DNA from: Nakamurella sp. PAMC28650
GTDB taxonomy: Bacteria; Actinomycetota; Actinomycetes; Mycobacteriales; Nakamurellaceae
Assembly (NCBI RefSeq): GCF_014303395.1
Contig: NZ_CP060298.1
Span: 4,669,001-4,733,000 of the forward strand
DNA: 64,000 nt
Reading direction: 5' to 3'
Below the pieces are notes generated by a model that was given only the letters and a program-made list of their open reading frames with translations, searched no databases and was not told the DNA's origin. Each line of letters starts with the position of its first letter. Position 1 is the first letter of the stretch. A program made the position numbers and the translations under genes. Shown piece after piece: positions 1 through 64,000 of this stretch.

Positions 1-1451
1 ACACCTTCGACCGTCGGGGCGTGCTGGGCCTCGGCCCGCTGGTCGAGTTCGGCGACCAGCGCGGCCAGCTTCGCGTCCGGTTGCAGGTCGGCGAGTTCTT
101 CCGCCACCCCGACCAGGGCGAGCAGGGAGTCCCATCGATCACGCAGGGCACCGGCCGGCGGTGGCTCGTTCGTCAGGCCCACCGGCACCAGGAGTTGACG
201 GACCGCCGCGACCAGCGGTACGTCGAGATCCAGGTTCGCTCCCTGCCGCAGGGCGATGATCGCCTGACGGACCTCCGGCCGGGCGAAGAACCTCTCGCCG
301 CCCCGGACCACGTAGGGCACCGACGCATCGGTGAGCGCCTTCTCGTAGACCTCCGACTGGGCATTGATCCGGTAGAGGATCGCGATACCGGAGGCCGGCG
401 TACCGCCTGCGACGAGCGCCGCGGCCTTCTGGGCAACGGCCCTGGCCTCGGCCGGCTCGTCGGGATGTTCGTCGAAGGAGGCCGCGGGACCGTCCGGGAG
501 GACGGCGACCAGCTTCAGACGCAACCGGGCCGCCTTGCCCTGTGCACCGGCGATGATGCGATTGGCCAGGGTGACCACCTGCGGGGTCGACCGGTAATCG
601 CGCTCCAGCCGGACGACGGTGGCGTGCGGGTAACGCCGGTCGAAGTCGAGCAGGTTGGAGGGCGACGCCCCTGCGAACGAGTAGATGGTCTGGTTGGCGT
701 CCCCGACCACGGTGAGCTGATCGCGGCCGCCGAGCCAGGCGTCCAGCATCCGCTGCTGCAGCGGCGTGACGTCCTGGTACTCGTCCACCACGAAGCAGCG
801 GTACCTGGCCCGGAATTCCCTGGCCACGTCCTCGTCGCTCTCCAGGATCGCGCACGTCTGCAGCAGCAGGTCGTCGAAGTCGAGTTGCTCTGCCTCGTTC
901 TTCGCCCGCTCGTAGCCGCCGAACACCTTGACCACGGTGGCGGCGGCCACCGGAGTGTCGCGCTGGTGCTTGGCGATGGCGGCGAGGTAGTCCTCGGGGC
1001 CGATCAGCGAGGCCTTCGCCCACTCGATCTCGCTGGCCAGGTCCCGCAGCGTGGCGGCGTCTGTACCGGCCCCGGCGCGCTTCGCGGCGATCGCGACCAG
1101 ACGCAGTTTGTGCTCCAGCACCGGCCACAGCTGGCCGCCCACGGCCTTGGGCCAGAAGTACTTGAGCTGTTTGAGGGCCGCCGAGTGGAAAGTCCTGGCC
1201 TGCACACCCGGGACACCGAGACTCCTGAGCCGCAAACGCATCTCGCCGGCGGCCCTGGTGGTGAAGGTGACCGCGAGGATCTCGCTGACCGGGTGCGAAC
1301 CATCCTCGACGAGATGGGCGATGCGATGGGTGATGGTCCGGGTCTTGCCCGTCCCGGCTCCGGCCAGCACGCAGACCGGCCCACTCGGAGCCAGTACCGC
1401 AGCACGCTGCCCGTCGTCGAGCCCCGCCAGCAGATCCACCGTCACCGACAT
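1..1451 (-). CDS. uvrD2: UvrD2-type superfamily 1 DNA helicase (3' end outside window)
   Basis: ATP-dependent 3'-5' DNA helicase of the UvrD/PcrA/Rep group, acting in DNA repair. The frame runs open to the left edge, so 483 residues are visible and the C-terminus is missing. The start ATG ([15 protein letters not shown]) is at 1451. Seen: the Q-motif region, Walker A AGAGTGKT at residues 30-37, motif Ia [13 protein letters not shown], the motif II box VDEYQDV near residue 223, motif [18 protein letters not shown], and motif [10 protein letters not shown]. Actinobacterial UvrD2 proteins are about 700 residues and end in a tetracysteine and HRDC region that cannot be checked here. The downstream-lying neighbour on the same strand is nudC, and uvrD2 beside nudC is also the mycobacterial arrangement as I recall it. 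Assignment to UvrD2 rather than UvrD1 rests on that neighbour and on sequence style. Confidence 0.9.
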
Positions 1452-1516
1452 ATTTTCGCACGGGTGTACGACGAGATCCAAGCCGCCGGGCCGATACGCG
1501 GGTCCCACGCCTGCTG

Positions 1517-1594
1517 CATGGATCAACTTCCCGGTTTTGGGACGGGAGGGACAGGAGTCATCACTTTCGTCCATGCCTGGGAAGTTGATCCATG
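1517..1594. repeat. Dispersed palindromic-ended repeat, copy 1 (78 bp)
   Basis: Seen directly: the element begins CATGGATCAACTTCCC and ends with its reverse complement GGGAAGTTGATCCATG, 16 bp perfect arms. The interior carries TTTTGGGACGGGAGGGACAG and TTCGTCCATGCC. It fills the gap between the nudC stop and the uvrD2 start. A second diverged copy in opposite orientation lies at 32402-32498. Both copies sit just after gene 3' ends, as REP-type elements do. Function unknown. Confidence 0.75.
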
Positions 1595-1625
1595 CGAACC
1601 CCGGACCCACGCCAACGGCCGGGGG

Positions 1626-2612
1626 TCAGTCGAGGGCGGCCCAGCCCTCGACCATCCGTCGGGCGATCGAGATGCCGGGAGGCAGGCCGATCCCTTCGGA
1701 CGTACCGCCGGCCGCCAGCACCCGGCGCACGGTGGCGCGGTCGACCCAGAACGCGGACTCGATCTCGCCGTCCCGCGGGTACAGCGGCGCGCCGATCTCG
1801 GCCCGGGCCGCGAACCCGACCATCAACGAGCGCGGGAAGGGCCACGGCTGGGATCCCAGGTAGCCGATGTCGGTGACCTCGACGCCGATCTCCTCGCCGA
1901 TCTCCCGGGAGACGGTGCCTTCCAACGACTCCCCCGCCTCGGTGAAGCCGGCCAACACCGACACCCGGCCCTCCGGCCAGCTGGGCTGCCGGGCCAGCAC
2001 CATCTTGTCGTGTCCGTCGTGCACCAGCACGATGACCGCGGGGTCGGTGCGCGGGAACTCCTGATGGTCGTTCGGGCACATTCGCGACCAGCCGGCCGAC
2101 TGCGGCACGCTCTGCTCCCCGCATCGCGGGCAGAATCGCCCGTGCCGGTGCCAGTTCAGTACCGCCACGGCGGCCGTCATCAGGCCCGCGTCGGCGTCCG
2201 AGAGGAGACCGCCCACCTCGCGGAGGGTGGACGGATCCGACCGGGCAGGCGACATGCTCCACAATTCGCCGCCGACCTCCACCTCACCGGGCACCGCCCA
2301 GTAGTCGACCTCCGGACCGTTGCCCGCGCCGCCCACGGTGCCGAGCAGCACCGCGTCGGCCGGGGGCTCGTCCCCGACGTCGGTGGCCGCCCGATGGTCC
2401 AGGGTGACGGCCGCGCCTTCGATGCGCATCGGGGTCCGGCCGGACGGGTCGACCGTGATCAGCCGGGCGGTGGGCCAGGCCGCTGCGGTGCGGACAGGAT
2501 CACGGAGATCCTCGGACCGGTCCGCCGCGGCACGCGACAGCACCGGCATCGCGATCGGGAAGCCGTGGATCCCACCGGACAGGGTGGCCGCCGACATCGG
2601 CTCCGGGCTCAC
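1626..2612 (-). CDS. nudC: NAD(H) pyrophosphatase / RNA NAD-decapping Nudix hydrolase NudC
   Basis: A 328-residue Nudix hydrolase that cleaves NADH/NAD to NMN(H) and AMP and, in the family, removes NAD caps from RNA. Seen: a zinc-ribbon CPRCG ... CPNDH near residue 160, a complete Nudix box GFTEAGESLEGTVSREIGEE near residue 220, and the diagnostic NADH-pyrophosphatase motif SQPWPFPRS near residue 252. The second half of the zinc ribbon has C and H where many relatives have two cysteines, so metal binding may differ slightly. The start GTG at 2612 overlaps the TGA of the M16 gene (GTGA), which argues for translational coupling; an internal ATG at 2597 is the alternative. Confidence 0.93.
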   Translation of the reverse strand: MSPEPMSAATLSGGIHGFPIAMPVLSRAAADRSEDLRDPVRTAAAWPTARLITVDPSGRTPMRIEGAAVTLDHRAATDVGDEPPADAVLLGTVGGAGNGPEVDYWAVPGEVEVGGELWSMSPARSDPSTLREVGGLLSDADAGLMTAAVAVLNWHRHGRFCPRCGEQSVPQSAGWSRMCPNDHQEFPRTDPAVIVLVHDGHDKMVLARQPSWPEGRVSVLAGFTEAGESLEGTVSREIGEEIGVEVTDIGYLGSQPWPFPRSLMVGFAARAEIGAPLYPRDGEIESAFWVDRATVRRVLAAGGTSEGIGLPPGISIARRMVEGWAALD

Positions 2613-4192
2613 AGTTCGACCCCGCCGACGGCGGAGAGCGAGGCGCCGATCTCGTCCAGGTTGCCGACCACGACACCGGTGAAGGCGGACGGTGCGAGCA
2701 GGCTGCCCGCCACGCGGGCCACGTCGTCGACGGTGACCGCGGCCAGCCGGGCCGGATGCTCCCGCACCCAGTCCACATCCAGGCCGAGACCGGCCAGCGA
2801 CGACAGCGTGGAGGCGTACCCGGCCTGCGTGGCCAGCGAGGTGGCCAACGTCCCGAGCGCGTAGTTGCGGGCCGATTCCACCTCGGCCGGTTCCGGCGCG
2901 TTCAGCGCCAGTCGACCGAGTTCGTAACGGGCCTCCAGCAGGGCGGCCGCGGTGGACGGCGTGGTGGTGTCGAAGCTGACCGTGACGGCCGCCCTGGCCG
3001 GCCAGAACTCGAAACTCGAGTGGGCGCTGTAGGTGTAGCCCTTGTCCTCGCGGATGTTCTCCACCAGCCGGGAGGAGAAGTAGCCGCCGTAGATCAGGTT
3101 CGCCAGCTGGCCGGCCGGATAGTCGGGACTGGTCCGTTCCAGGGCCGCGGCGGACAGCCGCACCTGGGATTGCACCGCTCCGTCCCGGTGGAAGGCCTTG
3201 ACCAGCCCGCCGACGACCGCCGGAGGAGTGGCCAGCGCCCGCGCGGACTCGGTGGAAGACCAACGGGCCATGGCATTCTCGACGTCCCTGATCGCGTCCG
3301 CCGGTTCGAGGTCGCCGACCAGCACCAGGGTGGACCCCCTGGGCACCAACGCCTTTGCGTGGAGGCTGCGCAGCGCTGCCACACCGACCACGGCAACGGC
3401 GCCGGGGTCCGGCATCTCCCTGGTCGCCGGGTGACCACCGAAACGCCGGTGTTGCAGGTGGGCCCGCGCGACCACCGACGGCTGACTGGCCGCAATGGCC
3501 AGCTGCTCCACCAGTCGGTCGCGTTCGCCGAACACGTCGTGACGCCGGAACGCAGGCTCCACCAACGATTCCGCCAGCACTTCGAGCAGGACGGGCAGGC
3601 CGTTGGACAGCACCGAGCCGGTGACGGAGAACTTCTGCGGGTCCACCGAGGCGTCCAGATGCCCGCCCACCACGGCGAGTTCGCTGTCGACCTGCTCGCG
3701 GCTGCGAGATCCTGTGCCCAGCAACAACGTTGCGGCCAACACCTCGGCGCGGGCGCTGTGCGCCCCCGTGGTCCCGCCGAACGGCACCCGCAGTCGAACC
3801 TCCACCAGCGGTGTACCCGGTTTGCGCACCGCGATCACCCGCAGTCCGTTGTCGATGGTCCTGGTCAGCAGTTCCGGATGCGGGGCCGTTCGTGACGCGG
3901 ACAGCGCCGGGACCGGACGCGGACCGGTCGGCGTGACTGCGATCTCCTCCGCCGAGCGGGCCGACGAGGCCGTCCGGCCGGCCGGACGCGCGGGCGTCTG
4001 CTCCGCGGTCCTGACGGCGGTCGGGTCGACCTTCGCGTTGTCGCTCTTCCTGGCTGCGCCCTTCTTGCCTGCGCCCTTCTTGCCCGATGTCTTCGTGCCG
4101 GCTCCCTGCTTGCGCCCACTCGTCGGGCCGGCGGTCTTCTTCGTCACGGTCTTCCCAGCTGCGGTCGCGGATGATTTCCTGGTGCTCGCCAT
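2609..4192 (-). CDS. M16-family peptidase homologue, probable non-catalytic partner subunit
   Basis: A 527-residue M16 (insulinase/processing-peptidase) fold protein. The zinc motif HxxEH is absent: the aligned place reads RAEVLAATLLLG. The second-domain signature typical of the partner subunit, ending NIREDKGYTYSAHSSFEF, is present. In two-subunit bacterial M16 enzymes one chain carries the zinc and the other carries this substrate-binding R/Y region, so I infer this chain pairs with the next gene. The first 75 or so residues are Lys/Ala/Thr-rich and low complexity (TSGKKGAGKKGAARK) and look disordered. The start ATG at 4192 shares its A with the stop of the upstream gene (TAATG). Confidence 0.88.
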   Translation of the reverse strand: MASTRKSSATAAGKTVTKKTAGPTSGRKQGAGTKTSGKKGAGKKGAARKSDNAKVDPTAVRTAEQTPARPAGRTASSARSAEEIAVTPTGPRPVPALSASRTAPHPELLTRTIDNGLRVIAVRKPGTPLVEVRLRVPFGGTTGAHSARAEVLAATLLLGTGSRSREQVDSELAVVGGHLDASVDPQKFSVTGSVLSNGLPVLLEVLAESLVEPAFRRHDVFGERDRLVEQLAIAASQPSVVARAHLQHRRFGGHPATREMPDPGAVAVVGVAALRSLHAKALVPRGSTLVLVGDLEPADAIRDVENAMARWSSTESARALATPPAVVGGLVKAFHRDGAVQSQVRLSAAALERTSPDYPAGQLANLIYGGYFSSRLVENIREDKGYTYSAHSSFEFWPARAAVTVSFDTTTPSTAAALLEARYELGRLALNAPEPAEVESARNYALGTLATSLATQAGYASTLSSLAGLGLDVDWVREHPARLAAVTVDDVARVAGSLLAPSAFTGVVVGNLDEIGASLSAVGGVEL

Positions 4193-5586
4193 TACTGCCC
4201 CGCCCCGGGCACGATGGTCAGGATCGCGCATCTCTCCGGATCGAGAGCCTTGGCTGCCACTGCGATCTGCTCCGTCGTGACGTTCGCCAGGATGCCCGGC
4301 ATCTCGCCGAGCAGTTCGGCCCGACCGTGCAGCAGCTCGAGTGAACCGATCGAACGGGTACGTGCGCTGATGCTGTCATTCTCGCGGTACAGGCCCGAGG
4401 TGAAGCGGGCGATCGAACTCAGCCGCTCCTGCCCGGTCGGCCCGTTCGCGGCGATGGCGGCGATCTGCTCACCGGCCGCGGCGATCACCCGGTCGGCCGA
4501 CACATCGATGGTGTGCAGGGCGCCCAGCACGAAGACGTCAGGGTCACGGGCGTCCAGCGGGCCGCCCATCAGGCCCGGGCCGGCCCAGATCTCGGTGGCC
4601 AACCCGGCCTGGGCGACCACCGCTGACTGCAGCCGGGAGGACTCCCCGTCCGACAGCACCTGGCCGAGCAGCACGTGAGCCAGGTAACCGGGAAGATCCG
4701 CGACGGGATCCGGGAGTCGCCAGCCGACTGCGAAGGCCGGGGCGGGCGCAAGGAGGTCGACCTTCTCGGCGCGGCGGATGGAGGTCGGCCACGGCTCGTC
4801 GAAGGACGGGCGAGCAGGTACCGGCCGGTAGGGCACGTCGGAGAAATGGGTGTGGATCAGGTCGGTGGCACGGTCGACCTCGAAATCGCCGCACACCGTC
4901 AGGACCGCGTTCGCCGGGGTGTAATACCTCTCGAAGAAGTCGGCGCAGTCGGCCACGGTCGCTGCGTTCAGGTCTACGAAATCGCCGTACCCGTTGTGCG
5001 AGTTGGCGAAGCTGTCGAACATCACCGGTGGCAGATCGATCCACGGGAAGCCGCCGTACGGCCGGTTCAGGACGTTGAGACGGATCTCCTCGCTGACCAC
5101 GTCGACCTGGTTGGCCAGGTTCTCCGCGGTGATCCGGGGTGCGCGCATCCGGTCGGCCTCCAGGAACAATCCACGCTCCAGGGCCGCCGCCGGTAGAACC
5201 TCGAAGTAGTCCGTGTAGTCCGTGTGGGTGGAACCGTTGAAGATCCCGCCCGAGGACTGCACCAGCCGGAAGTGCTCGAGTTTCGGCAATGATTCGCTGC
5301 CCTGGAACATCAGGTGTTCGAACAGGTGGGCAAAACCCGTCCGTCCCTCCGGCTCGGAACGGAACCCGACGTCGTAGTGCACGGCCACGCCCACCACGCC
5401 GCTGCTGACGTCCGGCGCCAGCACGACGCGCAGGCCGTTGTCCAGCCGGAACCGGGTGATCGGATAGTCCGCCCCCGCGATCAGCCCGGGCACTGCAGGT
5501 TTTTTGGATCGGACGGTGGCCGGCCGGGGGCCCGGAGACTTCTTCGCCGCAGACCCGACGGACGCACTCTTCAAGGAAGGACTCAC
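4192..5586 (-). CDS. Zinc-dependent M16 peptidase, catalytic subunit
   Basis: A 464-residue M16 metallopeptidase. The inverted zinc motif HLFEH is at residues 87-91 and the third ligand is the Glu pair VVSEEIR at 166-167, the spacing expected for pitrilysin-like enzymes. The GTG start at 5586 has GGGGAG directly in front, so a slightly later start cannot be excluded; residues 1-38 are Lys/Pro/Ala-rich and look unstructured. No signal peptide is visible, so the enzyme is probably cytosolic. It is overlapped by the inactive homologue, and together they probably form one heterodimeric peptidase that degrades peptides. The physiological substrate is unknown. Confidence 0.92.
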   Translation of the reverse strand: MSPSLKSASVGSAAKKSPGPRPATVRSKKPAVPGLIAGADYPITRFRLDNGLRVVLAPDVSSGVVGVAVHYDVGFRSEPEGRTGFAHLFEHLMFQGSESLPKLEHFRLVQSSGGIFNGSTHTDYTDYFEVLPAAALERGLFLEADRMRAPRITAENLANQVDVVSEEIRLNVLNRPYGGFPWIDLPPVMFDSFANSHNGYGDFVDLNAATVADCADFFERYYTPANAVLTVCGDFEVDRATDLIHTHFSDVPYRPVPARPSFDEPWPTSIRRAEKVDLLAPAPAFAVGWRLPDPVADLPGYLAHVLLGQVLSDGESSRLQSAVVAQAGLATEIWAGPGLMGGPLDARDPDVFVLGALHTIDVSADRVIAAAGEQIAAIAANGPTGQERLSSIARFTSGLYRENDSISARTRSIGSLELLHGRAELLGEMPGILANVTTEQIAVAAKALDPERCAILTIVPGAGQ

Positions 5587-5701
5587 CTCCCCACCCTAAC
5601 GATGAAGCGGATCGGACCTGGTGTCGACCGGTTGTGCCGGCGGCATGACGAACCTGCGCATCACTTCCGGTGGCCGGCTCGGTCCTGGCCGCAACGGCCG
5701 T

Positions 5702-6559
5702 TCAGCGGTCCGGCGCCTCGTGTCCCCGATGGGTGAACAGGTCATCTCGGGCGGCGATCTCGCTCGCCCGGAACGGGTGGGCCGCCGGACCCGGAAATCC
5801 CAACATCGCGATCCGGGACGTCGCATCCGGGTTGTCCCCCGGCAGGTCCGGTACGTCCGGATAGACCGAGGGGTCCGGCGCACCGGCCGGACCGCCGAAA
5901 GCGGCCGGGCTGACGAAAGCAGCCGGACGCGGCATCGCATCCGCCGAGCCGCCGACCGGACCCGAGCCGCCGACCGGACCTGGGCTGCCCAGCGAATGCG
6001 AGCCGCCCGTCGGGGAGGAACCGACGGCCGCGCCGGCCGGGATCCGACCCGCGACCCCGCCGGCTCGTAGTTGCGCGACCGTCACCCTGGTGGCGGCCCC
6101 GGCGTGCCGCGACTGACGACGCTCGCGCAGCAGGGCGATGGTCGCGATCACCGCCAGCAGACCGGCGGCCACGATGGCGATCGGCAGCCATCGTGCGGCC
6201 GGGGACTGGTGCGCGACGGTGGTACCGGCCAGGCGGACCTGGTCCGGGTGTCCGTCGAGGTACTGGACCGCCACCTGCTCGCCCACCCGACGCCCGCAGG
6301 CGGACAGCGAACTGCGTACCACCGGCGTCAGGGTCAGGTCGACGACGGTGCTGCCGGCCCCGGAGGTGCACGACGGCGAGGAAACGACGACGGCGTAGGC
6401 GTCGACCGGCCTGGCGTCGATCGGATCCACCGCCGATTTCAACGACCAGAGCCACCCGCCGAACCCGATGGCAGCCACGACGAGCACGCTGATCGCGATC
6501 AGTGGGAGCGAAATCCTGGCCGACCGTTTGCGGCTCTGCCCGGCCCCGTGTCTGCCCAT
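5702..6559 (-). CDS. Two-helix membrane protein of unknown function
   Basis: A 285-residue protein I do not recognise with certainty. Seen: a basic N-terminus, a membrane segment at about residues 17-38, a roughly 65-residue segment with three cysteines outside the membrane (SSPSCTSGAGSTVVDLTL), a second membrane segment at about 108-128 followed by an RERRQ stop-transfer, then a long Gly/Pro/Ala-rich cytoplasmic tail. The helix - small beta domain - helix layout resembles DUF3592-type proteins, which is only a suggestion. The ATG at 6559 is the start. It lies between the dipeptidase and the M16 pair on the same strand. Confidence 0.75.
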   Translation of the reverse strand: MGRHGAGQSRKRSARISLPLIAISVLVVAAIGFGGWLWSLKSAVDPIDARPVDAYAVVVSSPSCTSGAGSTVVDLTLTPVVRSSLSACGRRVGEQVAVQYLDGHPDQVRLAGTTVAHQSPAARWLPIAIVAAGLLAVIATIALLRERRQSRHAGAATRVTVAQLRAGGVAGRIPAGAAVGSSPTGGSHSLGSPGPVGGSGPVGGSADAMPRPAAFVSPAAFGGPAGAPDPSVYPDVPDLPGDNPDATSRIAMLGFPGPAAHPFRASEIAARDDLFTHRGHEAPDR

Positions 6560-6645
6560 CCGCGGATCATGGCACACCGAATACAGCCTTGGCGTGGCCA
6601 CCCGGCAAGGCGCGCCGCAAGGCCCGGCGAAAGGCCGGAGTGCGG

Positions 6646-8076
6646 CTACTCCAACCCCGCCCGGCCGAGCTCGGCGAGCTCGCGCCAGAGGTGTGCCACC
6701 GCCTCGCAGCCCTTGAGCAGGAGTGGCACAGAGGCGCTCTCGTTGGGCGCGTGGATCTGGTCGGCATCGGTCATCACACCGAGGAAGACCAGCGGGGCAC
6801 CGATCACACCGGCCAGTTCGGCCTCCGGTCCCGAGCCGCCCTCCCTGGTCATCAACACCTCGTCGGTGTCGAAGGCCAACCCCAACGCCCTGCGGGTCGC
6901 AGTCGTCGCCGGGTGCGTGGTGTCCACGTACAGCGGGGCCACCCCTGAGCCCTCCCAATGGATCTCGACCTCGACGCCGGGACGGGCGGTGGCCTGGACG
7001 AAGTCGGTCACCAGCTTCTGGATGGTGGCCGGATCCTGTCGCCCGACCAGTCTGAAGGTCAGCTTGGCGTAGGCGTCCGTCGGGACGATCGTCTTGTTCC
7101 CCGGGCCGGTGTAGCCACCCCAGATCCCGTTGATCTCCGCCGTCGGACGGGCGCCGACCCGCTCGAGGGTGGTCCAGCCCGCTTCGCCGGCCGGCACCCG
7201 GGAGGCGGCCGGCCCGCTGATCCAGGCCCGCTCGTCGAACGGCAACGCCGCGGTGGCTGCCCGTTCGGCCTCGGTGGGGTCCACGACGTCGTCGTAGAAG
7301 CCGGTTACCGCCACGTGACGGTCGTCGTCGTGCAGCGCCGCCAGAATCCTGGACAATTCGGCGATCGGGTTGGGCACCGCACCGCCGAAGGACCCGGAGT
7401 GCAGGTCGATATCCGGTCCGTGCACGTGGATCTCGCCGGCGACCAGACCGCGCATGCCGATGCAGACCGACGGAGTCTCCGGTCCGAAGATCCCGGTGTC
7501 GGACACCACCACCAGATCGGCGTCGAGCTCGGATCGGTAGGCCTGCAGCAGTTCCAGGATGTGCGGCGAGCCCGATTCCTCCTCGCCCTCGACGAGCATG
7601 GTCAGATCGACCGCGGGAGCAGTGCGACCGGTGGCCGAGAGGTGTGCGGACAGCCCCAACAGGTGCATGGCGATGTTGCCCTTGTCGTCGCTGGCCCCAC
7701 GGCCGTGCAGGATGCCGTCGATGATCCGCGGTTCGAACGGCGGGTGCGTCCAGCGTTCGACGCCGTCGGCCGGCTGGACGTCGTGGTGCCCGTAGACGAC
7801 CACGCGTACCGCCGCAGGATCTCCGGAGGGCCAGTGGGCCAGGACGGCGGGCAGCCACGGCCCCTCGTCCAGGACCTTCACCTCCGGGAATCCCTTGGCT
7901 CGCAGTTCACCGGCCAGGAACCGGGCGCTGGCGGCGACATCGGCGTGATGGTCGGGGTCGGCGCTCACCGACGGGATGCGGACCCAGCTCTGCAGGGTCT
8001 CGAGCCACTCCTGTGCTCCGGCCGCCACGGCGGCGCGTTCGGGGGTGTTGGTGGGGGAAGGGGTCTCGACGGTCAT
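6646..8076 (-). CDS. M20-family dipeptidase
   Basis: A 476-residue dizinc dipeptidase/aminoacylase of the M20 family, cytosolic, cleaving dipeptides or related amides. Metal and catalytic positions are all visible: YGHHDVQP (residues 95-102, metal His and catalytic Asp), GRGASDDKG (bridging Asp), EGEEESGS (catalytic and metal Glu), SDTGIFG and the late HAPNESA His. The dimerisation (lid) domain lies in the middle. Start: the ATG at 8076 is preceded by a GGGGG tract; an in-frame TTG at 8085 is the alternative and would add three residues. Length matches the carnosinase/CPG2-like branch. Confidence 0.93.
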   Translation of the reverse strand: MTVETPSPTNTPERAAVAAGAQEWLETLQSWVRIPSVSADPDHHADVAASARFLAGELRAKGFPEVKVLDEGPWLPAVLAHWPSGDPAAVRVVVYGHHDVQPADGVERWTHPPFEPRIIDGILHGRGASDDKGNIAMHLLGLSAHLSATGRTAPAVDLTMLVEGEEESGSPHILELLQAYRSELDADLVVVSDTGIFGPETPSVCIGMRGLVAGEIHVHGPDIDLHSGSFGGAVPNPIAELSRILAALHDDDRHVAVTGFYDDVVDPTEAERAATAALPFDERAWISGPAASRVPAGEAGWTTLERVGARPTAEINGIWGGYTGPGNKTIVPTDAYAKLTFRLVGRQDPATIQKLVTDFVQATARPGVEVEIHWEGSGVAPLYVDTTHPATTATRRALGLAFDTDEVLMTREGGSGPEAELAGVIGAPLVFLGVMTDADQIHAPNESASVPLLLKGCEAVAHLWRELAELGRAGLE

Positions 8077-8107
8077 GTCCCCCAACCTAACGCGGGCCGG
8101 TGCACGC

Positions 8108-9163
8108 TCAGTGGGTGGCCGTCACCTTGTTCAGGCCGGCCGGTCGGTCCGGGTCAAGTCCCAGGGCCAGCGTCGTGGCGACGGCCAGTTGCTGGCCCCT
8201 GATCACCAGCGGGATGACGGCGAGAGCCTCGCCCAGGCTCTGCGGTACCGGCAGCGCAATGGCTCCGGGGACGCCCGACCACACCGCCTCGGCACCGACA
8301 CCGATCACCGGTGATCCCAGATCGGCTGCAGCTCTAGCGGTTTCGGCAACGTCATCGAGGACCGGACCGACAGCTCCGTAGGCCACCACGGCGACATCCG
8401 GGGAGGCGACGGTCAACGGCCCGTGCAGGAAATCGGCACTCGAGAAGCCCTCGTGCACCCGGCGGGAGGTTTCCTTCGACTTGAGTGCACCCTCGAGAGC
8501 GGCGCAGTAGGTCAGCCCGCGGGCCAGGTGGATGGCGGTGAGACGCGGGCGGAGCACGGCGACGGCGGCGTCGAGATTCCCGGTGTCGGCCAGCGTGCGG
8601 GCGGCAGCGCCGGCCAGTTCCTGCCACGCCCGCTCGCCTCCGGTGTACTCGTCGATGCTGCTGCCGACAGCCTCGGCGAGCAGCGTCACCAGCGCCAGCT
8701 GGCCGGTGACCGTCTTGGTCGCCGGTACCGCGAGTTCGCGGGAGGTACCCACCGCCAGGGTGACCGAGGCGGCATCCGCCAGTGGCGAATCCTCGTCGTT
8801 GGTGACGGCGACCACCATTCCACCGCCATCGGCCAGGCGGCGTGCGACGTCGACGATCTCGGGCGTCCGACCGGACTGGGACAGGGCCACCACCAGGTGA
8901 TCGCGTGCATCCGGGGTGTGGTGGTACCGGGTCAGGATGCTCGGCGCGATCAAGCTCACCGGCAGTCCCGTCGCAAGCTCCAACAGGTAGCGGGCGTGCA
9001 CCGCGACGTTGTCGCTCGACCCCCTGGCGATCAACGAGATACCGCGGAGCCGGCCGGGAAGTCGACTGCGGACCAGCTCGTGCAACTCGGTGCGCCGTTC
9101 GACGATCCTGGCGAGAACCTCCGGCTGCTCGGCCATCTCGGCCCGTACCTGTTCACCCGTCAT
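8108..9163 (-). CDS. Double-SIS-domain protein, AgaS/GlmS isomerase-like
   Basis: A 351-residue protein with two sugar-isomerase (SIS) domains, about residues 30-160 and 200-340. Seen: the phosphosugar-binding loop GSSDNVAVHARY, the SQSGRTPE and VTNDEDSPLA motifs, and ALEGALKSKETS in the second half. It resembles the isomerase half of glucosamine-6-phosphate synthase without the glutaminase half, so it is probably an amino-sugar-phosphate deaminase/isomerase. The substrate is not readable from sequence. The start ATG at 9163 has GGGAG seven bases upstream. The frame stays open upstream through a 21-bp tandem repeat, which I exclude from the gene because the ribosome-binding site favours 9163. 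Confidence 0.85.
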   Translation of the reverse strand: MTGEQVRAEMAEQPEVLARIVERRTELHELVRSRLPGRLRGISLIARGSSDNVAVHARYLLELATGLPVSLIAPSILTRYHHTPDARDHLVVALSQSGRTPEIVDVARRLADGGGMVVAVTNDEDSPLADAASVTLAVGTSRELAVPATKTVTGQLALVTLLAEAVGSSIDEYTGGERAWQELAGAAARTLADTGNLDAAVAVLRPRLTAIHLARGLTYCAALEGALKSKETSRRVHEGFSSADFLHGPLTVASPDVAVVAYGAVGPVLDDVAETARAAADLGSPVIGVGAEAVWSGVPGAIALPVPQSLGEALAVIPLVIRGQQLAVATTLALGLDPDRPAGLNKVTATH

Positions 9164-9243
9164 GGCACACTCCCGTTCCACGTATGGTCGTGACTGCTCG
9201 TAACCTAGCAGTAACGAGCACGTCTGAACAGAAGCTGTCAGCC

Positions 9244-9306
9244 TTTTGCGCATCGCCGAGTGGGCTTTGCGCATCGCCGAGTGGGCTTTGCGCATCGCCG
9301 AGTGGG
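9244..9306. repeat. 21-bp tandem repeat, 3 copies
   Basis: Three back-to-back 21-bp units sharing the core TTTGCGCATCGCCGAGTGGG, the second and third identical and the first differing at one base, followed by a decayed partial unit (CTTGGCTCATCG). There are no spacers, so it is not a CRISPR. It lies in the 254-base gap between the SIS-domain gene and era. Confidence 0.9.
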
Positions 9307-9315
9307 CTTGGCTCA

Positions 9316-9420
9316 TCGAACGGAATGAGATCCGCAGTCAGCGCCCCCGAAAGTGCGGATGCTATTCCGGTCGACGGGGACATCCGGATCTCATTCCGGT
9401 CGACGAGGAACTGCGGATCA
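9316..9420. repeat. 29-bp-period direct repeat with an inverted copy
   Basis: The motif ATTCCGGTCGACG occurs at 9364 and 9393 (29-base period), each followed by GGA and a CGGATC block. A third partial unit (CTGCGGATCA) runs into the era stop codon. An inverted relative, TCGAACGGAATGAGATCCGC, lies at 9316. This array follows directly on the 21-bp repeat. Confidence 0.75.
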
Positions 9421-10353
9421 GAGGTCGAAGCCGAGCTTGCGGAGCTGACGGGGGTCGCGCTGCCAGTCCTTGGCCACCGTCACGTGCAGATTGAGGTACA
9501 CGCGGGTGCCGAGGAGTTCCTCGATCTCCAGGCGCGCCCGGCGGCCGACCGAGGACAGCCGAGATCCCTGGTGTCCCAGCACGATCGCCTTCTGCGAATC
9601 ACGCTCCACGAAGATCGTCACGTAGATGTCGGTCATGTCGGTGCGTCCCTCGCGGGGTCCCATCTCGGTGACGAGGGCGGCGAGCGAGTGCGGCAACTCC
9701 TCCCGGACGCCGTCGAGCGAGGCTTCCCGCACCAATTCGGCGATCCGCGTCTCCATGGGCTCGTCGGTGAGCTCGGCATCGGGGTAGAGGCGGGGACTCA
9801 ACGGGAGCCGGGAGATCAGCAGTTCGGTCAGCAGGTCGACCTGGCTGTCCGCGACGGCCGAGACCGGGATCACCTCGTCGAAGTCCCTGACCCGGGACAG
9901 CGCGAGCAACTGCTCGGCGATCTGCTGCGGGGTGGCCTTGTCGGTCTTGGTGATGATCGCGATGACCGGCGTCTTCGGGGCCTGCTCGGCGAGCTCGGCG
10001 GCGATCCGGCGGTCCCCCGGACCGACCTTCTCGTCCGCCGGCACGCAGAACCCCACGACGTCGACGTCGCTCCAGACGCTGCGGACCAGGTCGCCCAGAC
10101 GTTCACCGAGCAGCGTGCGCGGCTTGTGCATTCCCGGGGTGTCGACGACGACCAGTTGCGCGTCCGGGCGTGTGACGATCCCGCGGACGGCCCGGCGGGT
10201 GGTCTGCGGCTTGTCCGAGGTGATGGCGATCTTGCTGCCCACCAACGCATTGAGCAGGGTGGACTTGCCGGCGTTCGGCCGTCCGACGAAGCACGCGAAC
10301 CCCGATCGATGGGTACCGGCAGGCAGACCGGCAGCAGCCTTGCGTGCGCCCAT
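9418..10353 (-). CDS. era: GTPase Era
   Basis: A 311-residue ribosome-assembly GTPase that binds the 3' end of 16S rRNA during 30S maturation. Seen: G1 GRPNAGKST (residues 24-32), switch I SDKPQTTRRAV, G3 DTPGMHKP, G4 TKTD, and the C-terminal KH domain with the GHQGSRLSSVGRRAR loop. The start ATG at 10353 overlaps the TGA of the upstream gene (TGATG); the preceding GTG at 10356 is also possible. It is the last gene of the phoH-ybeY-corC-deaminase-like-era run, whose junctions are nearly all overlapped. Confidence 0.97.
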   Translation of the reverse strand: MGARKAAAGLPAGTHRSGFACFVGRPNAGKSTLLNALVGSKIAITSDKPQTTRRAVRGIVTRPDAQLVVVDTPGMHKPRTLLGERLGDLVRSVWSDVDVVGFCVPADEKVGPGDRRIAAELAEQAPKTPVIAIITKTDKATPQQIAEQLLALSRVRDFDEVIPVSAVADSQVDLLTELLISRLPLSPRLYPDAELTDEPMETRIAELVREASLDGVREELPHSLAALVTEMGPREGRTDMTDIYVTIFVERDSQKAIVLGHQGSRLSSVGRRARLEIEELLGTRVYLNLHVTVAKDWQRDPRQLRKLGFDL

Positions 10354-10745
10354 CACGGGGTGATCCGGGCGCGCACGACACCGGCGTCGTCGGCCAGGAG
10401 GACCACCGGTGCGGCGAACTCACGCGCAGCCGCCAACGAGTCGTCGTCGACGCCCGCTCCGCCGACCACGACGGCCGCTTCCAGCCCGGTGGCACCGGAG
10501 GCCACCGCGATGGCGACGGCGGCCTGCAACGCGGTCAACTTCAGCGACGGGAGCGCGACGCCGGCGGCGGCGTAGGTGCGACCGTCCTCGTCACGGACGG
10601 CGGCGCCCTGCGGCGATCCGGCGCGTCCCTTGGCCCCGCGGGCCAGCGTGACCAGCTTCAGGTCCTCCGAGCCCAGGCCGGAGTCTTCCGCACCGGGGCC
10701 GGCCGGATCAGTGGACGGGGGCGCGCTGGGCAGCTGCGATGTCAA
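10353..10745 (-). CDS. Cytidine-deaminase-like protein lacking catalytic residues
   Basis: A 130-residue protein often annotated as cytidine deaminase in this actinobacterial neighbourhood (the counterpart of mycobacterial Rv2365c by position, from memory). The fold is suggested by [20 protein letters not shown] and a following Ala-rich helix. However the catalytic H[AC]E is replaced by TALQ and no PCxxC zinc motif is present, so it cannot be a conventional zinc deaminase. The N-terminal 35 residues are Pro/Ser/Gly-rich. The start is TTG at 10745, overlapping the corC stop (TTGA). Its position between corC and era suggests a structural or ribosome-linked role, which is inference. Confidence 0.8.
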
Positions 10746-12286
10746 CGGTCGATCCTCTGCTTCTTGTCGGGCCGGTCGGTCTTGTCGCTCCGGTCGGCCC
10801 TGTCGGCACGTTCGGACCGTTCGGCACGTTCGGACCTGTCGGACCGTTCGGACCTGTCGGAGCGTTCGGCCCGGTCGCTCCGGTCGGCACGGTCCGACCG
10901 GTCCGCCTTTCCCGCACCCGTGGACGGCTGCTGGCCGACCGGGGTCTCACCCTCGAAATCGAGTTCGGGCTCCTCCTCCTGGCCCTCTCCGGACTGCGCG
11001 GCCAGCTCGGCCTCGGTCAGCCGGCGGACCAGCAGGGTCTGCACCCGGGGGCGTCCACGGCGGTCGACGCCCGCCTCGCCGACCAGCAGCAGGCCGTTGA
11101 CCGTCGCCTCGGCGCCGGGCAACGCCACCCGGCCGAGCAGCTGCGCCAGCAGACCGCCGACCGTCTCCACGTCCTCGGCCGGCAGCTCGACGTCGAAGAC
11201 GTCGCCGAGATCCTCGACCGGCAGCTTCGCGGACACGCGCACCAGGTCACCGTCGAGCTTCTCGATCGGGTCGGGCGACTCGACGTCGTACTCGTCGGTG
11301 ATCTCGCCGACGATCTCCTCGATGATGTCCTCGATCGTCACGATCCCGGCGGTGCCGCCGTACTCGTCCACGACCACCGCGAAGTGGGTCCGGTTGCGCT
11401 GCATGTCCCGCAGCAGGGCGTCGACGTTCTTCGACTCCGGCACGAAGACCGGCGCGCGCATCACCTCACCGAGCATCGGGCCGCGTTCGCCGTTCTCCAT
11501 GGACAGCGTGCGGGCGATCAGGTCCTTGATGTAGATGACGCCCAGCACGTCGTCGACGTCCTCGCCGATCACCGGGATGCGGGAGAAGCCGGAGTTGGTG
11601 GCCAGGTGGAGGGCCTGCCGCAGCGACTTGGTCTCCTCGATCCAGACCACCTCGGTGCGCGGGACCATCACCTCGCGGACGATGGTGTCGCCGAGTTCGA
11701 AGACGCTCTGCAGCATCTCGCGTTCGGTCTCCTCCACGACGCCACGATCACCGGCGATGTTGACCAGCTCCCGCAGCTCGATGTCGGAGGAGAACGGACC
11801 CTCGCGGAAGCCGCGACCCGGGGTGATCGCGTTGCCGATCAGGATCAGCAGCGACGCCACCGGCGACAGCACGCGGCCGATCGCCCTGGTGGCGCCGGCC
11901 GCGGCGAGACCGACGGCGTAGGGATGCTGACGGCCGAGGGTGCGGGGCAGCACCCCGACCGCCACGTAGGAGACCAGCAGCATGACCAGGACGATGAGCA
12001 CACCGACCCAGAACTGAAAACCCCAGGTGCTCAGAGCGACCGCGGCGACCAGCACGGTGGCCGTCAGCTCGGCGCCCACCCGCAGGAGCAGCAGCAGATT
12101 GGTGTAGCGGGGCTTGTCACCGACGATCTCAAGGAGCGAGCCGGCCCCGCGCCGACCCTCACGCTGCATCTCGTCGACACGCGCGGCCGACACCATCGTG
12201 ATCGCGGCATCGGCGGCGGCGAACAACCCGGCGATCGGAATCAGGGCTGCGGCCAGGATCAGCAGGACGATGTCCAGAGCGTCCAC
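10742..12286 (-). CDS. corC: CNNM/CorC-type membrane protein with CBS pair
   Basis: A 514-residue HlyC/CorC-family protein: a DUF21/CNNM membrane domain with about four hydrophobic segments (residues 5-175), a CBS-domain pair (about 205-330, ending [18 protein letters not shown]), and a CorC_HlyC C-terminal domain (about 345-425, [20 protein letters not shown]). Family members are linked to Mg2+/Co2+ efflux. From about residue 458 the protein ends in a low-complexity tail of [12 protein letters not shown] tripeptides built on a nine-base DNA repeat, absent from most relatives I know. The start GTG is at 12286, ten bases after the ybeY stop. The symbol follows common usage in this operon. Confidence 0.92.
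10776..10912. repeat. Coding minisatellite, 9-bp period, in the corC tail
   Basis: The 3' end of corC consists of imperfect nine-base units such as GTCGGACCG and TTCGGACCT. On the coding strand they give a run of about 15 charged triplets ([12 protein letters not shown]). The tract is in frame, so gain or loss of whole units would only change tail length. Confidence 0.85.
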
Positions 12287-12295
12287 CAGCTCAGC

Positions 12296-12886
12296 TCAAC
12301 TCCGACCGGTGCTGGCGTCCGCGCCGGCGACCGGCTCGGCGTTCGCCGCCGGATCCACTTCCACCGCGGCCACGACGTCCAGGACCGCGGAGTCGACGGC
12401 GGCGAGCCTGGCCTGGTAGGCCTCGCGCTCCCGCTCGTCACGCCAGTCGTCCAGCAGCTCGTTCTGGAGCTGGAACATCTTGCGTTCGTCGGCCGGCTCG
12501 GCGTGGTCGTAGCCGAGCAGGTGCAGGATGCCGTGCACGGTCAGCAGGTGCAGTTCGTCGTCCAGCGAGTGGCCGGCCTGCACCGCCTGCTCGACGGCCA
12601 CGGCCGGGCACAGGACGACGTCACCCAACAGGGCCGGACCGGGTCCGGCCTCGTCAGGTCGGCGGGCCGTGTCGAGCTCGTCCATCGGAAAGCTCATCAC
12701 GTCGGTCGGACCTGGCTCGTCCATCCACTTGACGTGCAGTTCGGTCATCGCGTCGACGTCCATCAGCAGGATGGACAGCTCGGCCAGCGAGTTGATCCCC
12801 ATCCGGCCGAGGGCGAACCGGGACACCGACACCAACGCGAGCTCGTCGACCCCGACGCCCGACTCGTTGGCGATCTCGATGCTCAT
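12296..12886 (-). CDS. ybeY: Endoribonuclease YbeY (16S rRNA maturation)
   Basis: A 196-residue zinc endoribonuclease involved in 16S rRNA 3'-end maturation and 70S quality control. The zinc triad [11 protein letters not shown] is complete, with His at residues 118, 122 and 128. [10 protein letters not shown] is also present upstream. The C-terminus is extended by about 45 mostly Ala/Glu/Asp residues beyond the usual core. The start ATG at 12886 overlaps the phoH stop (ATGA), which indicates coupling with phoH as in most bacteria. Confidence 0.96.
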
Positions 12887-14010
12887 CGGCCGCCGCCGCG
12901 GCGGGAGTTGTAGCCCAGCCGGCGGTCCTGGTGATCTGGCGCCGATTCGGCGTTCAGCTCGTCCCATCGCGAGTAGGCGTCGACGATGTCTCCGACCAGC
13001 CGGTGCCGGACCACGTCGGCGGAGGTCAGCAGCGAGAACGACACGTCGTCGACCCCCTTGAGGATGTCCCGGACGACGCGGAGGCCCGACGGTTGCCCAC
13101 CGGGGAGGTCGATCTGCGTGACGTCACCGGTGATGACCATCTTCGAGCCGAACCCGAGCCTGGTCAGGAACATCTTCATCTGCTCGGCCGTGGTGTTCTG
13201 CGCCTCGTCCAGGATGATGTAGGCGTCGTTGAGGGTGCGCCCACGCATGTACGCCAGCGGAGCGACCTCGATGGTGCCGGCCGCCATCAGCCGCGGGATC
13301 GATTCAGGGTCGAGCATGTCGTGCAGCGCGTCGTACAGGGGCCGCAGGTAGGGGTCGATCTTGTCCGACAACGAGCCGGGCAGGTAGCCGAGCCGCTCCC
13401 CCGCCTCCACCGCCGGCCGGGTCAGGATGATCCGGGTGACCTGCTTGGCCTGCAGCGACTGCACCGCTTTGGCCATCGCGAGATAGGTCTTGCCGGTACC
13501 GGCGGGGCCGATACCGAAGGTGATGGTGTTCTCGTCGATGGCGTCGACGTAGCGCTTCTGGTTCAGCGTCTTGGGCCGTATGACCCGTCCGCGACGGGAG
13601 ACGATGTTGAGCCCGAGCACCTGTGACGGCGATTCGCCCGTGGGGTTCCCGGTGTTCGCAGCGTCGGTCAGCATGCCGATCGTGCGGCGGACCGCATCGG
13701 GGGTGATCACCGATCCGGATTCCTGCAGGGTCAGCAGTTCACGGAGGACGTGCTCTGCGAACGCCACGTCGCCGTCCGGCCCGCGCAGGGTGATGCGGTT
13801 GCCGCGGACGTGGATGTCGGCCACCAGATGCTCTTCGAGGAGCCGTAGTAGCAGGTCGCGCGGGCCGAGCAGCCCGACCATCGCCTTCTCGTCGGCCACC
13901 ACCAGGGTGAATTCGGCTGATGACGGTGCCTTGACCTGATTGCGGGACGAGCCTCCTCGGCCGGCAGCAGGGTCGGGTGTCGACGGTGCTGCAGTGGGGG
14001 TTTCCGGCAC
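12883..14010 (-). CDS. phoH: PhoH-family ATPase
   Basis: A 375-residue PhoH protein. Seen: Walker A GPAGTGKT at residues 168-175, [15 protein letters not shown], and Walker [11 protein letters not shown]. An N-terminal KH-like region (about 35-100) precedes the ATPase. The cellular role is not fully settled; the family is tied to RNA metabolism and is coupled to YbeY here. The start is GTG at 14010; the first 30 residues are Pro/Thr/Gly-rich and could be shorter in reality. It heads the phoH-ybeY-corC-deaminase-like-era operon. Confidence 0.93.
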
Positions 14011-14066
14011 TAGGAGCGCTGCCTGCCTTCGTTTCTGGACGGTCGATTCTGGTCTCGACGTCTCAT

Positions 14067-14105
14067 CCTAGAGATTCTATCGCCGGTGCCGCCAGCGCGA
14101 TTCAG
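14067..14105 (-). promoter_or_regulatory. Candidate promoter of the phoH-ybeY-corC-era operon
   Basis: On the minus strand a TAGAAT -10 hexamer sits at 14079-14074 in an otherwise GC-rich gap, 64 bases before the phoH start. No good -35 is evident. The -10 lies within a small palindrome, TAGAGATTCTA. This is inference from sequence only. Confidence 0.3.
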
Positions 14106-14179
14106 CTCTGCGCTGATCATCTTCTCGTCGAGCACCGATCTGTCGTCGATTCCGGCCGTCAGCCGATGGCAGGCGACCG

Positions 14180-14965
14180 TCAGACCATCTGCAGCAGCGA
14201 GTCCCGGCAGATGGCCCAGGCCTCGTGTGCCGGGTCCACCAGTTCCATGTGTCCGACGCCGGGCAGCACGACCAACCGGGCCGGATCGCCGGCCGCCAGC
14301 GCGGCGTCGACATAGCGCTGGGACTGCGAGAGCGGGACCGACTCGTCGGCGTCGCCGTGCACGCACACCACCCTGGCCCCGTCGCCGACGTGCTCCAGTG
14401 GCGAGGAGTGGTGGTAGCGCTGCGGCACCGACCGGGAGGCCCCCTGCATCAGGTCGTCGACCGCGCCGTTGCCGAGGTGCTCGTCCGATCCGCCGATCAG
14501 ATCGAGCACGCCGGCCTGCGACACGGCCCCGATGATCGGGACGAACTCCGACGCGGCCGTGATCGATCCGGCCGTCCCCGACCGCAGCGACTCCCGGTGG
14601 GTGAGCCACGTGGCGAGCTGACCGCCAGCCGAATGTCCAACCGCCGCAACACGATCCAAGCGCAAGCGGCCCTGCGCGACGTACTGCCCGGCGGTGGCGA
14701 GGTGGTCGACCGCACGCGCGACATCGGCCATCGTGGTGGGCCAGCCTCCCCCGCCCCCGACCCGGCGGTATTCCACGGCCGCGGCCGCGACGCCGAACTT
14801 GGCCAGGTCGGCGGCCAGCGGCTCGGCCAGCTCGATCCCGAACTTGGACCTCCAGAATCCCCCGTGCACGACCACCACGACCGGCAGGTGGTCACCGACC
14901 GGCAGGTGCATCCGGACGAACTGGCTCGGGTGCGAGCCGTAGCGGTACTCCTGGATCGTCGTCAT
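14180..14965 (-). CDS. Alpha/beta hydrolase, carboxylesterase type
   Basis: A 261-residue cytosolic alpha/beta hydrolase. The oxyanion-hole motif is HGGFW, the nucleophile elbow is GHSAGG, the acid is in HGDADESVP and the catalytic His is in GVGHMEL. It resembles the kynurenine-formamidase/esterase-lipase branch, but the substrate cannot be assigned. The start ATG at 14965 has GGAGGG nine bases upstream and overlaps the rsmE stop (ATGA), so it is translated with rsmE and the dnaJ group. Confidence 0.88.
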   Translation of the reverse strand: MTTIQEYRYGSHPSQFVRMHLPVGDHLPVVVVVHGGFWRSKFGIELAEPLAADLAKFGVAAAAVEYRRVGGGGGWPTTMADVARAVDHLATAGQYVAQGRLRLDRVAAVGHSAGGQLATWLTHRESLRSGTAGSITAASEFVPIIGAVSQAGVLDLIGGSDEHLGNGAVDDLMQGASRSVPQRYHHSSPLEHVGDGARVVCVHGDADESVPLSQSQRYVDAALAAGDPARLVVLPGVGHMELVDPAHEAWAICRDSLLQMV

Positions 14966-15732
14966 CGCGCTCCCTCCTGTTCGTCCCAACGATGGCAGAG
15001 CACGCCGAGAGCGCCGAGGGCGACGGCCGCAGCGGTCGAGGTCCGCAGCACTTCTCGTCCCAACCGGACGACCTGCGCTCCTGCCGCCCGGAATGCTGTC
15101 AGTTCCTCCGGCGTCACGCCACCCTCGGGGCCGACCACCAGCACCAGGTCACCGTCGGTCGGCAGTTCGGCCCGGCTGATCGGAACCGAGCCGGCCTCGT
15201 GCAGCACGAGCGCGCCGGCGGACGCGGTGATCAATTCGGCCACGGTGGCGGTCGAGGCCAATGGCGAGACCGTCGGCACCGTCGAACGTCTGGACTGCTT
15301 GGCCGCCTCGCGGGCGACACCCTGCCAGCGGATCACACCCTTCTGGGCCTTGTCCCCGGAGGACCATCTGGCCACGCACCGACCGGCGGACCAGGGCACC
15401 AACGCGTCGACGCCGGCCTCGGTGGCGAGGTCGACGGCCAGATCGCTCCGCTCGCCCTTGGGCAACGCCTGGACCAGCGTGACCCGGACCGCCGGTTGCG
15501 GGACGACGACGGCCGTCCCGACGGACAGGTCGACGGTCCCGCGGCCGACCGCGGTCACCGTCGCGGGCGAGATCCGGCCGGAACCGTCTGTCAGGACCAG
15601 TATCTCGCCGGTGCGCAGGCGCCGGACGACGGAGGCGTGACGACCCTCCGGTCCGTCAAGGACGAAACGGCCGACCGCCGGCAGGGTGTCGACGAGGAAG
15701 TACGGAGCGCCGGCGAGGTCTGCCGGGCTCAC
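14962..15732 (-). CDS. rsmE: 16S rRNA (uracil-1498-N3)-methyltransferase RsmE
   Basis: A 256-residue SPOUT-class methyltransferase that methylates N3 of U1498 in 16S rRNA using SAM. Seen: the N-terminal PUA-like domain ([19 protein letters not shown]), [20 protein letters not shown], and the knot motifs [14 protein letters not shown] and [12 protein letters not shown] that hold SAM. The start GTG at 15732 overlaps the dnaJ stop (GTGA). hrcA-dnaJ-rsmE is a widespread bacterial order. Confidence 0.96.
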
Positions 15733-16877
15733 CTGCCCACGAAGGAATCGCGGATGCGGGAGAACAGCCCGCCGTGACCGCGGGTCGCCAGTTCGGGCTG
15801 CTCCTCGCCGCGCAGGGTGGCCAACTCGCGCAGGAGATCTGCCTGCCGCCCTTCCACCCTGGTCGGCGTGACCACCTCGAGGTGCACGTGCAGGTTGCCG
15901 GAACCGCTGCCGCGCAGGCGGGGCATGCCCTGGTTCCGCAGCGTGGTCACCGTGCCGGACTGGGTGCCGGGCTGGATGTCGAGGTCCTCGACCGACTGCA
16001 GGGTCTGCAGGGCCATCGACGTGCCGAGTGCGGCCGCCGTCATCGGCAGGTGCACGGTGCAGTGCAGGTCGATGCCGTCGCGGGTGAACTTCTCGTGCTG
16101 CAGTTCGCGCACCTCGACGTAGAGGTCGCCCGGTGCTCCGCCGCCGGGGCCGACCTCGCCCTGACCGGACAGGCGCACCCGGATGCCGTCACCCACGCCG
16201 GCCGGGATGTTGGCGCGGACGGTCCGGCGGGTGCGCACCCGGCCGTCACCGTTGCACTGCAGGCAGGGTTCGGGGATGACCTCGCCGTAGCCGCGGCAGA
16301 CGGGGCAGGGCCGGGAGGTGATGACCTGCCCGAGCAGCGACCGCTGGACCTGCTGGATCTCGCCGGCACCCTTGCAGGTGTCACAGGTTTCCGGGTGGGT
16401 GCCCTCGGCGCAGCCAGAGCCGTGGCAGACCGAGCACAGCGTGGCCGTGTCGACGGCGAGGTCCTTGGCGATGCCGGTGGCGCACTCCTCGAGGGTCAGC
16501 TCGACCGGGATCAGCGCGTCGTCGCCCTGGCGGACCCTGGACCGGGGGCCGCGCGACCGCTGGCCACCACCGCCGAAGAAGGCGTCCATGATGTCGCCCA
16601 GACCGACGCCGGCTCCACCGAAGGGGTCTCCACCCGCACCGGCGCCACCACCGCCGCCGGGCGACAACGGATCACCACCGAGGTCGACCACCTGCCGCTT
16701 GGCCGGATCGGACAGCACCTCGTAGACCGCGGTGACCTCCTTGAACTTCTGCTGCGCCGCCTCGTCGGGATTGACGTCGGGGTGCAGTTCGCGGGCCAGC
16801 TTGCGGTAGGCGCGCTTGATCTCGTCGGCGGAGGCATTCCTGGCCACGCCGAGCAGGCCGTAATAGTCCCGTGCCAC
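15729..16877 (-). CDS. dnaJ: Type I Hsp40 co-chaperone DnaJ
   Basis: A 382-residue DnaJ that stimulates DnaK ATPase. Seen: a J domain with HPD at residues 32-34, a Gly/Phe-rich linker ([15 protein letters not shown]), four zinc repeats [24 protein letters not shown] and CLQCNGDG, and two C-terminal beta domains. The start is GTG at 16877. It lies about 100 bases after hrcA on the same strand, so this is the HrcA-linked DnaJ (DnaJ2 type in actinobacteria), separate from the dnaK operon copy. Confidence 0.97.
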
Positions 16878-16979
16878 CTGGTGAACTCCTGTTTCGTGTT
16901 ATTTCTGCAGCATTGTGCAGGTGCCTCGGGCACCGCCGCGAGGCTCTGGTCGGCCAGCGCCCCACGCCGATGTCCATGT

Positions 16980-18002
16980 CTATCTACCGGCCACGGTCTC
17001 GCCGACGTAACGTGCGACGGCCCGCACCGCGGCCATCGTGCCCGGGTAGTCCATCCTGGTGGGGCCGACCACGGCCAGCCCGCCCATCAGCATGTCGCCG
17101 CTCCCGTACCCGGCCGACACCAGCGCCGACGTGGAGAGGTTCGCGTCGTCGTTCTCCTGGCCTATCGAGACCATCACGGCGTCCGGCGACTCCAGGACGG
17201 CGAGCAGCTTCAGCAGGGTGACCTGCTCGTCGAGGGCTTCCAGGACCCCGCGCAGGCTGCCCGGCTGATCGGCCCACGCACCGGTGGCGTGCGAGGTGCC
17301 GGAGAGGACGAGCCGCCCCTCCGGATGCTCGACGAGGGCGTCCAGCAGGGCGGAGACCGTCGTCGTCACCGCGTCCTTCATCCCCGGCTCGGCCAGGTCG
17401 ACGAGCTCGCGCAGGCCCTCGGCGGCGTCGGCGAAGCGGCGGCCGGTGATCGTCGTGGCCAGCATCGACTTGAGGGCGGAGACCGATTCGTCGGAGATGG
17501 CCTCCTCGACCTCGACCACCCGCTGCTCGACCCGCCCGGTGTCGGTGATCACGACCAGCAGCAGACGGCTGGTTCCCAGCAGGACCACCTCGACGTGGCG
17601 GACCACGGATCTGGTCAGGTTCGGATACTGCACCACCGCCACCTGACGCGTCAGCTGGGCGAGCAGACGGACCGACCGCCGTAGCACGTCGTCGAGGTCG
17701 ACACCGGCCGAGAGGAAACCCTGGATGGCCTTCCTCTCACCGACCGACAACGGCTTGACCTGCGACAACCGATCGACGAACAGTCGGTAGCCCATGTCGG
17801 TGGGAATCCGGCCGGCAGAGGTGTGCGGCTGGGCGATGTAGCCCTCGTCCTCCAGCACGGCCATGTCGTTGCGGATGGTGGCCGGCGAGACCCGCAGATG
17901 GTGACGGTCGACCAGGGCCCGTGAACCGACCGGTTCGTGGGTGGCCACGTAGTCGGCGACGATGGCGCGCAGTACCTCGAACCGCCTGTCCTCGGCTGAC
18001 AT
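16980..18002 (-). CDS. hrcA: Heat-inducible transcription repressor HrcA
   Basis: A 340-residue repressor of class I heat-shock genes that binds CIRCE operators. Seen: the N-terminal winged helix [36 protein letters not shown] (split here: [17 protein letters not shown] then [15 protein letters not shown]) and the GAF-like middle and C-terminal regions ending [17 protein letters not shown]. The start ATG at 18002 has GGGAGG eight bases upstream. A CIRCE-like inverted repeat lies 39 bases upstream, so autorepression is expected. Confidence 0.96.
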
Positions 18003-18040
18003 CTCGTCACCTCCCAGCGTTGTCCTCATCGGAGCACGAA

Positions 18041-18067
18041 TTGGCACTCACCGGGGCCGTCTGCCAA
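18041..18067 (-). promoter_or_regulatory. CIRCE-like HrcA operator upstream of hrcA
   Basis: Read on the minus strand: TTGGCAGAC, nine bases, GAGTGCCAA. The classical CIRCE is TTAGCACTC-N9-GAGTGCTAA; the right arm matches 8 of 9 and the left arm 6 of 9, with exact 9-base spacing. A TACACT -10-like hexamer abuts its upstream end (18072-18067), placing the operator over the transcription start. Confidence 0.8.
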
Positions 18068-18174
18068 GTGTAAGCGTCCGGTGAGCCGCGGACCGTTACC
18101 CTTGGGGCGTTGTTCGCCCGAAGCGTTCCTCTCCCACGGGAACCACCGCACTCGTCATGATCGGAGGAACGGCG

Positions 18175-18489
18175 ATGATCTTCAAGGACGTGCGCGACGG
18201 TCGTCCGTACCCCGATCACGGTTTCTCGATGCGCGACTGGGCCAAGATCCCGCCACGGCAGATCCGGCTGGACGAGCTGGTCACGACCAAGCGCGAACTG
18301 CGGCTGGACACCCTGCTGGACGAGGACTCCACGTTCTACGGCGACCTGTTCCCGCACGCGGTCTACTGGGCCGGCGAGGTCTTCCTCGAGGACGGCCTGC
18401 ACCGGGCCCTCCGCGCCGCCCTGCAGCAGCGGACCGTCATCCACGTGCGCGTGCTGAACCTCGAGGACCTCCGGGGTGCCGGCATCTAG
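18175..18489 (+). CDS. Small conserved actinobacterial protein divergent from hrcA
   Basis: A 104-residue cytosolic protein of unknown function. It reads MIFKDVRDGRPYPDHGFSMR, then a conserved core PPRQIRLDELVTTKRELRLD, DSTFYGDLFPHAVYW and LEDGLHRALRAALQQRTVIH. From memory it matches the small gene that lies beside hrcA in mycobacteria (Rv2375-like), sometimes named as an antitoxin-like protein without proof. No toxin-like gene is adjacent, so I do not call it a toxin-antitoxin component. The start ATG at 18175 has a perfect GGAGG eight bases upstream. Confidence 0.85.
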   Translation: MIFKDVRDGRPYPDHGFSMRDWAKIPPRQIRLDELVTTKRELRLDTLLDEDSTFYGDLFPHAVYWAGEVFLEDGLHRALRAALQQRTVIHVRVLNLEDLRGAGI

Positions 18490-18507
18490 CTTCCCTGCCC
18501 CAGACCC

Positions 18508-18545
18508 CCGTCGGCCCCGTCGAGCGCCGTCGGCCCCGTCGAGCG
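18508..18545. repeat. 19-bp direct duplication
   Basis: The unit CCGTCGGCCCCGTCGAGCG occurs twice in a row at 18508-18526 and 18527-18545 without any change, which suggests a recent slippage or duplication. It lies in the gap between two converging genes. Confidence 0.9.
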
Positions 18546-18597
18546 GATACTTAAAGCGGGCAAATCAGACATAATCCGACCATAGCTATCCGCTCGA
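18539..18597. repeat. Inverted repeat flanking an AT-rich 37-base core
   Basis: Arms TCGAGCGGATA (18539-18549) and TATCCGCTCGA (18587-18597) are perfect reverse complements. The enclosed segment, including CTTAAAGCGGGCAAATCAGA, is strikingly AT-rich for this genome. It lies at the 3' ends of a + strand gene and of hemW, so it may serve as a bidirectional terminator, but the loop is long for that. Confidence 0.7.
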
Positions 18598-18616
18598 TGT
18601 GGGTGGGTGGGTGGGA

Positions 18617-19843
18617 TCAGTCGAGCAGGCGGATCGCGATGCCGTCGGCCAGCAGCCGCCCGCGCCGGGTGAGCACGGCGGTCCCCCCGGCCAGTGGCCT
18701 CTGCTGCAGCAGCCCCTCGGACGCGGCGGACGCGGCCTCGGTCCGGCCGGCCGTCGTCAGCAGGTCCAGCGGCAGACCCTCGGACAGCCGGAGCCTCAGC
18801 AGGATGTCCTCGGTGCGCCGGGCGTCGTCGTCGAGCACCTCCCGCGCGTAGCCGGGCGAGCGCCCCTCCTGCAATGCGGTGGCGTAGGCGTGCGGATGCT
18901 TGACGTTCCACCAGCGAACCCCTCCCACGTGGGAGTGCGCCCCCGGTCCGATCCCCCACCAGTCGTCGCCCCGCCAGTAGGCGAGGTTGTGCCGGCACCG
19001 CGCGGCATCGCCGCGCGCCCAGTTCGACACCTCGTACCAGTCGAGGCCGGCGCCGGTCAGGAGCCGATCGGCGATCAGGTACCGGTCGGCCAGGACGTCC
19101 TCGGCGGGCATCGGGAGCTTCCCCGTCCGGACCGCCCTGGCCATCCTGGTGCCGGGTTCGACGATCAGCGAGTACGCGGACACGTGGTCGACGCCGGCGC
19201 CGACGGCCGCCTCCAGCGAGTCGGTGAACTGCTCGTCGGTCTCGCCGGGGGTGCCGTAGATCAGGTCCAGGTTCACGTGTTCGAAGCCTGCCCGACGGGC
19301 CCATCCGACGACCTCGAGCGGCCGCCCGGGGGTGTGCGTGCGCTCGAGGACCCGGAGCAGCCCGGGGTCCGTCGACTGCATGCCGAGGGAGAGCCTGGTG
19401 TAGCCGGCGGCCCGCAGTCCGTCCAGCAGTGCGGCATCGGTGGACTCGGGGTTGGCCTCGGTGGTGACCTCGACATCGCCGGCCAGGCCTAGCTTCTCGT
19501 CGATCCGGCGGAGCAGCGCACCCAGCCGCTGCGCCCCCATCAACGACGGGGTGCCTCCTCCGACGAACACCGTCGAGACCGGGCGGTCGTCACCATGACG
19601 ACGCAGCACCGTTGCTGCCAGGTCGATCTCGGCCAGCGCAGCGGTGAACCACGAGTCCGGCGATGCGGTGGTTCCGAGTTCGCCGGCGGTGTAGGTGTTG
19701 AAATCGCAGTAGCCGCAGCGGGTCGCGCAGAACGGGACGTGCAGATAGATCGACAGCGTGCGCCGGGCCGAATCGGCGTAGGCCTGGTCGGGCAGGGAGC
19801 CGTCGGCAGGAACCGGCTCGCCCTCGGGGAGGGTGGAGGGCAC
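18617..19843 (-). CDS. hemW: Radical SAM haem chaperone HemW
   Basis: A 408-residue radical-SAM protein, formerly annotated as oxygen-independent coproporphyrinogen oxidase HemN-like and now assigned to haem delivery. The 4Fe-4S motif CATRCGYC starts at residue 39 and is followed by DFNTYT. VFVGGGTPS, VNLDLIYGTPGE and the C-terminal HemN_C domain (GIGPGAHSHVGG) are seen. HemW-type proteins have CxxxCxxC without the extra cysteine typical of true HemN. The start GTG is at 19843, seven bases after a 31-codon gene. It lies about 13 kb from the haem biosynthesis cluster. Confidence 0.9.
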   Translation of the reverse strand: MPSTLPEGEPVPADGSLPDQAYADSARRTLSIYLHVPFCATRCGYCDFNTYTAGELGTTASPDSWFTAALAEIDLAATVLRRHGDDRPVSTVFVGGGTPSLMGAQRLGALLRRIDEKLGLAGDVEVTTEANPESTDAALLDGLRAAGYTRLSLGMQSTDPGLLRVLERTHTPGRPLEVVGWARRAGFEHVNLDLIYGTPGETDEQFTDSLEAAVGAGVDHVSAYSLIVEPGTRMARAVRTGKLPMPAEDVLADRYLIADRLLTGAGLDWYEVSNWARGDAARCRHNLAYWRGDDWWGIGPGAHSHVGGVRWWNVKHPHAYATALQEGRSPGYAREVLDDDARRTEDILLRLRLSEGLPLDLLTTAGRTEAASAASEGLLQQRPLAGGTAVLTRRGRLLADGIAIRLLD

Positions 19844-19850
19844 GTCGTCG

Positions 19851-19946
19851 TCAGCGCCAGATCGAGTAGGCCAGCGCGACGACCAACAGGGCGAGCAGGG
19901 CGATGCTCATCCAACGCCGGCTGACGGCGGGCAGTGGACGGCTCAC
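19851..19946 (-). CDS. 31-residue predicted membrane microprotein
   Basis: A very small open frame with a single hydrophobic helix (MSIALLALLVVALAYSIWR) after a basic stretch MSRPLPAVSRRW. Its GTG start at 19946 overlaps the TGA of the upstream small membrane gene (GTGA) and its stop is seven bases before hemW, so it fills the operon without gaps. These spacings support translation, but conservation cannot be checked here. Function unknown. Confidence 0.55.
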   Translation of the reverse strand: MSRPLPAVSRRWMSIALLALLVVALAYSIWR

Positions 19947-20212
19947 GACGACGACTCCGCGCGGTCCAGCGCCGGCGGGACGACCTGGTCGGTCGGGACG
20001 CCCTGACGGATGGACGCCGCCGCGGCCCTGCGCATCTCCCGACGGGTGTGCGGCCACAGGAGCCGCTCGACGATGCGGTCGACGAGGCCTGCCACCAACC
20101 AGACCAGCGGGATCAGCACGGCCAGGAGAACGGGGACCTGCACCCAGTAGGAGACGCCCGCCATCCAGGATTCGACGGCGTCGACCCCGTCCAGCACGTC
20201 TGACCAACTCAC
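19943..20212 (-). CDS. Small single-span membrane protein
   Basis: An 89-residue protein of unknown function: a short N-terminus VSWSDVLDGVDAVESW, a membrane helix at about residues 22-43 (VQVPVLLAVLIPLVWLVAGL), then a basic amphipathic segment (VERLLWPHTRREMRRAAAAS). The start is GTG at 20212. Its stop overlaps the next small gene, and both precede hemW, so the three are probably co-transcribed. Small membrane proteins in front of hemW occur in other actinobacteria, which is a recollection rather than evidence here. Confidence 0.75.
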   Translation of the reverse strand: MSWSDVLDGVDAVESWMAGVSYWVQVPVLLAVLIPLVWLVAGLVDRIVERLLWPHTRREMRRAAAASIRQGVPTDQVVPPALDRAESSS

Positions 20213-20270
20213 CCGACCCACCTTGCCACACCGCCCCGGCCGGTGACCGGTCGCGACGAGGGACGTGGAC

Positions 20271-20585
20271 TCAGGCGGTGGTGCGGGACACCACCTCGAA
20301 CTCCAGCAGGGAGGCCCCGGTGGCGACCGGCGGACGGGACCCCTCCGAGGGAGGCCCGGCGTGAGCGCCCTGCGATCGGGTCGCCGACCACTCCTGATAG
20401 GCCTCCTCGGTGGCCCACCGGGTGTAGACGAAGTAGCGGGACTCGCCGGCGATGGGCCGCAACAGGCAGAACTCCTCGAACCCCGGAGATCCCTCGACCG
20501 CGCCGAGCCGGGCCGCGAACCTCTTCTCCAGTTCCGGGCCGGCACCCTCGGGCAGTTCGATGGCATTGATCTTCACGACGGACAT
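20271..20585 (-). CDS. Antibiotic-biosynthesis-monooxygenase (ABM) domain protein
   Basis: A 104-residue dimeric alpha-beta barrel type protein: MSVVKINAIELPEGAGPE, then GFEEFCLLRPIAGESRYFVY and WATEEAYQEWSATRS. This matches the ABM/haem-degrading monooxygenase fold used by MhuD, IsdG and HmoB. The W..EEAYQEW pattern is typical. Proximity to hemW makes a haem-related role attractive, but the haem-ligand His is not obvious, so the substrate is left open. The start ATG is at 20585. Confidence 0.82.
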   Translation of the reverse strand: MSVVKINAIELPEGAGPELEKRFAARLGAVEGSPGFEEFCLLRPIAGESRYFVYTRWATEEAYQEWSATRSQGAHAGPPSEGSRPPVATGASLLEFEVVSRTTA

Positions 20586-20590
20586 GGTCG

Positions 20591-21319
20591 TCAGCGTAGG
20601 GGCCCGAGCAGGGCCGCTATCAACACCCGGTCGATGGTGGTGAAGAACCTCACCACCGCCGGTGCCACCACCAGGACCGTCGCACCGACGGCGGCCAGCA
20701 CCAGCATCCGGGGCCAGGTGTCGACGAAATAGTCCGGCCACCACTGCATTCCGCTATGACGGGACCCGTCGGCGGCACTCTGGTAAGGCAGGTAGTGCTG
20801 CCACAGACCGTAGGACAGGCCACCGAGACCCGCGGCATAGAAGCCGATGGCGCACGCGAACGTCATCGGTGCGAGGACGACCTTCACGCAGTGGTAGCTC
20901 ACCGCGCGCCAGCAACCCGGATCCCCGAGCACGGAGGTCAGCGCGCCGACCGGCCCGGGGCGCCGGCGCCGGATGGGGTCCGGCGGAGGGACCGGGAGAC
21001 CCAGCAGCACGCCGGCGAGCATCCGCTGCAGGTGTCCGCCGGCCCGGGCGACCAGCAGGCCCAGACCCAGCAGCGGCACCCCGACATAGATCACCGCCAG
21101 CCCGACGCCCACCGACAACAGCGTCATCGTCAGGACGAAGAAGACGATCGTCGGCGCGAGATCGACCACGGCGTAGACCAACTCGCCCCAGGACGCCGGG
21201 GAGAACACTCCCCCTGACCGCCGCCGGATGACCACCCGGTCGGCTACCGGAGGACTGCCGGACCGGTCGAACCAGTCGGACCGGTCGGGGTTGATCTCGT
21301 CGTACGTGGGTGTCGTCAT
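20591..21319 (-). CDS. Stand-alone sensor-domain (PF13796-like) membrane protein
   Basis: A 242-residue integral membrane protein with about four hydrophobic helices. Segments LVYAVVDLAPTIVFFVLTMT, VGLAVIYVGVPLLGLGLLVA, the Pro-rich link PVPPPDPIRRRRPGP and CWRAVSYHCVKVVLAPMTFA match the putative sensor domain usually fused to actinobacterial histidine kinases. Here no kinase or effector follows, so it is the domain on its own. The start at the ATG of 21319 has no clear ribosome-binding site; an in-frame ATG at 21361 is possible. Function unknown. Confidence 0.72.
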   Translation of the reverse strand: MTTPTYDEINPDRSDWFDRSGSPPVADRVVIRRRSGGVFSPASWGELVYAVVDLAPTIVFFVLTMTLLSVGVGLAVIYVGVPLLGLGLLVARAGGHLQRMLAGVLLGLPVPPPDPIRRRRPGPVGALTSVLGDPGCWRAVSYHCVKVVLAPMTFACAIGFYAAGLGGLSYGLWQHYLPYQSAADGSRHSGMQWWPDYFVDTWPRMLVLAAVGATVLVVAPAVVRFFTTIDRVLIAALLGPLR

Positions 21320-21375
21320 GCCGTGATCGTGCTGCGTCCGCACCGCCGCCGACATGGGCATGGACCACCGGTGTT

Positions 21376-21393
21376 CGGGGGCCTACACCCCCG
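21376..21393 (-). terminator. Hairpin just after lepA
   Basis: CGGGGG-CCTACA-CCCCCG on the + strand, beginning three bases past the lepA stop as read on the minus strand. The stem is strong, but there is no U-tract, so terminator activity is plausible rather than shown. Confidence 0.4.
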
Positions 21394-21396
21394 GCG

Positions 21397-23262
21397 TCAC
21401 TTCTTCTCCTTGCCCGTCGGGGCGTCGGTGGACAGCGCGGCGATGAAGGCTTCCTGGGGCACTTCGACCCGGCCGACCATCTTCATCCGCTTCTTGCCCT
21501 CCTTCTGCTTCTCGAGCAGCTTGCGCTTGCGGGTGATGTCACCGCCGTAGCACTTGGCCAGGACGTCCTTGCGCATCGCCCGGATGGTCTCGCGGGCGAT
21601 CACCCGCGACCCGACGGCCGCCTGGATCGGCACCTCGAACTGCTGCCGCGGGATCAGCTCGCGCAGCTTGGCCGTCATGGACACGCCGTAGGCGTAGGCG
21701 GACTCGCGGTGCAGGATGGCCGAGAACGCGTCCACCGGTTCACCCTGCAGCAGGATGTCGACCTTGACCAGGTCCGACGGCTGCATCCCGGCCTCCTCGT
21801 AGTCCAGGGAGGCGTAACCACGGGTCTTGGACTTCAGCGCGTCGAAGAAGTCGAAGATGATCTCGCCGAGCGGCATGGTGTACCGCAACTCCACCCGCGT
21901 CTCCGAGAGGTAGTCCATCCCGCCGAGCACCCCGCGCCTGGACTGGCACAGCTCCATGATCGGGCCGATGTACTCGCTGGGCGAGATGATCGTGCACTTG
22001 ACGATCGGCTCGACCGTCTCCTTGATCTTGCCCTCGGGCCAGTCGCTGGGGTTCGTCACGGTATGCACGGAGTTGTCCTCCATGGTGATCTCGTAGACGA
22101 CGTTGGGGGCCGTGGAGATGAGGTCGAGGTTGAATTCCCGCTCCAGTCGGTCGCGGGTGATCTCCAGGTGCAGCAGCCCGAGATAGCCGCAGCGGTAACC
22201 GAAACCGAGTGCGGCCGAGGACTCCGGTTCGTACGTCAGGGCGGCGTCGTTGAGGCGGAGCTTGTCCAGCGCGTCGCGCAGCAGCGGATAGTCGGCGCCG
22301 TCCAGCGGGTACAGGCCCGAGTAGACCATCGGCCGTGGATCGCGGTACCCGCCCAGCGCCTCGGTCGCGCCCCGGAGGGCGGAGGTGACGGTGTCCCCCA
22401 CCTTCGAGAGCCGCACATCCTTCACCCCGGTGATCAGGTAGCCGACCTCGCCGACGCCCAGACCCCTGGTCGGGATCGGTTCGGGGGAGATGATGCCGAC
22501 CTCCAGCAGCTCGTGGACGGCCCTGGTGGACATCATCTGGATGCGCTCGCGGGGGTTGATCTGGCCGTCGATCACCCGGATGTAGGTGATCACGCCGCGG
22601 TAGATGTCGTAGACCGAGTCGAAGATCATCGCCCGGGCCGGGCCGTCGGCGTTGCCGACCGGATGTGGGATCTCCGCGACGACCCGATCCAGCAGTTCCT
22701 TGACGCCGGCCCCGGTCTTGCCCGACACGCGGAGCACGTCATCCGGCGAACCGCCGATGATGTGCGCGATCTCGTCGGCGAACCGTTCCGGCTGCGCCGA
22801 CGGCAGATCGATCTTGTTCAGCACCGGGATGACGGTGAGATTGTTCTCCAGCGCCAGGTACAGGTTGGCCAGCGTCTGGGCCTCGATCCCCTGGGCGGCG
22901 TCGACCAGCAGCACGGCGCCCTCGCAGGCGGCCAGCGAGCGGGAGACCTCATAGGTGAAGTCGACGTGTCCCGGCGTGTCGATCATGTGCAGGACGTGGT
23001 CCTGCATCTTGCCCTCGGCGTCCTCGACGGCCCACGGCAGCCGGATGCTCTGCGACTTGATGGTGATGCCGCGCTCGCGCTCGATGTCCATCCGGTCCAG
23101 GTACTGGGCCCGCATCTGCCGTCCGTCGACGACCCCGGTCAGCTGCAGCATTCGATCGGCCAGGGTGGACTTCCCGTGGTCGATGTGCGCGATGATGCTG
23201 AAGTTCCGGATCAACTCCGGCGGGGTGAACGTGGTGCGGTGGGCGTGGGAAACCTGGGTCAC
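21397..23262 (-). CDS. lepA: Elongation factor 4 (LepA), ribosome-associated GTPase
   Basis: A 621-residue translational GTPase acting on the 70S ribosome. Seen: G1 [26 protein letters not shown] (switch I), G3 DTPGHVD, G4 NKID, the EF-G-like domains, and the LepA-specific C-terminus [20 protein letters not shown]. The start is chosen at GTG 23262 ([20 protein letters not shown]). A GTG at 23298 would add twelve residues; neither has a strong ribosome-binding site. Confidence 0.97.
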
Positions 23263-23322
23263 GAGGGTCTTTCTGGGTCGGCCTTGAGCACACTTCACCG
23301 GCTGGAGCCAGCGGGACAGCTC

Positions 23323-24396
23323 CTATTCTCCCACGGGCGCGACCCGCCCCCTGCGGAGTTGGTACATCCGGCTGTCGGCCGCGGCCAGCAGCACGTCGGG
23401 GGTCCAGGGTTCGCCCGGACGGGCTGCGAAGACCCCCACCGTCACCAGCGGGAGCCCGTCCAGATCCGAACCCGCCAGGGCCCGCGCGTTGAGTTCCCTG
23501 GTCAGGGTCTCCTCCGACGGCGGATCACCCAGTCCCATCACCACGAATTCGTCGCCACCCCAGCGGGCGACGATCTGGCCGGCGGTGATCAGACTCCTGA
23601 GCGCATCGGCCACCTCGCACAGTGCCGCGTCCCCGCGGTCGTGTCCGAAGTCGTCGTTGATGGCCTTGAAGTGATCCACGTCTACGAACGCGCACCAGGC
23701 GCCGACGCGGGTCTGACGCGCCGTCTCCCGCAGGAGGGAGGCCCTGGCGTGGAAACCGGCCCGGTTCAGCAGGCCGGTCAACTGGTCCCGGTCGGCGACG
23801 AGTCGCAGTTGATCGATCAGGCCGGCCTGGACGGAGCGCTCGTGACCCAGAGCCAGGAAGAAGCCGACGGCCAGGCCACCCGACAGCGGGATCACCGGCA
23901 GCAGATTGAAGTACAGCGGGGCCGGGACGTGGAAGATGATGCCGAAGACCACCCAGCAGCTCAGGCAGACTGCGGTCGAGATGCCGAAGATCAAGGGGCT
24001 CCGCAGCCCGGCGCCCGCCCCGACGAGCACCAGCGCGCAGTAGGCGGTCAGGGAACCCCAGGTACCCGGCGACGGCAGGGCGTGGGCCATCACCCCGGTG
24101 GTGGTGCCGACCAGCGCGACCGCAGTCACCAGATCCAGACCGACGGCCGAATCCACGGCCCTGCGCAGGACGGCGACCAGGGCGACCAGGCTGTACAGAC
24201 CGATGGCGAGACCGAACCAGGTCACGGCCGGGCCCCAGCGACCGCCATCGCGCAGGGCGAGGTTGATCCCCAGATTGGCCGAGGCGGAGAGGCCGAGCCC
24301 GATCGCCGTCATGAATCGGTGTGGTCGCGGCCGGGGTCTGTGGATGGATTCGTCAGGACGTGGTGGACCTGGCACCGGTGAAGAGTAGCTGCCCAC
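23323..24396 (-). CDS. Membrane-bound diguanylate cyclase (GGDEF)
   Basis: A 357-residue protein with about six membrane helices (residues 28-200) followed by a GGDEF domain (about 205-350). The catalytic motif WGGDEF near residue 278 is intact, and DVDHFKAINDDFGHDRGD is the usual nucleotide/Mg site. It should therefore make cyclic di-GMP. No RxxD inhibitory site is visible five residues before GGDEF (the sequence is AGQIVAR), so product inhibition may be lacking. The start is GTG at 24396, or the ATG 28 codons later right before the first helix. It is divergent from the amidohydrolase gene; the gap begins with a CCCTCAC/GTGAGGG inverted repeat (24397-24423). Confidence 0.9.
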   Translation of the reverse strand: MGSYSSPVPGPPRPDESIHRPRPRPHRFMTAIGLGLSASANLGINLALRDGGRWGPAVTWFGLAIGLYSLVALVAVLRRAVDSAVGLDLVTAVALVGTTTGVMAHALPSPGTWGSLTAYCALVLVGAGAGLRSPLIFGISTAVCLSCWVVFGIIFHVPAPLYFNLLPVIPLSGGLAVGFFLALGHERSVQAGLIDQLRLVADRDQLTGLLNRAGFHARASLLRETARQTRVGAWCAFVDVDHFKAINDDFGHDRGDAALCEVADALRSLITAGQIVARWGGDEFVVMGLGDPPSEETLTRELNARALAGSDLDGLPLVTVGVFAARPGEPWTPDVLLAAADSRMYQLRRGRVAPVGE

Positions 24397-24576
24397 CCCT
24401 CACGCAGTCGCAGACGGTGAGGGATGGGGACGGCGTGGCCGGGATCCGTCCCACCCGACCGCGGTCGACCGCCCGCGGGTACGTTCGATTTCCGGGCGCG
24501 CATCGCGGAACGCCGGTTGGGTCATGTTGTTCTGCGGGAGTGTCCCCGACCCGTATCCGACTTCCGAGGAGTTCGA

Positions 24577-25773
24577 ATGAGGACAGCACTGGCCATCGTC
24601 AACGCCCACGTCGTACCGATCGAGGGTGATCCCTTCGATGGCACGGTCGTGGTCGCGGACGGACTGATCACCGCGCTCGGCGCCGACGTCGGGGTACCGG
24701 CGGACGCGAAGGTCGTCGATGCGCGCGGCCGTTGGCTGCTGCCCGGTTTCATCGATGCGCACACCCACCTCGGCGTGCACGAGGAGGGCGAGGGCTGGGC
24801 GGGCAACGACACCAACGAACTCACCGACCCGGTGAGTGCAGGGGTGCGGGCGATCGACGCCATCAACCCGACCGAGATGGGTTTCGACGACGCACTCGCC
24901 GGCGGGGTGACGACCGTCAACGTCAATCCGGGCTCCGGAAATCCGATCGGTGGCCTGACGGTGGCGATCCACACCCACGGCCGCACCGTCGACGAGATGG
25001 TGCTCCGATCCCCGTCCGGCCTGAAGTCGGCTCTCGGCGAGAACCCGAAGCGGGTCTACTCGGACCGCAAGCAGACACCGGCGACCCGGCTGGGGACGGC
25101 CGCGGTGATACGTGGCGCCTTCGTCGACGCGCAGAACTACGCGGATCGGCAGTCGCACGCGGAGCCCGACAAGGCCCGGCCGGCCAGAGATCTGAAGATG
25201 GAGGCGCTCGGATCCGTGCTGCGCCGGGAGATCCCCTGGCGTCAGCACTCGCACCGGGCGGACGACATCGCCACCGCGATCCGCATCGCAGACGAGTTCG
25301 GCTACGAACTCGTGATCGATCACGGCACCGAGGCTCACCTACTCGCAGATGTTCTTGCGGCCAAGGGCATTCCGGTCCTGTTCGGTCCGATGTTCACCAG
25401 CCGCTCGAAGGTGGAACTCCGCAACCGTTCGATGGTCAACCCCGGCCGGCTGGCCGCGGCCGGAGTCGAGATCTCCCTGATCACCGACCATCCCGTCGTC
25501 CCGATCAACTTCCTCGTCCTGCAGGCGACCCTGGCCGTGAAGGAGGGTCTGGATCCGGTGGTGGCGCTGCGCGCGATCACCATCCACCCGGCGCGGGTGA
25601 TGGGGGTGGCGGACCGGGTCGGTTCCCTCGAGGTCGGCAAGGACGCGGACCTGGTCCTGTGGTCCGGCGATCCGCTGGATGCCATGCAGCGGGCGCTCTC
25701 CGTCTACATCGGCGGGCGAGAGGTCTACACCTACGACGACGACACGCGGGTCGGCACGGTCGTTCCGCGGTGA
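24577..25773 (+). CDS. Imidazolonepropionase-like amidohydrolase
   Basis: A 398-residue metal-dependent amidohydrolase. Seen: the N-terminal beta-sandwich, the HTHLG metal motif (GFIDAHTHLG), GGVTTVNVNPGSG, the later His in LVIDHGTE, the catalytic Asp in SLITDHPV, and the C-terminal GSLEVGKDADLVLWSG common to this superfamily. The sequence ANPKRVYSDRKQTPATR-like stretch (GENPKRVYSDRKQTPATRLG) marks the imidazolonepropionase-related group of uncertain substrate. The start ATG at 24577 has GAGGAG seven bases upstream. It leads a three-gene overlapped operon. Confidence 0.9.
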   Translation: MRTALAIVNAHVVPIEGDPFDGTVVVADGLITALGADVGVPADAKVVDARGRWLLPGFIDAHTHLGVHEEGEGWAGNDTNELTDPVSAGVRAIDAINPTEMGFDDALAGGVTTVNVNPGSGNPIGGLTVAIHTHGRTVDEMVLRSPSGLKSALGENPKRVYSDRKQTPATRLGTAAVIRGAFVDAQNYADRQSHAEPDKARPARDLKMEALGSVLRREIPWRQHSHRADDIATAIRIADEFGYELVIDHGTEAHLLADVLAAKGIPVLFGPMFTSRSKVELRNRSMVNPGRLAAAGVEISLITDHPVVPINFLVLQATLAVKEGLDPVVALRAITIHPARVMGVADRVGSLEVGKDADLVLWSGDPLDAMQRALSVYIGGREVYTYDDDTRVGTVVPR

Positions 25774-26171
25774 GTCGCGCGCCGGCGGTGGTGATGGACC
25801 GGGTGGCCCGGATGTGTCTTGCACTCCCGGACACCACGGTTCGGCCGGCCCACGGGGCCCCGGCGTATCAGATACGGGCGAAGACCTTCGCCACCGTGAT
25901 GGACGACCACCACGGCAGCGGACGGACAGAACTCTGGATCAAGGGCGCACCCGGAGCCCAACGGGAGTGGGTCGACTCCGGCGGTGGGAAGTATTACGTC
26001 CCTTCCTATGTCGGGCCGACCGGATGGATCGGCGCCTGGCTGGACATCGACGTCGACTGGCCGGCGATCGGCGAGTTGCTGGTCGAGGGGTACCTGATCC
26101 AGTCCGGCCGGCGGGCCACCGAACGTCAGGATCCGGTCGCTCTGCTGTCGGGCATCCTCGAACTCCGCTGA
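25770..26171 (+). CDS. MmcQ/YjbR-family protein
   Basis: A 133-residue protein of the MmcQ/YjbR (DUF419) family, a CyaY-like fold. Seen: MCLALPDTTVRPAHGAPAYQ, KTFATVMDDH, ELWIKGAPGAQREW, YYVPSYVGPTGWIGAWLD and a C-terminal helix. Family members are described as putative DNA-binding, with little direct proof. The start GTG at 25770 overlaps the amidohydrolase stop (GTGA), and its own stop overlaps the mug start, so the three genes are probably translated in a coupled way. Confidence 0.85.
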   Translation: MSRAPAVVMDRVARMCLALPDTTVRPAHGAPAYQIRAKTFATVMDDHHGSGRTELWIKGAPGAQREWVDSGGGKYYVPSYVGPTGWIGAWLDIDVDWPAIGELLVEGYLIQSGRRATERQDPVALLSGILELR

Positions 26172-26743
26172 TGCCCCCCAGCCGGGCGGAACTGGAGAAA
26201 TTCAACGGGGTCACGGTCCCCGACCTGCTGGGTCCCCGCGTCGACCTGCTGTTCGTGGGGATCAATCCCGGCCTGCTCAGCGCCGCCGTCCAAGCGCATT
26301 TCGCCCGCCGTGGCAACAGGTTCTACCCGGCACTGCGCGGCGCCGGCATCATCGACCGGGACATAGACGCCTCGGGCGGATTCGAGCCGGCGGACCTCCG
26401 CTACCTGCAGGGCCGCGGGATCGGCATCACCAATCTGGTGGCCAGGGCCAGTGCACGGGCGGACGAACTGGATTCGGCCGAGCTGGTCGCCGGCGGTCTG
26501 CGATTGACCACCCTGGTGGCCGAGATCCGGCCAAAAGTGGTGGCCGTCCTCGGGATCACCGCTTATCGGCTGGCTTTCACCGATCGGAGCGCGAAACCCG
26601 GTCGCCAGCCGGCCGACCTCTGCGGGGCGCAACTATGGGTGGTGCCGAACCCCAGTGGGCTCAACGCACACGAGACGGCCAGGAGTCTGGCCGTCCACTA
26701 CCGGGAAGTCGGGGTGGCCGCCGGCCTCGTCGGTGACCGATGA
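26171..26743 (+). CDS. mug: G/U mismatch-specific uracil-DNA glycosylase (Mug)
   Basis: A 190-residue DNA glycosylase of the MUG/TDG family that removes uracil and related bases from mismatches with G. The active-site motif GINPGLLSA, in which Asn is the catalytic position, begins near residue 31. The minor-groove loop NPSGLNAH is near residue 158. HFARRGNRFYPALRGAG and GIGITNLVARAS are also typical. The start ATG at 26171 overlaps the previous stop (TGATG). Confidence 0.93.
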   Translation: MPPSRAELEKFNGVTVPDLLGPRVDLLFVGINPGLLSAAVQAHFARRGNRFYPALRGAGIIDRDIDASGGFEPADLRYLQGRGIGITNLVARASARADELDSAELVAGGLRLTTLVAEIRPKVVAVLGITAYRLAFTDRSAKPGRQPADLCGAQLWVVPNPSGLNAHETARSLAVHYREVGVAAGLVGDR

Positions 26744-26763
26744 CCGATGACCGGGTGCGGGTG

Positions 26764-26847
26764 TGGGCTACCGGTCGCGGGCTACCGGTCGTGGGCTGCG
26801 GCTCGCGGGCTACCGGTCGTGGGCTACCGGTCGTGGGCTATCGGTCG
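26764..26847. repeat. 14-bp tandem repeat, 6 copies
   Basis: Six contiguous units of (T/C)GGGCTACCGGTCG; the third and the sixth carry substitutions. The array fills the gap between mug and the DoxX-like gene and extends a few bases into the latter's last codons (its stop at 26838-26840 is inside the array). Confidence 0.92.
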
Positions 26848-27200
26848 GCGTACCAGGCCCAACGGACCAGCGGGATCTGCAGCGGCAGCCTCGCCCAGGC
26901 GATGACCCGGTACCAGGTGGGCCTTCGGCCCGAATTCATCGCCATCGACAGATTGGCCGGGAAGACCCCGGCCAGCAGCACGGCCGAGAACATCCCGCCG
27001 AGACGTCTGGTGGCGGGCACCGCCATCAGGGCCGCACCGGCCAGTTCGCCGGCCCCGCTCAGGTAGACCAGTTCCTTGGGACGCGGCAACGCCCGCGGGA
27101 CCATGGACACGAACGGCAGTGGACGCGCGAAATGCATCACGCCGGCACCGGCCAGCAGCACGATCAGGAACTGCGTCGGACGCGACGGGCGGCTGGTCAT
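26838..27200 (-). CDS. DoxX-like small membrane protein
   Basis: A 120-residue membrane protein with about three to four helices (TQFLIVLLAGAGVMHFARPL, VYLSGAGELAGAALMAVP, LGGMFSAVLLAGVFPANLSM). The GAGELAGA and FPANLSMAM patterns match the DoxX-like family, whose function is mostly unknown. The start ATG at 27200 is chosen; a GTG at 27218 is possible. It is bracketed by two unrelated tandem repeats: the 14-bp array covers its 3' end and the 13-bp array lies in its upstream region. Confidence 0.8.
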   Translation of the reverse strand: MTSRPSRPTQFLIVLLAGAGVMHFARPLPFVSMVPRALPRPKELVYLSGAGELAGAALMAVPATRRLGGMFSAVLLAGVFPANLSMAMNSGRRPTWYRVIAWARLPLQIPLVRWAWYADR

Positions 27201-27230
27201 GCGCCCATCGTGCCGCACCCGGCATGGTGC

Positions 27231-27291
27231 CGCAGCCGTTCGTCGCAGCCGTTCGTCGCAGCCGTTCGTCGCAGCCGTTCGTCGCAGCCGT
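27231..27291. repeat. 13-bp tandem repeat, about 4.7 copies
   Basis: Four perfect units CGCAGCCGTTCGT followed by a truncated fifth (CGCAGCCGT). The period is not a multiple of three. It lies in the divergent gap between the DoxX-like gene (minus) and the lipase gene (plus), 31 bases from the former's start, so copy number could change promoter spacing. Confidence 0.93.
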
Positions 27292-27375
27292 CAGCGGGCC
27301 GGCGCAGCCTGAGCGGGCCGGCGGCATGTCCGCCGCACGCAACGCGGATGCCGGGATCATGGCACTGTGGACGGA

Positions 27376-28425
27376 ATGATCTACCGCCGCGCTGCGATCT
27401 GGTGCGGGTTGGCACTGATCATCGTCGGCGCGGCGGGCTGCACGGCCGTGGGACCGACGGGCCCGTCGACCACCCCGGCGGCTGTCTCCACCGGCGGCGG
27501 GCCGATCAGCCCAGCGGCGAGCAGTCCCGCGTTGGCAAGTCCCTTGTCGAGCAGGACCGCGCCGAGCGGCCCAGCGGTGATCGGCCCAGCACCCAGCAGT
27601 CCGGCAGAGATCGGTCCGGCGCCGAGCAATTCGACCCCGAGCAGTACCGCCGTGATCAGCTCGGCGGCCGGAGTCACTGCGCAGGCATCACCCGGCGCCG
27701 TACCGGTCCCGTCACTGCCCTTCGTCGGCGTCGTCGGGGTCAACGACCCGACCTGCCACTCAGGCAAGCGGCCGGTCGTGCTGCTGCACGGCACCTTCTC
27801 GACCGTGGCGTCGAACTTCTCGGTGATGGTGCCGTCGTTGTCGGCCGCGGGTCGGTGCGTCTTCGCGCTCGAGTACGGCCACGGGGGACTGGCGGCCGTC
27901 ACGACCTCGGCCGGTGAGTTCGCCGCGTTCGTCGCCACCGTCCGCCGGGTGACCGGAGCCCGACAGGTCGACGTGGTCGCCTACTCGCAGGGCGGTCTGG
28001 TGCTCCGGACCGGACTGCGACTCGACGGGCTCGCCGACCAGGTGGCCACCGCCGTGCTCATCGCGCCGTCCTGGAACGGCACGACGGCGCCGTTGGCCGG
28101 TGCGCTGCCGGCGAATTTCTGCCCCGCCTGCGCCGATCAGGTCGCCGGATCGCCCCTGCTCCGGAAACTGGACCTCGGCGGCGACCTGGACGGTGACGTG
28201 CGGTACGCCGAGGTGTCCACCCGCGGAGACACCGTGGTGACGCCGATCGGTTCCCAGGTGCCGGCGGGCTCGCCCGACCGGGTGCGGTCGATCGTCGCCG
28301 AGGATCGCTGCCCACGACTGGTCACCGATCACGTCCACCTGCCGGGCGTTGCCGGTGTGATCCATTGGGTGCTGGCGGCGCTGGCCACCGACGGGCGACC
28401 GGTACCCGCCGATCTGACATGTTGA
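27376..28425 (+). CDS. Secreted lipoprotein lipase/esterase, alpha/beta hydrolase
   Basis: A 349-residue predicted lipoprotein: a signal peptide with Cys in IVGAAGCTAVG near residue 22, then about 75 residues of Pro/Ser/Ala repeats (SSPAEIGPAPSNS), then a class-2-lipase-like hydrolase domain. The hydrolase shows RPVVLLHGTFST (oxyanion), VDVVAYSQGGLV (nucleophile Ser), and a late His in DHVHLPG. It is expected on the outer face of the membrane, hydrolysing ester substrates. The start is ATG 27376, or GTG 27367 which adds three residues. Confidence 0.88.
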   Translation: MIYRRAAIWCGLALIIVGAAGCTAVGPTGPSTTPAAVSTGGGPISPAASSPALASPLSSRTAPSGPAVIGPAPSSPAEIGPAPSNSTPSSTAVISSAAGVTAQASPGAVPVPSLPFVGVVGVNDPTCHSGKRPVVLLHGTFSTVASNFSVMVPSLSAAGRCVFALEYGHGGLAAVTTSAGEFAAFVATVRRVTGARQVDVVAYSQGGLVLRTGLRLDGLADQVATAVLIAPSWNGTTAPLAGALPANFCPACADQVAGSPLLRKLDLGGDLDGDVRYAEVSTRGDTVVTPIGSQVPAGSPDRVRSIVAEDRCPRLVTDHVHLPGVAGVIHWVLAALATDGRPVPADLTC

Positions 28426-28456
28426 GAGCCCGGACCGGCGCAGGCCGATCCGACGA

Positions 28457-28487
28457 TTGGGTGCCGGGGCGCCAGAACTGCTAATCT
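28457..28487 (+). promoter_or_regulatory. Candidate promoter of rpsT
   Basis: TTGGGT (28457-28462) and TAATCT (28482-28487) with a 19-base spacer, upstream of a GC-rich, potentially structured leader of about 150 bases that precedes rpsT. The spacer is a little long, so this is a weak prediction. Confidence 0.35.
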
Positions 28488-28645
28488 AGGTCTTCGTGTG
28501 CGCTCCGCCGGGGTGCACTCTGCCCTCCGGGCGTCGCCCTCCGGGGCAGGCGCCGAGGATTCCCACCCGCTGTCGGGCCGGGTCCACGGGGGCGACACCA
28601 GCTGGACGCACACATTCCCTAGAGACGAAACGAAGGCAATCAGGC

Positions 28646-28906
28646 GTGGCCAACATCAAGTCCCAGATCAAGCGCATTCGCACCAACGAGCAGGCGCGCC
28701 TGCGCAACAAGTCCGTGAAGTCAGCACTCAAGACTGCGATTCGTCGCGTCAAGGCCGCCACCGCCACCGGCGACAAGGCCGCTGCCACCGTCGAACTGGT
28801 CGCCGCGAACCGCAGCCTGGACAAGGCCGTCTCCAAGGGTGTCATCCACGCGAACCAGGCCGCCAACCGCAAGTCGGCGCTGGCGCAGCAGGTCAACGCC
28901 CTCTGA
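28646..28906 (+). CDS. rpsT: 30S ribosomal protein bS20
   Basis: An 86-residue basic, helical ribosomal protein that binds 16S rRNA. The start is GTG at 28646 ([20 protein letters not shown]), and the family pattern [14 protein letters not shown] and [14 protein letters not shown] is complete. It is divergent from nothing and single on its strand; a strong terminator follows 11 bases after the stop. holA converges from the other side, as in mycobacteria. Confidence 0.97.
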
Positions 28907-28916
28907 CCCAGCCTCG

Positions 28917-28952
28917 AAGGGGACGGCGCCACTTGGTGGCGCCGTCCCTTTT
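28917..28952 (+). terminator. Intrinsic terminator of rpsT
   Basis: A perfect 12-bp stem GGACGGCGCCAC / GTGGCGCCGTCC with a TTG loop, followed by CTTTT. This is the clearest factor-independent terminator in the window. Confidence 0.92.
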
Positions 28953-29021
28953 GTCGTACCCGCATGCTTCCGGAATCCCGGCATCTCCGGTCCGTCACCA
29001 GTCGGACGCATCGTCGGGGTC

Positions 29022-29999
29022 TCAGCGGAGGCGTCGAGCACGCGACAAGTCGATGACCGCCTTCTCCAGCGCGTAGTCGGCGTCTGCTGCGAGACCCTTG
29101 ACGGCCCCGTTGAGGTCCGCGACCACTTCCATCGCGCGAGCCAGCCCGGGTTCGCTCCAGTACCGGGCTGCCGTGCGCGCCCGATCGATCTTCCACGGCG
29201 GCATGCCCAACTCGCCGGAGAGCGCATAGCCGTTTCCCGGACGGGCGCCGGATACCTTCGCCACCGTCCGGATGCCGTCGGCCAGGGCGTCGGCGACCAG
29301 TACGTGCGCCACGCCAACACCCATCGCCCATCGGAGCGCTTCCAGGGCGGACGGCACATCACCGGCCACCGCCAGATCGGCGACCGCGAAGCCGTTCACC
29401 TCGGCACGACCGCGGTGATAGCGGCGGACCGCCGACTCGTCGACCATCCCGCCGGTGTCGGCGACGAGCTGACCGGCTGCCGCAGCAAGTTCGCGCAGGT
29501 CGGATCCGACGGCATCGACGAGAGCCGCCACCGCATCCGGCGTAGTCGTTCCACCGGCAGATCGAATCTCGTGACGGACGAATTCGATCCGCTCGGCCGG
29601 TTTGGTGATCTTGTTGCAGGTCAGGACGGCGGCGCCCGCCTTCCGCAGCGCGTCCGCCAGAGCCTTGTTCCTGGCCCCGCCCAGATGCTGGACCACCAGC
29701 ACGACACCCTCCACCGGATCGCGTGCGTAGTCGACCACCGCGGCCACGAGTTCCTTCGACGCCTCGTGCGCCTGGCGGATGACCACCACCCGCGGCTCGG
29801 CGAACAGGCTCGGGGCGACGAGATCCGAGAACTCCAGGGGCGAGAGGCTGGCTGCGGCCGCTTCGCGCCGTTCCACGTCGGGGTCCACCCGTCGCGCCGC
29901 GCTGACGGCACCGGCAACCGCCCGATCCACCAGGAGCGGCTCGTCACCCAGCACGAGCAGCAGTGGATCCAGTGGAGCAGCGGCGGCGGACACACCCAT
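29022..29999 (-). CDS. holA: DNA polymerase III delta subunit
   Basis: A 325-residue clamp-loader delta subunit that opens the beta clamp. Seen: LLLVLGDEPLLVDRAVAGAV, VVVIRQAHEASKELVAA, VVLVVQHLGGARNKALADAL, the LRELAAAAGQLVAD helix, and the C-terminal collar with GMPPWKIDRARTAAR. ATG start at 29999. In mycobacteria holA directly follows comEC; here the two are separated by about 14.6 kb containing thrC and the haem cluster. Confidence 0.95.
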   Translation of the reverse strand: MGVSAAAAPLDPLLLVLGDEPLLVDRAVAGAVSAARRVDPDVERREAAAASLSPLEFSDLVAPSLFAEPRVVVIRQAHEASKELVAAVVDYARDPVEGVVLVVQHLGGARNKALADALRKAGAAVLTCNKITKPAERIEFVRHEIRSAGGTTTPDAVAALVDAVGSDLRELAAAAGQLVADTGGMVDESAVRRYHRGRAEVNGFAVADLAVAGDVPSALEALRWAMGVGVAHVLVADALADGIRTVAKVSGARPGNGYALSGELGMPPWKIDRARTAARYWSEPGLARAMEVVADLNGAVKGLAADADYALEKAVIDLSRARRLR

Positions 30000-30124
30000 A
30001 TCTTGTCAGCCAGGACCGACACACCCGGCGTTCACCGGTGACCCGATAAACTCTGCGGAAGAAACTTCCCGCGACGCTGCCGCCCCGCATCGCGTTGCTT
30101 CCCCACCCCTGACAAGGATCCCCG

Positions 30125-30823
30125 TTGCGCCCGATCTTCTCTGCTGCCGCCCTGCTGCTCTCGCTGGTCGTCGTCAGCTCGTGTGCCTCGAATTCCGCCG
30201 GCAACGCCGCGCCCGCATCGTCCAGTTCTTCGCCGGCCGGTGCTGCCCAGTCGGGCGCGTCCGGGTCGGCGACCTGCTCGTACCCCTCAGACGGCAGCGC
30301 CGCAGCCAAACCGGCGACCGCTCCGCCGGCTTCGGAACCGAAGAGCGGGACGGTCGACGTCACCATCGCTCTGACCGGCGGTGACGTGAAGATCACCATG
30401 GACCGGGCCAGGACCCCCTGCACCATCGGCAGTTTCGTGCACCTGGCCACCGCCGGCTACTTCGACAACACCACATGCCATCGCCTGACCACGACCAGCA
30501 GCTTGAAGGTGCTCCAGTGCGGCGACCCGTCCGGCACCGGTTCGGGTACTCCGGGTTACAGCTTCGCCGACGAGACGAACGCCTCCATGACGTACGGGAC
30601 GGGGACCGTGGCCATGGCCAACGCCGGACCGAACACCAACGGCTCGCAGTTCTTCCTGGTCTACGGCGACTCCGGCCTCTCCCCGGACTACACGGTTTTC
30701 GGTCACATCACCGGCGGACTGGACGTCCTGACGAAGATCGCCGCGGCGGGCGTCTCCGGTGGCTCGCAGGATGGCGCGCCGGCCTCGCCGATCACGATCA
30801 GCAAGGTGACCGTCGGCTCCTGA
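30125..30823 (+). CDS. Cyclophilin-type peptidyl-prolyl isomerase lipoprotein
   Basis: A 232-residue predicted lipoprotein (LLLSLVVVSSCASNS, lipidated Cys at about residue 20), with a Ser/Ala/Gly linker and a cyclophilin domain (about 75-230). Seen: FDNTTCHRLTTTSSLKVLQCGDP in place of the classical FHRVIxxFMxQGGD, with the catalytic Arg kept but the Phe changed to Cys, and GSQFFLVYGDS. Prolyl isomerase activity on exported proteins is likely. The start is TTG at 30125 with AAGGA eight bases upstream. The two cysteines in the motif could form a disulfide. Confidence 0.9.
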   Translation: MRPIFSAAALLLSLVVVSSCASNSAGNAAPASSSSSPAGAAQSGASGSATCSYPSDGSAAAKPATAPPASEPKSGTVDVTIALTGGDVKITMDRARTPCTIGSFVHLATAGYFDNTTCHRLTTTSSLKVLQCGDPSGTGSGTPGYSFADETNASMTYGTGTVAMANAGPNTNGSQFFLVYGDSGLSPDYTVFGHITGGLDVLTKIAAAGVSGGSQDGAPASPITISKVTVGS

Positions 30824-30863
30824 GAGCCGGATGCGGTAGCCTGGCCGGACAACTGAATCACCA

Positions 30864-31013
30864 CTCATCCAGAGGGGCAGAGGGATACGGCCCGATGAAG
30901 CCCCGGCAACCACTGATGATGATCTCCTTCTCGTTGTAGAGGCACAGCCTCGCCACTTCGAGGCCGGTCGTCAGCAGGTGCCCCGTCCGTCCCGCTCCGG
31001 CGGGAAAGATGAG
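30864..31013 (+). ncRNA. SAM-I (S-box) type riboswitch upstream of thrC
   Basis: The conserved core is unmistakable: CAGAG, GAGGGATACGGCCCGATGAA, GCCCCGGCAACC, and a later AGGTGCC. The P1 stem is CTCATC (30864-30869) with GATGAG (31008-31013). P3 can form from CTGA/TCAG around an extended arm, and a CCCGC-TCCG-GCGGG hairpin precedes the P1 3' strand. It binds S-adenosylmethionine in this family. The switch ends 15 bases before the thrC start. The bases after P1 (GACGA...TCGTC, 31013-31028) can fold with the AAAGG ribosome-binding site in the loop, and the P1 3' strand GATGAG can alternatively pair with CTCGTC, so control is probably at translation. The direction of control is not determined. 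Confidence 0.88.
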
Positions 31014-31028
31014 ACGAAAGGCCTCGTC

Positions 31029-32306
31029 ATGACCTCTGTCATCAGCTCTGCCAGCCCCACCACCAGTTCGGTCGATCTCGGTCCGGCCGTGGCGCTGTCG
31101 TGTCGCGAGTGCGGAAACCGCGTCGCCCTCGGGCCCTTCTACGCGTGCACCGAATGTTTCGGGCCGTTGGAGGTCGCCTACGAGTTCACCTCCACCGGCC
31201 AGGCCCTCCGCGAGCAGATCGAGGCCGGGCCGCAGAACATCTGGCGCTACGCTCCCCTGCTTCCCGTTCCGGCCGACATCGCCGGCACTCCCAACATCAA
31301 CCCGGGCGGTACCAAGCTCGTCCGCGCCGACAACCTGGCGCGCGAGCTCGGGATGAAAACCCTGTGGGTGAAGGATGATTCGGGTAATCCGACGCACTCC
31401 TTCAAGGACCGGGTGGTCGCCGTCGCGCTCGCTGCCGCCCGTCAGCTCGGCTTCAAGGTGCTCGCCTGCCCGTCGACCGGCAACCTGGCCAATGCGGTGG
31501 CCGCGGCCGCAGCACGCGCCGGGATCCGTTCGGTGGTCTTCGTACCGTCCAACCTCGAGCAGCAGAAGATCCTGACGACGGCGGCCTACGGCGGAACCCT
31601 GGTCGCCGTCGACGGCAACTACGACGACATCAACCGCCTGGCCGGGGAGATCGCCGGTGAGCAGGAGGACTGGGCCTTCGTCAACGTCAACGTCCGGCCC
31701 TATTACGCCGAGGGATCCAAGACTCTCGGCTACGAGGTCGCCGAGCAGCTCGGCTGGCGACTGCCCGAGCAGGTCGTCATCCCGATCGCCTCGGGCGCCC
31801 AACTGGTCAAGATCGACAAGGGGTTCAGCGAGTTGGTCGCGCTCGGCCTGGTGGAGGACGCGTCGTACAAGGTCTTCGGCGCCCAGGCGACCGGCTGCAA
31901 CCCGGTCTCGGCGGCGTTCAAGGACGGCCGCGACTTCATCCAGCCCGTTCGCCCCGACACGATCGCCAAGTCGCTCGCGATCGGCAATCCGGCAGACGGT
32001 CCCTATGTGCTCGACGTGGTCAAGCGGACCGGCGGCGCAATCGAGGACGTCACCGACGAAGAGGTCATCGAGGGCATCAAGTTGCTGGCCCGGACCGAGG
32101 GCATCTTCGCCGAGACCGCGGGCGGCGTCACGGTTGCCGTGCTGCGCAAGCTGCTGGCCTCCGGTCAGCTGGACCCGAACGCCGAGACGGTCATCTTCAA
32201 CACCGGCGACGGTCTCAAGACCCTCGATGCCATTGCCCACGTCGTCGGCCCGACCGCCACCATCCCGCCGACGCTGGCAGCCTTCGACGCGACCGGCCTC
32301 GCGTAG
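31029..32306 (+). CDS. thrC: Threonine synthase
   Basis: A 425-residue PLP enzyme converting O-phosphohomoserine to threonine and phosphate. Seen: an N-terminal four-Cys zinc ribbon (Cys 25, 28, 40, 43), PLP lysine in PTHSFKDR (K126), the phosphate loop CPSTGNLANAVAAAAARA, and VFNTGDGLKT-like FNTGDGLKTLDA at the end. The zinc ribbon is common in archaeal/actinobacterial-type enzymes. The ATG at 31029 has AAAGG seven bases upstream. It is preceded by a SAM riboswitch and followed by a strong hairpin, so it is a single-gene unit. Confidence 0.96.
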   Translation: MTSVISSASPTTSSVDLGPAVALSCRECGNRVALGPFYACTECFGPLEVAYEFTSTGQALREQIEAGPQNIWRYAPLLPVPADIAGTPNINPGGTKLVRADNLARELGMKTLWVKDDSGNPTHSFKDRVVAVALAAARQLGFKVLACPSTGNLANAVAAAAARAGIRSVVFVPSNLEQQKILTTAAYGGTLVAVDGNYDDINRLAGEIAGEQEDWAFVNVNVRPYYAEGSKTLGYEVAEQLGWRLPEQVVIPIASGAQLVKIDKGFSELVALGLVEDASYKVFGAQATGCNPVSAAFKDGRDFIQPVRPDTIAKSLAIGNPADGPYVLDVVKRTGGAIEDVTDEEVIEGIKLLARTEGIFAETAGGVTVAVLRKLLASGQLDPNAETVIFNTGDGLKTLDAIAHVVGPTATIPPTLAAFDATGLA

Positions 32307-32340
32307 ACGCCGCTCTGCCCGTCAGCACCCGAACGCCCGC

Positions 32341-32376
32341 AACGGCCCGGTCTCCCGCTCGGGGACCGGGCCGTTT
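32341..32376 (+). terminator. Intrinsic terminator of thrC
   Basis: A 12-bp stem AACGGCCCGGTC / GACCGGGCCGTT with a 12-base loop, ending in TTT. It lies 35 bases after the thrC stop. The A-rich 5' edge may also serve hemA from the other strand. Confidence 0.82.
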
Positions 32377-32401
32377 CCGCATCTCCGGGGCCAGGGTGTG
32401 G

Positions 32402-32498
32402 CATGGATCAACATCGCACGCATGGCCGAACTTGACGACTTCTGTCCCACCAGTCCCAAACGAGCCACTTTGATCCATGCCTGCGAAGTTGATCCACG
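32402..32498. repeat. Dispersed palindromic-ended repeat, copy 2 (97 bp)
   Basis: Arms CATGGATCAACATCGCA and TGCGAAGTTGATCCACG form an imperfect inverted repeat. The reverse complement aligns with the copy at 1517-1594: shared blocks are TTTGGGAC, GGGACAG, AGTC, TTC and CCATGC in the same order, with about 20 extra bases near one arm. It lies in the gap between the converging thrC and hemA genes. Confidence 0.72.
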
Positions 32499-32552
32499 CG
32501 CACACCGGGCCACGCGCACCCCGGGCCAGGCGAATGACGGGACCGCGCCGGG

Positions 32553-33839
32553 TCAGTGGTCCGGGGACGTCGGCAGTTCGATGCCGAAAAGGGTGTGCAG
32601 GGCCTGGAGGTAGCCGGCCCCGTCACCGGTCCTGGCCAACTCCTTGGCCCGGAGCGTCGGCGTGTGCAGCAGGGATTGCGTGACCCGGTGCATGGCCAAC
32701 TCGACCTCCGCCGCGATGGCGTCGTCGTACTTGGCCCGGAGCCGGACCATCTCCTTCTCCACCGCCCCGGAGACGTGCTTGCGAAGGGCGACGACAGCCG
32801 GGTCGAGTGCCCGGCTCGCCTGGTCGTCCTCGAACTTCGCCACGGCCGCGATGACGACATCATGAGCGGCGTTGATCGATTCCCGATGCTCGGGCGCAGC
32901 ACCCTCCGCAACGGTGTGCAGGTCGATGACCCGGACGCCCGGCAGCGCGCGCACACCGGCGGACACATCCGGTCGGAGCGCGAGATCGATCAGCTGCAGC
33001 GGGTTCTCGCGCCCGACCAGGGCCGCGGTGATGGTGGCCACGTCCAGGACGCCACCAGTGGTGCCGCTGCAGGCGATGACGAGGTCCGCCTTGCTGACGG
33101 CTTCGGCGAACTGGTCGGCCGGCACCACCTCGGCGTGATGGGTGGCGGCGAAGGCGTCGGCGCGCCCGCTCGGGGAGAAGACCTGCAGCCGGGTGCAGCC
33201 GCGAGCGTGCAGCGCGGCGGCGACCACCCTGGCGTACGCCCCCGTTCCGATGATCAGGCAGGTCGAGGTGGCCAGCGGTAGCGCGGCGTCCAGGGTCTGG
33301 GCCGACGGGAGCGCGGCCGTGGCGATGTCGATCGCCACCGACGCGACCGACCGACCGGCCGACCCGAGCCCGGTGCCGGTGGTCACCTGCTTGGCGGTCC
33401 TGGCGGCGGACTGGAAGAGGGAGTTCAGGATCGGCGTCGTGGTGCCGGCGGCGTGGGCCGCGGTCAGTGCGCGTGACACCTGCCCCGAGATCTCGGCCTC
33501 GCCGACGACCATCGAATCGAGCCCGGAGGCGACCGTGAACAGATGCGCGGCAACGGGGGCGCCGACCCGGACCTTGAGAAGCCCCGCTGCATCGGCCGGA
33601 TCGATCTCGGCCACCGCGGCGATCCGGTCGGTGACGGCATCGATCGCGTCGTGGAAGCGATCGGCGTCCAGGTAGATCTCGAGCCGGTTGCAGGTGGCAA
33701 GTACGACGGAGCCCCGGATCGCGCCGTCAGCGGCGGTCAATTCGCGCAGGGCCTGGCTGAGAGAGTCGGTGCTCGTCGAAAGCCGCTCCAACTGGGTCAG
33801 CTCCAGGTCGTGGTGGCTGGCACCGAGAACCATGAGCAT
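32553..33839 (-). CDS. hemA: Glutamyl-tRNA reductase
   Basis: A 428-residue enzyme reducing glutamyl-tRNA(Glu) to glutamate-1-semialdehyde, the first step of C5-pathway haem synthesis. Catalytic Cys50 is in VLATCNR; GASHHDLE, GLDSMVVGEAEISGQV, the NADPH site IIGTGAYARVVAAAL and the C-terminal dimerisation helices are present. The start ATG at 33839 lies seven bases after a TACGAT -10 (33851-33846), so the mRNA may be leaderless; an ATG two codons later is the alternative. It faces hemE across a 247-base gap that contains an iron box. Confidence 0.96.
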   Translation of the reverse strand: MLMVLGASHHDLELTQLERLSTSTDSLSQALRELTAADGAIRGSVVLATCNRLEIYLDADRFHDAIDAVTDRIAAVAEIDPADAAGLLKVRVGAPVAAHLFTVASGLDSMVVGEAEISGQVSRALTAAHAAGTTTPILNSLFQSAARTAKQVTTGTGLGSAGRSVASVAIDIATAALPSAQTLDAALPLATSTCLIIGTGAYARVVAAALHARGCTRLQVFSPSGRADAFAATHHAEVVPADQFAEAVSKADLVIACSGTTGGVLDVATITAALVGRENPLQLIDLALRPDVSAGVRALPGVRVIDLHTVAEGAAPEHRESINAAHDVVIAAVAKFEDDQASRALDPAVVALRKHVSGAVEKEMVRLRAKYDDAIAAEVELAMHRVTQSLLHTPTLRAKELARTGDGAGYLQALHTLFGIELPTSPDH

Positions 33840-33845
33840 TACCCC

Positions 33846-33851
33846 ATCGTA
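33846..33851 (-). promoter_or_regulatory. Candidate -10 element of hemA (leaderless start)
   Basis: TACGAT on the minus strand. Its distance to the ATG at 33839 puts the expected transcription start on the initiator codon itself. The -35 region is weak (TGGTTT, 16-base spacer), as would suit an activated or repressible promoter. Confidence 0.45.
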
Positions 33852-33875
33852 CCGCTGTGACCAGCCCAAACCAGG

Positions 33876-33894
33876 AAAGGTGAGGCTCACCAGC
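33876..33894. promoter_or_regulatory. DtxR/IdeR/DmdR-type iron box between hemA and hemE
   Basis: The 19-mer AAAGGTGAGGCTCACCAGC has a perfect 13-bp palindromic core GGTGAG-G-CTCACC. The core has the geometry of the actinobacterial iron box TTAGGTTAGGCTCACCTAA (13 of 19 identical, 12 of 13 in the core). It lies 37 bases upstream of the hemA start, just upstream of the predicted -10. Binding by an iron-dependent repressor is inferred. Confidence 0.65.
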
Positions 33895-34086
33895 CGTCGA
33901 TCCGACAGGCAAGGACAGCATCGACGGCACGGTCTGTGACGTGCACTGTCGCACCTTGGCAACCGCCGGCGCAGAGGTGCGGAGAGCCACGTCACCAAGG
34001 GTCCGCTAACCCGGTCCGGGCCGTGACGGAGTCCCCGACCTTCCCCTGCCCGGTCCGACCGGTCCTGGTGGGACGATGAACCCACC

Positions 34087-35217
34087 ATGACGACGCACGC
34101 AGCCACCTCCGTAGAAGCCGACCACACCACCGAGGCCGACACCACCACACAGGCCGAGCGGACCCTGCCGGCCGACCACCCCCTGCGTGACGGCAGGTTG
34201 GACGGCGCTCCCCTGCTGAGGGCCTACCGCGGACTGCCCACCGCCGCTCATCCCGTCTGGTTCATGCGCCAGGCCGGACGGTCCCTACCCGAGTACATGA
34301 GGGTGCGCACCGGGACGGGCATGCTCCAGGCCTGCCTCACCCCGGACCTGGCCGCCGAGATCACCCTGCAGCCCGTACGCCGACACGGGGTGGACGCGGC
34401 GATCCTGTTCAGCGACATCGTGGTTCCGTTGAAACTGGCCGGCATCGGGGTGGAGATCGTGCCCGGCACTGGGCCGGTCGTCGACCACCCCATCCGGACC
34501 GCGGCGGACGTGGCAGCGCTTCCGCAGCTGGACCCGGCCGCGCTGGCGCCGATCAGCCAGGCGGCCGCCAACTGCGTGCAGGCGCTCGGCCGCACACCAT
34601 TGATCGGTTTCGCGGGCGCACCGTTCACGCTGGCGTCCTACCTGGTCGAGGGCGGACCGAGCCGGGAACACCTGCGCACCAAGGCCCTGATGCACGCAGA
34701 GCCCGAGACCTGGCACGCGCTGGCCTCCTGGGTGGCCGGCGTCACCGGCTCGTTCCTGCGGGCCCAGATCCTGGCCGGGGCCTCGGCGGTCCAACTGTTC
34801 GACTCCTGGGCCGGCGGCCTGTCCCTGGCCGACTACCAGCGCTTCGTCGCCGAGCACTCGGCCACGGTGCTCGCCTCCGTCTCCGACCTCCCGGTGCCGC
34901 GGGTGCACTTCGGGATCAACACCGGAGAACTGCTGGCCGCGATGCGTGATGCCGGCGCCGATGTGATGGGTGTGGATCACCGCATCCCGCTCGACGTCGC
35001 GAACCAGCGCCTCGGTGGCCGCACGCCCCTGCAGGGCAACATCGACCCGGCGCTGCTCTTCGCCGGCGACCGACCGCTGCACGAAGCAACACTCGCCTGC
35101 CTGGAAGCCGGCCGCAGCGCCCCGGGTCACGTCGTCAACCTCGGGCACGGCGTACCTCCGGACACCGACCCCGACGTCCTGACCCGTCTGGTGGCCTTCA
35201 TCCACGACCAGCCATGA
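34087..35217 (+). CDS. hemE: Uroporphyrinogen decarboxylase
   Basis: A 376-residue enzyme decarboxylating uroporphyrinogen III to coproporphyrinogen III. Seen: [15 protein letters not shown] (substrate Arg), [18 protein letters not shown] (catalytic Asp), [36 protein letters not shown] and the late His in [12 protein letters not shown]. The first 35 residues are Thr/Ala/Glu-rich and lack homology to the core, so a later start is possible. It heads the eight-gene haem run; its stop overlaps the next start (ATGA). Confidence 0.96.
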
Positions 35218-36695
35218 CGCCGGCGGCGACGGTCGTCGTCGGGGGCGGCATCGCGGGTCTGGTGACGGCCTGGCAACTCGCCACCGGCGGGCACGGCGTG
35301 GAGGTCCTGGAGGCCGGTCCGGTCGTCGGTGGATGCATCGCCCGGCACACGGTCGGCGGGCTGGGCCTGGATTCCGGGGCCGAGTCGTTCGCCACCGCAA
35401 CACCTGTCGTGGCGGATCTGATCGCCGCACTCGGGATCGACGACCGGATCGTGTCGCCGAATCCGTTGGGGGCGTGGGTCCGTCACGCAGGCGGAACGGC
35501 GCCGCTTCCGCTGGCGGCGCTGATCGGCATCCCCGCCCGGCCCCTGGCCGCGGACGTCCGGCGGGTGCTCGGCTCCGTCGGCGCGGCCAGGGCCGCGCTG
35601 GACCTGCTGCTGCCGGGTCGGTTCGGCGCCACCGAACCGACCCTCGGCGGCCTGGTCGGTCTGCGGATGGGACGACGGGTGGTGGACCGCCTCGTCGAGC
35701 CGGTGGCCGGTGGGGTCTACTCCACCGACCCCGACGAGTTGGAGGTCGACTCCGTGCAGCCCCGTCTGCGCGGTGCCGTGCACGACACCGGCTCGCTGGC
35801 GCACGCCGTCCGGGCGCTCCGCGGGTCGGGGGCCCGCCCCGGTTCGGCGGTGGCCGGCCTGTCGGGGGGACTCTTCGAGCTGATCGTCGCCCTCCGGTCG
35901 GCCGTCGAAGCGGCCGGCGGGACCATCACCACCGGAGTGCGGGTGGAGGGCCTGACCCCTGGCGGCGATGGCTGGCTGCTGCGCACCTCCCTTGGTCCCA
36001 GAACCGCCCGGGATGTGGTGCTCGCGGTTCCCGGAGTGGCAGCTGCCGCCCTGTTGTCGGGCCAGGGTGTGACGGTGCCGCCGGCGGTGACCGCCACCAG
36101 CAACGTGCAACTGGTCACCCTGGTCGTGGATCACCACGGCCTCGACAGCCATCCGCGCGGGACCGGCCTGCTGGTGTCCAGGCACGCCTCGGGCGTCACC
36201 GCCAAGGCGCTGACGCACGCCACCGCCAAGTGGGCCTGGCTGGCGGAGCAGGCCGGGCCGGGGCGGCACGTCCTGCGTCTTTCCTACGGGCGCGGTGACC
36301 AGCCGCTCCCAGAGGCGGAGGAACTCCTTGACCTCGCACTCATCGACAGCACGGTGATGACCGGGGTCGCGCTGACGCGAGCCACCCTCGTCGATTCCGA
36401 TCTCACCACCTGGACCTCGGCCCTGCCGCGCCCGGCACCCGGTCACCGCGCAGCCATGGACCGGCTGCGGGAGCAGGTCGGGAGCCTTCCCGGGCTGCAC
36501 CTCACCGGTTCCATGACGGCCGGGACAGGGCTCGCTGCGGTGGTGGCCGAGGCGAGGGCCTGCGCCCGCCAACTGACCGAGCGCCTCGGCCCGGCCGACC
36601 ACACGACCGGCACCGACCGCCGTCCTGACCCGTCCGTCTCCGCGAGTACGTCGGCTACGCCACAGCCGCCGGAGACACCGCCGACCGCAGCCTGA
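35214..36695 (+). CDS. cgoX: Coproporphyrinogen III oxidase (coproporphyrin-forming), FAD-dependent
   Basis: A 493-residue flavoprotein historically called HemY/HemG protoporphyrinogen oxidase. FAD motif [20 protein letters not shown] is at the N-terminus; [15 protein letters not shown], the middle substrate domain ([20 protein letters not shown]) and the C-terminal FAD contact [18 protein letters not shown] are present. Because hemQ and an actinobacterial ferrochelatase follow directly, the product is inferred to be coproporphyrin III. The last 40 residues are low complexity. The start ATG overlaps the hemE stop. Confidence 0.92.
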
Positions 36696-36701
36696 GAGAA
36701 G

Positions 36702-37439
36702 ATGGAACACATGAGCAACGACGACGCCGTCACCCCCACCGCGACCACGCCGGCAAGGGTCACCGCACGCGAGATCAACAAGTCGATCCGCTACACCGCC
36801 TACTCGGTCTACTCCCGTGCGGGCGAGCTGGATTCGCCGGATGACAAGGCCACGGCCGAGCTGACCGATCTGGTCGCCGCCCTGGCCGAGAAGGACGTCC
36901 TGATCCGAGGGCTCTACGACGTGTCCGCGCTGCGTGCGGACGCAGACCTGATGGTCTGGTGGCACGCTTCCAGCGCCGAAGCTCTGCAATCTGCGGCCCG
37001 CGCCCTGCGTCGCACGTCCGTCGGGCGGAGCCTGCGCCCGGCCTGGTCGGCAATGGGACTGCATCGTCCGGCGGAGTTCAACAAGGGTCACGTGCCTGCC
37101 TTCCTGTCCGGAACGGCACCGAAGCAGTGGGTCACGGTCTACCCGTTCGTCCGCTCCTACGAGTGGTACCTGCTCCCCGACGAAGAGCGCCGCGGGATGC
37201 TCGTCGAGCACGGCATGATGGGCCGCGAGTACACCCAGGTGCTGTCCAACACGGTGGCCGCGTTCGCTCTCGGCGACTACGAGTGGCTGCTGGCCCTCGA
37301 GGCCGACGAACTGCACGACACCGTCGACCTGATGCGTCATCTCCGCGCCTCGGGGGCGAGAATGCATGTCCGCGAAGAGGTTCCGTTCTACTCCGGATAC
37401 CGGATCGACGAGGCCGGCGTGGTCGAGGTGCTGCGGTGA
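36702..37439 (+). CDS. hemQ: Coproheme decarboxylase HemQ (ChdC)
   Basis: A 245-residue chlorite-dismutase-family protein that turns coproheme III into haem b with peroxide. Typical blocks are RYTAYSVYSRAGEL, DVSALRADADLMVWWHASS, GHVPAFLSG, TVYPFVRSYEWYLLPDEERR, the proximal His region MLVEHGMMGREY, and a conserved Tyr in VRSYEWYLL. Start ATG at 36702; an ATG at 36711 is also possible. Its presence is the defining mark of the coproporphyrin-dependent pathway. Confidence 0.95.
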   Translation: MEHMSNDDAVTPTATTPARVTAREINKSIRYTAYSVYSRAGELDSPDDKATAELTDLVAALAEKDVLIRGLYDVSALRADADLMVWWHASSAEALQSAARALRRTSVGRSLRPAWSAMGLHRPAEFNKGHVPAFLSGTAPKQWVTVYPFVRSYEWYLLPDEERRGMLVEHGMMGREYTQVLSNTVAAFALGDYEWLLALEADELHDTVDLMRHLRASGARMHVREEVPFYSGYRIDEAGVVEVLR

Positions 37440-38683
37440 ACAGCCCGGTGTCGAGCGGGCAGGCGCTGACAGACGAACTGTCGACCGCCGGGGGCCGTGA
37501 TGCCTCCGCGCTGGAGTACGACGCGGTGCTGCTGGCCGGTTTCGGTGGCCCAGAGGGCCCGGACGACGTGATGCCGTTCCTGCGCAACGTGACCCGGGGC
37601 CGGGGCATCCCTGACGAGCGCCTCGTCGAGGTGTCGCACCACTACCTGGCGCTGGACGGTGTCTCGCCGATCAACGAGCAGAACCGCCACCTGCGCGCCG
37701 CGCTCGAGGCCGAGCTGCAGCGCCGCGGCGTGGATCTGCCGGTGCTCTGGGGCAATCGCAACTGGGCGCCGTTCCTGCCCGAGGTGATCGCCTCGGCGGC
37801 CGACGACGGGAAGGTCCGGCTGCTCGGACTGGCCACCTCGGCCTACTCCTCCTACTCGGGCTGCCGTCAGTACCGCGAGGACTTCGGTCTGGCCCTGCAG
37901 TCCACCGGGCTCGTCGGCAAGGTGCGGATCGACAAGGTCCGTCCGTACTACGACCAGCCCGGTTTCGTGCAGCCGTTCATCGACGACGCCACCGTCGCGG
38001 TCCAGGACGCCCTGGCCGCCGGAATTGCGTTGGCCGACATCGAGGTCGTCTTCACCACCCACTCGATCCCGATGACGATGGCCCGCACCGCCGGTTCCGA
38101 CGCCCTCGGGGATCACGACGGCACCGGCGCCTACGTCAACCAGCACCTGGCGGTCTGCCGGGTGGTGAGCAGCGCCCTCGACACGTTCTTCGGTCGCCCG
38201 ATCGGCTGGCAGCTGGCCTACCAGTCCCGTTCCGGGCCCCCGTCGATGCCCTGGCTCGAGCCCGACATCAACGACGTCATCAGCGATCTCGCCGGCAACG
38301 GCCGCAAGGCGGTGGTGGTGATCCCGATCGGATTCGTCTCCGATCACGTCGAGGTGGTGTGGGATCTGGACAACGAGGCCTTGGAGACGGCCCAGCAGAA
38401 GGGCATCTGGTTCCGCCGGGTCGCCACCCCCGGCACCGATCCTCGCTTCGTGTCCGCGCTGGTGGACCTCGTGATGGACCGAGTGGAGCCCTCGCTGGCA
38501 CCGGCGCAGCGCCCCTCGCCGACGGGCCTGCCCGCCCGGCCGGGTTTCTGCGCGGTGGGTTGCTGCGTCAATGGGCGCGGAGCCAAACCCACCACCGCGG
38601 GCCAGGATTCGGCTTCGGACTGGCAGCAGTACGGGGTGGATGCGGCGACCCTGGTGGCCTCCGGGATCCGCGGTGTGGGTTGA
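37436..38683 (+). CDS. hemH: Coproporphyrin ferrochelatase (HemH/CpfC), probable [2Fe-2S] type
   Basis: A 415-residue enzyme that inserts Fe2+ into coproporphyrin III. Seen: VLLAGFGGPEGPDDVMPFLR, SPINEQNRHLR, LWGNRNWAPFL, TSAYSSYSGCRQYRED, FTTHSIPMTMA (catalytic His), YQSRSGPPSMPWLEPD and IPIGFVSDHVEVVWDLD. Cys in SGCRQY and the C-terminal group FCAVGCC are where actinobacterial ferrochelatases carry a [2Fe-2S] cluster. The start GTG at 37436 overlaps the hemQ stop (GTGA). The N-terminal 25 residues are extra. Confidence 0.95.
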   Translation: MNSPVSSGQALTDELSTAGGRDASALEYDAVLLAGFGGPEGPDDVMPFLRNVTRGRGIPDERLVEVSHHYLALDGVSPINEQNRHLRAALEAELQRRGVDLPVLWGNRNWAPFLPEVIASAADDGKVRLLGLATSAYSSYSGCRQYREDFGLALQSTGLVGKVRIDKVRPYYDQPGFVQPFIDDATVAVQDALAAGIALADIEVVFTTHSIPMTMARTAGSDALGDHDGTGAYVNQHLAVCRVVSSALDTFFGRPIGWQLAYQSRSGPPSMPWLEPDINDVISDLAGNGRKAVVVIPIGFVSDHVEVVWDLDNEALETAQQKGIWFRRVATPGTDPRFVSALVDLVMDRVEPSLAPAQRPSPTGLPARPGFCAVGCCVNGRGAKPTTAGQDSASDWQQYGVDAATLVASGIRGVG

Positions 38684-39615
38684 CCGACGTCCTCCGGGTC
38701 GGCACCAGGGGCAGTGCGCTGGCACTCGCCCAGTCCGGAACGGTGGCCCGCCAGCTGGCCGACGCCGCCGGCGGCACCGCGGAGTTGATCAGGATTCGGA
38801 CGCAGGGTGATGTCAACCTCGGACCACTGGCCTCGATCGGTGGCACCGGCGTCTTCGTGACCGAGGTGCGATCACGGCTGGTGGCCGGTGATGTCGATGT
38901 CGTCGTGCATTCGCTCAAGGATCTGCCGACCTCCGATGCGCCCGGGATCGCCCTTGCGGCCGTGCCCGTTCGCGAGGATCCGGCGGATGCGCTCTGCGCC
39001 CGCGACGGCCTGACCCTGGACACCCTCCCGCCGGGCGCCACCGTCGGCACCGGTTCACCACGCCGGGCGGCCCAACTCCTGCGGCACCGGCCGGATCTGG
39101 ACGTGCGACCGATCCGCGGCAACATCGACACCCGTCTGTCCCTGGTCGGTGCGGGATCGCTGGACGCGATCGTGCTGGCCGCGGCCGGCCTGGCCCGGAT
39201 CGGCCGTACCGGGGCGATGAGTCAGCGACTCGGTCCCGAACTCATGCTCCCCGCCCCGGCCCAGGGCGCCCTGGCCGTGGAGTGCAAGGTGGGCGACGCC
39301 GAGAACGCCTGGTATTCGGCCGCTCTGCAGGATCTCGACGATTCCGACACCCGCTGGGCGGTGACGGCCGAGCGGAGTCTGCTGGCCGCTCTCGAGGCCG
39401 GCTGCACCGCACCGGTCGGCGCCTTCGCCACCGTGTCCGGTGCCGATCTGACGATGACCGGCGCCGTGATCGCCACCGACGGCAGCCGGGAGATCCGCGG
39501 CACCGTCACCGGACCGGCCCACCGGGCCGAGCAACTCGGCAGGGATCTCGCGGCCCGACTGATCAGCGACGGAGCAGCGGCCCTGCTGAGCGTCGGGTCG
39601 GCCGCCGACCGGTGA
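38680..39615 (+). CDS. hemC: Hydroxymethylbilane synthase (porphobilinogen deaminase)
   Basis: A 311-residue enzyme joining four porphobilinogens. Dipyrromethane cofactor Cys is C242 in [31 protein letters not shown] (catalytic Asp region), [19 protein letters not shown] and [14 protein letters not shown] are all present. The start is TTG at 38680 overlapping the hemH stop (TTGA), which places the initiator directly before [11 protein letters not shown] as expected for the family. Confidence 0.96.
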
Positions 39616-40391
39616 GCGCGCTGGCCGGGTGGCGCGTGCTGGTCCCACGTCCGCAGGGTCGCGGATCATCCCTCGTCACCCTCCTGGCCGGGGAAGGTGC
39701 CGTCGCACAGGCGGTCCCGATGATCGGCATTCATCCGCCGACAGATGTCGGCAGGCTCGATTCCGCCGTGGTCGGACTCAGCGCCGGCGAGTACAGCTGG
39801 GTCGGTTTCACCTCGGTCAACGCCCTCGTCGCCGTCCTGGACCGGGCCGCACACCTGGCTCTGGCACCCGCCATCCCGGCAGACACCAGGGTGGCAGCCG
39901 TCGGTCCGGCCACCGCTGCGGCACTGCGGGCAGCCGGCCTGCCGATCGACCTGGTGCCGGAGCACGGCGGGTCCGCCGCCACCCTGGCCGCGATCTGGCC
40001 GGCCGCGCACGCCGGCGAATCGGTACTGCTGCCGCAGTCCGAGATCGCCGGCCGGGTCCTGGCCGACGGGCTGCAGGCCAGGGGTTTTCGCCTGGAGACG
40101 GTGACCGCCTACCGAACCCTGCCCGAGCCGCTTCCGCCGAGCGTCGCCGCCGACCTGGGTGCCGGAGCCTTCGAAGCGGTACTCCTGACGTCGCCCAGCA
40201 CGGTGCGGTCGGTCGCCTCGGTGCCGGTATCCCCGGACACCGTCCTGGGCGCCATCGGTCATTCCACCGCCGCGGCCGGCACCGCCGCCGGCCTGAGGAT
40301 CGCCTACACCGCAACCGACCCCACCGATTCAGCCCTCATCGCAGGACTTGCCGCATTCGCCCACCGTCACCCACGCAGAAGGCAGACATGA
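39612..40391 (+). CDS. hemD: Uroporphyrinogen-III synthase
   Basis: A 259-residue enzyme that cyclises hydroxymethylbilane with ring-D inversion. The family is weakly conserved; [83 protein letters not shown]-like [13 protein letters not shown] and [14 protein letters not shown] all fit. Unlike many actinobacteria it is not fused to a SAM-dependent methyltransferase (CobA) domain. The GTG start overlaps the hemC stop; its own stop overlaps the hemB start. Confidence 0.9.
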
Positions 40392-41380
40392 GATACCCGG
40401 ATTTCCCCACCAGCAGGCCCCGTCGACTGCGCCGGACCCCGGCCATGCGTCGACTCGTCGCCGAGAACCGTCTGCACCCGGCCGATCTGGTGCTACCGAT
40501 GTTCGTCAAGGAATCGCTGACCGAACCGTCGCCGTTGGGTTCGATGCCAGGAGTCGTGCAGCACACCCGGGATTCGCTCAAGGCGGCGGCACTGGAGGCG
40601 GTGTCCGCCGGCGTGGGCGGACTGATGATCTTCGGCATCCCGTCCGAACGCGATGCCCTCGGCAGCGCCGCGACGGACCCCGAGGGAATCCTGAACCTCG
40701 CCCTCGCCGACCTCAAGGCCGAGTTCGGTGACGCCACCGTGCTGATGGCGGACCTGTGCCTGGACGAGTTCACCGACCACGGGCACTGCGGTGTGCTGGA
40801 CGCCCGGGGCGCCGTGAACAACGACGCAACGCTGATCCGCTACGCCGACATGGCGCTGGCCCAGGCCGCGGCCGGTGCCGATCTGCTCGGGACCTCCGGG
40901 ATGATGGACGGGCAGGTCGGGGTGATCCGGGCGGCCCTGGACACCGTCGGCGATCACGACACCGGAATCTTCGCCTATGCCGCCAAGTACGCGTCTGCCT
41001 TCTACGGCCCGTTCCGGGAGGCCGTCGACTCGGCCCTGATCGGCGACCGCCGCACCTATCAGCAGGACCCGTCCAACCGGCGGGAGTCGGCGCGGGAGGT
41101 CGCGCTCGACATCGCAGAGGGCGCCGACCTGGTGATGGTGAAACCGGCCATGAGTTACCTCGACGTCCTGTCCGACGTCGCCGCCAGCGTCGACGTACCC
41201 GTTGCGGCCTACCAGGTCTCGGGCGAATATGCGATGATCGAAGGGGCGGCGGCGCACGGCTGGATCGATCGGGACCGGGCGATCCTGGAAACGCTGACCT
41301 CGATCCGGCGGGCCGGTGCGTCCATCATCCTGACCTACTGGGCGACCGAGGTCGCCACCAACCTGAATGCGGGCCGCTGA
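40388..41380 (+). CDS. hemB: Porphobilinogen synthase (delta-aminolevulinic acid dehydratase)
   Basis: A 330-residue enzyme condensing two aminolevulinates. Schiff-base lysines are visible in [16 protein letters not shown] and [11 protein letters not shown]. The metal loop reads [14 protein letters not shown]: of the three zinc cysteines in classical CxCx7C enzymes the middle is Asp here, so it may be a Mg-type or mixed enzyme. TNLNAGR at the end is typical. The start ATG at 40388 overlaps hemD's stop. Confidence 0.96.
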
Positions 41381-41381
41381 C

Positions 41382-42713
41382 ATGAACGACCACTTCGACC
41401 AGGCCGAGGTTCCGGCCAGTGCAGCCCTTTTCGCCAGGGCCTCCAAGGTCACGCCCGGCGGAGTCAACTCTCCCGTGCGGGCCTTCCGGTCCGTCGGCGG
41501 CACACCACGTTTCATGACCTCGGGCCGTGGCCCCTACATCACCGATGCGGACGGCAACACCTACGTCGACCTGGTCGGGTCGTGGGGCCCGATGATCCTG
41601 GGCCACTCCCACCCGTCCGTCATCGAAGCGGTCCGGACCGCGGTGAGCCGGGGCCTGTCGTTCGGGACCCCGGGCGCCGGCGAGGTGGCCCTCGGCGAGG
41701 AGATCGTCGCGAGAGTTGCACCGGTGGAGCAGGTCCGGCTCGTCTCCTCCGGTACCGAGGCGACCATGTCGGCCATCCGGCTGGCTCGCGGCTTCACCGG
41801 CCGGCCCAAGATCCTCAAGTTCGCGGGCTGCTACCACGGCCATGTCGACGCCCTGCTGGCCTCCGCCGGTTCCGGTGTCGCCACCTTCGCCCTCCCCGAT
41901 TCGGCCGGCGTCACGGCGTCCACCACCGCCGAGGTGATCGTGGTGCCCTACAACGACATCGACGCCGTTCGTGCGGCGTTCGCCGCCGAGCCGGGACAGA
42001 TCGCCGCGATCATCACCGAGGCCGCCTCCGCCAACATGGGGGTGGTACCCCCGCTGCCCGGTTTCAACGGGGCCCTGGCGAAGGTCGCCCACGAAGACGG
42101 CGCGTTGCTGATCACCGATGAGGTGATGACCGGATTCCGGCTCAGCCGCTCCGGGATGTACGGCCTCGACGGAGCACTCGAAGGCTGGGCGCCGGACCTG
42201 ATGACCTTCGGAAAGGTGATCGGCGGTGGCCTCCCGGTCGGTGCCTTCGGCGGTCGGGCCGACATCATGGGCCTGCTGGCTCCCCTCGGTCCGGTCTACC
42301 AGGCCGGCACGCTGTCCGGGAACCCGATCACCACGGCCGCCGGGCTGGCCAACCTGCAGGGCCTGACCGACGACGTCTACGCCCACCTGAACCGGACGGC
42401 CCGCACCATCGGTGATCTCGCTTCCGGGGCCCTGACCGAAGCGGGTGTGCCGCATCAGCTGCAGAACGCCGGCAACCTGTTCTCGATCTTCTTCGGCCCC
42501 GACCCGGTGCACGACTACGACCAGGCCAGGTTGCAGAACACCACCGCTTTCGCGGCGTTCTTCCACTCGATGCTCGCGTCCGGCGTCTACCTGCCGCCGT
42601 CGGCGTACGAAGCCTGGTTCGTCTCCGCGGCCCACGACGACGAGGCCGTGTCCAGGATTGCCGACGCCCTGCCCGCCGCGGCGAGGGCGGCAGCAGCGCA
42701 GACCCGCCAGTAG
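41382..42713 (+). CDS. hemL: Glutamate-1-semialdehyde 2,1-aminomutase
   Basis: A 443-residue PLP enzyme converting glutamate-1-semialdehyde to 5-aminolevulinate. Seen: the N-terminal [55 protein letters not shown] (Asp that binds the pyridine N), PLP lysine in [16 protein letters not shown], and [11 protein letters not shown]. It starts one base after hemB and is the last gene of the haem run. HemA makes its substrate, so the divergent gene and this one belong to one pathway. Confidence 0.96.
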
Positions 42714-42839
42714 GGTCGGCCTGCCGGTCTGCGACACCGGTTCGGAGGTGCGGGGCTCTGTCGGTGCGGGCTGGCAGGATCATGCTGAGTCCGACCAGCG
42801 CCACCTGATCCCGCTCCGATCGACCCCGAGGACGCAGCC

Positions 42840-43616
42840 ATGCCACCACGCAGACCACCCCGCCCCACCCCTCCGGATGTGGACGTCCTGCAGACGGCCC
42901 TGCGCCAGGGCAAGATCGTCCGGGTCGGGATCGCGCCCTCGGATCAGTTCCCCGACGGGGTGACCGGTCGCGTCCGCCGCATCGGTGATCCGGCGATCGA
43001 CGGTGACGAGTTCCTGTTCGTGGAGGTCCCGGTGGGTGGCGCGAAGGACGTGCTGCCCTTCGCCGTCAAGGATCTGACGAGCGCCCCGGCCCGCAAGCTG
43101 GTCTCGGCCGTGGCCGCTCCGGTGGGGTCTGCCGATCGACCCCCCAGATCCTCTCCGGGCACTGCCGTTCCGGCCCGGCTGGCCGTTGCGGTCTCGCCGT
43201 CCCCGTCGATCCCATCCATCTCCCCGGTGCTGCCCGCGACATCGAGCGAACACGGGACGAGCACACCCGCCTCACCGGCGCAGCCGGCCGGCGCAGGCGC
43301 ACCGAGAAGCGCCGGGACCGGTGGCCGGGGAAAGCGTGCACCGGTCACCATCACCATCAGCACGGCCGGTGACGAGTCGGCCGCGTGGCGGATCGAGGCC
43401 AGGATCGGCGTCAGAGCAGCCGTCCGTCCCACCGTGATCCCGCCGTCCCGCGTCTGGGAGATCGTCCAGTCCCTCGGCGAACCCAAGCTCACCGAGGTGG
43501 TGCAGACGTTGCTCGAGGATCACCGCCGCAGCACCCAGGCCAGAGCCGACGCCCTCGCTGCAGAACTGTCCAGCCTTCAGGCGGAGCTGAACTCCTTCCC
43601 GGGGAAGAACGCCTGA
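42840..43616 (+). CDS. Uncharacterised protein, disordered centre and helical C-terminus
   Basis: A 258-residue protein I cannot assign with confidence (possibly the actinobacterial DUF6319 group). Three parts: an N-terminal compact region (about 12-85, IVRVGIAPSDQFPDGVTGRV, FLFVEVPVGGAKDVLPFAV), a Pro/Ser/Ala-rich link (about 90-170), and a C-terminal region starting VTITISTAGDESAAWRIEAR. The last 50 residues (QTLLEDHRRSTQARADALAA, ELSSLQAELNSF) look like a coiled coil. The ATG at 42840 has GAGG nine bases upstream. It follows hemL by 126 bases and may be read from the same mRNA. Confidence 0.7.
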   Translation: MPPRRPPRPTPPDVDVLQTALRQGKIVRVGIAPSDQFPDGVTGRVRRIGDPAIDGDEFLFVEVPVGGAKDVLPFAVKDLTSAPARKLVSAVAAPVGSADRPPRSSPGTAVPARLAVAVSPSPSIPSISPVLPATSSEHGTSTPASPAQPAGAGAPRSAGTGGRGKRAPVTITISTAGDESAAWRIEARIGVRAAVRPTVIPPSRVWEIVQSLGEPKLTEVVQTLLEDHRRSTQARADALAAELSSLQAELNSFPGKNA

Positions 43617-43649
43617 GACCGTCGTTGCAGCCTCACGTACCGTGACCTC

Positions 43650-44399
43650 ATGCTGACCGTGACCGCCGGGGACGTCGAAGGGATGCGGCCGTTCTTCGCC
43701 CCGGAGCGACCGGGGCCGATGGTGTTCGGACACGTCGCGACGACCGGCCGGGGGATCGTCGCGGTCGATCGGTGGCCCGGCCCTCGAGTGGCGATGGCCC
43801 AAGTCGGTCAGGACACGGCGCTCCGCGGAGATCCGGACCACCTGTCGCCGGACGCCTTCGCCGGTGCGGCAGCTTTCCTGGAGGCGCCGCCGCAGTGGGA
43901 GGCCGCCCTGCGGAACATCGACCCGGCTCTGGCCGTCTGGCCACGGATCATCGCCACCCTCCCGGCCGGCGCGCACCTGCCCGTCTCCGACGCCGTCCTG
44001 CTCGGGCCGGACGACGTCCCGGGGCTCGCAGCGTTGCCGGCCGATATCGCCTGGATCCACGAAACCTGGGGCGGGCCCGAAGGTCTGGCGCTCGCACGGG
44101 TGGCGCGAGGCTACCGGGTCGACGACGAACTGGTCGCCGTGGCCGTGCCGTTCCACATCGGCTCCGCCTTCGAAGACGTCGGTGTCGTGACGGCAGCGGC
44201 GCACCGCGGACACGGCAGGGCCCTGACGTGCGCAGCCGCGGTGCTCCAGGACATCCGTGACCGAGGGCGCGTCCCGAGCTGGTCGACCTCGCCCGACAAC
44301 CCGGGAAGCCTCGCCGTCGCGGCACGGCTGGGATTCGTGCACCATCGCGACGACGTGCTCTACGCGATCAACCTGCCCTCCCCGGACGACTCGCACTGA
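43650..44399 (+). CDS. GNAT-family N-acetyltransferase
   Basis: A 249-residue protein with a GNAT domain in its C-terminal half. The acetyl-CoA loop is GVVTAAAHRGHGRALTCAAA (the Q/R-x-x-G-x-G/A pattern as HRGHGRA), and PSWSTSPDNPGSLAVAARLG is the motif B region. The N-terminal 120 residues are divergent, as in the GNAT_acetyltr_2-like group. Substrate unknown. It starts 33 bases after the previous gene. Confidence 0.85.
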   Translation: MLTVTAGDVEGMRPFFAPERPGPMVFGHVATTGRGIVAVDRWPGPRVAMAQVGQDTALRGDPDHLSPDAFAGAAAFLEAPPQWEAALRNIDPALAVWPRIIATLPAGAHLPVSDAVLLGPDDVPGLAALPADIAWIHETWGGPEGLALARVARGYRVDDELVAVAVPFHIGSAFEDVGVVTAAAHRGHGRALTCAAAVLQDIRDRGRVPSWSTSPDNPGSLAVAARLGFVHHRDDVLYAINLPSPDDSH

Positions 44400-44589
44400 C
44401 AGCCGGCGGAAGCGTGCCCTTCACCAGTCATGCGTGCCTGGAAGGCCCGAGCAACGCGTCTCGATCCCCGAAGCCCCGGAGTACGAGCCGGGGTGCAGCC
44501 AGGCCGTGAGGGCCGGAAATACGGACACCGCCGGGCCTGTTGATCTCGATGCGATGATCGCCGTCGTCGACTGACCCGCCTGCCCGGTG

Positions 44590-47067
44590 TCAGGCGCCGT
44601 CACCGCTTCCGCCCTTGCCCGAACCGGCCGGTAGACCGGCACCCCTTGTCGCCGTGCCGAGCTTGCCGTCGATGACGCAGACGGCCGCGTCGCCCTGCAG
44701 ATCTGTGCGCAGCACGGTGGCTCCGATTGCCGAGAGTTGCGCCAGCGCCTTGGGACTCGGCTGTCCGTATCCGTTGTCACGCCCGACCCCGATCGCCGAG
44801 ATCTTCGGTCGGACGGCGGCCACGAAGGCCGGTAACACCTTCGCCGATCCGTGGTGTGGCTGCTCGAGGACGTCCGCCCGCAGGTCGACCCCGTCGTCGA
44901 GCAGTTGCTGCTGGGCCTCGTACTGCGCGTCACCCGTCATCAGGATCCGAATGCCGGCGAGGTGGGCCATCAGCACGACGGAGTCGTTGTTCTCGTCCGA
45001 GTCGGTGCCACGAAACGCCCCCTCGGGGCCGAGTACCTCGATGCTCAGACCGCCGCTGGCCCACCGGGTGCCCTTGGGCAGCCCGACCACCGGAACCCCC
45101 TGTCCCGCAGCCAGTTCGTTGACCTTGCGCCAGGCCGGCAGAGCATCACGATCCGGTCCGACCCCGATGGCCCCGACGCTGCGGCCCGGCAGCACGCCGG
45201 ACAGACCACCCACGTGATCTGCGTGCAGATGCGTCAGCACCACCAGCGGGACGGTGCCGATGTGCAGCCTGGTCAGGCAGTCGTCCATCAGCCCCGGATC
45301 CGGACCGGTATCGACGACGATCGCCGTCCCCGCCTCACCGGTCGACAGCACCATGCCGTCGCCCTGGCCGATCTCGCAGGCCACCAGGACCCAACCCGGC
45401 GGTGGCCAGCCGATCGAGACCACCTGGGCCGGAACCAGGACGACACCGGCGCCGGTGATGACCGCGACGGTCAGCGCCCTGACCCGTCGGTGACGAAGGG
45501 CCAGGAGTCCCCCGGTCAGCAGACCGGTCAGGGCCAGCACTCCTGGAACACTGGCCGGCCACGGCACCGAGGCCGACTGCCACCGGGCCAGCCGGTGGGC
45601 CACGAGGGCGATCCACTCGAGGAGGGGTTGATCAGCTCCGGCCAGGGCTCGGGCCGCGCCCGCCCACCAGGTACCGGTCAGCGCGCAACCCATGCCGATC
45701 ACCAGGGCCGGCCCGACCACCAGCGCGGCCAGCAGGTTCGCCGGGATCGACGCGAGCGAGATCGCACCGGACAGCGCGGCGATGACCGGCATGGTGGCGA
45801 CGTGCGCCGCGGCCGGAACGGCCAGCAGGTCGGCCCAGCCTGGTGGACAACCCCTGCGTTGCAGCCCTTTCGACCAGACGGGAGCCAACAGGATCAGCCC
45901 GGCGGTGGCCTGGACCGACAGCGCGAAACCGACCGAGCGGGCGAGCGTGGGGTCGTACAGGAGCAACCCGATGACGGCCGCGGCCAGAGCGGGGAGGGCA
46001 CTGCGGTTGCGTCCGACCGACATCGCGACCAGAGCGATGCCGCCCATCACCGCCGCACGGAGCACCGAGGCCCCCGGACCGACCAGCACGACCAGTCCCA
46101 CCAGCACCACGGCACCACCCGCCGCTGCCGGGCGTGGTCCGGCCCGGCGGAGCAGCAGCACGCCGAGCCCGCACAGGAGCGCGAAGTGCGACCCCGACAC
46201 CGCCAGCAGGTGGGTCAGACCGGTGATCTTCGCGTCGGCCTTCAGCTGCGGGGAGATGCCATCCGTGTTGCCGACCACCAGCCCGGGCAGCAGACCCTTC
46301 GCATCCGGCGACAGCGACGAGGCGTTCTGCACCAGATGCCGCCGCACCGAGGCGGCCGCACGCTGCCACCAGGGCGCTCGGCTCAGCCGGATCGGACCAC
46401 TCCGGGCATGCAGGAGCACACCGGGCAGCACCGAGTAACGGTCGACGGCCAGCAGACCGCTGATCTGGATCTGCTCGCCCGGGACCAGCACGGGCCAGAT
46501 CGCACCGGTGGCCATCACGCTGATGGTGGCGGCCGGTGCGAACCGATGGTCGCCCACGACCGCCTCCTGTGCCTGCGCGGACAACAACCACGTCCCCTCA
46601 GCCTCGGGCTGCGCGGGGTCGCCGGTTCCACCGGGGGCGGCCGCGCGGGTCGCCGGAGCTGCGTCGACCGGGGCTGCGGCGACCGGGGCCGCGGCGACCG
46701 GGAACGGGCTCGGCAACTTCTCCGCCGCCGTGGCCACCGTCAACCGCAGGGTCGCCCATGACCCGTGACCAGCCGCCACCGTCAACGGATTGGTCGCGGC
46801 CGATTGCCAGTAGATGGTCGAGATCATGAGTGCGGCAACGAACGCAGCACCGATGGCGAGCAGGCCGGGCCACCACCGCACCCGCCGCAGTACCGCCACC
46901 GACAGACAGAGGAACAGGCAGGCAGACCCCCAGATCAACCCGGCGACCGACGTCCGGTCTGCCGTGGCGATCCCGACCAGCGCGCCGGCCCAGACCGCCA
47001 GGGTAGCGGGAATCAGACGAAGGTCGATCGGAGCCTGGGCCTCCTCCTCCCGCCACCGCCGGTTCAC
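44590..47067 (-). CDS. comEC: ComEC/Rec2 DNA-uptake channel protein
   Basis: An 825-residue membrane protein: an N-terminal DUF4131-like part with two to three helices and an OB-like segment, the competence domain with about eight helices (LLPGLVVGNTDGI, LTHLLAVSGSHFALL), and a C-terminal metallo-beta-lactamase domain (about residues 560-800; VVLTHLHADHVGGLSG, DENNDSVVLMA, LMTGDAQYEAQQQLL, LEQPHHGSAK). The domain set is that of full ComEC, which moves single-stranded DNA into the cytoplasm. There is an Ala/Pro-rich insertion near residue 125 (VAAAPVAAAPVDAAPA). GTG start at 47067, after comEA. Confidence 0.93.
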   Translation of the reverse strand: MNRRWREEEAQAPIDLRLIPATLAVWAGALVGIATADRTSVAGLIWGSACLFLCLSVAVLRRVRWWPGLLAIGAAFVAALMISTIYWQSAATNPLTVAAGHGSWATLRLTVATAAEKLPSPFPVAAAPVAAAPVDAAPATRAAAPGGTGDPAQPEAEGTWLLSAQAQEAVVGDHRFAPAATISVMATGAIWPVLVPGEQIQISGLLAVDRYSVLPGVLLHARSGPIRLSRAPWWQRAAASVRRHLVQNASSLSPDAKGLLPGLVVGNTDGISPQLKADAKITGLTHLLAVSGSHFALLCGLGVLLLRRAGPRPAAAGGAVVLVGLVVLVGPGASVLRAAVMGGIALVAMSVGRNRSALPALAAAVIGLLLYDPTLARSVGFALSVQATAGLILLAPVWSKGLQRRGCPPGWADLLAVPAAAHVATMPVIAALSGAISLASIPANLLAALVVGPALVIGMGCALTGTWWAGAARALAGADQPLLEWIALVAHRLARWQSASVPWPASVPGVLALTGLLTGGLLALRHRRVRALTVAVITGAGVVLVPAQVVSIGWPPPGWVLVACEIGQGDGMVLSTGEAGTAIVVDTGPDPGLMDDCLTRLHIGTVPLVVLTHLHADHVGGLSGVLPGRSVGAIGVGPDRDALPAWRKVNELAAGQGVPVVGLPKGTRWASGGLSIEVLGPEGAFRGTDSDENNDSVVLMAHLAGIRILMTGDAQYEAQQQLLDDGVDLRADVLEQPHHGSAKVLPAFVAAVRPKISAIGVGRDNGYGQPSPKALAQLSAIGATVLRTDLQGDAAVCVIDGKLGTATRGAGLPAGSGKGGSGDGA

Positions 47068-47079
47068 CCCTTCACCCCT

Positions 47080-48564
47080 TCACCCCGACACCTCGACCAA
47101 CGGCGAGAGCGCCGCATACTTCGCGGGCCCGATGCCGGTGATCTCCTGCAGTTGCTCCACCGAGGTGAAGCGACCGTTCTTGTCGCGCCAGGTGACGATG
47201 CTCGCAGCGGTCACGGGCCCGACCCCGGGGAGCGCGTCCAACGCGGCCACGTCCGCGGTGTTGAGGTCCAGCTTCCCCACCCGGGGCGTGGAGGTGGCGG
47301 CGGTCATCTGGCCTCCACTGCCTGGTCCGGAGATCGACGAGTCCCCACCGGCGGACGCGGCGACGTCGGAGATCACCACTGACGCCCCATCGGTCAGCTT
47401 CGCGGCCAGGTTCAGACCCGTCAGGTTGGCGTGTGCGGTGGTCCCCCCGGCCTTCTCGATCGCATCCGCCACCCGGGCCCCCGTCGACAGTCGGACCAGG
47501 CCCGGTGTGTGGACCGCCCCGGTCACCGACACCACGATCAACCCGCCGACCGCGGAAGTGGCCGGCGCAGAAGTGGCCGCGGCCGACCCCGACGCTCCCG
47601 CCGACCAGACCGAGGTACCTTGCCGCGAAGTTCTGGGCGGCGCGGCCCCGGCCACGGCCGGGAGCGCTCCACTGGTGCGGCCCCCGGCCGCCGTCGGGGT
47701 TCCGATGGCGGATTGCCCACTCACCTGGGACAGCGAGACCGCCTGCACCGGTCGCGGTTCCGGCCGATCGCGCCACACACCGACGGCAGCGACGAGCGCT
47801 GCTACCGCCGCCACCAGGGTGAGCAGCAGCGCACCGCGTCGACCTGGGTCGATCCGGCCGTCGCGCAGGGTTTCCGGAACCCAGCGCCGGGCCAGCCGTC
47901 CCCACGGCCGACGCCGTGTCTGCCGGACCCGGCGCGGGCGTCCGGGTTCTCCCTGCTGTTCCCAGGATCCCGGACCACGCCCGGCAATCACCGCCCGGGT
48001 CAGACCTCCGGCGTCTTCCTGTTCCGTATCCGGTTCGTCATGCGGCCCGTGTTCGACCTCGCCGCGAGCATCGTCACCGGCATCGTCATCGTCACCGTCG
48101 TGACCGCCAGGAACACCACCGCCAGCATCACCACCGCGCTCGTCGTCAGGTGGCCGACGCCGGCCCAGGAACCTGGGCGGAGGATCCTGATCCACCGGGT
48201 CCGGGACCCATCCACCCCTGATCTCCTCCCGGAACGGCCCGTCCGCCGACGGCCACCCGTGCCGAGCAGGCGAGGACACACTGTGCACACCGGACACACT
48301 GTGCACACCGGACACACTGTGCACACCGGGCACACCGAAAGCCACCGGATCAGCCGGCTCCACCGGATCAGCCGGATCAGCCGGATGGCGACGCGAGAAG
48401 GCAGCGCCACGAGGCGGTTCGACCGCCTGGATCCCAGCCAGTCGGTGCCGGGAGTCGGGTCGGTTTCGCACAGCCGGGACGCTACGTAGCCGGCCGGGTC
48501 GGATCCACCTGCTCGTCCCGATTGTGGATGGATCCGAGCATGGGGACAACCTCGCCGGGGGCAC
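47080..48564 (-). CDS. comEA: ComEA-type helix-hairpin-helix DNA-binding protein with long N-terminal extension
   Basis: A protein of up to 494 residues. The functional part is C-terminal: a membrane anchor (about 247-263, ALLLTLVAAVAALVAAVGVW), an SLBB domain (about 347-404, VVSVTGAVHTPGLVRLSTGA), and two helix-hairpin-helix motifs (about 430-490, DLNTADVAALDALPGVGPVT and EITGIGPAKYAALSPL). It should bind incoming DNA at the membrane and hand it to ComEC. The 200-odd residues before the anchor are disordered and contain three GVHSVS units and an acidic stretch (DGDDDDAGDDARGE). The start GTG at 48564 is the longest choice; a shorter one is quite possible. Confidence 0.82.
   Translation of the reverse strand: MPPARLSPCSDPSTIGTSRWIRPGRLRSVPAVRNRPDSRHRLAGIQAVEPPRGAAFSRRHPADPADPVEPADPVAFGVPGVHSVSGVHSVSGVHSVSSPARHGWPSADGPFREEIRGGWVPDPVDQDPPPRFLGRRRPPDDERGGDAGGGVPGGHDGDDDDAGDDARGEVEHGPHDEPDTEQEDAGGLTRAVIAGRGPGSWEQQGEPGRPRRVRQTRRRPWGRLARRWVPETLRDGRIDPGRRGALLLTLVAAVAALVAAVGVWRDRPEPRPVQAVSLSQVSGQSAIGTPTAAGGRTSGALPAVAGAAPPRTSRQGTSVWSAGASGSAAATSAPATSAVGGLIVVSVTGAVHTPGLVRLSTGARVADAIEKAGGTTAHANLTGLNLAAKLTDGASVVISDVAASAGGDSSISGPGSGGQMTAATSTPRVGKLDLNTADVAALDALPGVGPVTAASIVTWRDKNGRFTSVEQLQEITGIGPAKYAALSPLVEVSG
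48274..48327. repeat. 18-bp coding tandem repeat, 3 copies, in comEA
   Basis: Three perfect units GGACACACTGTGCACACC, each with an internal GTGCAC palindrome, encode GVHSVS three times on the comEA strand. A second, looser repeat based on CCGGATCAG follows at about 48345-48385 (DPADPVEPADP). Confidence 0.9.
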
Positions 48565-48728
48565 CGCAGGTCAGCAGGTCTCACCACGGCGCCGAAAGTG
48601 GGCGTCGGCGCGATGTATCAGCAGAGCCGGTCACCGCTCCTGGGAATGGACAGGCCGTCGACACCGCCCCCGACCGGTGTCGACGGCCTGAACCCTGCCA
48701 GCGACGACTCGGCATCGCGCACCGGGAC

Positions 48729-49376
48729 TCAGGCCCCGGCCAGTTCCTCTTCGCCACCGGGCAGGATGACGCCGCCGAGGCCGGCGTTGTAGGAGTGCAG
48801 TTTCCAGGACCCCAGGAATCGATGCAGCACCACCCAGTGGCAGTTCGCGATACCGAGCAGGGTGCCCCAGGAATTGTCGGGCAGGTCAAGCAGTCGCCCG
48901 GTCAGACCGACGATCAGACCACCGTGGGCGACGAGCAGGGCGCGCTGGTGGCTCGTCGCCTCGAGCTCGTCGACCACCTCGTTCGCGCGGCCGGCCACCT
49001 GCCAGCGCGACTCACCCTCCGGCGGCGAGTTGTGCGCCGAGGTGGCACGCCACTTCTCCCACTCACCGGGCCAGCCGGCCATCACGTCGTCCCGGGTCAG
49101 TCCCTCCCAGCGACCCATCGACGTCTCCCGCAGGCGGGCGTCGAAGGACACCGGCAGACCGGTCAGAGCAGACACCGGAACGGCGGTGCTCCTGGCCCTG
49201 GACAGGTCGGAGGAGATGATCACTTCGGGGGACAGTGCGGCCACGGACGGTGCCGCAGCGACCGCCTGGGCCACCCCGACGGAGTTGAGCGGGATGTCCC
49301 GATGCCCCTGCAGCCGGGCCTGGGCGTTCCAGTCGGTCTCGCCGTGCCGCATCAGGATCAGATGCTGGAGGCTCAC
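48729..49376 (-). CDS. gpgP: Histidine phosphatase, GpgP-like (glucosyl-3-phosphoglycerate phosphatase candidate)
   Basis: A 215-residue branch-1 histidine phosphatase. The catalytic RHGE motif is RHGET at residues 10-14; SSDLSRARSTA and VAHGGLIVGL supply the remaining active-site residues. In mycobacteria the gene in the same place, beside rsfS and nadD, is the glucosyl-3-phosphoglycerate phosphatase of methylglucose lipopolysaccharide synthesis, so the name rests on that position. The start GTG at 49376 overlaps the rsfS stop (GTGA). Confidence 0.85.
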   Translation of the reverse strand: MSLQHLILMRHGETDWNAQARLQGHRDIPLNSVGVAQAVAAAPSVAALSPEVIISSDLSRARSTAVPVSALTGLPVSFDARLRETSMGRWEGLTRDDVMAGWPGEWEKWRATSAHNSPPEGESRWQVAGRANEVVDELEATSHQRALLVAHGGLIVGLTGRLLDLPDNSWGTLLGIANCHWVVLHRFLGSWKLHSYNAGLGGVILPGGEEELAGA

Positions 49377-49873
49377 TCGGCCAGGAGCCCGCTGCGGACC
49401 ACGCCGTCGTGGTCGCCGTTGCCCCCGGCATCGCCGAAGTCACCGGGATCGTCGTCGATCTCCGGACGGGTCGGCAGCGGAGCGGCGGCCGCCCCGAGTT
49501 CGCCTTCCGGGGCATCGGCGTCGACCCACGGGATCACCGGGCAGTCGCGCCACAGCCGGTCGAGCGCGTAGAACACCCGCTCCTCGGAGTGCTGGACGTG
49601 CACGACCACGTCGAGGAAGTCCAGCAGCACCCAACGGCCGTCCCGCTCACCCTCACGACGGACGGGCTTGACGCCGGCCGCGCGCATCTTGTCCTCGACC
49701 TCGTCGACGATCGCCGACACCTGGCGTTCGTTGGCGCCCGTCACGATGACGAAGATGTCGGTGATGGCCAGCCGGTCGGACACGTCGACCAGGAGCACGT
49801 CCTTGGCCAGCTTGTCGGCGGCGGCCTGAGCGGCCACCTTGGCCATTGCGATGGCTGAATCTGTTGCGGTCAC
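49373..49873 (-). CDS. rsfS: Ribosome silencing factor RsfS
   Basis: A 166-residue RsfS/Iojap protein that binds uL14 and blocks subunit joining. Core blocks are [55 protein letters not shown] and [15 protein letters not shown]. About 45 Gly/Asp/Ala-rich residues extend past the usual end. The start GTG at 49873 has GAGGGAG eight bases upstream and overlaps the nadD stop. Confidence 0.95.
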
Positions 49874-50616
49874 TGCACTCCCTCAATTTTGCCGGCACCG
49901 TTTGTGCCCATTTCTTCCTGCAAGCTGTGTTCTTCACCGACACCGACACCGACACCGACACCCACACCCACACCGGCAACCGCGGCGGTCACCAACCCGG
50001 TCAGCGCCGAGGCCGCGGTCTTCGTGTAGAGGCCGTACTTCCCGATGTACTGCACCACCCCGTCCGGCACCAGGTACCAGACGGGCGCGCCGCCTGCCAC
50101 CCGCTGTCGACAGTCCGTCGAGGAGATCGCCAGGGCGGGTACCTCGATCAGCGTGACGGCCCCGTCGGGCAGTGACAGCTCCCCCAGCACGTATCCGGGT
50201 CTGGTCACCCCGATGAAGTGCGCCAGTCGGAACAGCTCGTCGACGTCCTTCCAGCCCATGATCGCCGACAGAGCGTCTGCGCCGGTGATGAAGAACCATT
50301 CGGCGTCCGGCTCGCGTCGACGGAGGTCGGTCAGCGTGTCCTTGGTGTAGGTCGGCCCGGCCCGGTCGATGTCCACCCGCGAGACGGAGAAACGCGGATT
50401 GGCCGCGGTCGCGATCACCGCCATCAGGTAGCGGTGTTCGGCCGGGCTGACGTCGCTCTTCTGCCACGGTTGCCCGGTAGGTACGAAGAGCACCTCGTCC
50501 AGCTCGAACCGGTCGGCCACCTCGGAGGCGGCCACCAGGTGGCCGTGGTGGATCGGGTCGAAGGTGCCGCCCATCACGCCGATCCGACGGGGGCGTCGCG
50601 CTGCGCTCGTGGTCAT
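49870..50616 (-). CDS. nadD: Nicotinate-nucleotide adenylyltransferase
   Basis: A 248-residue enzyme adenylating nicotinate mononucleotide in NAD synthesis. The nucleotidyltransferase motif [12 protein letters not shown] and the later [10 protein letters not shown] (ISSTxxR motif) are intact, and [10 protein letters not shown] fits NaMN binding. After the usual C-terminus a tail [20 protein letters not shown] is encoded by a hexanucleotide repeat. The start ATG overlaps the proA stop. Confidence 0.95.
49935..49976. repeat. Hexanucleotide repeat in the nadD tail, 7 units
   Basis: CACCGA four times, CACCCA twice and CACCGG once, giving Gly-Val dipeptides on the coding strand. Because the unit is six bases, slippage keeps the frame and only changes tail length. 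Confidence 0.93.
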
Positions 50617-51911
50617 GACGCTGCCCGGATCTGGCCCGTGCCGGTCAGGACGTACTTGGTGCTGGTCAACTCGACCAGCCCCATCGGGCCCCGCGCGTGC
50701 AGCTTCTGCGTCGAGATGCCGATCTCTGCGCCGAAGCCGAATTCACCACCGTCGGTGAAGGCGGTCGATGCGTTCACCATCACGGCGGCCGCGTCGACCC
50801 GCGCGGTGAACGCCCCCGCGCCGGCGAGGTCGGAGGTGACGATCGCCTCGGTGTGCCCGGTGCCGTGGCGGTTGATGTGCGCGATCGCAGCGTCCAGGTC
50901 GTCGACGACGGCCGCTGCGATGTCCAGGCTCAGATACTCGGTGTCGAAATCCGCGTCGACCGCCGCGACCACATGCCCGGCACCGTCGGCCATCTCGAGA
51001 ATGACCGGATCGGCGTGCACGGTGACTCCCTCGGCCGCCAGCGCAGCCAGCGCCCTGGGGATGAAGAGCCCGGCCACATCGGCGTGCACGAGCAGGGTCT
51101 CGGCCGCATTGCACACCGACGGCCGGCGGACCTTGGAATTGATCAGGATGTCCAGTGCCATGTCGAGGTCGGCAGAGGCATCGACGAAGACGTGGCAGTT
51201 GCCCACCCCCGTCTCGATCACCGGGACGGTCGACCCGTCCACCACGGCCTTGATCAGACCGGCACCACCCCGCGGGATGATCACGTCGACCAGTCCGCGC
51301 GCCGTCATCAGATGCTTCACCGATTCACGGTCGGTACCGGGGACCAACTGGACCGCGTCGGCGGAAACACCCTGGCCGTCCACGGCCGCGGAGAGAATCC
51401 GCACCAGTACGGCATTGGACCCCTGCGCCGAGGCGCTGCCCCGCAACAGCACCGCGTTGCCGGACTTCAGAGCGATGCCGGTGGCGTCCACCGTCACGTT
51501 CGGCCGGGCCTCGTAGATGATCGCGACGACTCCGAGCGGCACCCGGATCTGGCTGATCTGCACGCCGTTGGCCAGCACTCCGCCGCGCACGACGGACCCG
51601 ATCGGATCCGGAAGGGCCACCAGATCCTCCAGGCCGCGGGCCATCGCCTCGATGCGGGAGTCGTTCAGGCGCAGCCGGTCCACCAACGACGCCGAGGTGT
51701 CCACCGCAATGGCCGCGGCGACATCGAGTGCATTCGCAGCCAGGATGACGGCCACCGAGTCGCGGAGCGCGGCGGCCATGGCATTCAGCAGGGCGTCCTT
51801 GGCCGAGCGCGGGAGCAGGGCCAGCTGCACGGCGGCGACCTTCGAGCGGCCGGCCGCGGCGAGCACCTGTTCGCGGGTGGCGCCGGCCGTCCGCGCGGCG
51901 GTCTGGGTCAT
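50613..51911 (-). CDS. proA: Glutamate-5-semialdehyde dehydrogenase (gamma-glutamyl phosphate reductase)
   Basis: A 432-residue NADPH-dependent enzyme, second step of proline synthesis. Seen: the catalytic region [18 protein letters not shown] (Cys in VCNAAET), [44 protein letters not shown], and [20 protein letters not shown]. The start ATG at 51911 overlaps the proB stop (ATGA); proB-proA is therefore coupled. Confidence 0.97.
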
Positions 51912-53104
51912 CCGAGTCCTCCGGCGACGATGGTGACGGTCGTGACGGCGATCAGATCGTCAGCATGCACCACTTCGTGGCGCAGGTCGGGCGGCAACTC
52001 CGAGAGCGACTTGCCGATGATTCCCGGCAGATCGGCGGCATCGTGCCCGACGAATCCACGTGCCACCGGGACCCCGTCCGTCCCGACCAGGTCCACGACG
52101 TCGCCGGACTCGAAATCACCGGTGGCGCCGACGATTCCGGCCGGCAGGAGCGATTTGCGTCGATCGACGACCGCGGCGACCGCGCCGGGGTCCAGGATGA
52201 GCGAGCCGGCGCTCGTCGCCGCGTGGCGCAACCAGAACAGTCGTGCGCTCGTCCGGCGCCGCGCTGGCGCGAACGCCGTCCCGACGGACGGGACCGTCGT
52301 TCCTGGCGCCCCACCGACGAGCGCGCGGGCGGCGTCGGTGGCCGAGGCCAGCAGTACCGGGATGCCCGCGCCGGTGGCCATCATCGCGGCCGACAGCTTG
52401 GAGGCCATACCACCGGTGCTGACATCACTGGAGGAGGAGGCGATCTCGATGCCGGCCAGGTCCTCCGGTCCGGACACGTCGTCGATCCGCTCGGAGGAAC
52501 CGAGCCGTGGGTCGCCGGTGTAGAGGGCGTCGACGTCGGAGAGCAGGACGAGCGCCTCGGCACCGACCAGGTGCGCGACCAGCGCAGCGAGCCGATCGTT
52601 GTCGCCGAAACGGATCTCGGCCGTCGCCACGGTGTCGTTCTCGTTGACCACCGGCACCACTCCGAACGACAGCAGCTTCGCGAACGTGCGCTGCGCGTTC
52701 CGGTAGTGCGAGCGTCGGACCACGTCATCGGTGGTCAGGAGTACCTGACCGACGCACAGACCGTGGCGGGCGAAGGATCCGACGTACCGCTGGGCCAGCA
52801 GTTGCTGACCGACCGATGCTGCCGCCTGCTGGGTCGGTAGATCCCGGGGTCGCCGCCGCAGGCCCAGTGGAGCGAGGCCGGCCGCGATCGCGCCGGAGGA
52901 GACCAGCACCACCGAACATCCGGCGGCGACACGAAGGGCCACGGCGTCCACCAGCGCATCGAGCCGGACCGGGTCCAGACCACCCGCGGAGGTCGTCAGC
53001 GACGACGATCCGACCTTGACCACGATCGTCCTGGCCGCACCGATCGCGACTCTCGTCGGGGTCGGACGGTCGACGAGATCGCCGGGCACGACCGGAACCG
53101 TCAT
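51908..53104 (-). CDS. proB: Glutamate 5-kinase
   Basis: A 398-residue kinase phosphorylating glutamate, first step of proline synthesis. The amino-acid kinase domain ([48 protein letters not shown]-like [12 protein letters not shown]) is followed by a PUA domain (about 305-390, [20 protein letters not shown]). With the PUA domain it matches the feedback-controlled long form. The start ATG overlaps the obg stop, so it is read with obg. Confidence 0.97.
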
Positions 53105-54708
53105 CGCTGCTGCTCTTGCTCCCGGGCATCTTCACCGGCGACCGCCGGAGCGGGGGCGGCCTCGGTGACGTCCCAGGTGACGTCCGACCATCCTTCGTCG
53201 TCCCAGGCGGCCTGACCTCCCTCGCGCGGAGCCAACCGGGCACGCAGGACGTCCACGTCGGTGTCCACCAGTTCCGGGTTCTCGACCTCCAGGCCGCGCC
53301 GAAGACGGTGCAGCGCCTTGCGATCGGCGGCGCCCACCCGCTCCGGCCGATCGAGGCGGGGATCGGAGCCCCGCTCGATGGGCTCGAGATTGACACCGGC
53401 CAGCGTCGTCGGTTCCCAGTCGAAACTGATGTTCCCGATGACCACGGGTGCGCCGGGCTTCGCGCCGAGCTTGGAGAGCTTGTCCTCGACCCCGAGGCGC
53501 GCCAGCCGGTCGGCGAGGTAGCCGACCGCCTCGTCGTTGTTGAAGTCCGTCTGCAGGATCCACCGTTGCGGGCGGACACCGGTGACGACGAAGCCGCCGT
53601 CCACCTCCGGGTCGACCTGAACCTTGAACTGCTCCTCGTCGAACGCGGCCGGCCTGACGACGATGCGCTGGGCGACCTTGGCCGGCCTCGACGAACGATC
53701 GGAGGCGACCACTTCGGCCATCGCGTAGCGCAGGGCGTTCAGGCCCTCGTGGGTGGCCGTCGAGATCTGGAAGACCCGGTAGCCGGCCGCCTCCAGATCG
53801 GGCTGGACGAACTCGGCCAGTTCACGGGCCTCCGGCACGTCGATCTTGTTGAGCACGACGAGGCGGGGACGCTCCGCCAGATCGTCGGACAGCGACGGTG
53901 TGTACTGGGCCAACTCGGCCTCGAGCGCCTCGATGTCGGACACCGGGTCACGGCCGGATTCGAACGTCGCGCAGTCGACCACGTGTACCAGGACCGAGCA
54001 CCGCTCGATGTGGCGGAGGAACTCCAGCCCGAGACCCTTGCCCTGGCTTGCCCCCGGAATCAGACCGGGGACGTCGGCAATGGTGAAGATGTCCGCGCCG
54101 GCGGTGACGACCCCGAGGTTCGGCTCGAGGGTGGTGAACGGGTAGTCGGCGATCTTGGGCTTGGCCGCGGACAGCACGGACACCAGCGAAGACTTTCCAG
54201 CACTGGGGAAACCGACCAGGCCGACGTCGGCCATCGACTTCAGTTCCAGGGTGATGTCCGCGACGTCGCCGGGTTCACCGAGGAGGGCGAAGCCGGGGGC
54301 CTTGCGGGCGCGCGAGGCCAGCGCCGCGTTGCCGAGGCCTCCACGGCCACCCTTGGCTGCGACGTAGCGGGTACCGATCCCGACCAGGTCGGCCAGCATG
54401 TTGCCGTGCTCGTCGACGACGACCGTGCCTTCGGGCACGTTCAGTTCGAGCCCGGCGCCGTTGGCCCCCTCGCGGTTGTCACCTGCACCGCCCTTGCCGT
54501 TGCCGGCCTTGGCGTGGGGGTGGAAGTGGAAGTCCAACAGGGTGTGCACATTGCCGTCGACGACCAGCGTGACATCACCGCCGTTGCCACCGTTGCCGCC
54601 GTCGGGACCGCCGAGCGGCTTGAACTTCTCCCGATGGACCGAAGCACATCCGTGACCGCCGTCACCGGCCTGCAGATCCAGGACGGCCCGGTCGACGAAT
54701 CGAGCCAT
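53101..54708 (-). CDS. obg: Obg/CgtA GTPase
   Basis: A 535-residue large-subunit-assembly and stress GTPase. Three domains are visible: the Gly-rich Obg fold (residues 1-160, [20 protein letters not shown]), the GTPase (G1 [30 protein letters not shown]), and an OCT domain (about 360-430, [15 protein letters not shown]). A further 60-residue acidic tail follows. The ATG at 54708 is chosen because AGGAGG stands eight bases upstream; a GTG two codons earlier is unlikely. Confidence 0.97.
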
Positions 54709-54796
54709 GGGCACCTCCTAGCGATATTTCTTGCAGGGACAGATCTTGGTCGCGCTGGATCGGGAACTAGGGTGTGTCGAGTCCGGCACAGAGAAA

Positions 54797-54831
54797 GAGG
54801 GGCGGGCCCGGGAAGCCCGGATCCGCCCCTC
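54797..54831 (-). terminator. Strong hairpin between rpmA and obg
   Basis: A nine-base stem GAGGGGCGG / CCGCCCCTC with an inner CCGGG/CCCGG pairing. On the minus strand it is followed by TTTCTC. It probably ends rplU-rpmA transcription or attenuates read-through into obg. Confidence 0.75.
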
Positions 54832-54870
54832 AATCACGTCGTGCTCGACCGCCGGGGCGGTGAGGAGCGG

Positions 54871-55158
54871 TCAGACGCTGACAGCTTCCACCGCGACCGA
54901 CGACAACTCTGCCGGAACGATGTTCACGGTCTTGCGTCCGCGCTTGGAGCCGAACAGCACCGAACCTGCCGCCAGGGCGAACAGCGTGTCGTCCTTGCCA
55001 CGGCCGACCAGGTCACCCGGGTGGAACTTGGTGCCGCGCTGACGGATGAGGATCTCGCCGGCCTTGACGACCTGGCCGCCGAAACGCTTCACACCGAGGT
55101 ACTGAGCGTTCGAGTCGCGGCCGTTGCGAGAGCTGGATGCGCCCTTTTTGTGTGCCAT
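54871..55158 (-). CDS. rpmA: 50S ribosomal protein bL27
   Basis: A 95-residue ribosomal protein at the peptidyl-transferase centre. [60 protein letters not shown] is a complete bL27. It begins with MAHKKG directly, without the cleavable N-terminal extension found in Firmicutes. It lies 16 bases after rplU. Confidence 0.98.
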
Positions 55159-55174
55159 GTAGGTTCAGCCTCTC

Positions 55175-55489
55175 TCAGACGTCTACGGTGATGCCGGTCA
55201 CGCGCACCTGGGTCAGCGGCTGGCGGTGCCCCTGGCGCTTGTGGTATCCGGTCTTGTTCTTGAACTTGTGGATGATGATCTTCGGGCCCTTGGTGTGGGC
55301 GACGACCTCGCCGGACACCGTGACGTTGGCCAGATCGGCCGCCGTGGTGGAGACCTGGATGCCATCGACGAGCAGCACAGCCGGGAGAGTCACGGCAGCG
55401 CCGAGCTCGCTCTCGAGCTTCTCGATCTCGATGACGTCGCCCTCGGCGACCTTGTACTGCTTGCCGCCGGTCTTGACGATCGCGTACAT
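55175..55489 (-). CDS. rplU: 50S ribosomal protein bL21
   Basis: A 104-residue 23S rRNA-binding protein: [29 protein letters not shown], the [20 protein letters not shown] basic patch and [16 protein letters not shown]. The ATG at 55489 has GAGGAAGG upstream at 11 bases. The leader in front is about 250 bases long, unusually long for this window. Confidence 0.98.
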
Positions 55490-55810
55490 CGTGAACGCGC
55501 CTTCCTCAACTGTTCGTGTGCTGCTGCCATGTTCCTCGCGCCCGAAGATCTTCTTCCGATGCCAGGTATTTCTGCCCGGACCCTCCCCGGTGGAACCAAC
55601 TGCGGAACTCGGGGGCGTTCGTGGCGGTGCTGTTCGTAACGTTCCTGCTCGTCCTGCCGCCGGTCCGGGACCAACCGGAAATCCGGCGGAACCCGAACGC
55701 CCCGACCACGGCGCAGCAGGCACACCCGCTGCGTGCAGCGGGCAGAGGTCCCACTGTACCGCCGGGCTGCCTGCCGGGCCAAACCCACCTGGTCCCGGCA
55801 GGTCAGCGCA
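55490..55810 (-). other. 321-base gap: rne hairpin, candidate promoter and long rplU leader
   Basis: Read on the minus strand from 55810: a 9-bp hairpin CCTGCCGGG / CCCGGCAGG (55802-55770) follows the rne stop. Then comes a -10-like TACAGT (55758-55753), then a perfect CCCGCTG-CACG-CAGCGGG hairpin (55742-55725), then about 235 GC-rich bases to the rplU start containing a GAAGATCTTC palindrome. No coding gene is supported. The layout fits terminator, promoter and 5' leader. Confidence 0.5.
55770..55802 (-). terminator. Candidate rne terminator hairpin
   Basis: CCTGCCGGG / CCCGGCAGG, nine perfect pairs and a 15-base loop, beginning nine bases past the rne stop. There is no U-tract. Confidence 0.45.
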
Positions 55811-58800
55811 CTACTGGACGGTCGCGTCCACCGGCGCGGGAGCGCCGGCGGGCCCGGCCGGCCGGGACGCCGCCCGCCTGCGCCGCGGAGCAGGTGCGGC
55901 AGCCGGTGCCGATCCACCAAGGACCTCGGTGCCGGCCTCCGGCCGTGTCGCAGCAGGGCCGGCGGACGCGGGGGCAGAGGCCCCATTGGTCGCTGGGGCG
56001 ACGGCCCCGTCGGTCGAGGGAGAAGCGTCCCCGTTGGCCGAGGGAGCAGCGTCCCCGGCCGTCACCGCGCCGTTCGTGCCCGAGGAGGGCGTCGACATCG
56101 GCTCGGTGACAGCAGTCGTCACGGCCGCTCCGGCCGCCCGGCTCCCCCGGCGACGGGCCGGAGCCCGACCCTTCTTCGGCTCCTCCAGGTCGGCGGCCGG
56201 CGCCACTTCGGGACCCGTGACAGCAGGAGCACCCGGTGCGCTCTCGGCTGCCGGCGCTGCGTCCACCGACTGGATCTCGACGTCGTGCACGGCGGCCGCC
56301 GCCCGCACTTCGTCGACCGCTGCGGCGACCTCGACCTGCACGGGTTCGGTCGACTCGACGATCCCCGGACCGGCCGCGGCCACCGTCACGATCTCGGCGG
56401 TGCCGGCGGGAGCTCCCGCCGGGCGCCCGGCCGAACGACGGCCACGCCGACGACCAGCGGTGGCCGGTTCGGCCTCGGAACCGGACGATCCAGCCCCAGC
56501 CGAGAACCCAGCCGCAGCGGAGGACCCGGCGCTCTCGCGTGTCGGCGCCTGGGCAGCCACCTGGGCGTCCAATGCAGCGAAGACGGCCGACACGGCGTCC
56601 GAGGCGTCGCGGGACCGCGGTGCGTTGAACGATGCATCACTGCCGACCGGGACCTCGATCGCGCGACCGCCGGCGACCTCGATCACCGCAGCGGGACGCT
56701 GGACGTTCGCGGCGCCCGAGTCGCCCGGCGTGCCGGGCTGGTCGTTCGTCTCGTGATGGTCGTCGCCACCGCGGGTCGGCGGCTTCGGTCCGCGCGGGTC
56801 CGGCGGTCGGACGGTCGCGGGCACCGTCTTCACGACGGCCTGCTCGAGGGCCGGCGCGTCCTGACGACCCCGGGCCCGGCGGTTACGTCCACCGCGGGCG
56901 TCGTTGTCACCGGTGTCCTGAGCACGGTTGTCGCCGCCGGCGTTGCCGCCCGAGTGATCCTGCACGGGCACGTCGTGCAGGATGATCCCGCGTCCGTGGC
57001 AGTGCGGGCAGGGCTCCGAGAAGGCCTCGACCAGGCCGGTGCCCATCTTCTTCCGGGTCATCTGGATCAACCCGAGCGAGGTGACCTCGGCGACCTGATG
57101 CCTGGTCCGGTCCCGGCCGAGGCACTCGGTCAGACGGCGCATCACCAGTTCGCGGTTGGACTCCAGCACCATGTCGATGAAGTCCACGACGATGATGCCG
57201 CCGATGTCCCGCAGCCGGAGCTGCCGGACGACTTCCTCGGCCGCCTCCAGGTTGTTCTTGGTGACGGTCTCCTCGAGGTTTCCCCCGGACCCGGTGTACT
57301 TGCCCGTGTTGACGTCGACGACCGTCATCGCCTCGGTGCGGTCGATCACCAACGACCCACCCGACGGTAGATAAACCTTGCGCTCCAGCGCTTTGGCGAT
57401 CTGCTCGTCGATCCGGTAGGCCGCGAACACGTCGTTCGGACCGTCGTACCGCGACACCCGGTCGGACAGTTCCGGCGCCACTGCATCGATGTAGGCGGCC
57501 ACCGGCTCGTAGGCGCGGTCACCGTCCAGGATCAGTCGGGTGATGTCGGAGTTGAAGAGGTCCCGGACGACCTTGATCAGGGTGTCCGGCTCCGCCGAGA
57601 GCAGCAGCGGCGCGTTGGACTTCTTCTCGGCCTGGCGCGAGATCTCCTCCCACTGCGACTTGAGGCGTTCGACGTCGCGGGCCAGCTCTTCCTCGGCCAC
57701 ACCCTCGGCGGCCGTGCGGATGATGACGCCGGCGTCCTCCGGAACGATCCGGTCCAGGATCGACTTCAGTCGTTTGCGTTCGGTATCGGGGAGCTTGCGG
57801 GAGATGCCGGTGGCACCGCCGCCGGGCACGTAGACCAGGAAGCGTCCGGGCAGCGAGATCTGGGTGGTCAGGCGCGCGCCCTTCTGACCGACCGGATCCT
57901 TGGAGACCTGCACCAGCATGGTGTCGCCACCGGACAGCGCGATCTCGATCCGCCGCGCCTTGCCGGCCAGGCCGGCCGCGTCCCAGTTCACCTCGCCGGC
58001 GTACAGGACCGCGTTGCGACCCTTGCCGATGTCGACGAAGGCCGCCTCCATCGACGGGAGGACGTTCTGCACCCTGCCCAGATAGATGTTGCCCATCAAC
58101 GACTCTGATCCGGCCTGCGAGACGAAGTGTTCGACCAGCACCCTGTCCTCCAGGAGTGCGACCTGAGCCAGATCGCCCCGCTGACGCACGGCCATCACGC
58201 GCTCGACCGCTTCCCGACGGGCCAGGAACTCGGCCTCCGTCAGGATCTGCGGACGACTGCGCGAACCACGGCCTTCGCGACGGCGCTGGCGCTTGGCCTC
58301 GAGCCGCGTCGAGCCGCGGATGCCCTGCACCTCGGAAGTACCTGTCCCGACCGGGGTCCGGTCGCTGGTCGTCCTCGGCTCGCGGACGTGCACGACGGTG
58401 TTGTCGGGGTCGTCCTCGTGATTGGTCTCGTCCGCACCGGCCTCGGGTGCGCCGGTCCGACGACGACGACGTCGCCGACGACGGGTGCCGCCCTCTTCGT
58501 TCGACTCGTCGTCGCCCTCTTCGTCGGGCTCACCCTCCGAGGGCTGGGCCTCGGCCGCGTTGTCCGCGGCGTCGGCGGACGACTCACCGTCCGTGTCGTT
58601 CTCGTCCTGACCCTCGGATGCGCGACCACGGCCGCGGCGACCACGACGGCGGCGGCGACGGGCCGCCTGGTCGTCGTCGTCGGGAACGCAGTCGGAACCG
58701 ATGTCGGTGTCGGTGTCGTTGTCGGCTTCACCGATCTCCGGCGGGGTGTCGTCGATCGAACCGGCGGACGGGACGTCGGTCGCCGTCGCCTCTTCCTGGT

Positions 58801-59512
58801 GGTCGTCGCCTGAATCCGTGCGGCCGCGTCCACCGGAACGGCCACGGCGACGGCGCCCCGAACGGGATGTACCGGTCTCGACCGACCCCGCATCCGCCGA
58901 CCCCGTGTCGGACGAAGCAGCATCGGACGAGGCAGCATCGAGGGAGGCAGCATCGGGGGAGGTGTCGGCCGGGTCCGCGCCATCGGCCTTGACGGCTTCG
59001 GTGACCGGCTCGACCGGGAGGTCGGCGACCGTCCCGGCCGGCAACGGTTCGACCATGGCCGGTTCGAGCACGTCGGCCGTCTTGGTGCTCCGCCGGCGAC
59101 GGGTCGGCTTCGCCTCGGCCGGCGGCAGGAACAGGGGCGCGGCGAAGAACCCCGGGTCCTGCTCGGGGGTGCTGCGCGCCACCGCCCCGACAAGGTCCGG
59201 AGTCCCGGCCGGCTCTGCGTCCGCAGCGGCTCCCGCCGTCGGGACGGGCGGGGCGGGCGGGGCGCTCCCGGTCGGGAGCGCGGCGGTGGATCCCAGCAAC
59301 GTCGTCAGGAAGTTGGTCGCATCGACCACCCCGACCGAGGACGCGGCCGAACCGACCGTGACGCCCGCTGCGGCCAGCCCGGCGATGACTTCCTTGGACG
59401 GGACACCGGCTCGTTTGGCCAACTCGTGCACCCGCAGTTTGACCGGTAGATCGGCCAGGGCCAGCTCGAGGGCTTCCGTCGATCGGTTGGCAGTCTCATT
59501 CTTGGCATTCAC
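55811..59512 (-). CDS. rne: Ribonuclease E/G with IF2_N-like N-terminus and long disordered arms
   Basis: A 1233-residue endoribonuclease of RNA decay and rRNA processing. Residues 24-60 (KLRVHELAKRAGVPSKEVIA) resemble the IF2_N domain. About 350 disordered residues follow, with Arg clusters (RRRRRRGRRGRGRA) and acidic stretches. The catalytic core covers about residues 430-860: S1 (GNIYLGRVQNVLPSMEAAFV), DNase-I-like half with VVDVNTGKYTG and VVDFIDM Mg sites, and the Zn-link CPHCHGRG. A 370-residue Ala/Pro/Arg-rich arm ends the protein. Start GTG at 59512. Confidence 0.95.
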   Translation of the reverse strand: MNAKNETANRSTEALELALADLPVKLRVHELAKRAGVPSKEVIAGLAAAGVTVGSAASSVGVVDATNFLTTLLGSTAALPTGSAPPAPPVPTAGAAADAEPAGTPDLVGAVARSTPEQDPGFFAAPLFLPPAEAKPTRRRRSTKTADVLEPAMVEPLPAGTVADLPVEPVTEAVKADGADPADTSPDAASLDAASSDAASSDTGSADAGSVETGTSRSGRRRRGRSGGRGRTDSGDDHQEEATATDVPSAGSIDDTPPEIGEADNDTDTDIGSDCVPDDDDQAARRRRRRGRRGRGRASEGQDENDTDGESSADAADNAAEAQPSEGEPDEEGDDESNEEGGTRRRRRRRRRTGAPEAGADETNHEDDPDNTVVHVREPRTTSDRTPVGTGTSEVQGIRGSTRLEAKRQRRREGRGSRSRPQILTEAEFLARREAVERVMAVRQRGDLAQVALLEDRVLVEHFVSQAGSESLMGNIYLGRVQNVLPSMEAAFVDIGKGRNAVLYAGEVNWDAAGLAGKARRIEIALSGGDTMLVQVSKDPVGQKGARLTTQISLPGRFLVYVPGGGATGISRKLPDTERKRLKSILDRIVPEDAGVIIRTAAEGVAEEELARDVERLKSQWEEISRQAEKKSNAPLLLSAEPDTLIKVVRDLFNSDITRLILDGDRAYEPVAAYIDAVAPELSDRVSRYDGPNDVFAAYRIDEQIAKALERKVYLPSGGSLVIDRTEAMTVVDVNTGKYTGSGGNLEETVTKNNLEAAEEVVRQLRLRDIGGIIVVDFIDMVLESNRELVMRRLTECLGRDRTRHQVAEVTSLGLIQMTRKKMGTGLVEAFSEPCPHCHGRGIILHDVPVQDHSGGNAGGDNRAQDTGDNDARGGRNRRARGRQDAPALEQAVVKTVPATVRPPDPRGPKPPTRGGDDHHETNDQPGTPGDSGAANVQRPAAVIEVAGGRAIEVPVGSDASFNAPRSRDASDAVSAVFAALDAQVAAQAPTRESAGSSAAAGFSAGAGSSGSEAEPATAGRRRGRRSAGRPAGAPAGTAEIVTVAAAGPGIVESTEPVQVEVAAAVDEVRAAAAVHDVEIQSVDAAPAAESAPGAPAVTGPEVAPAADLEEPKKGRAPARRRGSRAAGAAVTTAVTEPMSTPSSGTNGAVTAGDAAPSANGDASPSTDGAVAPATNGASAPASAGPAATRPEAGTEVLGGSAPAAAPAPRRRRAASRPAGPAGAPAPVDATVQ

Positions 59513-59821
59513 AGCTTGTTGGTTCCTCTCTCAAGGCCCCCGGGCGCGTTGTCGAACGCGTCCGCACAGGGGCCTTCATGAATATGGTGTCCTCCCCGAC
59601 GCGAACGTCAGGAAAGGGAAGTCTGCAGTGGTCCAACCGACTCGGCCGCCATGAAACCGCGCCGAACATCCCCGATGTCTGACTCATCTTCGATCTTCGA
59701 CCGCTGGCTCCGAAAGGCCTACCGGCTGTGTTCGGGCCCGAGGTTCCCCGGCACCGAACCACCTCAGTATCCCACACGGTCGGCCGGGCCCTCGGACCTG
59801 CGTCCGCGGCGCGTCCGCCGA
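59513..59821 (-). other. 309-base gap upstream of rne holding a strong leader hairpin
   Basis: Between the ABC permease stop (59822) and the rne start. The first 65 bases hold the rne leader hairpin (listed separately). Further upstream a GATACT -10-like hexamer (59770-59765 on the minus strand) without a good -35 is the only promoter hint. No coding gene is supported. Confidence 0.5.
59533..59576 (-). promoter_or_regulatory. Stable hairpin in the rne 5' leader
   Basis: AAGGCCCC (minus strand, from 59576) pairs with GGGGCCTT ending at 59533. An inner GCGTT-CGAC-AACGC hairpin nests inside. The structure ends 21 bases before the GTG start, next to the GAGAGG that may serve as ribosome-binding site. 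RNase E autoregulates through its own leader in enterobacteria; a comparable role here is a guess. Confidence 0.55.
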
Positions 59822-60661
59822 TCAGCGCAGGAGCAGGGTTTCCAGCCGGCGGGAGGCGATCGTGACGCCGACCGCGATCATCACCGCGAAGTAGATCAGG
59901 TGCAGGAACAGACCGGGGGTGACGAGCCCGAGGCACAACCCGCGGATCAGTTCGATCCCGTGGTAGAGCGGTAGGCACTCGACCAACACCTGGATGGGCC
60001 TCGGGTAGATCCCGAGCGGGTAGAACGTCGTCGAGAACAGGAACATCGGCAGCAGCGCGGTGCTGATCCATTCCAGCTGCTGGAAGTTCTTGAGGTACGA
60101 CGTGATCGCCATGCCGACCCCGCCGAATCCGAAGGCGACGACCAGTGCCACCGGTACCGCGAGCAGCGCCCACCAGGAGGCAAGGAGTCCGAGCGCCAGC
60201 ATGACGAGCACGAACGCCGCCGAATACAGACCACCCCGCACCAGCGACCAGACGATCTCGCCCAGGGCCACATCGACGGGCCCCAGGGATGCGGCCAGCA
60301 TGCCGTCGTAGAGCTTGGCGTACCTCAACTTGAAGAAGACGTTGTTCGTGGAGTCCAGGATCGCGCCGTTCATCGCCGAGGTGGCCAGGAGGCCCGGCGC
60401 GATGAACGCCGCGTACGTGACCGGCCCGGCCGCGGTCTGGACCGACCCGATCAACGAGCCGAGGCCCTGGCCCATGGCCAGCAGGTAGAAGACCGGCTCG
60501 AAGAACCCGGTGAGGACGACCAGCCACGTGCGCCGGTAGGCGCGCATCGACCGCTCGAGGATCACGTGGGTCCGACCCGCGTACAGGTGCAGCGGAACGA
60601 TCCGCAGCCACAGGGTCGGCCTGGTCACGAAGTGCTCGGATTCGACCACGACGTCGCTCAT
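59822..60661 (-). CDS. ABC-2 type exporter permease (NodJ-like)
   Basis: A 279-residue permease with six membrane helices. Seen: the N-terminal cytoplasmic stretch LHLYAGRTHVILERSMRAYR, VVLTGFFEPVFYLLAMGQGL, FIAPGLLATSAMNGAILDST (ABC-2 signature region), MAITSYLKNFQQLEWISTAL and PLGIYPRPIQVLVECLPLYH. The start ATG overlaps the stop of the second permease (ATGA). With the next two genes it makes a heterodimeric drug/polysaccharide-type exporter of unknown cargo. Confidence 0.88.
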   Translation of the reverse strand: MSDVVVESEHFVTRPTLWLRIVPLHLYAGRTHVILERSMRAYRRTWLVVLTGFFEPVFYLLAMGQGLGSLIGSVQTAAGPVTYAAFIAPGLLATSAMNGAILDSTNNVFFKLRYAKLYDGMLAASLGPVDVALGEIVWSLVRGGLYSAAFVLVMLALGLLASWWALLAVPVALVVAFGFGGVGMAITSYLKNFQQLEWISTALLPMFLFSTTFYPLGIYPRPIQVLVECLPLYHGIELIRGLCLGLVTPGLFLHLIYFAVMIAVGVTIASRRLETLLLR

Positions 60662-61485
60662 TCGATCAGCCTGACCCGGAAGCTCCGCCTGGCGACGAGC
60701 AGGCCTGCGGCGGTCAGCGACAGCAGGAACAACAGATGGCCCAGGTCCGCCAACGCAGTCCCCCGTCCCAGCACTGCGGCCCTGGCCAGTTCGTTCCCGT
60801 GCCACAGCGGCGAGATCCACGCCAGCGGGCGGACGACCACCGGAAGTCGGTCGATCGGGAAGAACGAGCCGGAGAAGAGCGTCATCGGGATGACCACGAA
60901 CCGGAACACGATGTTGAAGGCCGTGCCCTCGTCCCGGACCGTCGCCGACAGTGCGAGCACCCACACGCAGAAGGACAGACCGGTCAGGACGGCCACCGGG
61001 ACCACCAGGGGGCCGGCCCATCCCCCGCCGGCACCGAAGGCCAGCAGCACCAGGTAGTAGAGGCCGGAGTTGACCAGCAGCCGGACGGTGAAGAACAGCA
61101 CCTGCCCGTCGGCGACCTGTTCCGGCGCGATGGGCGACGCCGTCATGCCCCAGAAGACCTTGGTCCACTTGAATCTCGAGAAGGAGGGGTATGCCGCCTC
61201 GCCGGTGCCCGCCTGCAGCGCCGCAGCGGTGACCAGCGCCGGCGCCAGGTAGTGCACGTAGCTGACTCCACCGAGCGAGGCGGCCCCCGGCCCGGCATTC
61301 ACCAGCTTCCCCAGCCCGAATCCCAGGGCCAACAGGTACAGCAACGGGGTGCCGACTGCGGAGAGCAGGGACGAGACGAGCGATCGACGCCAGACCAGGA
61401 GGAGGTATTCCAGCACGAGCAACGGGCCGCGGCGAGCGGGCCGGTCGAGGGACGACACCGCGTCCGGAGAGGAGACTTCGGTCAT
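60658..61485 (-). CDS. ABC-2 type exporter permease, second subunit
   Basis: A 275-residue permease paralogous in layout to its neighbour: LVLEYLLLVWRRSLVSSLLS, VHYLAPALVTAAALQAGTGE, FKWTKVFWGMTASPIAPEQV, VIPMTLFSGSFFPIDRLPVV and LAWISPLWHGNELARAAVLG. The ATG at 61485 overlaps the stop of the ATPase gene (TGATG), so ATPase, permease and permease are translated as one unit. Confidence 0.88.
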   Translation of the reverse strand: MTEVSSPDAVSSLDRPARRGPLLVLEYLLLVWRRSLVSSLLSAVGTPLLYLLALGFGLGKLVNAGPGAASLGGVSYVHYLAPALVTAAALQAGTGEAAYPSFSRFKWTKVFWGMTASPIAPEQVADGQVLFFTVRLLVNSGLYYLVLLAFGAGGGWAGPLVVPVAVLTGLSFCVWVLALSATVRDEGTAFNIVFRFVVIPMTLFSGSFFPIDRLPVVVRPLAWISPLWHGNELARAAVLGRGTALADLGHLLFLLSLTAAGLLVARRSFRVRLIE

Positions 61486-62432
61486 CAGTCGACCAGACTC
61501 CGCCCGGTCAGTCGCAGGAACACGTCTTCCAGGGTAGAGCGACGGACCAGGGTCGACACCGGGCGGACACCTCGGCCGAGCACGGCGTCCAGGGTGTTCT
61601 CGCCGTCGGCCGTGTAGAGCAGCAGACGGTCCGGCAACACCTCGACGCGTTCGACCAGGGAACCGACCAGCGGTTCGGCAGCCCGCTGGTCGCCGGCGGC
61701 GAACCTGAGCTCTAGCACTTCGCGGGTGCAGTGCCGCTCGATGAGTGCGGCCGGCGATCCCTCCGCGGCGATCCGCCCGGCGTCCATCACCACGAGGCGA
61801 TCGCACAGCTGCTCGGCCTCGTCCATGTAGTGCGTCGTCAGGATCAGCGTGACCCCCTGCTGCTTGAGCCGGAACAGCCTGTCCCACAGAACATGTCGGG
61901 CCTGCGGATCGAGCCCGGTGGTGGGTTCGTCGAGCAGCAGGAGTTCCGGGTCGTTCATCAGCGACCGGGCGATGGTGAGCCGCCGCTTCATCCCACCGGA
62001 CAGCGAATCCACCTTGGCCCCGGCTTTGTCCTGCAGTTGGGCGAACTCGAGCAGATCATCGGCCTTCGCCCAGCAGTCCTTCTTCCCGATGCCGAAGTAG
62101 CGGCCGTAGATGTACAGGTTCTCGCGGACCGAGAGCTCCTCGTCGAGATTGTCCTGCTGCGGCACGACGCCCAGCCTGGCCCGGATCCGGACGCCGTCCC
62201 TGGAAGGGTCGAGTCCGAGGATCCGTAGATCGCCGGAGGTTCGCGGCGAAACGCAAGCGATCATCCTCATGGTCGAGGACTTTCCGGCCCCGTTCGGACC
62301 GAGAAAGCCGAACGCCTCTCCGCGCGGGACCCGGAGGTCGATCCCCCGCACGGCCTCGACCAGCGGTCCACCCTTGACGGTGAACGACTTGCCGAGCCCG
62401 ACCGCTTCGATCATCAGGTCGTTGTCTCCCAC
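61485..62432 (-). CDS. ABC exporter ATPase (NodI/DrrA-like)
   Basis: A 315-residue ATPase. Walker A GPNGAGKSS, Q-loop VVPQQDNLDEELSV, signature LSGGMKRRL, Walker B LLLLDEPTTGLDP and the H-loop TTHYMDEAEQL are all intact. A C-terminal extension of about 75 residues (LERHCTREVLELRF to VFLRLTGRSLVD) is typical of the DrrA/NodI group. Start GTG at 62432, or ATG six codons later (MIEAVGLGKSF) with GGGAG upstream. Confidence 0.93.
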   Translation of the reverse strand: MGDNDLMIEAVGLGKSFTVKGGPLVEAVRGIDLRVPRGEAFGFLGPNGAGKSSTMRMIACVSPRTSGDLRILGLDPSRDGVRIRARLGVVPQQDNLDEELSVRENLYIYGRYFGIGKKDCWAKADDLLEFAQLQDKAGAKVDSLSGGMKRRLTIARSLMNDPELLLLDEPTTGLDPQARHVLWDRLFRLKQQGVTLILTTHYMDEAEQLCDRLVVMDAGRIAAEGSPAALIERHCTREVLELRFAAGDQRAAEPLVGSLVERVEVLPDRLLLYTADGENTLDAVLGRGVRPVSTLVRRSTLEDVFLRLTGRSLVD

Positions 62433-62775
62433 GCCTTCGGACGCTACCCGGGACCTCTGACAGCCCGGGACACGCTTCGACAGCCTCCGCTGGGGTCCGA
62501 ACAGCTCGGCCCGATGTGCTCCGGAGCAGATTCATCCGAGGCCAGGATGCCCGGCCGAGACGACGACACCAGGTCAAGAACACGTCAAGACGACGGATCC
62601 CTAGTAGAATCGACCTGGAGATTCACCCGGATGGACGTACCTTTCGATGGCACCGCGATCGTCTTCATACGTCTACACCGTGAGCTGCAGCTACATGAAT
62701 TCTAGGATTCCACCAGGATTTCAACCGCCTGCAAGGCCGGAAGGCCGCGGGAAGAGACCGGAACAGGAGCGGACG
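62433..62775. other. 343-base divergent gap, no gene identified
   Basis: It separates the ABC exporter (minus) from the LAxTG microprotein (plus). The stretch 62600-62705 is unusually AT-rich for this genome and contains TAGAAT and TACATGAATTCTAGGATTCC, so promoters for the plus gene probably lie here. A 63-codon frame at 62514-62705 has no ribosome-binding site and ordinary composition. I see nothing else. Confidence 0.5.
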
Positions 62776-63051
62776 ATGCCCAAGGCCAGGCGCATGTCGG
62801 CAGCTGCCGGTCTCGCTGCGCTCACCCTGTTGGCGCTCCTGCTCATCGCCCCGGCCGCCGCCGCGGCCGAGGTGGACGACGTCAGCCCGGCCGTCACTCC
62901 GGCCGGTGCCCATCCCGATCCGATGGCGCTGGCCACCACCGGACTGGACATCACCGTCCCGGTGATCATCGGCATCACCACGTTGGTGCTCGGTATCGCG
63001 TTGCTGGCCTGGGCCTTCCTCCGGACCGGACGCGCCCGGCAGCACCGCTGA
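62776..63051 (+). CDS. 91-residue secreted microprotein with LAxTG sortase signal
   Basis: A signal peptide (MPKARRMSAAAGLAALTLLA, cleavage probably after APAAAAA), then only about 22 residues (EVDDVSPAVTPAGAHPDPMA), then LATTG, a hydrophobic helix (ITVPVIIGITTLVLGIALLA) and a basic end RTGRARQHR. LATTG + helix + basic tail is the sorting signal of LAxTG-specific class E sortases in actinobacteria. The mature wall-linked peptide would be only about 25 residues. The ATG at 62776 has GGAG seven bases upstream. No sortase is in the window. It may also be a plain single-span membrane protein. Confidence 0.75.
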   Translation: MPKARRMSAAAGLAALTLLALLLIAPAAAAAEVDDVSPAVTPAGAHPDPMALATTGLDITVPVIIGITTLVLGIALLAWAFLRTGRARQHR

Positions 63052-63065
63052 CCGCAGCAGGTCGA

Positions 63066-63665
63066 CTAGGTCCGGTCGGGTTCGGTTCGGCGTGGGATCT
63101 CCAGCACCATGAGTACCTCGTCGCGGTCGTCATCGGGGGCCACCCTGATCCATGCCGGCAGACGGCCGGCCTCGACGAAGCCCAGCCGTCGGTAGAACCC
63201 GTCCAGCCCGGTTCCGTCACGCACGCCCAGCCGGATTCTCTCCAGCCCGAGCTCACCGGCCAGCCTGATGACGGCCTGCACCAGGCGGGTACCGGCACCG
63301 GATCGTTGGACTCCCGGATCGACCATCACCTGGCTGATCCGACCGGTGTGCGCCGTGGTCTGCTTTCCGGGCCGCACCATCGCGAACCCGACGATGTCCC
63401 GCCCGCGGGTCGCGGCAAAGGCGAAGGCTCGCCCGGAGCGCAGGTCGTCGATCACCACCGACACCGCAGCTCCCACCGCCGACCGGTCGACCGGCACCGT
63501 GAACCCCACCGCGCCGCCGGCCTCCGAGACTCGTTCCCACAGGTTGAGCAGCGCCAGGGCGAAGGCGTTGTCGGAGGCCATGGACGTTCCGGGCCCGACC
63601 CGGCGCACGTCGACCGGACCGGTGGTTTCCGCCTGTCGCCGCTGGAAGAGCGGATGTTCGGTCAC
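63066..63665 (-). CDS. GNAT-family N-acetyltransferase
   Basis: A 199-residue acetyltransferase. Motif A reads [20 protein letters not shown] (the acetyl-CoA pyrophosphate loop QRSGAG), followed by [20 protein letters not shown] and [19 protein letters not shown]. Substrate unknown. The first 28 residues may be dispensable (an internal ATG gives [12 protein letters not shown]). Its GTG start at 63665 overlaps the ndk stop (GTGA). Confidence 0.88.
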
Positions 63666-64000
63666 AGGCGGGGGAACCAGAGGCCGATCTCACGCTCGGC
63701 GGAGGACGGCGAGTCGGACCCGTGCACCAGGTTGAACTGGGTCTGCAGACCGAAGTCGCCCCGGATCGTTCCGGGGGTCGCCTTGTCGACCGGGTCGGTG
63801 CCGCCGGCCAGCTGACGGAACGCCGGAATCGCACGATCCCCCACCACGACCATGGCCACCACCGGGCCGGACGTGATGAATTCGATCAGGGACGGGAAGA
63901 ACGGCCGCTCCGCATGCTCGGCATAGTGGGCCTTCGCGGTCTCCTCGCTGACCGTCCGCATCTCCAGGGCAACCAGCCCGAGGCCCTTGCGCTCGATTCG
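63662..64000 (-). CDS. ndk: Nucleoside diphosphate kinase (5' end outside window)
   Basis: The C-terminal 112 residues of Ndk, which moves the gamma-phosphate from ATP to NDPs through a phospho-His. The visible part begins [15 protein letters not shown] and contains [50 protein letters not shown] with the active-site His in NLVHGSD, and ends [13 protein letters not shown]. About 22 residues of N-terminus lie beyond the right edge. In mycobacteria ndk also lies next to rne. Confidence 0.97.

Follow-up and report, generated by a model that had tools for sequence, protein, structure and literature searches.

A SAM-I riboswitch in Nakamurella sp. PAMC28650 as a probable OFF switch on a metM-like ThrC-family gene

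Introduction

The S-box (SAM-I) riboswitches of the Bacillota are classically transcription-termination switches. The same aptamer family is present at the locus described here, and the terminator/antiterminator design recurs in six distant leaders of the same gene family, whereas the leader studied here has no room for a terminator. In Mycobacterium, cysteine can be made by a route employing CysM, CysO and Mec. In Streptomyces albulus, the metM-metO pair, ascribed to work by Hasebe et al. in 2024, is said to form a system in which MetM uses O-phosphohomoserine together with thiocarboxylated MetO.

In the available part of one report, S. albulus MetM is a homocysteine synthase for which an upstream SAM riboswitch is implied (PMC12172450), such that a SAM switch on a homocysteine synthase is a kind of control already described in Streptomyces. 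The same text describes a cyanobacterial (Microcystis) homologue that shares 51.6% identity with S. albulus MetM, which made threonine in vitro, which according to the authors seems not to be a fully functional MetM in vivo and which, unlike S. albulus metM, has no upstream SAM riboswitch (PMC12172450). As far as the accessible text goes, an RF00162 leader in S. lividans TK24 stands before SLIV_16930-SLIV_16925, listed under threonine biosynthesis (PMC8079986). The resemblance to the genome studied here extends to SAM-I before threonine-labelled genes and SAM-IV before a cysteine desulfurase, while that text retains the threonine label and does not discuss the sign of control (PMC8079986). A further paper, in the part available, concerns thrC of Bacillota (PMC12452182).

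The locus lies in a stretch of 64,000 nucleotides of Nakamurella sp. PAMC28650 (NZ_CP060298.1, positions 4,669,001 to 4,733,000 of the forward strand), hereafter the window. As in S. albulus, a ThrC-like gene stands behind a SAM riboswitch, but metO does not follow it and metX-metY is present in the genome. As in Mycobacterium, the genome has mec-cysO-cysM-like genes (assigned by eye), and the MetO-like ORFs of relatives match CysO strongly, although a use of CysO by MetM is our proposal.

Results

A cmscan of the whole window placed RF00162 (SAM-I/S-box) at 30862-31015 on the forward strand with 69.6 bits (gathering threshold 44.4, E 3.4e-14), the match spanning the full model (1-108 of 108) and being the sole RNA family at its gathering threshold in the window. 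Assignment to SAM-IV or SAM-I/IV was rejected, RF00162 having outscored the overlapping clan members, of which the best was kept. No second SAM-I was seen in a genome-wide search in which 150 of 321 first-look candidates were scored. By sequence and covariance match, P1 is a helix of 6 bp formed by CTCATC (30864-30869, forward strand) with GATGAG (31008-31013), followed after 3 nt by the Shine-Dalgarno (SD) sequence AAAGG (31017-31021) and, 15 nt from the end of P1, by the ATG at 31029. A sequence-only reading of this DNA had recognised the S-box core and the 6-bp P1 from the letters; the covariance search that it had proposed bears this out, with P1, AAAGG and ATG where it had placed them. 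The aptamer would sense SAM. Directly 5′ of P1 stands the block ACAACTGAATCACCA (30849-30863, forward strand), the 14 bases before P1 being strongly conserved in 81 leaders with the consensus ACAACTGAATACCG, which is probably the promoter -10/start region.

An intrinsic terminator was rejected for the window leader, since 15 nt leave no room for one, and control would therefore be translational. Two pairings can be drawn in this short space, as the sequence-only reading had held. The pre-start bases CTCGTC (31023-31028, forward strand) are a possible partner of GATGAG in a pairing competing with P1, and a smaller SD hairpin (31013-31028) may form between GACGA (31013-31017) and TCGTC (31024-31028), which by sequence and folding could stack on P1 and has one base in common with it.

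The gene behind the riboswitch (31029-32306, forward strand) encodes 425 aa of the ThrC family, and is assigned as metM-like on family models, MetM-type loops and its SAM-I-linked homologues. Its score of 279.7 bits exceeds the cut-off (167.1) of the NCBIfam equivalog TIGR00260, named “threonine synthase”, for which the canonical ThrC encoded elsewhere in this genome scores 296.3 bits. Its best-scoring model is PRK08197, which it narrowly misses (291.5 vs 303). PRK08197, likewise named “threonine synthase”, gives the canonical ThrC of the genome only 176.5 against the 291.5 of the window gene, and may describe MetM-type proteins. The canonical thrC stands elsewhere in the genome, in a cluster of the order lysA-hom-thrC-thrB (neighbours named by eye). 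Against the solved ThrC of M. tuberculosis (2d1f) it scores 498 bits and the window gene 156 bits, the two proteins of the genome being 35% identical. In seven genomes of the same class and 7-10 Mb, presumably Streptomyces and called Streptomyces-like here, the window gene has homologues of 65-70% identity with similar leader tails. A homologue of 68% in a Nonomuraea plasmid record was the sole one in the plasmid collection.

The PLP lysine and the STGN motif are retained in the window protein, but ThrC residues are replaced in the loops: T after STGN by L, S and R of NSVNPxR by N and Y, respectively, and GNA by ASG. These residues are alike in the window protein and in all 93 relatives compared, 50 linked to metO and 43 solitary (43 of 47 solitary genes, L039, L045, L054 and L076 being left out). 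At the column of the catalytic threonine of ThrC, the window protein and all 43 solitary relatives retain T, and 34 of the 50 metO-linked ones have S. By identity and loop residues the window gene thus falls with Streptomyces-type MetM, as represented by the proteins of the Streptomyces-like genomes, and apart from canonical ThrC. It is a probable O-phosphohomoserine-dependent homocysteine synthase and very probably not a threonine gene. The sequence-only reading had put thrC 15 bases behind the switch and had argued that an ON switch would make sense for a threonine synthase; the distance and the ThrC family are upheld, but, given the separate canonical cluster and the MetM-type loops, neither the identification with the cell's threonine synthase nor the ON switch built upon it is supported. 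For a homocysteine maker an ordinary OFF switch makes sense, and the apparent paradox is gone.

Behind metM, at 32400-32500 of the window, stands a palindromic repeat roughly 100 bp long (GCATGGATCAAC ... GTTGATCCATGC), with a related copy near 1516-1595. It has at least 84 matches in its own genome, both strands counted and 40 of 108 candidates scored, and is a REP- or MITE-like family.

RF00162 was found above its cut-off upstream in all 80 homologous loci kept, out of 143 homologues found in the genome collection. A phylum sample of 198 genomes contained 74 MetM-like genes (E at most 1e-100) and 142 SAM-I matches (E at most 0.001). SAM-I lay within 500 nt upstream of at least 49 of the 74, a lower bound given the stricter filters of this SAM-I search, such that 49 of the 142 SAM-I matches face a MetM-like gene. 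SAM-I was not found upstream of 25 of the 74 genes in this sample, among them two that start where a contig ends (G017, G058) and 15 in families f13 and f15 in which the absence of the switch seems real. Canonical-type ThrC was also present in 71 of the 74 MetM genomes (not in G149, G097 and G058 at the cut-off used, and in G017, G111 and G175 on weak matches), and none of the 150 canonical thrC genes listed had SAM-I within 5 kb, a few places being unlisted. MetX (E at most 1e-60) was present in 17 of the 74 MetM genomes vs 55 of the 124 others (Fisher p 0.0035, uncorrected for kinship), as expected for alternative routes, and all 17 belong to the 49 with the switch.

In the window lineage the platform between P1 and the start codon is short, being 9-20 nt in 88 leaders. 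These are 81 leaders and the seven Streptomyces-like ones, folding having parsed 79 of the 81, with L023 and L076, missed by the folding pattern, added for the pairing analysis. According to predicted duplexes, SD and P1 3′ strand overlap in 65 of the 79, the SD of the window standing behind that strand. With P1 forced, opening the ribosome site of the window would cost 3.9 kcal/mol, against 3.8 kcal/mol when the P1 5′ strand is blocked; the sign of control is not evident from the 15-nt platform itself, and the doubt of the sequence-only reading about the sign from this leader was fair. Across the 79 leaders, the formation of P1 made the SD cheaper to open in 67, left the cost unchanged in 4 and raised it in 8, such that the folding energies of most short leaders lean towards ON, by a measure that takes the bases outside P1 and ignores the SD bases covered by P1 in 65 of the 79.

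CCTC precedes the start codon in 81 of the 88 short leaders. The 6-bp GATGAG/CTCGTC pairing, with one G-T, occurs in one of 48 distinct short leaders, that of the window, while in 35 of the 48 (34 besides the window) the P1 3′ strand could form a pairing of at least 5 bp with the pre-start bases. No compensatory change supporting this pairing was found among the 48. The P1 3′ strand is GATGGG in 21 of the 88 leaders, with CCTCG unchanged in 20 of those, and in L084 a double change preserves P1 while CCTC is absent. For the covariation of GATGAG with CTCGTC that had been proposed as a check, the changes observed are one-sided. The ON design suggested by GATGAG/CTCGTC enclosing AAAGG can be drawn and has the folding energies of most short leaders on its side, while the missing compensation and the six OFF-type platforms of distant relatives speak against it.

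The distant set comprises 47 of 48 leaders fetched (L186, its match cut by a contig end, was left out), four of which (L118, L121, L169, L185) had no start assigned and enter no count. Long platforms, with the start at least 30 nt behind P1, make up 33 of 43 distant leaders. In six of these (L115, L163, L165, L170, L171, L173) a hairpin and a T run lie between P1 and the gene, the 5′ arm or loop of the hairpin carrying the complement of the P1 3′ strand, as in GATGTGG with CCACATC. SAM-induced P1 would leave the terminator free to form, which is the classical OFF design. L176 has the same complement-in-hairpin design with a broken T run. A T run is present in nine of the 33 long platforms, the six OFF cases and L113, L161 and L175, in which the best target does not support an OFF design. 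In a shuffle test, 9 of the 33 reached p<0.05 (Fisher 2.7e-6, too optimistic since near-identical relatives, L170/L171/L176 and L115/L163, are included), and the other 24 had no significant complement of the P1 3′ strand; among the six, L165 alone was without significance (p 0.10). The distant terminators, a minority of the long platforms, support OFF control for the metM family, and for the window itself OFF control would follow from kinship and function.

No metO stands behind the window gene, and a genome-wide PF02597 search gave three matches, none near the window. A CysO/MetO-like ORF follows metM in 33 of the 80 loci and in 17 of 20 further loci, while none stands beside metM in 47 of the 80; adjacency is common and is not needed for the reaction. 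In all ten searched relatives without a neighbouring metO, CysO stands beside cysM, with mec in nine and the tenth (L140) cut by the contig. No second MetO-like protein was found among 30 of 43 ThiS matches read, from 13 genomes, where other ThiS-type proteins occur. The CysO of the window genome (L009, 1489-1770, reverse strand) ends GG-SQV and not GG, such that its activation would first require trimming; next to it stands a Mec-like gene.

The other homocysteine route is represented in the genome by metY-metX, MetY matching TIGR01326 with 636.9 bits and MetX passing NF047917 and PRK00175, while staying below the cut-off of TIGR01392 (500), a score reached in none of the 14 control genomes. 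This pair stands behind a SAM-IV riboswitch and the sole SAM-I found in the genome serves metM, such that two riboswitch classes guard the two routes. Four more SAM-IV elements occur in the genome. SAM-IV is found before a cysteine desulfurase-like class V aminotransferase and before two NtaA/DmoA-type flavin enzymes. At two further places (L124, G000:C1:1898239-1898354, and L126, G000:C1:2324668-2324781) SAM-IV is followed by short reading frames with RRHVDLxRVSSxLCC, resembling cysteine leader peptides placed in tandem with a SAM switch; the genes behind them encode a class I/II aminotransferase at one and a cysteine dioxygenase at the other. In a genome of the same order (L128, G050:C75:67592-67960), SAM-I and SAM-IV are close neighbours in divergent orientation, on opposite strands.

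Discussion

We consider it highly probable that the SAM-I riboswitch of the window is an ordinary OFF switch on metM, a ThrC-family homocysteine synthase. Plentiful SAM would stabilise P1, and with the P1 3′ strand 3 nt from the ribosome-binding site, and overlapping it in most short-platform relatives, translation of MetM would be blocked. MetM, a PLP enzyme, would draw on the O-phosphohomoserine of the threonine branch and on a thiocarboxylated carrier protein for its sulfur, giving homocysteine for methionine and SAM. OFF is favoured over ON by the identity of the gene and the OFF platforms of relatives. Against the MetM OFF switch count the TIGR00260 pass and the threonine made in vitro by the Microcystis homologue, the lack of an adjacent metO, the presence of metX-metY and the T/S column that splits the solitary from the metO-linked proteins, as well as the 25 of 74 genes without SAM-I, the folding of the short platforms, which is not of OFF type, and the 24 of 33 long platforms without a complement.

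Several of these points would fit other explanations. Were the gene a threonine synthase under an ON switch, SAM-stabilised P1 would free the SD from GATGAG/CTCGTC and O-phosphohomoserine would be turned to threonine at high SAM. The pairing of at least 5 bp possible in 35 of the 48 distinct leaders and the SD that folding leaves more open with P1 in 67 of 79 are in keeping with this, as is the in vitro activity of the homologue in the accessible text (PMC12172450). A separate canonical ThrC in this genome and in 71 of 74 MetM genomes, none of the 150 listed having SAM-I, the MetM-type loops, the OFF-type terminators of the six distant leaders and the one-sided pairing changes, together with the P1 double change of L084 without CCTC, nevertheless make it decidedly improbable. 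The same in vitro activity, in the part of the source available (PMC12172450), also suits an OFF switch on a bifunctional ThrC/MetM enzyme feeding both threonine and homocysteine, for which the retained PLP lysine and STGN and the ThrC-like T of the window and solitary proteins speak as well; with a canonical thrC present, and with the ThrC residues after STGN, at S and R of NSVNPxR and at GNA replaced in 93 of 93 relatives, such an enzyme is unlikely.

The 47 of 80 loci without a CysO/MetO-like ORF beside metM, the metX-metY of this genome and the one active-site column that differs between solitary and metO-linked proteins might instead suggest that, in a metO-less, metX-bearing lineage, gene and switch were retained for another PLP reaction. 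The remaining loop columns and the aptamer are, however, equally conserved in both groups, and we give this explanation hardly any credence. Under the OFF switch on metM, CysO is perhaps the sulfur donor of the solitary MetM, a proposal made because no MetO stands beside metM. It is conceivable, though we would put it at rather less than even, that MetM of the Nakamurella-like bacteria and of Pseudonocardiales lost its own carrier and draws thiocarboxylate sulfur from CysO, one carrier serving cysteine and homocysteine, with SAM-I and SAM-IV separately gating the two routes in the window genome.

With metM behind the switch, the apparent paradox of a SAM switch on the wrong branch is removed, and the SAM-controlled “threonine synthases” of Actinomycetota are probably misnamed homocysteine synthases. 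The terminator-type leaders of distant relatives offer a direct test of the sign of control, and the metO-less lineage raises the question of a shared carrier and of why two riboswitch classes guard two routes to homocysteine.
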